From: an uncultured Thalassovita sp.
GTDB lineage: Bacteria > Bacteroidota > Bacteroidia > Cytophagales > Flammeovirgaceae
NCBI GenBank assembly: GCA_937129345.1
Contig: CAKZMZ010000161.1
Span: forward strand, 1-37,345
Direction: 5' to 3'
DNA length: 37,345 bases
A model generated the notes under the pieces. It saw nothing but the letters and a program-made list of their open reading frames with translations. It was not told where the DNA came from and made no database searches. Below are positions 1 through 37,345 of the stretch, one piece after another (the stretch's first letter is position 1; every line of letters begins with the position of its first letter). The position numbers and the translations under genes are program-made.

Positions 1-78
1 TTTAAAAATCGCTTCATGTTAAATTTTTGATTTTGAGATAAAAGCACTTTAAAAAAAACCTTTTGAAAACTGCATAAA

Positions 79-1005
79 TCATTCAGATGGTTTTTCAAAC
101 TCTTCTCGGCTTACCAAGTAGTTTCTGAGCATGTTTCTGTTCATTCGTACCAGTTCTCCACTTTTTTCTATGATACCGTAAACAGTACTATCATTCGGAT
201 AAACCATTAAGCTATTGTTTCTGCTTTCGTAAAGGTCATTTAAAAGCACTACGCAGAAGGGAGGCGTTTCGCTGAGCGTTTGCTTCAAATTTTCAGCATT
301 TTGTACATACGCATCCACCTCAAAATTCTGATATTGTTGTATATAAGTGTACAATTTGGCAGAGTCTAACCTTTCAACTCTCGCCACTTTGTAGAAAGAA
401 GAATCGAACTTAATGTCCAAATCGTTTTCTGTATCGCCCGTGTAGTCGATTTCTAGGCTCTGTAAAGTTCGCCAAGTAGTGTAAAGTACCCTTTTATCTC
501 GCCATGCTTGTTCATTGATGTTGAACAACTCATAGATGTTGACAAAATAACCCGGAATGTACAAAATATAAGGTTCGTCTTCACTCGCTAACTTGGCATA
601 GGTTTCATCTCCTTTGCCCGCTAGCGAATAGGTCTTTACCAAATTCTCTTCTCCATCATAAATCTCTACCGAAAAATCCGCGTTTTGCAATAAGTTGTTT
701 ACGCTATCTAAACTGGCCTCAGGTACCGGCCTTTTTATCTGCAGCCTACCCAAAACGGCTAGTAAAGATTGCATTCTTGAGGGTTGTACTTGGTAGTTAC
801 CGTTTACCTCCCACTCCTGTGGCCCTGTTTTCTCTAAGGTATTGGTACCTAGTACAATCTTTTCAACTCCTGAGGTATCTTCTAATGTAAAATTTTGCTG
901 CCCGAGCTTAAGGGTGGAACTGCTCCTACTGCTTTGTAAAGAAAAAAGTACAGCAGCCAACAAAGTAACATTGATCGCTATTAATAATTTGATTCTATTC
1001 GTCAT
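79..1005 (-). CDS. DUF4340 domain-containing protein, membrane anchored
   Basis: The 308-residue product has an N-terminal hydrophobic segment (about residues 7-23) after a short basic start, then a soluble, beta-rich region. This matches DUF4340 proteins, which in Bacteroidota and other phyla often accompany gldF/gldG-type ABC transporter genes. The molecular function of the family is not established. The gene starts at ATG 1005 and is divergent from the release factor 3 gene. Any operon partners would lie beyond the left edge, so I cannot tell whether a gldG-like gene follows. The anchor suggests the protein faces the periplasm. The family call rests on overall resemblance and is moderately sure. 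Confidence 0.7.
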   Translation of the reverse strand: MTNRIKLLIAINVTLLAAVLFSLQSSRSSSTLKLGQQNFTLEDTSGVEKIVLGTNTLEKTGPQEWEVNGNYQVQPSRMQSLLAVLGRLQIKRPVPEASLDSVNNLLQNADFSVEIYDGEENLVKTYSLAGKGDETYAKLASEDEPYILYIPGYFVNIYELFNINEQAWRDKRVLYTTWRTLQSLEIDYTGDTENDLDIKFDSSFYKVARVERLDSAKLYTYIQQYQNFEVDAYVQNAENLKQTLSETPPFCVVLLNDLYESRNNSLMVYPNDSTVYGIIEKSGELVRMNRNMLRNYLVSREEFEKPSE

Positions 1006-1328
1006 AGATAAAAAAATTCAAAACCGTTTTATTCGCTTGTACTTCAAAAAATCCTAAGAAAAGACCCTGCTAGAGTGGGCGGTCTTAAGAGCACAAGTAA
1101 ATACATTGCTTACCAAAGAAACTTCTTACTCTTTAGCGACTGTAAATTGAATTATTGTCTCACTAATAGGCAAATTAACAGACACTTTTCTAAATACTAA
1201 AGTTCCCGATCAAAAACTGCATAAAGTAATCATAACGCTAAAAACGCTGTAAATTTCGGCAATTCTATATAAGGCTATATCTTTGCACACTTCAAATAGA
1301 ATAATATCTCAAAGCCAGTAAAAGCTAT
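1006..1328. other. Divergent intergenic region
   Basis: This 323-base AT-rich gap separates the divergent DUF4340 and release factor 3 genes, so it should hold both promoters. A TAnnTTTG element facing right is visible at 1278-1285. I see no comparable element facing left, no hairpin and no convincing small gene. Confidence 0.5.
1278..1285 (+). promoter_or_regulatory. Bacteroidota -7 element upstream of prfC
   Basis: TATCTTTG matches the Bacteroidota sigma-A consensus TAnnTTTG exactly and lies about 43 bases before the prfC ATG. No clear -33 TTTG is visible, so the call rests on the -7 element and its position. Confidence 0.5.
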
Positions 1329-2912
1329 ATGAAATTTAAAGAAGAAATTGACAGGAGGAGAACCTTTGCCATTATTAGCCACCCAGATGCTGGAAAAACC
1401 ACATTAACAGAAAAGTTATTGCTTTTTGGTGGCGCTATTCAAATAGCTGGTGCGGTAAAATCCAATAAGATTAAAAAAACCGCTACCTCCGATTTTATGG
1501 AGATAGAGAAACAAAGAGGTATTTCAGTAGCTACCTCGGTTATGGGCTTTGAGTACAAAGACCTGAAAGTAAATATTTTGGATACGCCAGGTCACCAAGA
1601 CTTTGCAGAAGATACTTTTAGGACACTCACCGCCGTAGACAGCGTGATCGTGGTAATAGACGTAGCAAAAGGCGTAGAGATACAGACCGAAAAATTGGTA
1701 AAAGTCTGCAAAATGAGGGATACACCCATTATTGTATTTATCAATAAACTAGATAGAGTGGGTAAAGATGCTTTTGATCTGATGGATGAGATAGAACAAA
1801 AGCTAGGCCTCTCTGTAATGCCTTTGAGTTGGCCTATTGGCATGGGCAATGAGTTTCAAGGCGTATACAACATATACGAAAAAAAATTGATGCTTTTTAG
1901 GGCGCATGGTAAACAAACCGAAGAAGAGTCCATAGAGTTTACCGACTTAAACGACCCTAGCCTAGAGAAGCACGTTGGAGAACGCGCTGCAGCCACACTA
2001 AGAGAAGAAGTTGAGCTGATTACCGGCATCTATCCAGAATTCAACAGAGAAGAATACCTACATGGCTTGTTAACACCTGTATTTTTTGGCAGCGCCATTA
2101 ATAATTTTGGGGTTAAAGAGCTTCTAGACTGCTTTGTACAAGTAGCGCCCTCTCCTACTCCATCTGCTACTGAAGAGCGCGATATAAAACCTTATGAAGA
2201 ACAATTTAGTGGCTTTGTTTTTAAGATACATGCCAATATAGACCCTAAACATCGCAACAGAATTGCCTTTGTTAAAATATGCTCGGGTAAGTTTGAAAGA
2301 AACAAGAATTACCAACATGTGAGACTGGGTAGGTCCTTCAAGTTTTCCAACCCTACCTCTTTTATGGCGTCGAAAAAAGAGATAGTTGATGAAGCTTTCC
2401 CCGGAGATATTGTGGGTTTGCACGACTCAGGAAACTTTAAAATCGGCGATGTCCTTACCGAAGGGGAAAAACTGAAGTTCAAAGGAATTCCGAGTTTTTC
2501 TCCCGAACAATTTAAGTACATAGAAAATGCCGATCCCATGAAAGCCAAGCAACTGAACAAAGGCATTGACCAATTAATGGATGAAGGCGTGGCCCAACTT
2601 TTTGTCAATTTAAGAAATGGTAGAAAAATTATAGGTACTGTGGGCGCTCTGCAATTTGATGTGATCCAACACAGACTTAAACATGAATACAATGCTTCAT
2701 GCCGTTGGGAGGCCATTAATTTACACAAAGCCTGTTGGTTTACCAGCGACAACAAGGAACAATTAGAAACTTTCGATAATTACAGGGTTCGGTTCATTGC
2801 AGAAGATAAATTTAAGCGCCGAGTATTTTTGACCACCTCAGAATACGAATTGCGCATGGAACAGCAAAACTTTCCAGATATCCAATTCCACTTTACCTCT
2901 GAGTTTTATTGA
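1329..2912 (+). CDS. prfC: Peptide chain release factor 3
   Basis: RF3 is the cytoplasmic class II release factor, a GTPase that removes RF1 or RF2 from the ribosome after peptide release. The 527-residue length is typical. The GTPase motifs are intact: P-loop HPDAGKT (18-24), switch region around QRGISV (71-76), DTPGH (85-89) and NKLD (139-142). Domain II and the RF3 C-terminal domain follow, including the stretch VGALQFDV that is typical of RF3. The HPDAGKT form of the P-loop separates it from EF-G. It starts at ATG 1329 after a TAnnTTTG promoter and appears monocistronic, with a 282-base gap before the next gene. Confidence 0.97.
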   Translation: MKFKEEIDRRRTFAIISHPDAGKTTLTEKLLLFGGAIQIAGAVKSNKIKKTATSDFMEIEKQRGISVATSVMGFEYKDLKVNILDTPGHQDFAEDTFRTLTAVDSVIVVIDVAKGVEIQTEKLVKVCKMRDTPIIVFINKLDRVGKDAFDLMDEIEQKLGLSVMPLSWPIGMGNEFQGVYNIYEKKLMLFRAHGKQTEEESIEFTDLNDPSLEKHVGERAAATLREEVELITGIYPEFNREEYLHGLLTPVFFGSAINNFGVKELLDCFVQVAPSPTPSATEERDIKPYEEQFSGFVFKIHANIDPKHRNRIAFVKICSGKFERNKNYQHVRLGRSFKFSNPTSFMASKKEIVDEAFPGDIVGLHDSGNFKIGDVLTEGEKLKFKGIPSFSPEQFKYIENADPMKAKQLNKGIDQLMDEGVAQLFVNLRNGRKIIGTVGALQFDVIQHRLKHEYNASCRWEAINLHKACWFTSDNKEQLETFDNYRVRFIAEDKFKRRVFLTTSEYELRMEQQNFPDIQFHFTSEFY

Positions 2913-3168
2913 AATCGGTACATTTTAAGTTGAAAGTTTTCTTACCGAAGAATGGCATTATAAAAGATATCTTTTACAGTAAAATCGTTTTCACAAAAAC
3001 CGGAGAGTAAGCAACCAACATCACCCTAGAATGATCTAGAAAAATCGGAACAGCTTGGTTTTTTACAACTAAAAACTGCAAAGTGCTTTTGTACACACTG
3101 CTTTTTACTAGTAAAAGCGTTCGGAGCAGTTTCACAACAAATTCTATCACATTTTGTATGGTGTTTAG

Positions 3169-3176
3169 TAGATTTG
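3169..3176 (+). promoter_or_regulatory. Bacteroidota -7 element upstream of the eboA-like gene
   Basis: TAGATTTG fits TAnnTTTG and ends 18 bases before ATG 3195. It overlaps a possible TTG start at 3174, which argues that translation begins at the ATG instead. The leader would be only about 12 bases. Confidence 0.5.
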
Positions 3177-3194
3177 ACAAAAAGCGTCTGTAAT

Positions 3195-4151
3195 ATGAGC
3201 GAAATTAAATTTCAAGCCAACTTAACCGAAACACATCAATATCTAAGGTCACTTTTACTCGAAAGATGCAGCCAAAAATCAATAGATTGGTTGGATAGCA
3301 AGACGGAAATCCTTGAAAAAAATTACGAAGAAAAAAAGTTATTCATGTTCTTTAGCATGGCCTCTCGCTTCTTTGAAAAGAAACAATTAGCCATGAGCAG
3401 TCTCGAAAAAGAACAAGCTTCTGCCATAAGACAAGGATTCGCCCCTTCTTCTTGGGATGCTTTACAAACCGCTCGAACCATACTTTTACTGTCTATTCCC
3501 TATGCAGACTTTGAACAACAAGTAAAAACCCTAGACACACTTTTTGAGTCTGCAGATGTTGCTGAGTTAGTTGCTTTATACGCTGCTTTGCCTTTGCTAC
3601 CAAATCCTGTTATCCACATCAAAAGAGCGGCTGAGGGTATTAGGACCAACATGACCATAGTTTTAGATGCCGTAGCACTCAACAATCCATTCCCCAGTGA
3701 GTATTTTGACGAGATATCTTGGAACCAACTCGTTTTAAAGAGCATTTTTACCGAAAGGCCAGTTTACCAAATTTACAACGCAGATACTCGGGCCAATGAA
3801 AGATTGGCCGCTACCCTTTCTGATTACGCCCATGAAAGATGGGCAGCAGGTAGAGCGGTTACGCCAGAGCTTTGGCGTTTTACAGGTCAATTTGCTAATG
3901 AGACCTTATTGGCAGATTATCAAAAGCTTTTTGAAAGCGGCAGCCCACTTGAAAAAAATGCAGCTTTATTGGCTTGTGAAGAGGCCAATACTGAGCAATC
4001 CAATCAATTACTTGAAACATTTAAGCCCAAGGTACAAAAGCTTTTAAACAGCTGGGATGAACTGGGGAAAGCTTACCAAGCAGAGAAAGGCCCCTTACCC
4101 AGTGGCTACCAGCAAGCAGGCAGTGGTGTTTCTAAACCAGACGAGAATTAA
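3195..4151 (+). CDS. EboA domain-containing protein
   Basis: The 318-residue protein resembles EboA, the first member of the ebo cluster known from cyanobacteria, Bacteroidota and, by transfer, eustigmatophyte algae. The biochemical role of EboA is unknown; in cyanobacteria the cluster has been linked to handling or export of a secondary-metabolite precursor. The sequence is alpha-helical throughout, with no signal peptide and no membrane segment, so it is probably cytoplasmic. I place the start at ATG 3195 because the TTG at 3174 lies inside a promoter-like element. A TatD-family hydrolase starts 21 bases downstream, matching the eboA-eboB order. The usual partners after that (a UbiA prenyltransferase and others) are absent here. 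Confidence 0.75.
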   Translation: MSEIKFQANLTETHQYLRSLLLERCSQKSIDWLDSKTEILEKNYEEKKLFMFFSMASRFFEKKQLAMSSLEKEQASAIRQGFAPSSWDALQTARTILLLSIPYADFEQQVKTLDTLFESADVAELVALYAALPLLPNPVIHIKRAAEGIRTNMTIVLDAVALNNPFPSEYFDEISWNQLVLKSIFTERPVYQIYNADTRANERLAATLSDYAHERWAAGRAVTPELWRFTGQFANETLLADYQKLFESGSPLEKNAALLACEEANTEQSNQLLETFKPKVQKLLNSWDELGKAYQAEKGPLPSGYQQAGSGVSKPDEN

Positions 4152-4172
4152 ACTAAAACCAGAAAATTGAAT

Positions 4173-5093
4173 ATGGAAAATATCAAGAACATGAGGTTCA
4201 TCGACTCACACATCCACATGACCTCTAGAACAACCGACGATTATGAAAGAATGGCTGCCGCAGGCATTGTAGCCATTATTGAACCCTCTTTTTGGCTAGG
4301 CCAACCAAGAACCGAAGTTGGCACTTTTAAAGATTACTTTAGTAGCTTAATTGGTTGGGAGCGCTTTAGGGCGGCACAATTTGGTATCAAACATTATTGT
4401 ACCATTGGGCTCAACTCTAAAGAAGCCAATAACGAAAAGTTGGCAGAACAAGTAATGGAGTTATTGCCACTTTATGCTTGTAAAGAAGGCGTTGTTGGCA
4501 TAGGTGAAATAGGCTATGACGATCAAACTCCCGCTGAAGATAAATTTTTTAGGCAACAGTTAGAGTTGGCAAAAGAGTTAGATTTGCCCGTTCAGATACA
4601 TACGCCACATAGAGACAAAAAGAAAGGCACTTCTCGCAGTATGGATGTCTGCGAAGAGCATGGGCTAGACCCTTCTATGGTGGTTATAGACCACAATAAT
4701 GAAGAAACGGTTAAAGAAGTTTTAGACAGAGGTTTTTGGGCAGCTTTCACCATTTATCCCAATACAAAAATGGGCAATGAAAGAATGGCCGCAGTGGTAA
4801 AGCAATATGGCCCTGAAAGGATTATCGTAGACAGTTCGGCAGATTGGGGTGTAAGCGATCCACTTTCTGTACCTAAAACAGCCTCTTTAATGTTAGAGCG
4901 CGGCATTCCGCAAGAACATGTTAGGTTAACCTGTTACCAAAATGCTTTAGATATCTACAGTACAAGCGGACAAATGAAAGAGAGTGATTGGATGGAAAGA
5001 AAGCCCATAGATCAGCGTACTTTGTACAATGATAATTCTGTATTGAGAGGTCAGTCACCTAAGGTAGAAGATACTTCTAATATTGTTAAGTAA
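4173..5093 (+). CDS. TatD family metal-dependent hydrolase (EboB-like)
   Basis: This is a 306-residue amidohydrolase-fold TIM barrel. The TatD ligands are visible: H13 and H15 in DSHIHM, E112 in GEIGYDD, H143 in QIHTPH, H174 in IDHNNE and D220 in VDSSADWG. Family members bind two metals and hydrolyse phosphoester or related bonds; TatD itself is a nuclease. The insert around FWLGQPRTEVGTFKDYF and the pairing with an EboA-type gene point to the EboB branch, whose substrate is unknown. The start is ATG 4173; a TTG six bases upstream is a weaker choice. It is probably cotranscribed with eboA and ends 12 bases before the convergent transglutaminase-like gene. Confidence 0.85.
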   Translation: MENIKNMRFIDSHIHMTSRTTDDYERMAAAGIVAIIEPSFWLGQPRTEVGTFKDYFSSLIGWERFRAAQFGIKHYCTIGLNSKEANNEKLAEQVMELLPLYACKEGVVGIGEIGYDDQTPAEDKFFRQQLELAKELDLPVQIHTPHRDKKKGTSRSMDVCEEHGLDPSMVVIDHNNEETVKEVLDRGFWAAFTIYPNTKMGNERMAAVVKQYGPERIIVDSSADWGVSDPLSVPKTASLMLERGIPQEHVRLTCYQNALDIYSTSGQMKESDWMERKPIDQRTLYNDNSVLRGQSPKVEDTSNIVK

Positions 5094-5105
5094 GCCAAAG
5101 AACTT

Positions 5106-5939
5106 TTACTCAAACACACCGAGTATTTGGCCTATATCATGGGTTTTATTGTTTTCACCTTTTTTGGTATAGGCCACTACTAAGTTTCTTAGAATCCTTT
5201 TTACAATATCCACATTATTGCAGGGCTCGTAATATTCTGGTTTCTTCTCTATTTTTAGTTGCCCAATATAATTGTCTATATCTGCCTTAGAAAAAATAAG
5301 TCCTTTGTTAAAAGCATTGATATAAAATTGAAAACGGCTGTTCTTGTAGGTTAAAATGAAGAGATTGGGTAGGTTTACACCATAAACTGGCAGCTTTAAT
5401 TTTTTTGCTACCAACATATAAATGATACAAAGACTGATAGGATTCCCTTTTCTATTAAAGAGAACATCGTTGATCATAGAGTTTTCAGGGTCGTGAAAGT
5501 TTTGTGTATCAGCCTTAAAATTGAGTTTTTTGAAAATGATGCTGTTCAAAACTTTTACTTGGTCGAAGGGATGCATGTCATATCTAAAATCCAACCAAGC
5601 CTCGTAATATATCTGCTCAAGTTCTTTATAGATTGATTCATAAGTCAGGCTGGGATATTCGTAAGAAGCAATTATCCAAAGTGCTTTTAATAAATCTTGG
5701 TTTTCACTTTCAACCCATGCTTTTAGTTTAGAGAGTATGTCATCGTAGTTCATATCCTTTAAGAGCAATTGCAAACGCTCTCTGACCAAAGGATTGTCCG
5801 TCTCTCTCAGTTCTTCTTGCAAAAAAGGAATGATGGACCTGCCATACGATACAATCTTTTCAGTTACATGATTGATAACACTTTTATCTTCGTCGTCTAT
5901 TAAAGAAATTAATGCCTTCAGTTCTTTTTGGTCTATCAT
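5106..5939 (-). CDS. Transglutaminase-like (SirB1/Transglut_core2) family protein
   Basis: The 277-residue protein has a helical, HEAT-like N-terminal third (about residues 1-75) followed by a SirB1-type transglutaminase-like domain. The diagnostic stretch is GNPISLCIIYMLVAKKLKLP, followed by GVNLPNLFIL. The Cys in SLCIIY may sit at the nucleophile position, but the position where many relatives carry a His near the FIL strand holds Asn-Leu, so catalysis is uncertain. There is no signal peptide. It starts at ATG 5939. Related proteins are common in Bacteroidota and lack an established role. The next upstream gene on the same strand is the SiaC-like gene, 145 bases away. Confidence 0.8.
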   Translation of the reverse strand: MIDQKELKALISLIDDEDKSVINHVTEKIVSYGRSIIPFLQEELRETDNPLVRERLQLLLKDMNYDDILSKLKAWVESENQDLLKALWIIASYEYPSLTYESIYKELEQIYYEAWLDFRYDMHPFDQVKVLNSIIFKKLNFKADTQNFHDPENSMINDVLFNRKGNPISLCIIYMLVAKKLKLPVYGVNLPNLFILTYKNSRFQFYINAFNKGLIFSKADIDNYIGQLKIEKKPEYYEPCNNVDIVKRILRNLVVAYTKKGENNKTHDIGQILGVFE

Positions 5940-6084
5940 TACAGGCTATTTATTTTTAAAATTTTCTGGTTTTCTATAAAAATAAAAACTCAGCTACTTC
6001 ACAAATGATGGCACATTGTTAAAACTGTTCCTTCTACTAAAATAAGAAACATATTCGACTGCCTAAGAATAATGCAGGCATAAG

Positions 6085-6453
6085 TTAATAAGTTTCGAAT
6101 TGTATAGGCAGCGAAACGATTTGTTTGTAATCTTCGCCTGAGTCTAACATATCTTCATCATCTTCTTCGTAAAACCATTTTACCGATATTTTTTTATCGT
6201 TTTGCTTTTCAAGGATTTTTAATATCTCTAGAATACATTTAGAAGAGCTTGTATTAAAATATTCCAATTTAAACTCCACTACTGCCTGATCGCTACCACT
6301 TTGCTGAAATTGCTCTAACCACTCATAAATCGGGCTGTAAAAACTGTAGGCATCTTCTGGTATGGATCTACCCTCAATAATTAAATGCCCTTTTAAAGCA
6401 TCGAAATGAATACGTGGTGTTTTTATGGTTTTTTCTAGAAATAGACCTCTCAT
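6085..6453 (-). CDS. SiaC family (DUF1987) regulatory phosphoprotein
   Basis: This 122-residue protein matches the DUF1987/SiaC family. The signature YFNTSSSK is present, with Thr at residue 68, the equivalent of the Thr that the kinase SiaB phosphorylates and the phosphatase SiaA dephosphorylates in Pseudomonas aeruginosa SiaC. There SiaC controls the diguanylate cyclase SiaD. The fold is STAS-like and cytoplasmic. No SiaA, SiaB or GGDEF gene lies nearby, so its partners must be encoded elsewhere or differ. It starts at ATG 6453. The family call is strong; the pathway role is inferred from the family only. Confidence 0.85.
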   Translation of the reverse strand: MRGLFLEKTIKTPRIHFDALKGHLIIEGRSIPEDAYSFYSPIYEWLEQFQQSGSDQAVVEFKLEYFNTSSSKCILEILKILEKQNDKKISVKWFYEEDDEDMLDSGEDYKQIVSLPIQFETY

Positions 6454-6645
6454 TGTTAAATCATTTGTGTAATCAACTTTTGGCTTTTAACGGAATAATT
6501 TTTTAAATAGCATGAATCCATCTGCCTCATAGAACTAACTAATATCTTAGATGTAATATGATTTTTCGCTTTTAGGGTATTAAGCACTGTTGATGAGGCT
6601 TTAAATATTGAATGAAATTAGTTTGGGGTAAGTCAATTAGAAACT

Positions 6646-7659
6646 ATGTCATTAAAATACAATTTTTTAAAGGAGTTACTGGCCATAGATTCTCCCTCTG
6701 GCTTTACAAAAAATGCAGCAGCATACATACATAAAGCAATTGCAGAAACGGGCTATAAACCGACCTATACAAACAAAGGAGCGGTAAAGGTAGCCTTGGG
6801 TAAAAAACCTACACTTGCCTTGGCTGCACACCTGGATACGCTGGGCGCCGTTGTCTCACAAGTTAAAGCTGATGGCACGCTCCGTTTTTCCAAAATAGGT
6901 GGGCTACAACTCAATAGTGCCGAGGGTTCTTATGTGCGGATCTACACTGCAGATAAAAAAATCTACTCAGGTACCATTTTAATGGATAACCCGGCTGCAC
7001 ATGTAAATAAAGACCTTGACCACAACAACAGAAGCATAGAAAACCTGCACATAAAAATAGATGAAGAAGTTTTTGAACAGGAGGATGTGGCAGACTTGGG
7101 AATAGCCGTTGGCGATTTTGTATGCCTTTATACACACTTCGAAGAAACGGAAAGCGGCTTCTTTAAATCGCGTTTTCTTGACAATAAAGCTGGCTGCTTT
7201 ATACTCTATGAAGTAGCCAAACATTTTGCAAAAAGCAGCAAAGATTTACCTGTAGAACTGTTTTTCTCTAACTATGAAGAAGTAGGCCACGGCGCTACAT
7301 CTGGTTTTGACCCCAATATTAAAGAATTGTTGGTAATTGACATGGGTGTAGTGGGCGACGGCTGCCAAGGCAGTGAGTTTACCTGCTCCATTTGTGCTAA
7401 AGACTCTACTGGCCCTTATGACTATGAAATGAAGACCAAATTGGTAAGACTTGCCCAAGAAAAAGAAATATCTGCAGTTACTGATGTCTTCCCTTTTTAT
7501 GGGTCAGACGGGTCTGCTGCTTTAAGGGCTGGCAATAATTTTAGGGTCGCGCTCATTGGCCCCGGTGTTGCTGCTTCACATGGCAACGAACGCACACACA
7601 AAAAAGCCATCGAAGCCACAATCGATTTATGTATCGCCTATATTGAAGAATACCTTTAA
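6646..7659 (+). CDS. M42 family metallopeptidase (aminopeptidase/glucanase type)
   Basis: The 337-residue protein fits the M42 (FrvX/YsdC) co-catalytic metallopeptidases, which are cytoplasmic, often dodecameric, aminopeptidases. The metal ligands can be read: H62 and D64 in AAHLDTLG, D179 in FLDNKAGC, the EE pair at 211-212 in NYEEVGHG, D232 in IDMG and H312 or H318 near the end. The stretch DNPAAHVNKD (114-123) belongs to the insertion domain typical of M42. Start is ATG 6646. It stands alone between a divergent SiaC-like gene and a 305-base gap. Substrate cannot be read from sequence. Confidence 0.9.
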   Translation: MSLKYNFLKELLAIDSPSGFTKNAAAYIHKAIAETGYKPTYTNKGAVKVALGKKPTLALAAHLDTLGAVVSQVKADGTLRFSKIGGLQLNSAEGSYVRIYTADKKIYSGTILMDNPAAHVNKDLDHNNRSIENLHIKIDEEVFEQEDVADLGIAVGDFVCLYTHFEETESGFFKSRFLDNKAGCFILYEVAKHFAKSSKDLPVELFFSNYEEVGHGATSGFDPNIKELLVIDMGVVGDGCQGSEFTCSICAKDSTGPYDYEMKTKLVRLAQEKEISAVTDVFPFYGSDGSAALRAGNNFRVALIGPGVAASHGNERTHKKAIEATIDLCIAYIEEYL

Positions 7660-7964
7660 AGACCGTGCTTGATCAGTAGTTTAAATTGACTTTTTTAAAA
7701 TGCCCCGAAACAATGAGGGGTACTCGATTGTCAGAATAGTATTGCTAAACCCTAAAATTCTTTTTGATCCCAATGCGCATTATCTCCTGCACAATCTGAA
7801 AATGCGGTATTGAAAAGGCTTTTTTCATGTATTTACCAAACTTGTTGGTATTTTTAATATTTGAATCTGCACAAAAAGTGGGAAAAGTAAAAGTAAGATT
7901 ATAAATTTAGATATAACCCTACGGTGATACACTGTATTGAATAGTAGTAGCAGTCAAATTTGAT
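7660..7964. other. Intergenic region with a weak hairpin
   Basis: No gene is visible in these 305 bases. A 6-bp hairpin TACCAA/TTGGTA at 7834-7850, followed by five T, could be a weak terminator on the plus strand, although it is far (about 175 bases) from the M42 stop. A short GC-rich repeat pair (CCCC/GGGG, near 7700-7720) is too weak to call. Confidence 0.35.
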
Positions 7965-8705
7965 ATGAAGAGAATCTCGATTTTTGCAATATTGATGCTG
8001 ATGAGCTTTTATGGCTTTTCGCAAAAAAAATTCAGCCATTTGTACCCAGGCTATTTTGGAAATGGCTCATCGAGCGAACCCACCGGTTTAAGAGTTGGAA
8101 TCAGAGCAGGCATTGCTCAAACCGATATTACTAGGCAGTTGCTTGTTAATCCGAATTTAGAAGATAGCTACGAAGGTATTTTCAAGCCTAATTTAGGGTT
8201 AATGTTGCAATATGGTTTTTCGCCCAGTTTTATTTTGAGCAGCGGATTAGATTACAGCCCTATGGCCGTAAATTACGAGACAGTTTCTCCCTCAGAAAAT
8301 ACCGTTACCCAAACCAGAAGAAACTACCTACAGATTCCACTACTGCTACATGGCACGCTACGCAAGGGAGAATACAAGCCTTATCCTGCACTTTATGGCG
8401 GTGCTGCACTAGGATATCTACTAAGCGCCGAAAGGGATTTTGAAAGTTTCCCTTTAAATGAAAGCCAAGAGGGTTTTAGTGAATATGATAAAAATGTAAT
8501 GGATAACTACAACCGCTTAGACTATGGCGTTGTAGCTGGAGTTTCCTACTATATTCCTTTCCAGACCTATTATCAGATAATGATTGATTTAAAAGGCTAC
8601 TTGGGTTTGGCAAACATCAATAATTTTCCATCTGATGCTACAGATCAACCTTTTACGGTAAACCAAAGCATTTCGATTTCTGTAGGTTTGCTCTGGGGCA
8701 GGTAA
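7965..8705 (+). CDS. Outer membrane beta-barrel protein (porin family)
   Basis: The 246-residue product starts with a clear Sec signal peptide (hydrophobic residues 4-17, likely cleavage after the GFS region near residue 19). The rest alternates in beta strands with a typical opening LRVGIRAGIAQTD and a final strand INSVSV-like ending in Trp-Gly-Arg (SISVGLLWGR), as in OMP_b-brl_2 proteins of Bacteroidota. Such barrels sit in the outer membrane; the ligand is unknown. ATG 7965 is the only start that gives a signal peptide. It is followed 88 bases later by the glycosyltransferase run and may be independent of it. Confidence 0.8.
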   Translation: MKRISIFAILMLMSFYGFSQKKFSHLYPGYFGNGSSSEPTGLRVGIRAGIAQTDITRQLLVNPNLEDSYEGIFKPNLGLMLQYGFSPSFILSSGLDYSPMAVNYETVSPSENTVTQTRRNYLQIPLLLHGTLRKGEYKPYPALYGGAALGYLLSAERDFESFPLNESQEGFSEYDKNVMDNYNRLDYGVVAGVSYYIPFQTYYQIMIDLKGYLGLANINNFPSDATDQPFTVNQSISISVGLLWGR

Positions 8706-8783
8706 TATTATCTGCAACGAGCAATACCTGTACTTTTTTAGTGCCGTTATAAATGCTAGGTCAAACATCATTTTTTAAACTTG

Positions 8784-8788
8784 AAAGG
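8784..8788 (+). promoter_or_regulatory. Possible Shine-Dalgarno before a TTG start
   Basis: The bases AAAGG lie 5 bases upstream of TTG 8794. Only five codons separate TTG from an in-frame stop (TGA at 8782), so the motif helps decide the start of the glycosyltransferase gene. Confidence 0.45.
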
Positions 8789-8793
8789 CTATT

Positions 8794-10047
8794 TTGAAGA
8801 AAATCATTTTTTTAAGCAATACCTTTTATCCAGAACACGGAGCCGCACCGAACAGACTATTGCACACTGCCCTAGGATTACAACAGGCAGGTTACCAAAT
8901 AGAAGTTATTACAGGTATTCCACACTATCCACATGGCAAGTTTTCAAAAAAGTATAAAAATAAATTTTATCAGAAAGAACTTTATCAGGGCATACAAATC
9001 CATAGATTTTGGCTCTACCCTTCTCATTCAGACAGTTTAATAGAAAGGATCCTTACAATGTTCTCATTGGCTTTTTCAGTTGTATTGGCCATTCCCTTTC
9101 TTTTTATTAAAAAAGTTGATTACCTGTTTTTGCAATATCCGCCTGTAGCTATGGTTTTCCCCACACTCATTCTGCGAAAACTTAACAAAGCCAAACTAAT
9201 TGTAAATGTGAGCGATCTGTGGCCGCTCGCTATTGAGGAATTGGGATTTACCAAACAAAAAAGCATGGCTTATTGGCTCATGAAAAAAATCGAAAAACTC
9301 ACTTATAAAAAAGCAGCTTTATTGCTGGCACAATCCAACGAGATAAAAGCTTATCTAGAAACTGCTAATAGCCAGAAAAAAGTCATTTTATACAGAACAG
9401 GTGTAGATTGTAATCGCTTTAAACCTAGCTCTATTGAGAAAAAAGATAGTCAAAGAATTAAGGTGGTTTACGCCGGAGTATTGGGCGTGGCACACGGTAT
9501 GGCCCAAGTTTGTAAAAACATACAATTGCCCAATAGCGATACAGAGCTACATATTTTTGGAGAAGGCTTCGAGAAAAAAGCTATTGATGCTTACCTTAAG
9601 CGGCATTACAATAAAAATATTTTTTTACATGAAATGTTGCCGCAAATTAAATTAGTGCAACAATTACAATCTGCTGATATTATTCTAATTGCTCAAAAGG
9701 CAAGAATCTACGGTACTGTACCTTCAAAAATCTATGATGCCATGGCCGTAGGCAAACCCATCTTGTTCCATGGTGCCGGCGAAGGCGCAGAAATAATAAG
9801 ACAAACAGGCTGTGGCTTTATTTCAAAACCCCAAGATTTTAGCAAGCTAAACGAACACTTAAAATTATTGGTAGAAAGCACCTTTTCTTTTAGAGAAAGA
9901 TTAGGAAAAAAAGGCCGGCAGGCAGCAGAAGAGAATTTTAATCGTAAAATTTATTTAAAAAGTTTGATTAAAGCACTGAATCTCTTAGAATTGGAAAAAG
10001 TCAAACACACTAACCGACAATCTTATGCTAAAAATTTTTTCATCTGA
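8794..10047 (+). CDS. Glycosyltransferase family 4 (WcaI-like)
   Basis: The 417-residue protein is a GT-B glycosyltransferase. The N-terminal domain opens with FLSNTFYPEHGAAPNRL and carries a hydrophobic patch near residues 88-108, common in WcaI-type enzymes and possibly membrane-associated. The C-terminal domain has the nucleotide-sugar region AVGKPILFHGAGEGAEII with the expected acidic residues. Such enzymes add sugars during polysaccharide or glycolipid synthesis; donor and acceptor are unknown. It begins at TTG 8794: the upstream stop at 8782 leaves no ATG, and the first beta strand starts immediately. Its 3' end overlaps the biotin-carrier gene by 23 bases, implying cotranscription. Confidence 0.88.
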   Translation: MKKIIFLSNTFYPEHGAAPNRLLHTALGLQQAGYQIEVITGIPHYPHGKFSKKYKNKFYQKELYQGIQIHRFWLYPSHSDSLIERILTMFSLAFSVVLAIPFLFIKKVDYLFLQYPPVAMVFPTLILRKLNKAKLIVNVSDLWPLAIEELGFTKQKSMAYWLMKKIEKLTYKKAALLLAQSNEIKAYLETANSQKKVILYRTGVDCNRFKPSSIEKKDSQRIKVVYAGVLGVAHGMAQVCKNIQLPNSDTELHIFGEGFEKKAIDAYLKRHYNKNIFLHEMLPQIKLVQQLQSADIILIAQKARIYGTVPSKIYDAMAVGKPILFHGAGEGAEIIRQTGCGFISKPQDFSKLNEHLKLLVESTFSFRERLGKKGRQAAEENFNRKIYLKSLIKALNLLELEKVKHTNRQSYAKNFFI

Positions 10048-10525
10048 CAAAGAATCTATCACTGTTGAAAAACAAAAAGACACTTGGCTGTTAAATGGAG
10101 AGGCAAGTGATTTTGACATTACTCCAATTGGTGAAAATCAATACCACATCATTACAAGGAACCAAAGTATTACCGCAGAGCTATTGGAATATGATGAGGC
10201 CACACACTCTTTTACCATTAAAATAAATGGCAAAACGGCTACGTTAAAGGCCAAAACCGAGATGGATTTATTGCTCGAAAAAATGGGCATTAAACAAGGC
10301 GGTGCAGGAAAAATCAAAAACATAAAAGCACCTATGCCCGGGCAAGTTCTGGATGTGTACTGCCAAGAAGGCTCAGACGTAAAAAAAGGCGAAAAGATAC
10401 TTATTCTTGAAGCTATGAAAATGGAGAATTTGATCAAATCTCCGGGAGATGGTAAAATCAAGTCCATTAAGGTCAAAAAGGGAGAAAACGTGGAAAAAAA
10501 CCATATCATGGTCGTTTTTGAATAA
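10025..10525 (+). CDS. Biotin/lipoyl-binding carrier protein (acyl-CoA carboxylase BCCP-type)
   Basis: The 166-residue protein ends in a biotinyl domain (about 98-166) with the biotinylation motif EAMKM; Lys132 is the expected biotin site. The preceding APMPGQV is typical of the BCCP/decarboxylase family. Residues 1-90 form a beta-rich region that is seen in Bacteroidota carriers of the propionyl-CoA or acetyl-CoA carboxylase type. No carboxylase or carboxyltransferase subunit lies in the window, so the partner enzyme is unknown. It overlaps the glycosyltransferase by 23 bases and shares a base with the RNase HII start (TAATG), which indicates translational coupling. Confidence 0.88.
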   Translation: MLKIFSSDKESITVEKQKDTWLLNGEASDFDITPIGENQYHIITRNQSITAELLEYDEATHSFTIKINGKTATLKAKTEMDLLLEKMGIKQGGAGKIKNIKAPMPGQVLDVYCQEGSDVKKGEKILILEAMKMENLIKSPGDGKIKSIKVKKGENVEKNHIMVVFE

Positions 10526-11109
10526 TGCTCGCAAATTTTCTAGAAAAAGATAAGATAGAAATCGGGTTAGATGAGGCTGGCAGGGGCAGCTTGGCTGGCC
10601 CAGTTGTAGCAGCAGCTGTTATTCTTCCAGAAAATTTTGACCTGCCCGGCCTTAAAGACTCAAAAAAACTCTCTCTCAAACATCGATTGCGGTTAGAGGA
10701 AAGTATAAAATTGCAGGCAGTTGCATGGGCCGTAGGTGAGGCCAGTGCCAAAGAAATTGACAAAATCAATGTATTGCAGGCTACGTTTTTAGCTATGCAT
10801 AGAGCCATTGATAAAATTAAAGTACGGTTTGATCAGCTATTGGTAGATGGCATCCATTTTAAAACCTATAAAAACATCCCACATCATTGCATTATTAAGG
10901 GAGACAATAAAATGGCCGCTATTGCCGCAGCATCTATACTTGCCAAAACCTACCGAGATAAAAAAATGAAAGAGTTGGCTGAAACCCACTCAGAATACGG
11001 CTGGGACCACAATGTAGGTTACCCTACGTTAGAACATAGAAAAGCTATTGAACGTTACGGTATAACAGAATGGCATCGAAGATCTTTTAAGATGCTTGCC
11101 GATAAATAG
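10525..11109 (+). CDS. rnhB: Ribonuclease HII
   Basis: RNase HII removes ribonucleotides and RNA from RNA-DNA hybrids in the cytoplasm. The 194-residue length is typical. The catalytic DEDD set is present: D16 and E17 in LDEAGRG, D108 in LLVDGIHF and D127 in KGDNKM, followed by the conserved AAASILAKTYRD. The substrate-binding GRG motif is at 19-21. ATG 10525 overlaps the stop codon of the carrier protein by one base. The patatin gene begins 8 bases after its stop, so this is part of a compact four-gene run. Confidence 0.97.
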   Translation: MLANFLEKDKIEIGLDEAGRGSLAGPVVAAAVILPENFDLPGLKDSKKLSLKHRLRLEESIKLQAVAWAVGEASAKEIDKINVLQATFLAMHRAIDKIKVRFDQLLVDGIHFKTYKNIPHHCIIKGDNKMAAIAAASILAKTYRDKKMKELAETHSEYGWDHNVGYPTLEHRKAIERYGITEWHRRSFKMLADK

Positions 11110-11117
11110 CACGACCT

Positions 11118-11996
11118 ATGTTTTCACAACTTATAAAAAAAACACTGACCCCAAGAAAGAAAAAGGGGCAAAATGTTGCTTTGGTTCTTTCTAGTGGCGG
11201 AGCAAGAGGCTTTGCACACATCGGTATCATAGAAGAATTGCTCAAGAACAATTTTAACATTACCTCAGTGGCAGGTACCTCTATGGGCTCTATTATTGCC
11301 GGTGTGTATGCCGCTGGCAAACTGACAGAGTTTACAGATTGGGCTTGCTCTGTTAGCAGACTAGATCTTCTTAAGTTGGTCGATTTCACATTTTCTACAA
11401 GAGGCTTTATTAAGGGCGATCGGGTCTTAAATGAAATAAGGAAAATTGTAGGTGATGTAAAGATAGAAGAATTAGAAATACCTTATGTGGCCGTTGCCAC
11501 AGACATTGTACATCAACAAGAAGTCATTTTTAGAGAAGGTTGCTTGTTTGAGGCCATGCGTGCCTCTATGGCAATTCCCACTATATTCACGCCATCTGTT
11601 TTAAATGGCAAAGAACTTATAGATGGTGGTATCATGAATCCTTTACCTATGGATTTGATACAGCGCACCAATAATGATTTGTTGGTGGTAGTTAATGTTA
11701 ATGCCAACTTAAAAGAAGAAAGCGAGATGGTCAATGCTTCTTTTCCTTCTAAAAAAGATGGCGAATTGTTAGAAAACGATAAAAACAAACGAAAATATGG
11801 CTTTTTCGATTTGCTCACCAAATCTTTTGACCTTACCCAAGATAAACTCACCGAGATGATCATAGACAAACACAAACCCGATATGTTGATCAATGTATCG
11901 AGAGATATTTGCAGTACATTCGATTTTCATCGGGGAAGTGATATTATTGAAGCAGGTAGAGAAGCATTTACCAAAAGAGTAGTATTTACTGATTAA
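11118..11996 (+). CDS. Patatin-like phospholipase family protein
   Basis: The 292-residue protein carries the patatin signature. An oxyanion-hole glycine motif (SSGGARG, 25-31) is followed by the nucleophile elbow GTSMG with Ser55, and the dyad Asp169 lies in LIDGGIMNP. It should act as a Ser-Asp acyl hydrolase on lipids. There is no signal peptide and no outer-membrane barrel domain, so it resembles the short RssA-type cytoplasmic or membrane-associated patatins. It is the last gene of the glycosyltransferase-BCCP-rnhB run and ends 41 bases from the convergent zinc-ribbon gene. The lipid substrate is unknown. Confidence 0.9.
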   Translation: MFSQLIKKTLTPRKKKGQNVALVLSSGGARGFAHIGIIEELLKNNFNITSVAGTSMGSIIAGVYAAGKLTEFTDWACSVSRLDLLKLVDFTFSTRGFIKGDRVLNEIRKIVGDVKIEELEIPYVAVATDIVHQQEVIFREGCLFEAMRASMAIPTIFTPSVLNGKELIDGGIMNPLPMDLIQRTNNDLLVVVNVNANLKEESEMVNASFPSKKDGELLENDKNKRKYGFFDLLTKSFDLTQDKLTEMIIDKHKPDMLINVSRDICSTFDFHRGSDIIEAGREAFTKRVVFTD

Positions 11997-12037
11997 TAGA
12001 CAATACAACGTATTTTTCACAAGTCGCACAAAGAAAA

Positions 12038-12289
12038 CTAAAGCTTTTCCACTTTTTCTTCTTCCAATACCAAATCGATATTATCCAAATCTAGATACCA
12101 ATCGGGATGTGGCGAATATTGATGACAGGAAATACACTGCGTTTTTTTGTGTACGAAACCACATTCAGGGCATTTCCCATAGGTTTCGAAGGTATTCCAA
12201 ACGCAACTGCAGTGGCACATCCAATAAGGTTTGCCATCGGGCTCCCAACTGCACTTAGGACAAGCTATTTTTTCTTCTTTATTTCCCAT
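12038..12289 (-). CDS. Small nine-cysteine zinc-ribbon protein
   Basis: The 83-residue protein has four Cys clusters: C10-x2-C13, C25-x-C-x-C29, C40-x2-C43 and C52-x2-C55. Paired knuckles of this kind suggest that it binds two zinc ions in a zinc-ribbon-like fold. The C-terminal third is acidic (DLDNIDLVLEEE). There is no signal peptide. I do not recognise a named family; similar small proteins appear as hypothetical proteins in Bacteroidota. A TAnnTTTG element lies about 92 bases upstream of its ATG 12289. It could be a nucleic-acid or protein-interaction module, but no function can be assigned. Confidence 0.75.
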   Translation of the reverse strand: MGNKEEKIACPKCSWEPDGKPYWMCHCSCVWNTFETYGKCPECGFVHKKTQCISCHQYSPHPDWYLDLDNIDLVLEEEKVEKL

Positions 12290-12380
12290 TTTCTTTTAAT
12301 AGAAAGATTTTGATAAAAGTTTCATTGTTTTTCTATTGTGATAAGAATAAGAAGTTAAGCTTTGACCGTGGTGCTCTTAA

Positions 12381-12388
12381 CAAAGATA
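12381..12388 (-). promoter_or_regulatory. Bacteroidota -7 element upstream of the zinc-ribbon gene
   Basis: On the minus strand these bases read TATCTTTG, an exact TAnnTTTG match. It lies 92 bases upstream of ATG 12289. The distance is longer than for the other promoters in the window, so this is a moderate call. Confidence 0.4.
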
Positions 12389-12507
12389 TAAAAGAGACAA
12401 TTTGAAAAAAAACGGTTACAGAATGCATATTGTCTATTATTCCATCAATCAAACTGTTAAGAGAATAATTAGTTGTTTCAGAAAATCATTTGTACTTGTT
12501 TTGCAAA

Positions 12508-13893
12508 GTGAAATATTTTGCCCTCCATAAAGAACACTACCGCAAAACCCTTGTTTTGGCCTACCCTATTATTTTGGCTCAAATGGGACAAATGCTCACG
12601 GGTATTGTAGACAATATGATGGTCGGTAGGGTAAGTACCGCCGCTTTGGCAGCCTCCTCTTTTGCCAATGGTATTTTCTCTAACATCATGATTTTCGGGA
12701 TGGGCTTTGCTTTTGGCCTAACCCCTCTAATCGGTAAGGCCATAGGCCAAAAAGACACAGATAAGGTATCTAATCTATTAAGGCACAGCATTTTGGTGAA
12801 TATTATACTAGGCGTTGTCTTAACGGTGCTGTTATTTATTTGCAGTCAATTCATGCATTTAATGGGTCAGCCTAAAGACGTTTATGAATTGGCGACCCCT
12901 TATTTTCTGGTCATTAGCAGCTCTATGTTACCGCTTATGCTTTTCTTTACCTTTAAGCAATTTACAGAGGGGATTTCCATTACCAAACCGGCCATGTTCT
13001 TTACATTGTTGAGCAATGCCCTAAACATCATACTCAATTATATTTTGATTTACGGAAAGTTGGGTTTCCCCGCTTTGGGACTTATAGGCGCAGGTTGGGC
13101 AACTTTGATTTCTAGGGTTTTACAAGCTGTTGGTTTATTTGCGTATATCTGGTATGCTAAGAAATTTAGTCAGTACAACAAACACAAGAACCATCAATTT
13201 ATTTTTAGGAAAGAAACCATAAGCGAACTTTTTAAATTGGGGACTCCTATTGCATTACAACTTACCATGGAAGTGGCCGCTTTTGCCATGGGCACTATTA
13301 TGATGGGTTGGGTAGGAAAAGTAGAATTAGCGGCACATCAAATAGCTTTGAGTTTGGCCTCACTCACTTTCATGACGGTTAGTGGCATAGCCCTCGCAAC
13401 CACCGTACGCGTAAGCAACCAAATGGGCGAAGGCAATTACAAAGAAATGCGCTTGGCTGGCATTACCTCCGTACAAATGGTCGTGGTATTTATGGTACTT
13501 TGTGGCATGGCTTTCTTCCTTTTAAATGAGTGGCTACCTATCGCATTTACTGAAGATAAAAACGTAATTTCTGTAGCAGCTTCGCTTTTGTTGATAGCTG
13601 CGGTATTTCAAGTTTCTGATGGGATACAAGTTACCATGATGGGCGCTCTCAGGGGTTTATCTGATGTAAATAGACCCACTTATATTGCTTTGGTGGCTTA
13701 TTGGTTTATAGCACTGCCTGTGGCTTACATATTCACTTTTAAATTGGACTTTAATGAGGTGGGTATTTGGTTGGGTCTAGTGTGCGGTCTAAGTATGGCG
13801 TCCATCTTATTGCTCTTCCGTTTTCATAAGCTCACTAAAAAGATGATCGTTGAGCAAAGGGCCATTAAGAGTGACCCTAGTATTGTAGTTTAA
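12508..13893 (+). CDS. MATE family efflux transporter
   Basis: The 461-residue protein has about 12 hydrophobic segments in two homologous halves, as in MATE/NorM cation-coupled drug exporters of the inner membrane. The N-terminal half opens with LVLAYPIILAQMGQMLTGIV and contains DNMMVGRV, a hallmark of the family. The second half begins at about LFKLGTPIALQLTMEVAAF. The start is most likely GTG 12508, giving MKYFALHKEHYRKT; TTG codons at 12490 and 12496 are alternatives and no ATG is available after the in-frame stop at 12466. It stands alone, so substrate and regulation are not evident. Confidence 0.92.
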   Translation: MKYFALHKEHYRKTLVLAYPIILAQMGQMLTGIVDNMMVGRVSTAALAASSFANGIFSNIMIFGMGFAFGLTPLIGKAIGQKDTDKVSNLLRHSILVNIILGVVLTVLLFICSQFMHLMGQPKDVYELATPYFLVISSSMLPLMLFFTFKQFTEGISITKPAMFFTLLSNALNIILNYILIYGKLGFPALGLIGAGWATLISRVLQAVGLFAYIWYAKKFSQYNKHKNHQFIFRKETISELFKLGTPIALQLTMEVAAFAMGTIMMGWVGKVELAAHQIALSLASLTFMTVSGIALATTVRVSNQMGEGNYKEMRLAGITSVQMVVVFMVLCGMAFFLLNEWLPIAFTEDKNVISVAASLLLIAAVFQVSDGIQVTMMGALRGLSDVNRPTYIALVAYWFIALPVAYIFTFKLDFNEVGIWLGLVCGLSMASILLLFRFHKLTKKMIVEQRAIKSDPSIVV

Positions 13894-14105
13894 AATTAAG
13901 TATTAGACTACTTATTGGCCTAAAACTTTTACATCAATAAAAAATGCTGAATAGATGTCGAGTTCATAATTTTAATCAATTATCTCGTCAAAAGTATTTT
14001 TTTCATGGTTTGTAAGATTGATTTACAGACCAACGGCACAAATCTTTCGAATTGCCAAAACCTTGAAAAAAGCGTAATAGTTAGTATGATTTTTAAGAGG
14101 GAAAA

Positions 14106-14589
14106 CTAAACATGATTTGGAAGAAAACGCTTCCACTCATCTGACTCTGCTGTCAGTTTGATTACCTTATTTCGCTCATAAAGTAGGGTTTCCATATAGC
14201 ATTTCAAAAATAGCACATTGGCCATTGCCCCGAGTGGTCCAAGAGGTGATTCAAAATAAAAGTGATCAAGCATTATTGTTTTATCATCTTCTACTTTAAA
14301 ATGACGTTCATGCTTGAATGACTTAAAAGCACCTTTTACCATCTCATCAACAAAAAAATAAGGTCTGTCATAGGCTGTAATTTTAGAAGTAAGTTGTTGC
14401 CATATACCAACATGCTTGGCCCCTCCATGTAACGCTTTCTCCCAAGCCGATCAAACCCGAAGTAACACCGCCCACCGCTTTTTCTCCAGTGTGGTTTGTA
14501 GAATCTACGTGTAGATCAATGCTTCTAGCAAGGTCGAAACAAATCTCTATAGGCGCTTTTATTTTTATTTTAAGTTCGATTAGCGGCAT
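14106..14589 (-). pseudogene. Frameshifted SRPBCC family protein
   Basis: Two adjacent reading frames on the minus strand are pieces of one SRPBCC (START-like ligand-binding) protein of about 160 residues. The upstream piece (14589 down to about 14416) begins MPLIELKIKIKAPIEICFDL and reaches VTWRGQ before running into an unrelated tail. In the next frame the protein continues HVGIWQQLTSKITAYDRP, FFVDEMVKGAFKSFKHERHF and so on to the stop at 14106. Ignoring one base near 14415 restores a full-length frame. The gene lies 9 bases downstream of dinB and was probably cotranscribed. It is either a recent pseudogene or a one-base sequencing error; the intact residues on both sides favour a very recent event or an error. 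Confidence 0.85.
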
Positions 14590-14598
14590 TATCCCAAG

Positions 14599-15675
14599 TT
14601 ATTTGTTAAAATCGATCTCTAGTTGAACACCATATTTTAAATCTTCTGGATCTTGTAGATTTGAAATGGCCACGCCCAACAAACGCACAGGATTTTTAGG
14701 ATATTCTGGCGTATAGAGCAACTCTACTGCTGTTTGCTTAATCTCCTCTAAAGTTTCTATGTAATGTGGTAAGGTAGTGCTTCTGGTATTCACCTTAAAA
14801 TCGAAAGCCTTGATTTTTAAGGTAAGGGTCTTGCCCCTGATTTTATTAGTTTGGAGCCTATCAAATACCTTTTGGCAAATGCTATTGATTGCATCGAGCA
14901 TTTCGGTTTCTTCTGAAATATCTTGTGAGTATGTACGCTCAGCACCAAGCGATTTTCTTGTGCGGTCGGGTTTTACAGGCCGCTCGTCTATGGCGCGCAC
15001 CATTTTATAAAAATGCCTTCCCGCTTTACCAAAAGACTTTATCAGTTCAAACTCCTCGCGCTGCTTTAAATCCAATCCTCGGTAAATACCCATTTTTTTC
15101 ATTTTATCGGCTGTTACTTTACCTATACCATGAAACTTTTCAATGGGCAACTTATCTAAAAATTCAGACGCTTTATCTGGATGTATTAGATATAGCCCAT
15201 CTGGTTTGTCAATATCAGAGGCGATCTTAGCTAAAAACTTATTAAAGGAAATACCTGCAGAGGCAGTAAGCGCTGTGCGCTCTTTGATCAAGCTTTTTAT
15301 CTCTTTAGCGATAATGGTAGCTGAGGGAATTTGCTTTTTATTTTCGGTAACATCCAAATAAGCCTCATCTAAAGAAAGTGGTTCTACCAAATCGGTAAAT
15401 TCTAAAAAAATGGCCCTAATCTGTTGCGAAACTTCTTTGTAAACATCAAAACGAGGTTTTACAAAAGTAATGTGCGGACATTTGCGATAGGCAATAACCG
15501 AGGGCATGGCAGACTTTACCCCATACTCCCGCGCCTCGTAACTAGCCGCAGCTACTACGCCCCTTTCTTTTGAGCCTCCCACAGCAATAGGCTTCCCCTT
15601 TAATTCGGGGAAATCTCTTTGCTCAACAGAGGCAAAAAATGCGTCCATATCTATATGGATTATCTTTCTGTGCAA
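14599..15675 (-). CDS. dinB: DNA polymerase IV (Y family)
   Basis: Pol IV is a translesion polymerase without proofreading. The 358-residue product has the Y-family motifs: D9 in HIDMDAFFASVE with the steric-gate region following, and D103-E104 in SLDEAYLD. A helix-hairpin-helix stretch FHGIGKVTADKMKKMGI and a little-finger domain follow. The C-terminal QLEIDF could be a beta-clamp binding motif, by analogy with QLxLF. The start is TTG 15675; only six codons separate it from the conserved HIDMD and an upstream in-frame stop (TAG) excludes an ATG. Downstream lies the frameshifted SRPBCC gene. No LexA-like operator was identified. Confidence 0.96.
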   Translation of the reverse strand: MHRKIIHIDMDAFFASVEQRDFPELKGKPIAVGGSKERGVVAAASYEAREYGVKSAMPSVIAYRKCPHITFVKPRFDVYKEVSQQIRAIFLEFTDLVEPLSLDEAYLDVTENKKQIPSATIIAKEIKSLIKERTALTASAGISFNKFLAKIASDIDKPDGLYLIHPDKASEFLDKLPIEKFHGIGKVTADKMKKMGIYRGLDLKQREEFELIKSFGKAGRHFYKMVRAIDERPVKPDRTRKSLGAERTYSQDISEETEMLDAINSICQKVFDRLQTNKIRGKTLTLKIKAFDFKVNTRSTTLPHYIETLEEIKQTAVELLYTPEYPKNPVRLLGVAISNLQDPEDLKYGVQLEIDFNK

Positions 15676-15944
15676 CTTAAAATACGTCTATTTTTTTAGT
15701 TAAAATCACGTTAAGCTACTAGCTCATCTACGTTTACTTGTTTTCGCTAATTTATTTTTAATAAAAATAACGTTTCAATATAAATATAGAATAAAATAAT
15801 TATAAAAATCTCATTATCAGTTACTTATAATTTTTAAATAATACTGATATCTCTCATAATATAAACTGATGCTGATCATAAGAGGTACTTTTTAGACCCT
15901 GTTACTTCGCCCTATGAACGAGCACATAAATAAACCATATAGAT

Positions 15945-16574
15945 ATGAAAAACTTAATGAAAACATTGAACTTGAGCAGAAAGCATAGTATCTTTTTTTT
16001 ACTACCGCTATTTCTAATCATTCTTTCTGCCTCGCAGTTAAATGAACCGCTCAGCGCTATTGAAAAAGAAGGTTTAGTCTACACCTTAGAAGAAGCTCGG
16101 CTTACTAGAGACGTTAACACATTCCTCTACGTAAAATGGGAAGAACCCATCTTTGATTATGTATTGACCCAAGAGAACAATAACATGGTCCGCTTGCAAA
16201 AATTCATTAAAGAGCAAGGTGGTTCTGACCCGCTAGAACGCAGTATGGAAGGAAGATTCAATATTCCTGCTATGCAAACCGAATACAACAAACTCATTAA
16301 CATAGGTAAAAATAATAAGTTGGCTGCACTTTATGTAAGTATGACGCTCGAAGAAAAAAACTACCAAAAAATGCAAGAGCGCATTCAGGTATCTGAAAAC
16401 CTACAATTGATAAGATTGTACGGCAAAAGGATGGGCAATACAGGCGATCATATTAGAATTCTTTATAGAGACTTAGAAAAAATGGGCGTTGATTACGAAG
16501 CGCAGGTCATGGAACAGAACGAATTTTTAGACCTAGTACAACCAGATATCTTATTAGATGATATTTCGATGTAA
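15945..16574 (+). CDS. Divergent DUF2202 (ferritin-like) secreted or membrane-anchored protein
   Basis: The 209-residue product has an N-terminal hydrophobic segment (about 15-29) that could be a signal peptide or anchor. The rest resembles DUF2202, a ferritin-like four-helix family: EGLVYTLEEARLTRDV (42-57) matches its first helix and FLDLV near 194-198 its C-terminal motif. In typical members the second helix holds an E-x-x-H pair; here the aligned stretch QENNNM (76-81) has Asn80 where His is expected. His169 in TGDHIR is kept. Metal binding is therefore doubtful. The gene has its own terminator at 16604-16631. The family call is by eye and moderate. Confidence 0.6.
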   Translation: MKNLMKTLNLSRKHSIFFLLPLFLIILSASQLNEPLSAIEKEGLVYTLEEARLTRDVNTFLYVKWEEPIFDYVLTQENNNMVRLQKFIKEQGGSDPLERSMEGRFNIPAMQTEYNKLINIGKNNKLAALYVSMTLEEKNYQKMQERIQVSENLQLIRLYGKRMGNTGDHIRILYRDLEKMGVDYEAQVMEQNEFLDLVQPDILLDDISM

Positions 16575-16603
16575 TAAACTCGAGTTTCGGTTACAAAAAA
16601 TTT

Positions 16604-16631
16604 GGCGGATAAAATTATCCGCCTTTTTTTT
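16604..16631 (+). terminator. Intrinsic terminator after the DUF2202 gene
   Basis: A 9-bp perfect stem GGCGGATAA/TTATCCGCC (16604-16612 with 16615-16623) is followed by eight T. It lies 30 bases after the DUF2202 stop and separates that gene from isocitrate dehydrogenase. Confidence 0.9.
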
Positions 16632-16696
16632 GCAGTCTCTTAACTATATAGCTTATGCTCAGTTGTATAAGTGATGTTGCACTTTATAAATCTTCT

Positions 16697-18199
16697 ATGA
16701 ACCCCAAAACCGAAACTCAAAACACTTCTGTTGCAAAGAAAACCAGGATCACCGTGGCCTATGGTGATGGCATAGGTCCAGAAATAATGGAAGCCACCCT
16801 AAATATATTAAATGCGGCTGGCGCCCAACTAGAAATAGATGAAATTGAAATTGGCGAGAAAGTTTACAAAGACAATGTAAGCTCAGGCATTAGAGAAAGT
16901 GCTTGGGAGTCGCTAAGAAACACAAAAGTATTTTTAAAGTCGCCAATTACCACTCCACAAGGCGGAGGCTTTAAAAGCTTGAACGTAACTATCAGAAAAA
17001 CCCTCGGGTTGTTTGCCAATGTAAGGCCTTGCCGTATTTACACGCCTTTTGTAGAGAGTCATCATCCTAAAATGGATATGATCATTGTAAGGGAAAATGA
17101 AGAGGATTTGTACGCAGGTATTGAACACCGCCAAACCAATGAGGTTGTGCAGTGTTTAAAGCTGATTTCAAGGCCTGGTAGCGAAAAAATTATCCGTTAT
17201 GCTTTTGAATATGCGCGCTCTTTCGGTCGCAAAAAAGTAACCTGTATGAGCAAAGACAATATTATGAAGCTGACCGATGGCACTTTCCACAAAATTTTTG
17301 ACGAAATCTCAAAGGAATATCCGGATATTGCTACTGAGCACAAGATTATAGATATAGGCTCTGCCCTTATTGCTGACCAACCCGATATTTTTGATGTGGT
17401 GGTCACTTCGAACCTTTACGGTGACATTATTTCTGATATAGCCGCACAAGTGGCAGGGTCTGTAGGCTTGAGTGGCTCAGCCAATATTGGCGAGCACTGT
17501 GCCATGTTTGAGGCCATTCACGGTTCAGCACCTGATATTGCGGGCAAAGGCATCGCCAACCCTTCAGGACTACTTAACGGAGCCATTCAGATGCTCGTAC
17601 ATATCGGCCAAGGAGACATAGCCGAACATGTACACAATGCGTGGCTAAAAACTTTAGAAGACGGCATACACACAGGTGATATCTACAATGAGAATTTTAG
17701 TAGAAAAAGAGTAGGTACTAAAGAGTTCTCAGATGCAGTGATAGAAAGATTGGGACAAACACCCACTCAATTAGAAAGTGTAACTTATAAAGACGCCAAA
17801 TCTCAAGATTTAACCAATCTCTTTAAAAAAGAGAAACCTGCTAAAAAAGAGTTGGTCGGTGTAGACATTTTTATTGATTGGGACGAAGCAGACAGAAAGC
17901 CTGATGCAATCGGAGAGAAATTGGCTTCTTTGGCCTATGCTGGTATGAAGTTAAAAATGATTACGAACCGCGGTGTAAAAGTATATCCCGATGGCAAACC
18001 AGAAACTTTCTGTACCGACCACTGGAGGTGTCGCTTTATTTCTGCTGAGCCTGCCGAGGTTGCCGGTAGCATACCTGTCACTTTTGATCAGTTGCTCGAG
18101 CTTCAAAAAAATGTAAGTACGGTTTTCGATATCATAAAAACCGAAAACCTTTATATGTTTGATGGAGAAAGAGGCTATTCATTAGGACAAGGAGAATAA
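16697..18199 (+). CDS. icd: Isocitrate dehydrogenase (Thermus type, with C-terminal extension)
   Basis: The enzyme oxidatively decarboxylates isocitrate to 2-oxoglutarate in the TCA cycle. The 500-residue protein is longer than the E. coli enzyme and matches the Thermus-type IDH, with an extra C-terminal domain starting near GVDIFIDWDEADRKPDAIGE. The isocitrate-binding stretch SLNVTIRKTLGLFANVRP, the metal-binding region SNLYGDIISDIAAQ and the cofactor loop HGSAPDIAGKGIANPSG are intact. NAD versus NADP use cannot be settled by eye; relatives of this shape are usually reported as NADP-dependent. I start it at ATG 16697, giving MNPKTETQ; an ATG 42 bases upstream adds residues without homology. 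A strong terminator follows. Confidence 0.92.
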   Translation: MNPKTETQNTSVAKKTRITVAYGDGIGPEIMEATLNILNAAGAQLEIDEIEIGEKVYKDNVSSGIRESAWESLRNTKVFLKSPITTPQGGGFKSLNVTIRKTLGLFANVRPCRIYTPFVESHHPKMDMIIVRENEEDLYAGIEHRQTNEVVQCLKLISRPGSEKIIRYAFEYARSFGRKKVTCMSKDNIMKLTDGTFHKIFDEISKEYPDIATEHKIIDIGSALIADQPDIFDVVVTSNLYGDIISDIAAQVAGSVGLSGSANIGEHCAMFEAIHGSAPDIAGKGIANPSGLLNGAIQMLVHIGQGDIAEHVHNAWLKTLEDGIHTGDIYNENFSRKRVGTKEFSDAVIERLGQTPTQLESVTYKDAKSQDLTNLFKKEKPAKKELVGVDIFIDWDEADRKPDAIGEKLASLAYAGMKLKMITNRGVKVYPDGKPETFCTDHWRCRFISAEPAEVAGSIPVTFDQLLELQKNVSTVFDIIKTENLYMFDGERGYSLGQGE

Positions 18200-18221
18200 G
18201 AACCACCCAAGCCATTTATTT

Positions 18222-18252
18222 AAGCCCCGTTTGCAAACTGCAAACGGGGCTT
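18222..18252. terminator. Bidirectional terminator between icd and the SCO gene
   Basis: A perfect 13-bp stem AAGCCCCGTTTGC/GCAAACGGGGCTT (18222-18234 with 18240-18252) with a 5-base loop lies between two convergent genes. Its outer ends are A-rich on one side and T-rich on the other, so it can serve both strands. Confidence 0.85.
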
Positions 18253-18261
18253 TATCAATTA

Positions 18262-18975
18262 TTATAAATCGATGTTTTTGTTTTCTTCATTTTTATCGCC
18301 CATCTCTTCCAACAATATGGGAATGTCTTCTAATAATTCACTTACATCCAAAGGGTCCGTGCCATCATAAATGCCTCTTATGTGCTTATTGGCATCGATC
18401 AATAAAAAGTGCCCTCCGTGGAAAAAACCACCCTCCGCATTTTCATCTTCCACAACGGCTACCATATAGTTTTTTCTACCCATTTGGAACAAGTCTTCTT
18501 TATTGCCGGTTACAAAGTGCCAAGTATCAGAACTCACGCCTAAGTTTCTGGCATATTCTCTGAGGACTTGAACGGTATCATGAGTGGGATCAATGGTGTG
18601 TGATAGGATTTTTACTCGAGGATTATTTTTGTATTTTTCATATACACGTATCATTTGTGCAGTCATTTTCGGGCAGATAGACGGGCAAGTGGTAAAGAAA
18701 AAATCTGTGACGTAAATCTTATTTTTAAAAGTCTCGGGAGTGATCTGGCTGCTATCTTGATCTACAAATGAAAAATCGCCAATACTATGATAAAGTGTAT
18801 CCGTTAACGTTTTGTCATTTTCATCGGTTTTTTCAATAGCTTCCCTAGAACCGTAAATAGGCAATTTTTTAACACTTTCTTGTCTGTTACTACAAGAAAA
18901 TGCTAAGAAAAGCAGCATCAGACCTGGAAAAACAAGTTTGCAAACCTCGGTATTATATCTACTATTTCTAAACAT
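18262..18975 (-). CDS. SCO1/SenC family lipoprotein
   Basis: SCO proteins are thioredoxin-fold copper chaperones for the CuA site of cytochrome c oxidase. The 237-residue product has a lipoprotein signal with lipobox LAFSC (Cys28), so it is anchored in the cell envelope. The copper or redox motif CPSIC gives Cys97 and Cys101, and His186 in FFHGGHFLLID is the likely third ligand. All three ligands are present. Oxidase genes are not in the window, so its place in the respiratory assembly pathway is inferred from the family. It begins at ATG 18975 and is convergent with icd. Confidence 0.92.
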   Translation of the reverse strand: MFRNSRYNTEVCKLVFPGLMLLFLAFSCSNRQESVKKLPIYGSREAIEKTDENDKTLTDTLYHSIGDFSFVDQDSSQITPETFKNKIYVTDFFFTTCPSICPKMTAQMIRVYEKYKNNPRVKILSHTIDPTHDTVQVLREYARNLGVSSDTWHFVTGNKEDLFQMGRKNYMVAVVEDENAEGGFFHGGHFLLIDANKHIRGIYDGTDPLDVSELLEDIPILLEEMGDKNEENKNIDL

Positions 18976-19258
18976 GGCGCTTTTTTATAAAAAAATTAAT
19001 AATTACCATTAAAATATTATCATGTTTAATAACTTTGAATATATTATGTGCGAATTACTGCAAATTACATATTAGCATATCGTATTTAGAGCATTTCGCT
19101 TTTTATTGGAATTATTAAACTAGTGTGAAATTTTTAAATATACTTATAGCATTATAACAAATAGTTTTTTTGCTCTGTTTATGATTCTTTTTAATCTTCT
19201 ACCTCAATATCAACAAGCGATTTTCTAATCTTAATTTTAATTATCTATCCATATATTT

Positions 19259-20395
19259 ATGACAAACACATCTGGAAAAAATCATTCAAGTCTAAGGTTT
19301 GTGTGCAAAGAGAGAAGTTCTTTTTACAGAACAGTTACTAAAAGAGTGAATGATTATTTTAAGGAAAATGACATTTCTAAGCACGGAAATGCTACTATGT
19401 ATTTTAAATCTTTGCTGTTTATAGGCGGTTTGGCTTTGATTTACGCATTGATCATCTCGGAGATGTTTGGCGTTTGGACCATGTTTGGTCTTGCCCTCTT
19501 AATGGGTTGCTTCAAAGCCTTTATCGGATTTAACGTATGCCACGATGCCATACATGGCTCTTATTCTTCTAACAAAGTAGTCAATAAGGTTTTCAGTTTG
19601 GTGTTCAATATAATTGGGGCCAATGAGTATGTTTGGAGACTTACACACAATCTTGTGCACCACACTTACACCAACATACCGGGCCACGATGAAGACATAG
19701 ACGTAGCACCGGGTTTGGTTAGGCTTTCTCCCACTGAAGAGTGGAAAAAGCACATGAAATTTCAACATATTTATGCTTTCCCCTTGTATGGCTTGGCCTC
19801 TATCTCTTGGGTTTTTAGAAAAGACTACAAGAAGTTCTTTCAGAAGCAAATAGGTATGGTAAAGAACAACCACAAACCTATTGAGTATTTCAATCTATTC
19901 TTTTTTAAAGCGCTCTACTATGCCATTTTTATTGTCATTCCTCTAATGGTAATGGATTTGCCCGCTTGGCAGTTTGCGATAGGTTTTATCTTTATGCACT
20001 TAGCGCAAGGTTTAGTGCTTGGTTTAATCTTCCAATTAGCGCATGTTGTGGAAGGCACAGATTTCCCAGAACCCTCTGTAGAAAGCGGAAACATAGAAGA
20101 AGATTGGGCAGTACACCAAATGCAAACTACAGCAAACTTTGCCAGAAAAAATTGGTTGGCCAATTTTCTTTGTGGTGGGCTTAACTTTCAGGTAGAACAT
20201 CATTTATTCCCCAACATTTGCCATGTACACTATCGAGATATTTCAGAAATAGTTAAGGCAACCGCTGAAGAATTTAACGTACCGTACCATGAGAATGAAA
20301 CTTTTATAGGTGCATTAAAATCGCACTACAAAGTGCTAAAAGCTTTCGGAAGCGATAAAGCTTACTTGCAAAAAACGCCTGCAGCTGTGGCTTAA
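19259..20395 (+). CDS. Fatty acid desaturase (acyl-lipid or acyl-CoA type)
   Basis: The 378-residue integral membrane di-iron enzyme has the three His boxes: HDAIH (95-99), HNLVHH (130-135) and QVEHH (311-315). The QxxHH form of the third box is seen in front-end and linoleoyl-CoA-type desaturases, but the chain position modified cannot be decided here. Hydrophobic segments occur near 50-70, 74-92, 217-235 and 238-262. The first ATG in the reading frame, 19259, follows a long AT-rich region of 283 bases. The gene is monocistronic, with a strong terminator after it, and probably adjusts membrane fluidity. No TAnnTTTG element was found upstream. Confidence 0.92.
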   Translation: MTNTSGKNHSSLRFVCKERSSFYRTVTKRVNDYFKENDISKHGNATMYFKSLLFIGGLALIYALIISEMFGVWTMFGLALLMGCFKAFIGFNVCHDAIHGSYSSNKVVNKVFSLVFNIIGANEYVWRLTHNLVHHTYTNIPGHDEDIDVAPGLVRLSPTEEWKKHMKFQHIYAFPLYGLASISWVFRKDYKKFFQKQIGMVKNNHKPIEYFNLFFFKALYYAIFIVIPLMVMDLPAWQFAIGFIFMHLAQGLVLGLIFQLAHVVEGTDFPEPSVESGNIEEDWAVHQMQTTANFARKNWLANFLCGGLNFQVEHHLFPNICHVHYRDISEIVKATAEEFNVPYHENETFIGALKSHYKVLKAFGSDKAYLQKTPAAVA

Positions 20396-20416
20396 AACTT
20401 AAGCTGGTTTAAAAAG

Positions 20417-20452
20417 AAAAAAGGAAGATGTTCAAAACATCTTCCTTTTTTT
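20417..20452. terminator. Bidirectional terminator between desaturase and gyrB
   Basis: A 16-bp perfect stem AAAAAAGGAAGATGTT/AACATCTTCCTTTTTT (20417-20432 with 20436-20451) and a 3-base loop lie between two convergent genes. A-run and T-run ends make it usable from both sides. Confidence 0.9.
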
Positions 20453-20482
20453 ATGAATCAAGTTTTGTTGAGTTAATGCTGC

Positions 20483-22821
<2,339 letters not shown>

Positions 22822-23037
22822 TCATTCTGATTTATCATCTTTGGTGTAGGCATTGAGTTCTTCTTCCGTTTTGATAAGTTTCTTTTTACAAAACTCTATA
22901 AGGGTATAAGCTCTGCTAACTTTTTCAGAAAGTAAGTCTACAGAAACAAGATCTTCTTCTAAAGCATCTCTTATTTCTTCTAACTCTTGCATGGCTGCCT
23001 CATAGCTAAGATCTAATTCTTCATTCTTTTCCTTCAT
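22822..23037 (-). CDS. xseB: Exodeoxyribonuclease VII small subunit
   Basis: The 71-residue product fits XseB: SYEAAMQELEEIRDALE followed by VDLLSEKVSRAYTLIEFCKKKL. Such proteins are short helical coiled coils that bind the large subunit to form Exo VII, a single-strand-specific exonuclease. It starts at ATG 23037, overlapping the xseA reading frame by 17 bases, so the two subunits are probably translated in a coupled way. It ends with a charged tail (KDDKSE). Confidence 0.95.
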   Translation of the reverse strand: MKEKNEELDLSYEAAMQELEEIRDALEEDLVSVDLLSEKVSRAYTLIEFCKKKLIKTEEELNAYTKDDKSE

Positions 23038-24250
23038 CAGACTTTGTTACTTTACTTAAGATTTTACCAAAAGATGTAATGCTTTCAATTTCATCGCCTT
23101 TTTGTACAGGATTGGTGTTACTCAAAGGTTTCCCTTCTTTTAAAGTAATCGAAAAACCCCTTTTTAACAAGCTTTGTGGATCTAGCTGAGATATCTGCCT
23201 TTGAAGCCCCTCTAGATTGCTGCGTTCCTTTTTAAGCTTATGCCCTACCTCACTCATTAAACCCTTTTGCATTTCTAACAATCTTATAGAACTGCTGCTT
23301 AAATTGAGTTTTGCCTGAGCAGCTATTTTCTGCTGCAACAAAAAGAGGTGATGTTTGGCCAAATCTACTTTACCCTCAGCAAACCGCAGCGTATCTTGGA
23401 AATAAACCTGTAACTGATACCAAAACCCGTAGATTTTATCAATCAAAAACTCTGCAACGGCAGTAGGGGTCTTTAAGGCTTCATAAGCAACTACGTCACT
23501 TACAGTTTCATCTTTTTGGTGGCCTATGCCCGTTAATACCGGGACAGGCACTTTAGCTATTTTTTTGGCAAGTTCGTACTCATTAAAAACTTCTAAATCA
23601 AGCCTAGAACCGCCACCACGAATCAATACTACCACATCAAATTTATTAGAATCAATCTCTTCTAATCTTTCAATAATGCTAGCAAGGGCTTTTTGCCCCT
23701 GCACATTTGCTTTGAACAAAACTGTATGAAACTTAAAACCATATTGGTTGCCCGCTAATTGCTCTATAAAATCATTGTACCCTGCAGCTTCTTCAGAAGA
23801 GATAATGGCTATGCGCTGCGGTACCATCGGCAGGATGTGTCTTTTTTGGAAATCGATCAAACCTACTTCGGCAAGCTTTTTTAAAGTCTCTCTTCTTTTT
23901 AGTTCAAGTGCGCCGATCGTGTACTTTTCATCTAAATCCAGCACATTTAACGAAAGCCCGTGTACTTCGTGAAAAGTAACTTTAACCTGTACCAATACCT
24001 CGGTGCCTTCTTTTAATATTTCAAAAATACCTTGCCCTAATTTTTCTTGTAGTTTATAAAATGCAGTTGCCCAAATCATGCCTCGGCTCCTAGCAACTAC
24101 CTGCTCTTCTTCTTTTTGTACAAATTCAAGATAGGCATGTTCACGCACTTGAAATTGCGCCACTTCAGCAGTGATCCAAAAGTTTCTATCAATACCGTGT
24201 ATTAGATTTTGTATGCTTTTGTTCAGTTGTAAAAGTGTAAAGTATTTCAA
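23021..24250 (-). CDS. xseA: Exodeoxyribonuclease VII large subunit
   Basis: The 409-residue protein has an N-terminal OB-fold region (about 1-105) opening with LLQLNKSIQNLIHGIDRNFW, then the catalytic domain with VVLIRGGGSRLDLEVFNEYELA and PVLTGIGHQKDETVSD, and a coiled-coil C-terminus. Together with XseB it degrades single-stranded DNA. The start is TTG 24250: an in-frame stop 13 codons upstream and no ATG in between leave this as the only good choice, and the first residues match the family. It is followed at once by xseB. Confidence 0.95.
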   Translation of the reverse strand: MKYFTLLQLNKSIQNLIHGIDRNFWITAEVAQFQVREHAYLEFVQKEEEQVVARSRGMIWATAFYKLQEKLGQGIFEILKEGTEVLVQVKVTFHEVHGLSLNVLDLDEKYTIGALELKRRETLKKLAEVGLIDFQKRHILPMVPQRIAIISSEEAAGYNDFIEQLAGNQYGFKFHTVLFKANVQGQKALASIIERLEEIDSNKFDVVVLIRGGGSRLDLEVFNEYELAKKIAKVPVPVLTGIGHQKDETVSDVVAYEALKTPTAVAEFLIDKIYGFWYQLQVYFQDTLRFAEGKVDLAKHHLFLLQQKIAAQAKLNLSSSSIRLLEMQKGLMSEVGHKLKKERSNLEGLQRQISQLDPQSLLKRGFSITLKEGKPLSNTNPVQKGDEIESITSFGKILSKVTKSDEGKE

Positions 24251-24406
24251 AGTTGGGTTGAGGTTTTGATGATGTATTTTTTGAAACTACAAGATGAAGT
24301 TAACTATCGATCTAATTGTTTATCTAAGATATTTGTCCAAAAAGTTTTATATACTGAATATTGAAAATACCTCTTGTACAAGCTAAGAGACTTGCATAAT
24401 AATACT

Positions 24407-25621
24407 CTAGCTAAACAGAATAAAGTACTGTGCAAAACCTGCCAAGCAACCTAAAAATGCACCAATCATTATCAAAATGATCTCGTCTTCTTGAAAAGCA
24501 GGCCGCAAAAAACCCTCAAACTCTTCCGGTGACAAAGCAGACATTTTTGTCCTCAGATTATTTCTTAAGTCCAAAGCCTCCTCAGCATAATTAAATACCT
24601 GCCTAATTGAAATGGGCAGTTCTTGCTGAAACCTAAAAAAAACTATGCTTTTAATGATACTCATTCTTTCTTCGCCCGAAAAAAAGGTAATGATGCCTTT
24701 AGAAGCCCCCGCTGTATTGTCTACCACGGTTTCCACATGCTCTTTTAGCAAAACCGCCAACTTCTCAGCACCGGGCCCCCGCACCATATATTCAAAAAGT
24801 CCTTCTGTGGTGAGTATCTTAGAAGAAACAATATCTGAATATTCTTTAGCAACTTCTAACTGCCTTTTCTGAAAAAGACCTTGTACAACAAAAGGGCCTA
24901 ACTTTAATGGGTTTTTGGGCTCAAAAATTAGTTTGATGGCCAGCCAATTGGTGATAAAACCTACAATTAAACCAAACAATGGCAGTAGCCACCACGGCTT
25001 AAAAAAGTAAAAAATCACCATTTGGGTAAAGCCAAATAAAAATCCAAAGTAAAAACCGGAACGCTCGATAAACTTAAATTCCACTTTACCACACCTTAGA
25101 AAAATCTCATTGACCAAGGCTTTGTCTTTCATCAGAATGCTCACAGACAAACGCTTTAGATCAAGCAGTTCGTTGATGTTGGCCTTAATGTCTGCCATCA
25201 TTTGCTTTACCACAATTGGCAGTTCCTGCTCAGCAGTTTCGTAAATGCTCTCTTTAATGGTTTTGGGGGTTCTGTCCCAAACCTCAGGGATTTGAGAATG
25301 CATTACTTCATCGGTTATCTTTCTGGAAACCTCCTCCAAACCGGGTCGCATTTCCTCGGCCACTACTTCGGGATCTATTTTAGCGAACTGCTCTTCCATT
25401 TTTAGCAGCTTTTGTGTGAGAAGGTCCACAGATTTCTCTGCCATCTTCCTGGTTTTAGAGGGAATGATGCCTTGCCAACCTATTGGTCTTATCCCCACAA
25501 ATTCTATGGGGTAGAAGGTCATTTTTAAAGCTAGATAATTAGTAAACCATCCGACCAAACCGCTTGTTAACGGTATGGATAAATAAAGTAGTATTTCTAC
25601 ATTGGTCAGTTGGATGGACAT
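24407..25621 (-). CDS. DUF445 family membrane protein
   Basis: The 404-residue protein contains the family's two repeats: SGLVGWFTNYLALKMTFYP (about 19-37) near the N-terminus and GLIVGFITNWLAIKLIFEP (about 219-237) in the middle, both with an FTNxLAxK or ITNxLAxK core. Membrane segments sit near the N-terminus, at about 190-210, 212-232 and at the C-terminus (MIGAFLGCLAGFAQYFILFS). Helical stretches between them are probably cytoplasmic or extracytoplasmic. No function has been established for DUF445. Starts at ATG 25621 and ends about 156 bases from xseA on the same strand, so an operon is possible but not shown. Confidence 0.85.
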   Translation of the reverse strand: MSIQLTNVEILLYLSIPLTSGLVGWFTNYLALKMTFYPIEFVGIRPIGWQGIIPSKTRKMAEKSVDLLTQKLLKMEEQFAKIDPEVVAEEMRPGLEEVSRKITDEVMHSQIPEVWDRTPKTIKESIYETAEQELPIVVKQMMADIKANINELLDLKRLSVSILMKDKALVNEIFLRCGKVEFKFIERSGFYFGFLFGFTQMVIFYFFKPWWLLPLFGLIVGFITNWLAIKLIFEPKNPLKLGPFVVQGLFQKRQLEVAKEYSDIVSSKILTTEGLFEYMVRGPGAEKLAVLLKEHVETVVDNTAGASKGIITFFSGEERMSIIKSIVFFRFQQELPISIRQVFNYAEEALDLRNNLRTKMSALSPEEFEGFLRPAFQEDEIILIMIGAFLGCLAGFAQYFILFS

Positions 25622-25935
25622 ATACTTAGATTTACCTGCAAGTTTATGTATTTTTCAGGAAGCAAGAAACCTACAACGTAAACAAACTAAGAATATAAAA
25701 GCATGCAGAATCAGATTTGAGCATAAGATCAATATGATTTGGCTCAAATATTTGTGCGCTCAGAGGACATAACCGCTATATGCCGAGCATTCTAATGAAC
25801 TTGCTATAAAAAATTTGTCTTAAAAATTCGGAATAAACCTTAAACAGATGAATTTGAAAAGTTAGGATGTATTGAAAATGCAATAAGTAATGCCTGCTTA
25901 ATATAAAGTATCGAATATATTTAACCATAATTTTT
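25622..25935. other. Divergent intergenic region
   Basis: This 314-base AT-rich region lies between the divergent DUF445 and glutathione peroxidase genes and presumably holds their promoters. No TAnnTTTG element, hairpin or credible small gene was found. A 93-codon frame that crosses into the peroxidase gene looks like chance. Confidence 0.4.
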
Positions 25936-26526
25936 ATGTATTTACCATTTATAAAGATGATCAAGTTTTTTTTAATTTCTCTTTTACTATTTTCTTGCTT
26001 TGGTGCCAACAAGCAACTTACTAAACCCGAAAACACAACAGTTATGGATAACAACAAACCCTCTTTTTACGATTTTAACATGACCGCTTTGGACGGCGAA
26101 GAAATCGACTTTAGCCAGTACAAGGGCAAAAAAGTACTTTTAGTTAATACCGCATCTAAGTGTGGCTATACACCACAGTACGAAGACTTACAGTGGTTAC
26201 ACGAAAACTACGGAGACAAGGTAGCGGTACTTGGTTTTCCTGCAAACAACTTTGGCGGACAAGAACCTGGCAGCAACGAAGAAATAGCTGGTTTCTGCAA
26301 AAAAAATTATGGAGTTACTTTTCAGATGTTCGAGAAAATAGAGGTGGTCGGTAAAAACCAACATCCACTGTATCAGTGGCTTACCAATCCAGAAAAAAAC
26401 GGCTGGAACGACCAAGCTCCCTCTTGGAATTTCTGCAAATACCTGATCGATGAAAATGGCGTATTGGTCAAATTTTTTGGTTCTGGTGTAAATCCTGGCG
26501 AAGAAGCCATTACCTCACTGCTCTAA
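25936..26526 (+). CDS. Glutathione peroxidase family lipoprotein
   Basis: The 196-residue protein is a thioredoxin-fold peroxidase of the GPx family. The peroxidatic residue is Cys76 (TASKCGYTP), not selenocysteine; Gln109 (in FGGQEPG) and Trp in SWNFCKYL complete the catalytic set. Cys121 in GFCKKNYG aligns with the resolving Cys of thioredoxin-dependent plant-type GPx, so reduction by thioredoxin is likely. The N-terminal hydrophobic segment ends in a lipobox-like LFSC (Cys21), suggesting a lipid-anchored envelope form. ATG 25936 gives a better signal length than ATG 25957. It stands upstream of the sterol-desaturase-like gene with an 84-base gap. Confidence 0.9.
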   Translation: MYLPFIKMIKFFLISLLLFSCFGANKQLTKPENTTVMDNNKPSFYDFNMTALDGEEIDFSQYKGKKVLLVNTASKCGYTPQYEDLQWLHENYGDKVAVLGFPANNFGGQEPGSNEEIAGFCKKNYGVTFQMFEKIEVVGKNQHPLYQWLTNPEKNGWNDQAPSWNFCKYLIDENGVLVKFFGSGVNPGEEAITSLL

Positions 26527-26610
26527 GTATTGATAAATTAACTCAAAAATCTTAAATTAGTTGAGTGTTGAGCCCTAGTGGCTCTTTATTTTTCACCAAA
26601 TAGAAAAATA

Positions 26611-27828
26611 ATGGATTTAAGTCCGGTAGTGCTATCCATACCAATTTACTTTGTACTGATCGGTTTCGAATTGGTTTATACTTTACTTAAAAGACCAGAT
26701 TATTACAGATTATCCGATTCTGTCACCAACATATCTTGTGGTATAGGCGATCAAGTAGTAGGCGTGTTTGCCAAGGTAATTACATTGGGTTTTTATCAGT
26801 ATTTGTTTGAATATTATAGGATTTTAAGTTTCGAACCCTCTCTTCTTTCTTTTATCATATTGTTTGTTGCTGTAGACTTTATCTACTATTGGGTGCATAG
26901 GTGGAGCCATGAGGTAAATTTTCTTTGGGCAGGACACGTAGTACACCATCAAAGTGAGGAGTATAATTTATCGGTAGCACTGAGGCAAAGTTGGTTCCAT
27001 AAGTTTTTTACCTTTATCTTCTATTTACCCTTGGCTTTATTTGGCTTTGATACACTTTCTTTTGTGTGGGCCAATGGTTTAAACCTGCTTTATCAGTTTT
27101 GGATACATACCGAAGTGGTTAAGAAAATGGGGCCTTTGGAGTATATTCTGAATACGCCCTCGCACCACAGGGTCCACCATGGCAGAAATCCAGAGTATAT
27201 AGACAAAAACCATGGCGGTGTGTTCATTATTTGGGATAGAATATTTGGTACTTTTGAGAAAGAAAAAAATACGCCGGTATACGGCATTACCACACCATTG
27301 AGCTCTTGGAATCCTGTTTGGGCAAATGTAAGCCATTGGTATAGTATGTATCAAGAAGGCAAATCATTTAAAAATTGGGGCGATCGGGTCAAACTTTTTG
27401 TGAAACCACCAGGATGGAGACCAAGTTATGCTGGAGGTATGCAAAGCGTTCCCTACGTAGAAAGGGCAAAATATAGAAAATACAAAACCATAGCCCCTCG
27501 CTCAATAAACCTCTATATCTTCTTTCAATATATTATTACAGTAGGTTTTGCTGCTTTTTTTCTATTTAATGAAGCCAATTTGCTTTTGGCACATAAGATA
27601 GCAGGCGCTCTGCTGATCATTCTTGCCATTATGGATTTTGGCATCCTCTTCGAAAGGCGTAGGCTTGGCTTTTTCTTAGAAAGTATTCGCTTAGTAATCA
27701 GTTTTCTATTTATCACCTATGTGTTGCACGAAGCAGCCAATTTTAAATTGATCGTTTTCGTTACCTCAGCTGCTGCGCTATTTTCATTATCATGGCTCAT
27801 TACACAAGTAAAGTACTATAAAAAATAA
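26611..27828 (+). CDS. Sterol desaturase/fatty acid hydroxylase family protein
   Basis: The protein is an integral membrane di-iron enzyme of the fatty acid hydroxylase superfamily. The His motifs are visible: HRWSHE, HVVHHQSEEYN and HRVHHGRNPEYIDKNHGG. It has several membrane segments, including an extra set at the C-terminus (after about IFFQYIITVGFAAFF), which lengthens it to about 405 residues, longer than the core family. Substrate, possibly a hydroxylated lipid, is unknown. The start is uncertain: GTG 26578 would add 11 residues, but ATG 26611, giving MDLSPVVLSIPIYF, fits the first membrane segment better. It may be read with the upstream peroxidase. Confidence 0.88.
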   Translation: MDLSPVVLSIPIYFVLIGFELVYTLLKRPDYYRLSDSVTNISCGIGDQVVGVFAKVITLGFYQYLFEYYRILSFEPSLLSFIILFVAVDFIYYWVHRWSHEVNFLWAGHVVHHQSEEYNLSVALRQSWFHKFFTFIFYLPLALFGFDTLSFVWANGLNLLYQFWIHTEVVKKMGPLEYILNTPSHHRVHHGRNPEYIDKNHGGVFIIWDRIFGTFEKEKNTPVYGITTPLSSWNPVWANVSHWYSMYQEGKSFKNWGDRVKLFVKPPGWRPSYAGGMQSVPYVERAKYRKYKTIAPRSINLYIFFQYIITVGFAAFFLFNEANLLLAHKIAGALLIILAIMDFGILFERRRLGFFLESIRLVISFLFITYVLHEAANFKLIVFVTSAAALFSLSWLITQVKYYKK

Positions 27829-27837
27829 TCGGCTTTT

Positions 27838-28233
27838 TTAGGGTTTGCCTTTTTCTGTAAAAATACCTTTGAGTAGCAAATGTGCCGTTGCAGGATTGGT
27901 CGCCAATGGCACATTGTACACATCGCATAAGCGCAGTAGCATTTGTACGTCTGGTTCGTGAGGATGTTTACCTAAAGGGTCTCTAAAGAAAATTACAGCA
28001 TGTACTTTTTTTTCAGCGACTTCGGCAGCAATTTGAGCATCGCCGCCCATGGGACCAGATAATTTAGCATCTACTGATAGGCCAGCTTGCGCTACGTGTT
28101 TGCCGGTAGTACCGGTGGCTATAATCTCTATTCCATCCAACTCGTTTACATGATCTTTTAGAAAAGCGACCATTTCTGCTTTTTTGCCATCATGAGCAAC
28201 AATAGCAATTTTAGATATTTTTTCAGCGTACAT
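27838..28233 (-). CDS. mgsA: Methylglyoxal synthase
   Basis: The enzyme converts dihydroxyacetone phosphate to methylglyoxal and phosphate, bypassing lower glycolysis. The 131-residue product shows the family motifs in order: AIVAHDGKK, ATGTTGKHV, LSGPMGGDAQIAA with the catalytic Asp in GGD, FFRDPLGKHPHEPDV and PLATNPATAHLL. The length is typical. It starts at ATG 28233 and is convergent with the sterol-desaturase-like gene, only nine bases apart. It appears monocistronic. Confidence 0.96.
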   Translation of the reverse strand: MYAEKISKIAIVAHDGKKAEMVAFLKDHVNELDGIEIIATGTTGKHVAQAGLSVDAKLSGPMGGDAQIAAEVAEKKVHAVIFFRDPLGKHPHEPDVQMLLRLCDVYNVPLATNPATAHLLLKGIFTEKGKP

Positions 28234-28397
28234 CTTTAATGCATTTAGTTGTTCAATGATAAAAAATTATAGACCTAAAATCAGGAAAAACGGTGAAACT
28301 TTAGTAGAATAACTTAATGTTATCGCTAATAATCGACAACTCAACACGCACCATCATTTTTTGAACGATTTTGAGTAAGTCTTTAAAGCTAATAGAT

Positions 28398-28405
28398 TAA
28401 ATTTG
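28398..28405 (+). promoter_or_regulatory. Bacteroidota -7 element upstream of the M48 protease
   Basis: TAAATTTG matches TAnnTTTG and lies 19 bases upstream of ATG 28425. A TTTG 24 bases further upstream (28370-28373) could be a -33 element, though the spacing is a little long. Confidence 0.55.
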
Positions 28406-28424
28406 CATCAAAAATATACTTTTT

Positions 28425-29234
28425 ATGAATAGAAGATTTTTTTCATTTTTACTGATTATTGCATTTGTTTTTAGCTGTCAAACCGTTCCGGTTACTGGCC
28501 GCTCCCAATTGGCGCTGATACCCAATTCGGAGCTTTTCCCGATGAGTTACCAAAGCTACCAGCAAGTTTTAGGAGAAAGCAGATTATCTAATAACCAACA
28601 ACAGGTAGCCATGATCAAAAGGGTTGGTAAACGCATACAAACCGCAGTAGAAAAATACATGACAGACAATGGCGCAGCCAATCAACTACAAGGTTTTAAT
28701 TGGGAATTTAATTTGATTGAAAACGACGAAATGATCAATGCTTGGTGTATGCCTGGTGGCAAGGTAGCATTTTATACAGGTATCTTGCCCATTTGCAAAG
28801 ACGAAGCTGGCGTTGCCGTAGTAATGGGCCACGAAATAGCTCATGCCATTGCCAACCATGGTGGCGAGCGCATGAGCCAAGGCATGGTCGCCCAGTTAGG
28901 TTTGTCCTCGCTGCAAATGGCAATGGGGCAAAATCCTAAACTTACCAATCAATTATTGCTACAAGCCGTAGGCGCTGGTACTCAAATAGGTATGCTCAGT
29001 TTTTCTAGACAGCACGAGTCTGAAGCTGATAAAATTGGGTTGATATTTTCTTCTATGGCCGGCTATGATCCAAGAGAAGCCCCTGAGTTTTGGAAAAGAA
29101 TGAAGGCTGCCGCAGGTGGTCAGGCGCCTCCTGAGTTTTTGTCTACACACCCTTCTTCTGATAGGCGTATAGCTGATTTAAATGCCCAAATGCCTGAGGC
29201 TGTAAAAATCTACAACCAATATAAAAATCAGTAA
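28425..29234 (+). CDS. M48 family metalloprotease lipoprotein
   Basis: This 269-residue protein has a lipoprotein signal with Cys18 in FVFSC, followed by a peptidase M48 domain. The zinc motif HEIAH is at 136-140 and the third ligand is probably Glu198 in RQHESEADKIGL. It resembles the BepA/LoiP-type envelope proteases that act on misassembled outer-membrane proteins, without the TPR repeats of BepA. Anchored in the envelope, it is probably a quality-control protease. Substrate not known. It has a TAnnTTTG promoter and its own terminator. Confidence 0.9.
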   Translation: MNRRFFSFLLIIAFVFSCQTVPVTGRSQLALIPNSELFPMSYQSYQQVLGESRLSNNQQQVAMIKRVGKRIQTAVEKYMTDNGAANQLQGFNWEFNLIENDEMINAWCMPGGKVAFYTGILPICKDEAGVAVVMGHEIAHAIANHGGERMSQGMVAQLGLSSLQMAMGQNPKLTNQLLLQAVGAGTQIGMLSFSRQHESEADKIGLIFSSMAGYDPREAPEFWKRMKAAAGGQAPPEFLSTHPSSDRRIADLNAQMPEAVKIYNQYKNQ

Positions 29235-29260
29235 AAGTTATTTTAAGGTAAAAATAACAA

Positions 29261-29293
29261 ACAGGACTATAAATATTAATATAGTCCTGTTTT
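29261..29293 (+). terminator. Intrinsic terminator after the M48 protease
   Basis: An 11-bp stem ACAGGACTATA/TATAGTCCTGT (29261-29271 with 29280-29290) with an 8-base loop is followed by T residues. It lies 27 bases after the protease stop. Confidence 0.8.
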
Positions 29294-29450
29294 AACATTT
29301 ATTTACTTCACAAAAGTATTACAGTCTTTTAATAAACAAATGCGGAAGTTTTAGGCTTGTAATAATACAAAAGCGTAACAAAAATGAACTTTTTAGATTC
29401 TTTTGTTATGAACTGTGTTCATTTTTTAAATTAAAAAAATTATATTTATA

Positions 29451-29458
29451 TATATTTG
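29451..29458 (+). promoter_or_regulatory. Bacteroidota -7 element upstream of infC
   Basis: TATATTTG matches TAnnTTTG exactly. Transcription from it would give a leader of about 60 bases before the proposed ATT start at 29528. The flanking DNA is very AT-rich, so chance occurrence is possible. Confidence 0.4.
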
Positions 29459-29527
29459 TTGCTGATTTAGAACTCCACAAGTTTATATAATAAGGTAAAT
29501 TTATTTAGTCACTAAAATTTATAGGTT

Positions 29528-30061
29528 ATTAAAAGACGTAGACAAAGCAATAAAAACGAGGTTTTTTTTAGATCCAACAGGCAAATAAGGGCTAGAGAGG
29601 TAAGGGTTGTTGGTGAGAATGTAGAAATGGGCATCTACAGTACTAATGAAGCTTTAAAGCTAGCTGAAGAACAAGGTCTTGACCTCGTAGAAATCTCTCC
29701 TAATGCAAAACCACCCGTGTGCAAAATAATTGACTATTCTAAGTTCAAGTACGAGCAGAAAAAGAAGCAGAAAGAACTAAAGGCCAAAGCACATAAAACG
29801 GTTGTAAAAGAAATCAGGTTCGGCCCTAATACAGACCAACACGACTTAGACTTTAAAACAAAACATGCCTTAAATTTCCTTAAAGATGGAAATAAAGTAA
29901 AGGCGTATGTTCAGTTTTATGGTAGGTCGATCATTTATAAAGATAGAGGAAGAGAATTGTTAGAGAATTTTGCTAAATCTTTAGAAGATGTAGCAAAAGT
30001 AGAAAGCGCGCCCAAACAAGAAGGACGTAGAATGATTCTAATGTTAAGCCCTAACAAATAG
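29528..30061 (+). CDS. infC: Translation initiation factor IF-3 (probable ATT start)
   Basis: IF-3 binds the 30S subunit and checks start-codon pairing. The 177-residue product has both domains: [20 protein letters not shown] leading into the N-domain, and [14 protein letters not shown] through [11 protein letters not shown] in the C-domain. An internal ATG at 29627 would remove the conserved [11 protein letters not shown] region, so the gene must start upstream. The frame is open back to a TAG at 29522, with ATT at 29528 as the only initiation-like codon and no ATG, GTG or TTG in that stretch. AUU starts are known for E. coli infC and allow IF-3 to control its own translation. A strong terminator follows the gene. 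Confidence 0.92.
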
Positions 30062-30075
30062 TTATTGTCTTTTAT

Positions 30076-30115
30076 AAAAAAAGCAGCACACAACTTATTG
30101 TGTGCTGCTTTTTTT
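30076..30115 (+). terminator. Strong terminator or attenuator between infC and rpmI
   Basis: A perfect 18-bp stem AAAAAAAGCAGCACACAA/TTGTGTGCTGCTTTTTTT (30076-30093 with 30098-30115) with a 4-base loop sits 15 bases after the infC stop. It would separate infC from the ribosomal genes, or act as an attenuator if some polymerases pass. Confidence 0.9.
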
Positions 30116-30147
30116 ATTCTTTATTATGAATAAACGATTAATAGTGT

Positions 30148-30155
30148 TAAGTTTG
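30148..30155 (+). promoter_or_regulatory. Bacteroidota -7 element upstream of rpmI
   Basis: TAAGTTTG matches TAnnTTTG and lies between the infC terminator and the rpmI ATG, 43 bases upstream of the start. It supports separate expression of rpmI-rplT. Confidence 0.5.
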
Positions 30156-30198
30156 CAACCCTAAAAAAGAGGCTTACTTATTCAAACAATTTTTAGTT

Positions 30199-30393
30199 AT
30201 GCCAAAAGTAAAAACAAAATCAGGGGCCAAAAAGCGTTTTAAATTGACCGCCTCTGGTAAAATCAAAAGAAAGCATGCTTTTAAAAGCCACATCTTAACA
30301 AAAAAGTCAACCAAGAGAAAGAGAAATCTTACTCACATTGGTCAGGTAGACAAGTCAGATGTTGGTCGTATCAAAGACATGTTGAACATCTAA
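30199..30393 (+). CDS. rpmI: Large ribosomal subunit protein bL35
   Basis: The 64-residue basic protein has the bL35 signature [20 protein letters not shown] followed by [15 protein letters not shown]. The full length is normal. It starts at ATG 30199 and is followed after 29 bases by rplT. The infC-rpmI-rplT order is conserved widely, but here a terminator precedes rpmI. In many bacteria L20 regulates this operon through its leader; no such leader structure is recognised here. Confidence 0.97.
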
Positions 30394-30422
30394 TTTATTA
30401 TTCCATTTAAAATTAATTTAAG

Positions 30423-30767
30423 ATGCCTAGATCAGTTAATCACGTTGCTTCTAGAGCCCGAAGAAAAAAAATCTTAAAGTTAGCCAAAGGTTATTGGGGA
30501 AGACGTAAAAACGTATGGACCATAGCCAAAAACGCTGTAGAGAAAGGTTTGCAGTATGCTTACAGAGATCGTAAGCAAAAGAAAAGAAACTTTAGGAGTT
30601 TGTGGATACAGCGTATCAATGCTGGAAGCAGAATGCACGGTATGTCTTATTCTCAATTCATGGGAAAAGCAAAGAAAGCAGATATCAATCTAAACAGAAA
30701 GGTTTTAGCCGACTTAGCTATGAATCACCCTGATGCTTTTAAAGCAGTTGTTGAGAAAGTTAAATAA
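30423..30767 (+). CDS. rplT: Large ribosomal subunit protein bL20
   Basis: The 114-residue protein is bL20, a primary 23S rRNA-binding protein needed for early 50S assembly. The sequence [20 protein letters not shown] and the region [20 protein letters not shown] are diagnostic. It is the last gene of the ribosomal pair and is followed by a strong terminator. A short 29-base gap after rpmI suggests cotranscription. Confidence 0.98.
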
Positions 30768-30790
30768 GACTTTGTAGAATAATTTAAAAG

Positions 30791-30817
30791 AAAAGCCCGC
30801 AAATGCGGGCTTTTTTT
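30791..30817. terminator. Bidirectional terminator between rplT and ridA
   Basis: A 10-bp stem AAAAGCCCGC/GCGGGCTTTT (30791-30800 with 30805-30814) and an AAAT loop are followed by more T. It lies between convergent genes and overlaps the ridA stop codon by two bases. Confidence 0.88.
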
Positions 30818-31193
30818 ATTTCACGGCAATCATAGAAATCTCTACATTTACCTCTTTAGGTAAGCGACTAACTTCTATCGTCTCCCTAGCAGGAAAATCG
30901 CTTTTAAAATAAGAGCCATAAATCTCATTGACTTTCCCAAAAAAGCTCAAATCACTTAAAAAGATGCTGGTTTTAACAACATCTTCAAAAGAATAACCTG
31001 CTGCTTCTAAAATATAGCCAAGGTTGGTCATCACTTGTCTGGTCTCATCTTGGAGGCTACTGAGCACCAAATTGCCGGTAGCTGCATCTAATGGTATCTG
31101 CCCCGAAATGTACAGGGTATCCCCTACTTGCACAGCTTGGCTATATGGCCCTATAGGCTGACCCGCTTTGGGGGTATTAATTATCTTCTTCAT
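30816..31193 (-). CDS. ridA: RidA family (YjgF/UK114) deaminase
   Basis: The 125-residue protein fits RidA, which hydrolyses reactive enamine/imine intermediates from PLP enzymes. The family motifs are present: AGQPIGPYSQAV at the N-terminus, ISGQIPLD and the C-terminal RETIEVSRLPKEVNVEISMIAVK, with Arg in RETIEV as the likely carboxylate anchor. ATG 31193 is preferred over TTG 31202, which would overlap glmS. The start comes one base after the glmS stop (TAATATG), so the two are likely coupled. Confidence 0.93.
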   Translation of the reverse strand: MKKIINTPKAGQPIGPYSQAVQVGDTLYISGQIPLDAATGNLVLSSLQDETRQVMTNLGYILEAAGYSFEDVVKTSIFLSDLSFFGKVNEIYGSYFKSDFPARETIEVSRLPKEVNVEISMIAVK

Positions 31194-31194
31194 A

Positions 31195-33039
31195 TTATTC
31201 AACTGTTACTGATTTTGCTAAATTTCTAGGTTGGTCTACATTACAACCCCTCATAATGGCGATATGGTAAGATAATAATTGCAATGGAATGGAAGAAACC
31301 AATGGCATGATCGCTTCGTGTGTCGGCGGCACTTCAATTACGTGGTCTACCATACTTGGAATCAAGGCATCTCCCTTGGTAACCACAGCGATTACCTTAC
31401 CTTGTCTAGCTTTTACTTCTTGTATATTGGAGATGATTTTATCGTAAGAACTATCTCTAGTAGCGATAACTACTACAGGCATTTCTTTATCGATTAGGGC
31501 AATGGGGCCGTGTTTCATTTCTGCCGCAGGATACCCTTCGGCGTGAATATAAGATATCTCTTTTAATTTTAAGGCGCCTTCTAATGCCACAGGGAAATTG
31601 TATCCTCTACCAAGGTAAAGAAAGTTTCTTACGTCTTTGTACAATGTGGAGATTTTTTCTATCTCATCATTCAAATCCAATACCTGCTTAATCTTATCCG
31701 GAATACTCTCCATTTGCCTAGAGAGCTCTAAAAACTGATTTTTTGTGATGGTATTTTTTTCTTTCGCCAACATTAAAGCCAAAATATATAGCACCGTAAG
31801 CTGTGCAGTAAAAGCTTTTGTACTGGCAACACCAATCTCTGGTCCTGCATGTGTATAAGCTCCTTCGTGCGATGCTCTTGCAATGGAAGAGCCCACCACA
31901 TTGCAAATTCCTAAAATTATAGCGCCTTTATTTTTAGCCAATTCTATGGCTGCTAAAGTATCTGCCGTTTCACCAGACTGAGAAATGGCAAGTACAACAT
32001 CACCTTTGTTAATGATGGGGTTTCTGTATCTAAATTCTGAAGCGTATTCAACTTCTACAGGTGTGCGTGTAAATTCTTCGATAACATATTCCGCAACAAG
32101 TCCTGCATGCCAAGAGGTACCGCAGGCCACAATAATAATGCGCTTGGCTTCCACCAAGTCATTAAAGTGCTTTCTAATACCGCCAAGCAAAGCATGTTCT
32201 TTTTCAGAAATAAGTCTGCCTCGCATACAATCTGCTACTGAGCGAGGTTGCTCAAATATTTCTTTGAGCATAAAGTAATCAAAGCCACCTTTTTCTATGG
32301 CTTCTAGTTCCATATCGAGTGTATGCACATAAGGCGATTGCTCAATAGCTTCTATATTTTTTATATTGATGCCCGTGGTTTTATCTATAATGGCCACTTC
32401 TTCATCATTGAGGTACACTACATTTTTGGTATACTCAACAATTGGTGTAGCATCAGAAGCTAAAAAGAATTCATTGTTCTCTGCGCCAATGCCTATTACC
32501 AAAGGGCTTCCTTTTCTGGCTGCTATTAATTGATCGGGATTGTCTTTTGATAAAATGACGATGGCATAAGCACCTACTACCTTGGTGAGTGCAATCCTTA
32601 CCGCTTCATCCAAAGAGCACTTATTATTTTTTTGTATATCCTCTATAAAATGGATAAATACTTCGGAATCGGTCTCACTCAAAAATTGATGCCCTTTTTG
32701 TTGAAGCTCTTTTTTAATAGAATCATAGTTTTCAATGATTCCATTGTGTATGATTGCCAAGTTTTTATCTGAAGAGTAATGCGGATGGGCATTTACATCA
32801 TTGGGTTCTCCATGTGTGGCCCATCTAGTGTGTCCTATCCCCACCTTTCCATGTGGAGTTTTACCTGAAAACGTTGTCTCTAAATCGTTTACTTTTCCTT
32901 GCTTCTTAAAGATACTAAGATCTTTATCTATTAAAGCAATACCTGCAGAGTCGTATCCCCTGTACTCTAATCTTTTTAGTCCTTTAATTAGGACATCATA
33001 GGCGTTGTTTTCGCCGAGGTAGGCAACTATTCCACACAT
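31195..33039 (-). CDS. glmS: Glucosamine-fructose-6-phosphate aminotransferase, isomerizing
   Basis: GlmS uses glutamine and fructose-6-phosphate to make glucosamine-6-phosphate, the first committed step to peptidoglycan and lipopolysaccharide amino sugars. The 614-residue product begins MCGIVAYLG, where the Cys after Met becomes the N-terminal nucleophile; this fixes the start at ATG 33039. The glutaminase motif GHTRWATHG and both SIS domains with CGTSWHAG, ISQSGETADT and the terminal PRNLAKSVTVE are intact. It is followed by ridA with a one-base gap. No glmS ribozyme was looked for successfully; the 5' side is AT-rich without obvious structure. Confidence 0.97.
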   Translation of the reverse strand: MCGIVAYLGENNAYDVLIKGLKRLEYRGYDSAGIALIDKDLSIFKKQGKVNDLETTFSGKTPHGKVGIGHTRWATHGEPNDVNAHPHYSSDKNLAIIHNGIIENYDSIKKELQQKGHQFLSETDSEVFIHFIEDIQKNNKCSLDEAVRIALTKVVGAYAIVILSKDNPDQLIAARKGSPLVIGIGAENNEFFLASDATPIVEYTKNVVYLNDEEVAIIDKTTGINIKNIEAIEQSPYVHTLDMELEAIEKGGFDYFMLKEIFEQPRSVADCMRGRLISEKEHALLGGIRKHFNDLVEAKRIIIVACGTSWHAGLVAEYVIEEFTRTPVEVEYASEFRYRNPIINKGDVVLAISQSGETADTLAAIELAKNKGAIILGICNVVGSSIARASHEGAYTHAGPEIGVASTKAFTAQLTVLYILALMLAKEKNTITKNQFLELSRQMESIPDKIKQVLDLNDEIEKISTLYKDVRNFLYLGRGYNFPVALEGALKLKEISYIHAEGYPAAEMKHGPIALIDKEMPVVVIATRDSSYDKIISNIQEVKARQGKVIAVVTKGDALIPSMVDHVIEVPPTHEAIMPLVSSIPLQLLSYHIAIMRGCNVDQPRNLAKSVTVE

Positions 33040-33141
33040 AAAAAATAAGTTAAGCTGAAAAAATAAGTATGAAAATAATAGCAATTATAATAGCTAATTA
33101 TTTTAAATATAAAGTAACCTTAAAATTTTATTGTGTGGGCC

Positions 33142-33174
33142 AAAAAAAAGCCTTCTTAATATCAGAAGGCTTTT
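33142..33174 (-). terminator. Intrinsic terminator after the DUF4270 gene
   Basis: An 11-bp stem AAAAGCCTTCT/AGAAGGCTTTT (33146-33156 with 33164-33174), with a run of A on the plus strand before it (33142-33149), gives a T-run on the minus strand. It lies just after the DUF4270 stop and upstream of glmS. Confidence 0.85.
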
Positions 33175-33179
33175 GCAAA

Positions 33180-34586
33180 TTATTCTCTCGGAGTATTCTT
33201 CGTAAAGTAAATCCTGAGCTGTAATGGATTGGTCCCGTAGTCGTCATTGCCGAAAACACATCTGGCGATACTGCCTCGACTCAAAAACGGATTAATCATA
33301 AATCCGTTGTTCTCTCGGGTGCCATTCAATAATTCTTGCATGTAAGAAGTGATGTCTGCAACTGGATAGGTTCCCGCACCATTGGCATAGGCAAGTGTGA
33401 GTACAGGTGTATTTTGATTAATCTCAAATTCACCATTACTCACAGTTTCTCCAAAACGGCCTTCTTGCAACAATAACACATTCTGATTTCTATTCCCATT
33501 TTCATCTAGTACAAAGAAAGCAATGTTTTGTGGTGGTGTGCCATGCACAGATTGGCTAGATTCCACAGGATCAAAAGAAAGTTCTGCTTTGTTGATGGCA
33601 ACATTAGGATTTTGTTCTGCAAAACTAGCCAAACCAGGAAATTTCATAATGGTTGTAAGACCTACCGCTGACTGTAAGTAGCATTCATTTGCTGTATTAT
33701 CAGTATTTATCGTTTCACCTATTTGCAAGCCAGATAAATGAGCAGAATTACTAAAATCTGCTCGGGCACTAAAAAAAGATGTACCGATAAAAAAGTTCTG
33801 TATTCTCGAAATAGTATCTTCTGGCAAAGAAAAATAAACCCTAAAAGCAAAATTTATCGAAGTAGAAGATGCAGGGGCAAATCTAATAGTGTAAGCATCC
33901 GCATCTGTATTTGCAGGTCTTAAATTAATTCCTTTAAAAATATTTACTTCGAAAAGTTCTTGATTTAACATATTCGCAGAGGTTCTATTATTGAACAGAC
34001 TCTCTCCGATTTCATTTGCCTCGAAGACCAGTACATCTATAGAATCTTGTTCTGGATTTAAGGTAGCTCTGCCAACAACAGTTTCGCCTACATCTTCAAT
34101 CCTATCACTCTGATAATAAGGCAATGTATCGATTATGGATTCATTTAAAGTATACAACTCAAAGTCTTGTGTTTGCGAGGCATCACCTGAAACCAGGGTG
34201 TAACTCATAACCAATTTTGCCGAGTCAAAAACTGCATCGTTTTCCGCAGCAATAAAACTCTCGTTGTACTCTGATGGTATGAACAATTTAAGGAAGGACT
34301 CTGTGTAGGTCGTTCCAAATTTTTCGTCTTGTTCTACACCTGCCAGTAAATTGCCACTCGTAACTACAGAGTCTACATAAGCAATAGAGGTTTCTACGGT
34401 AAAAGTATCCGTAAAGTAAGTATTTAGTAAAATGCCTTCATCCTGAAAGGAAGAACCTATTTCGTCTACTTCATTACAAGATGTAAAGTATAAAAGGATT
34501 ACTGAAAGTAGTAATCCTTTAAAAATGTAAAGCAAGTTTTTGTTAAATCTGCTAGAACTATTCAGTAAGTTCGTTATAAATCTCAT
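33180..34586 (-). CDS. DUF4270 family lipoprotein
   Basis: The 468-residue product fits DUF4270, a family found in Bacteroidota with no known function. It begins with a basic and hydrophobic segment ending in a lipobox-like YFTSC, so it is probably an envelope lipoprotein, though the Cys is at about residue 37 and the signal is longer than usual. The rest is beta-rich, including repeated strand motifs such as ELSFDPVESSQSV and DITSYMQELLNG. It overlaps the gene before it by 29 bases, which suggests translational coupling. A terminator follows. The recurrent pairing with the GT5-like gene in related genomes is from memory. Confidence 0.85.
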   Translation of the reverse strand: MRFITNLLNSSSRFNKNLLYIFKGLLLSVILLYFTSCNEVDEIGSSFQDEGILLNTYFTDTFTVETSIAYVDSVVTSGNLLAGVEQDEKFGTTYTESFLKLFIPSEYNESFIAAENDAVFDSAKLVMSYTLVSGDASQTQDFELYTLNESIIDTLPYYQSDRIEDVGETVVGRATLNPEQDSIDVLVFEANEIGESLFNNRTSANMLNQELFEVNIFKGINLRPANTDADAYTIRFAPASSTSINFAFRVYFSLPEDTISRIQNFFIGTSFFSARADFSNSAHLSGLQIGETINTDNTANECYLQSAVGLTTIMKFPGLASFAEQNPNVAINKAELSFDPVESSQSVHGTPPQNIAFFVLDENGNRNQNVLLLQEGRFGETVSNGEFEINQNTPVLTLAYANGAGTYPVADITSYMQELLNGTRENNGFMINPFLSRGSIARCVFGNDDYGTNPLQLRIYFTKNTPRE

Positions 34587-35373
34587 AATATGAATCTATG
34601 TAATTTCCGTTATTGGCCTCAATAACGTTTATTTTTTTACTCTCCTCAAACTCGGTAAGTAAACCGTTGATTGAGCTCTCGACTTCTTTACTGGCCTTGG
34701 TAACTCTATCAGAATATTCTGCACCAATTTTTATAAAACCATTAAAGTCTGCCGATTCTAAACTTTTGAGCATATCATCTTCAATATCCATCATCTTAAC
34801 TTTTTTGATGAGGTCTTCGCTAAATTTATGCTCAAAACCTGTGTTGTAAACTGTAAAGATGGTTTTTGCATCTTTAAACATTGGATCGTTCTTGTAAGTT
34901 GTTTTCAGATACATTGGTATCAAGCTCGTCATCCAATCATTACAATGCACTATATCGGGTGCCCATCCTAGTTTTTTTACCGTTTCGATAACTCCTTTGC
35001 AGAAGAAGATGGCCCTCTCATCATTATCATTGTAGAACCTTTCTTGCTTGTCTTTAAATACAGACTTACGATGAAAATAATCTTCGTTATCAATAAAATA
35101 TACCTGCAATTTAGCTGAAGGAATAGAAGCCACTTTTATAGTTAGTGGTTTTTCTTCATCTCCTACGTTAATGTTAATTCCAGAAAGCCTGACTACTTCG
35201 TGCAGACGGTTTTTCCTTTCATTGATTATACCAAACCTCGGTACTAGTATCCTGATTTCCATACCTCTCTCTTGCATAGATTGAGGTAGTTTTCGAACGT
35301 AATCTGCAACTTCTGAACTTTTTAAAAATGGATTGATCTCACTAGAGACATAGAGGATTTTAAGATTTCCCAT
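34558..35373 (-). CDS. Stand-alone GT5 N-terminal domain ('glycogen/starch synthase' family)
   Basis: The 271-residue protein covers only the N-terminal Rossmann domain of GT5 glycogen synthase, which normally has about 480 residues. Matching regions are ILYVSSEINPF and DIVHCNDWMTSLIP. The ADP-glucose-binding motif KTGGL is replaced by KSSEV (18-22), and the second domain holding the catalytic residues is absent. It is therefore unlikely to be an active glycogen synthase despite database-style names for this family. Similar short forms are conserved in Bacteroidota beside DUF4270, implying some other role. A TAnnTTTG promoter lies 30 bases upstream of ATG 35373. Confidence 0.8.
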   Translation of the reverse strand: MGNLKILYVSSEINPFLKSSEVADYVRKLPQSMQERGMEIRILVPRFGIINERKNRLHEVVRLSGININVGDEEKPLTIKVASIPSAKLQVYFIDNEDYFHRKSVFKDKQERFYNDNDERAIFFCKGVIETVKKLGWAPDIVHCNDWMTSLIPMYLKTTYKNDPMFKDAKTIFTVYNTGFEHKFSEDLIKKVKMMDIEDDMLKSLESADFNGFIKIGAEYSDRVTKASKEVESSINGLLTEFEESKKINVIEANNGNYIDSYYEIYNELTE

Positions 35374-35402
35374 ACTTTTGGACTTTTTCAGTTATTTTAG
35401 TA

Positions 35403-35410
35403 CAAAAATA
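35403..35410 (-). promoter_or_regulatory. Bacteroidota -7 element upstream of the GT5-like gene
   Basis: On the minus strand these bases read TATTTTTG, matching TAnnTTTG. It lies 29 bases upstream of ATG 35373. No matching -33 element is clear. Confidence 0.45.
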
Positions 35411-35534
35411 CGAAAAAATATAGGTATTTCCATATATTGCCCCAACAAAAGCGGTATCGACCATATATTGCGCAAGTAAGCTGGTACCAATAGTAGAATG
35501 CGTATAAGCCCCTAGAAGATGCCTAGAAGCCCAA

Positions 35535-36233
35535 TTAATCTATAAAATTGATGGCTTTTTTATGTATATAAACCCCTCTTCTTATAGAATCGGTTCCATA
35601 AAATGGATCGGTAATATCGCTAATATATTGCAAGTTTATTTTAAGCGACTCTACCAATCCTACGCCCTCGCCGTAAATCTCCCAAGAGACTCGTTTGTCT
35701 ACTATACTAGAATCTTGTTGATGCACTACTTTAAAAGCACGCTCCAACTCTTTATGCGGTAATAAAAAGTTTTCTATTCTATAAAATTTAGACTCTAAAG
35801 CATTCAACGCATTTCCATCCCAACTCGAATTAGATTCTAATGGCAAGGCCAATTTTATAAAGGATATGTTATTTTCAGTTTTTATGATCCTATTAAAATC
35901 TTTTCTTACCGTCCAAACAGAATCTAATTGCCAATTACCAAGGCTGTCTGTTCTTGAGTAAAGCAAAACCTTTTGGGCAATGCCTGTAGCATTGAGCTGA
36001 TTTAAAGTATCGCCAATTTCTTCTCTCAGATAATAAAAGCTGGTATCTGTAGGCTCAAATTCTTTAAAAGTGACTTTCTCAACTTCATACTCAATGGCAT
36101 ATCCTGCTTGTAAAGGAAAAAAAGAAGTGCCAAAAAGTTGCGCAGGCGGTTCGATCACCTCCTCGCTGCAAGCGGCAAACAATAAAAGAAGAATAGAAAA
36201 AAAAACCGAGGTAAAAAAATGCTTGATTTCCAT
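35535..36233 (-). CDS. Hypothetical lipoprotein
   Basis: I do not recognise a named family. The 232-residue product has a lipoprotein signal: a hydrophobic stretch after MEIKHF and a lipobox LFAAC with Cys at residue 22. The rest is a soluble, beta-rich region with motifs such as FFPLQAGYAIEYEVEKVTF and YGEGVGLVESLKINLQYISD, which look like a lipocalin-like or similar small beta-barrel found in many Bacteroidota lipoproteins. It lies 41 bases after the nucleoside phosphorylase gene on the same strand, so it may be cotranscribed with it. Role unknown. Confidence 0.75.
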   Translation of the reverse strand: MEIKHFFTSVFFSILLLLFAACSEEVIEPPAQLFGTSFFPLQAGYAIEYEVEKVTFKEFEPTDTSFYYLREEIGDTLNQLNATGIAQKVLLYSRTDSLGNWQLDSVWTVRKDFNRIIKTENNISFIKLALPLESNSSWDGNALNALESKFYRIENFLLPHKELERAFKVVHQQDSSIVDKRVSWEIYGEGVGLVESLKINLQYISDITDPFYGTDSIRRGVYIHKKAINFID

Positions 36234-36274
36234 AGCCTAAAAAACGCTGTTCAGCTGCGCTTATTGGCAAAAAT

Positions 36275-37174
36275 TTAAGCTAAAAACCTATTGAGCACTT
36301 TTATAATGAGTGCATCTATAACAGCATGTGGTTTTTTAGAAAAAGTGCCTTTTGCCCTGTTAGCAATCAATGCATTTACAGAAAGCATCTCATGCTTGAG
36401 CATTTGACCAAAAGCATAGTAAGTGGCCGTTTCCATCTCAAAATTGGTCAGTTTAAAACCCTGACTCCGAAAACTTCTGAGTTTTTCAAACAAATCTGCA
36501 TTTCTTACAGGTGCCCGCAATACTCTGCCTTGTGGAGCATAAAAACCAGGACTAGTAATGGTATTGCCCTCAAGCATGTCGTGTCCGATTTTTTGCAGCA
36601 ACTCAGGAGAACAAGTGGTAAAGTATGGCGTAGTTTGGAGGTTTGCATGCTTTTTAAGCGACTTGCAAAGTTCTTTTTGCTCTTTTTTCTGCGATAATTT
36701 ATAAAAATCCATCAGGTTGTCTAAACCTACCGCATTGATCGATACCAAATGCGCATTGAGCCTTGTTCGCACTTGAACGGCACCTGAGGTACCGATTCTT
36801 ACAATCTTAAGTTTTTTCTTCCTGCTCTTGCGCTTGCGATTTTTAAGGTTGATGCTGGCCAAGACATCCAACTCTGTCATTAAGATTTCTACATTATCGG
36901 GGCCAATACCGCTTGAAATTACCGTTATGCGTTTATTATTGAACGTACCTGTATGCGTTATGAACTCCCTTTTGTTCATCTCAAAATCTACCGTATCAAA
37001 ATAGCGGCTTACTTGATGTACCCGACCGGGATCGCCAACAATGATGATATTTTGTGCAATGTCTTGCGGGCGCAGTTGTAAATGGTACACACTACCATCA
37101 GGATTGAGAATCAATTCAGATTCTGGGAAATCTACCGAAAGGCTTTTGATTTTTTTTGCATGGGGTGAATGCAT
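36275..37174 (-). CDS. Nucleoside phosphorylase (uridine/purine type)
   Basis: The 299-residue protein belongs to the NP-I family. GDPGRV near residue 47-52 and RIGTSGAV give the phosphate-binding site, and NFEMETATYYAF contains the Glu that binds ribose. It phosphorolyses nucleosides to a free base and ribose-1-phosphate. The FEMETAT motif resembles uridine phosphorylase (FEMESAT) but the base specificity cannot be decided. Starts at ATG 37174. It is followed by a lipoprotein gene on the same strand, 41 bases away, probably unrelated in function. Confidence 0.88.
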   Translation of the reverse strand: MHSPHAKKIKSLSVDFPESELILNPDGSVYHLQLRPQDIAQNIIIVGDPGRVHQVSRYFDTVDFEMNKREFITHTGTFNNKRITVISSGIGPDNVEILMTELDVLASINLKNRKRKSRKKKLKIVRIGTSGAVQVRTRLNAHLVSINAVGLDNLMDFYKLSQKKEQKELCKSLKKHANLQTTPYFTTCSPELLQKIGHDMLEGNTITSPGFYAPQGRVLRAPVRNADLFEKLRSFRSQGFKLTNFEMETATYYAFGQMLKHEMLSVNALIANRAKGTFSKKPHAVIDALIIKVLNRFLA

Positions 37175-37256
37175 AAAGAAAGCTTAAAAAATGCTAAAAA
37201 TAAGATGCTGCAATTTAGCATTTTCAAAGCAAAAATTTATTTGATGAGCCACTGAT

Positions 37257-37345
37257 TTAAGTTCCTAAAATCCAGAGCAAAATCAAAACGACGATGATGG
37301 CCACATAGGCCAAGCGCTTTTTGTCTCGGTACCAGAGTTCGCTCA
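37257..37345 (-). CDS. 3' end of a membrane protein (partial)
   Basis: The last 28 residues of a reading frame that enters from beyond the right edge are visible on the minus strand: SELWYRDKKRLAYVAIIVVL continuing ILLWILGT to a TAA at 37257-37259. A basic stretch (YRDKKR) followed by a hydrophobic segment indicates a C-terminal transmembrane helix. The family cannot be told from this fragment. It is the only 5' context for the nucleoside phosphorylase gene, 82 bases downstream. Confidence 0.6.
   Translation of the reverse strand, partial: SELWYRDKKRLAYVAIIVVLILLWILGT

Follow-up and report, generated by a model that had tools for sequence, protein, structure and literature searches.

A half-length, apparently domain-excised relative of glycogen synthase in Bacteroidota and its genetic linkage to DUF4270 proteins

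Introduction

The described proteins closest to the one reported here are the GT5 glycogen synthases (GlgA; TIGR02095, PF08323), with which it shares the fold of the N-domain, the HxxDW region, a C-terminal crossover helix and ancestry, but from which it differs in having no donor domain, no catalytic Glu and no KTGGL motif, in the frequent loss of Asp137 and His161, and in an extra set of invariant Arg and Gln residues. The full-length GlgA2 proteins of other Bacteroidota (including those of NCBIfam NF010698 and PRK14098, named 'starch synthase') have R41, R53, R62 and Q90 in common with the half-length proteins; they differ in being two-domain proteins, most of which keep all four ligand positions, while a member from family f37 has lost KTGGL. 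The SPS construct of PDB 6ldq (residues 27-220 and 406-426, according to its title) likewise joins a GT-B N-domain to the C-terminal segment that belongs to it, but is man-made and comes from another family. That Bacteroidetes keep a GlgA-GT5 fragment is stated in one sentence of a review (PMC11046441, Chem Rev 2024). This is almost certainly the same gene, whose anatomy, distribution and function are not given in the accessible sections of that article; beyond it, the open-access texts found, as far as their excerpts extend, hold nothing on the anatomy, distribution, BAM linkage or function of the half-length protein.

The other described system that bears on this locus is the BAM complex of Bacteroidota (9hjm, 9n2d, 9his/9hj3). 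A neighbouring gene that overlaps the half-length gene encodes a DUF4270 protein of the BAM kind, whereas the half-length protein itself has no sequence match to the chains of the solved Bacteroidota BAM entries (phmmer, E <= 0.01).

Results

The window, by which we mean the whole stretch of DNA analysed (37,345 nucleotides), contains an open reading frame at 34558-35373 on the minus strand whose 271-residue product (henceforth the half protein) is predicted to be the N-domain of a GT5 enzyme, a domain-excised GlgA. Pfam Glyco_transf_5 (PF08323) matches it with 221 bits (E 2e-65, profile positions 1-221 of 239, cut-off 22.7), no C-domain family reached the gathering score in the Pfam search, and its TIGR02095 score of 160.7 bits lies below the NCBIfam curated score of 328.45. 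Full-length NCBIfam models match it no further than about position 235 of 489, and the GT-B C-domain with the catalytic Glu, which we take to be E377 in E. coli, is absent. The N-terminus corresponds to the first strand of a GT-B fold, and the protein is presumably cytoplasmic. Its NCBI name is presumably glycogen/starch synthase, that of an enzyme that it cannot be. The first-pass annotation had held that the protein consists of the N-terminal domain and lacks the domain that carries the catalytic Glu; the donor domain is indeed gone, but beyond the N-domain there follow ~14 terminal residues that correspond to the C-terminal helix of GlgA (see below).

At the position of the KTGGL loop, located from sequence and alignment at residues 18-22 (35308-35322, minus strand), the window protein reads K-S-S-E-V, in agreement with the degenerate motif reported earlier. 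With the C-domain missing and this loop degenerate, the proposal that the protein is non-catalytic also holds, if read as non-catalytic as a GT5. The window protein does contain DIVHCNDWMTSLIP, with HCNDW at residues 143-147 (34933-34947, minus strand, by alignment), but a well-kept DIVHCNDW, as had been claimed, is not a rule of the family, because 25 of the 50 half proteins have G in place of the D. A split catalytic half encoded beside the gene, which would have spoken against this picture, is absent among the neighbouring window genes (Pfam), and a search for a true glycogen synthase elsewhere revealed a separate GT3 enzyme in the window genome (727 bits).

We compared the ligand residues of 50 half proteins (L222 included, though the start of its frame is over-extended, and L213 excluded) with those of full-length proteins, using residue numbers that we take to be those of E. 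coli GlgA, mapped through the alignment. K15 is kept in five half proteins and the GG of KTGGL in none; D137 is kept in 25 and H161 in nine, so that some acceptor binding may persist. The sensing of a nucleotide or sugar that had been suggested earlier would have to manage with most of these ligand residues gone. By contrast, all four positions are kept in 18/18 GlgA and 12/14 GlgA2, the division of the full-length rows into these two groups being our own and the placement of L221 unsure (78/53). The half protein L213 of family f58 has lost the GG and the His but kept the K and the D. At position 106, where GT5 enzymes have the stacking Tyr, 38 of the 50 carry F or Y. Conversely, R41, R53, R62 and Q90 are invariant in 50/50 half proteins and 14/14 GlgA2 but occur in at most 11% of GlgA; being common to half proteins and GlgA2, these marks are older than the excision. 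They lie in the most conserved block of the alignment (residues 41-131; 34981-35253, minus strand), together with H58, K80, N117, R120 and T131. In family f37, the full-length GlgA2 of the PRK14098 type at L217 (6903-8372, plus strand; 935 bits) has lost KTGGL, which reads RVSAL; this may represent another way of departing from glycogen synthase activity.

The C-terminal helix of the full-length proteins follows the pattern SAxKYxxLYRxL, and a similar YYxLYxxL ends many half proteins. When the final 16 alignment columns of the half proteins were made into a profile and compared with the full-length proteins, the true C-terminus ranked first among 479 windows in GlgA2 (z = 5.3) and first among 473 in GlgA (z = 5.1). 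Two of three control windows showed nothing similar (z 3.0-3.2), and the third picked out the end of the N-domain, which is what homology would lead one to expect. In the window protein, the helix profile and the model place the retained crossover helix at residues 258-271 (34561-34602, minus strand). VIA-align superposed an AF2 model of the half protein on E. coli GlgA (3cop) with 221 aligned residues, Z 14.9 and rmsd 3.8, over model residues 4..269 and GlgA residues 1..476, where each range gives the first and last aligned residue only. In the comparison with GlgA structures that had been proposed, each of the best 14 PDB chains found by Foldseek with this model is a GT5-type glycogen or starch synthase. 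The model is weak (mean pLDDT 56.8, pTM 0.65, worst at about residues 47-87), so the conserved residues are without placement in three dimensions and may not form one face. The match of the C-terminal helix and the span of the VIA-align superposition suggest that the gene lost the region for the donor-binding domain from its interior and kept that for the crossover helix. Rather than being in decay or merely truncated, the half protein appears to be one whose C-domain was excised and whose crossover helix was retained. L213 also retains the crossover helix by inspection, its alignment covering residues 5-231 only.

In a careful tree of the N-domain (76 of 83 rows, seven long or oddly composed rows being left out; a quick tree took in all 83), 48 half proteins form one clade with support 100/100, which takes in the class of the window genome and several other lineages of the phylum. 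Six full-length GlgA2 proteins join this clade (98/88). L213 sits elsewhere, among seven full-length proteins (96/96), and a single origin of the half state was recovered in 0/200 bootstrap trees (5-95% range 2-2). The half-length form of L213 therefore appears, on this tree, to have arisen independently.

A homologue of the half protein is found in 114 of 117 relatives, 112 of the 114 having one match only; the second match in the other two (G088 and G100) is a full-length frame. In an even sample of the phylum, 390 of 392 genomes have a match, half or full length, and both misses belong to family f37, in which the member examined is full-length. Within the class of the window genome, all 87 genomes by our count match at E <= 5.4e-66, with open frames of 268-397 residues among the matches listed. 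The three relatives that have no match to the half protein (G075, G105 and G116) have no PF14092 match either; the assemblies of G075 and G116, 94% and 84% complete, are fragmented drafts, in each of which the absence of a single locus could account for both gaps.

Retention is accompanied by strong conservation. Over the 61 of 80 named Cytophagales loci that have all four labelled genes (the other 19 being left out), mean pairwise identity is 75.1% for the half protein (86.6% over residues 1-180), 75.6% for GlmS, 49.1% for PanC and 24.1% for DUF4270, where the PanC and DUF4270 cluster labels go back to one Pfam-checked member each and the GlmS label to a phmmer match to the window gene. The window protein and that of a congener are 96% identical over residues 1-180; synonymous sites are saturated, which is why no dN/dS is given for it, and NG86 values among three f21 genomes are 0.15-0.27. 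In the sampled relatives the half protein is as constrained as GlmS and more so than PanC. Near-universal retention and purifying selection support the constraint that the first-pass annotation had supposed.

In the window, the half gene is followed on the same strand by a DUF4270 gene (33180-34586, minus strand), glmS (31195-33084, minus strand; NCBIfam and open reading frame search), a gene of the RidA family that ends the run (PF01042 by Pfam; 30816-31202, minus strand) and, directly after it, a terminator-like hairpin of 10 pairs (30791-30814, minus strand). The hairpin is a consensus match only, and the scanned stretch has seven such sites against 4.8 expected. The half gene and the DUF4270 gene overlap by 29 bases (34558-34586), as had been noted; across loci, overlap lengths are counted from the first start codon, which makes them upper bounds. 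The DUF4270 product is a candidate surface lipoprotein: PF14092 matches it over the whole profile (80.8 bits), Cys37 of a lipobox recognised by inspection is invariant, and it has homology to a BAM subunit (see below). Upstream of the half gene lies a 232-residue lipoprotein-like frame (35535-36233, minus strand; FAACSEE) with no Pfam match, in the place that PanC occupies in most Cytophagales loci; the window genome is an exception, its PanC gene being on another contig.

Of the 80 Cytophagales loci, 74 have a divergent PanC gene at -1, 72 have a gene of the DUF4270 cluster (71 of them at +1 or +2), and 73 have GlmS downstream at +1 to +3. The exceptions include four Pontibacter loci (L056, L057, L068 and L100), all of which keep the half gene with no adjacent DUF4270 gene. 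The PanC-half-GlmS block of Cytophagales also occurs in L060 (PBTY01000022.1), a metagenome-assembled genome titled Rickettsiales bacterium and probably mislabelled. Outside the class of the window genome, the half gene is followed in 11 loci by a lipoprotein-like and a barrel-like gene (mostly by inspection, with Pfam in single members); in L133 and L206 no lipoprotein was called beside the half gene, with a barrel-like frame near it in L206. Of nine full-length loci with wide flanks, seven show genes for a DUF4270-like lipoprotein and a barrel downstream (partly by inspection), L216 and L217 being the two in which this arrangement was not seen, and a gene for a HAD-like phosphatase is interposed in five of the seven. 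Such a phosphatase gene stands between GlgA2, or the f58 half gene, and the DUF4270-like lipoprotein gene in L219, L220, L221, L223, L224 and L213 (Pfam-checked in L220 only). This reading of neighbours left out L136, L204, L209 and L215, where the gene fell outside the selected set of frames, and the wide flanks of L153-L156.

The model of the window DUF4270 protein (pLDDT 82.9, pTM 0.79) matches chains of solved BAM structures from P. gingivalis, F. johnsoniae and B. thetaiotaomicron: 9hjm_G with Z 24.9 (382 aligned, rmsd 4.8), 9n2d_C with 21.0 and 9his_G with 20.5, the next row having 9.4. Foldseek gave E 4.5e-17 to 2.6e-16 for the model against BAM chains, whose identity is taken from PDB titles and molecule names. 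From its PF14092 match and predicted fold, the DUF4270 protein thus appears to be a homologue of a solved BAM-complex subunit. The barrel family encoded beside the lipoprotein outside the class of the window genome also matches BAM chains (9hiv_F, E 3.5e-63; 9n2d_B, 3.7e-58; 9hjm_F, 3.6e-55). Furthermore, hhalign shows homology among the DUF4270-like lipoproteins encoded next to half and full-length forms (A2-A3 99.6%, E 3.5e-24; A3-A4 99.5%, E 3.9e-23; A2-A4 99.4%, E 1.3e-21), whereas two controls of lipoprotein against barrel gave 0.1%. The linkage of DUF4270 to half and full-length GlgA-like proteins is therefore ancient. PF14092 matches in 96 of 117 relatives, a lower bound for DUF4270 because the model under-calls it: an f8 frame with no Pfam match (L143, 5682-7202) aligns to A6 with E 3.7e-42. 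This subunit would thus be spread more widely than Pfam indicates.

The tie to DUF4270 that had been proposed from the overlap is therefore real and ancient, but apparently not obligatory. The BAM barrel was found in 19 of 25 genomes tested, among them 7/7 of the reduced family f8; in the draft genome of the window it lies on another contig (C259), and G075 and G116 have the barrel with the half protein undetected. Four f21 genomes keep the half protein with no DUF4270 or BAM barrel detected and no match for glycogen phosphorylase, CBM_48 or a GT3 synthase. Likewise, the f21 loci L137, L138, L139 and L141 have no DUF4270 match among the genes listed (phmmer), and PF14092, known to under-call, matches in 0/5 f21 genomes. 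Three genomes of 1.0-1.2 Mb that are 98-99% complete (G038, G053 and G080) keep the half protein with no match for PanC, GlmS, PF14092, the BAM barrel (A5), phosphorylase, CBM_48 or a GT3 synthase, and 12 of 14 relatives that lack a PanC match keep it as well. PF00534 has no match in G067 and G080, both of which keep the half protein, one match in G053, one below the cut-off in G038, and 26 in G000. The first-pass annotation had missed that the crossover helix is retained, that the protein is widely distributed and that DUF4270 is a family of BAM-complex subunits.

Discussion

We consider it fairly probable that the half protein is a conserved non-catalytic binding protein made by excision. 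An ancestral GlgA-like enzyme (GlgA2) would have had its donor-binding Rossmann domain removed by internal excision, which left the N-domain and the crossover helix packed on it as one compact domain, as sequence and a low-confidence fold suggest. Since the domain is missing and the ligand residues are lost, such a protein should neither bind ADP-glucose in the GT5 way nor carry out the GT5 reaction. Instead, the conserved block (R41, R53, H58, R62, K80, Q90, N117 and R120) may bind a partner protein or an anionic ligand, and the half protein may act as a cytoplasmic scaffold or regulator. The excision, the loss of GT5 ligand residues, the strong constraint and the ancient linkage to BAM-type subunits are supported by the data presented here.

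A major question is which process this protein serves. As the DUF4270 lipoprotein of the BAM machine would be its oldest traceable genetic partner, envelope biogenesis is the most likely answer, though we would give it well under an even chance; the f21 genomes weaken what is still the best lead. The more specific proposal of a cytoplasmic outer-membrane assembly factor, which would couple the synthesis or supply of BAM components, or the sugar status of the envelope, to the DUF4270/BAM machine, is tentative. It draws on the matches of the DUF4270 model and of the neighbouring barrel to BAM chains, on the homology of the lipoproteins beside half and full-length GlgA2 forms, on the position of the DUF4270 gene at +1 or +2 in Cytophagales and on the barrel count, including that in f8. 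Yet the half protein is presumably cytoplasmic while these subunits belong to the envelope, it persists in four f21 genomes with neither partner detected, the barrel gene is on another contig in the window's draft genome, two fragmented drafts have a barrel and no detected half protein, and gene linkage is not function. More doubtful still is the strongest version, a phylum-wide pseudoenzyme, made twice independently, that is a core and possibly essential cytoplasmic part of envelope biogenesis coupled to the BAM machine.

The old acceptor site could alternatively make the half protein an alpha-glucan-binding regulator of glycogen metabolism, and the frequent F or Y at position 106, the half gene following glgB, malQ and comA in L130 (Pfam), and genes of similar size preceding it in L131, L132, L134 and L135 would fit. 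This is nevertheless unlikely, given that f21 genomes keep the protein with phosphorylase, CBM_48 and GT3 synthase unmatched and that the GG of the KTGG loop is lost in all 50 half proteins; part of this loop moves to bind an acceptor analogue in CLg1GBSS, according to the excerpted text of PMC6086201. A dedicated regulator of PanC or GlmS would account for the conserved positions of both genes in Cytophagales, but the relatives that keep the half protein with no PanC match, and the three small genomes with no GlmS match, make it improbable. Split GT-B enzymes do exist, Alg13/Alg14 being one. That the half protein is one half of such an enzyme, with its C-domain encoded separately, is a touch more improbable again: PF00534, the sole C-domain family searched, is unmatched in two genomes that keep the half protein, and the window neighbours include no C-domain gene (Pfam). 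A decaying remnant of glgA was also considered, the enzyme motif and half of the length being gone, and is refuted by purifying selection and near-universal retention.

We return to a non-catalytic binding protein with an envelope role as its most likely, if uncertain, use. Near-universal in the sampled relatives, constrained like GlmS, and kept in genomes of about 1 Mb in which its usual neighbours were not found, the half protein probably hides an important function of the phylum behind a wrong name. Many Bacteroidota carry it with very little change, in many cases next to a BAM gene, and it therefore probably does another important job, for which the linkage to BAM subunits offers a concrete first hypothesis.

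Two further loci deserve mention. In L130, a locus of family f43, the half gene is immediately preceded by glgB, malQ and comA (2429-7018, plus strand). The window's own genome also encodes, at L002 (contig C374, 799-2133, minus strand), a 444-residue two-domain glycosyltransferase that scores 111.8 bits with TIGR02149 (below the cut-off), carries an SGGLG motif and stands between the GT4 and GT5 types.
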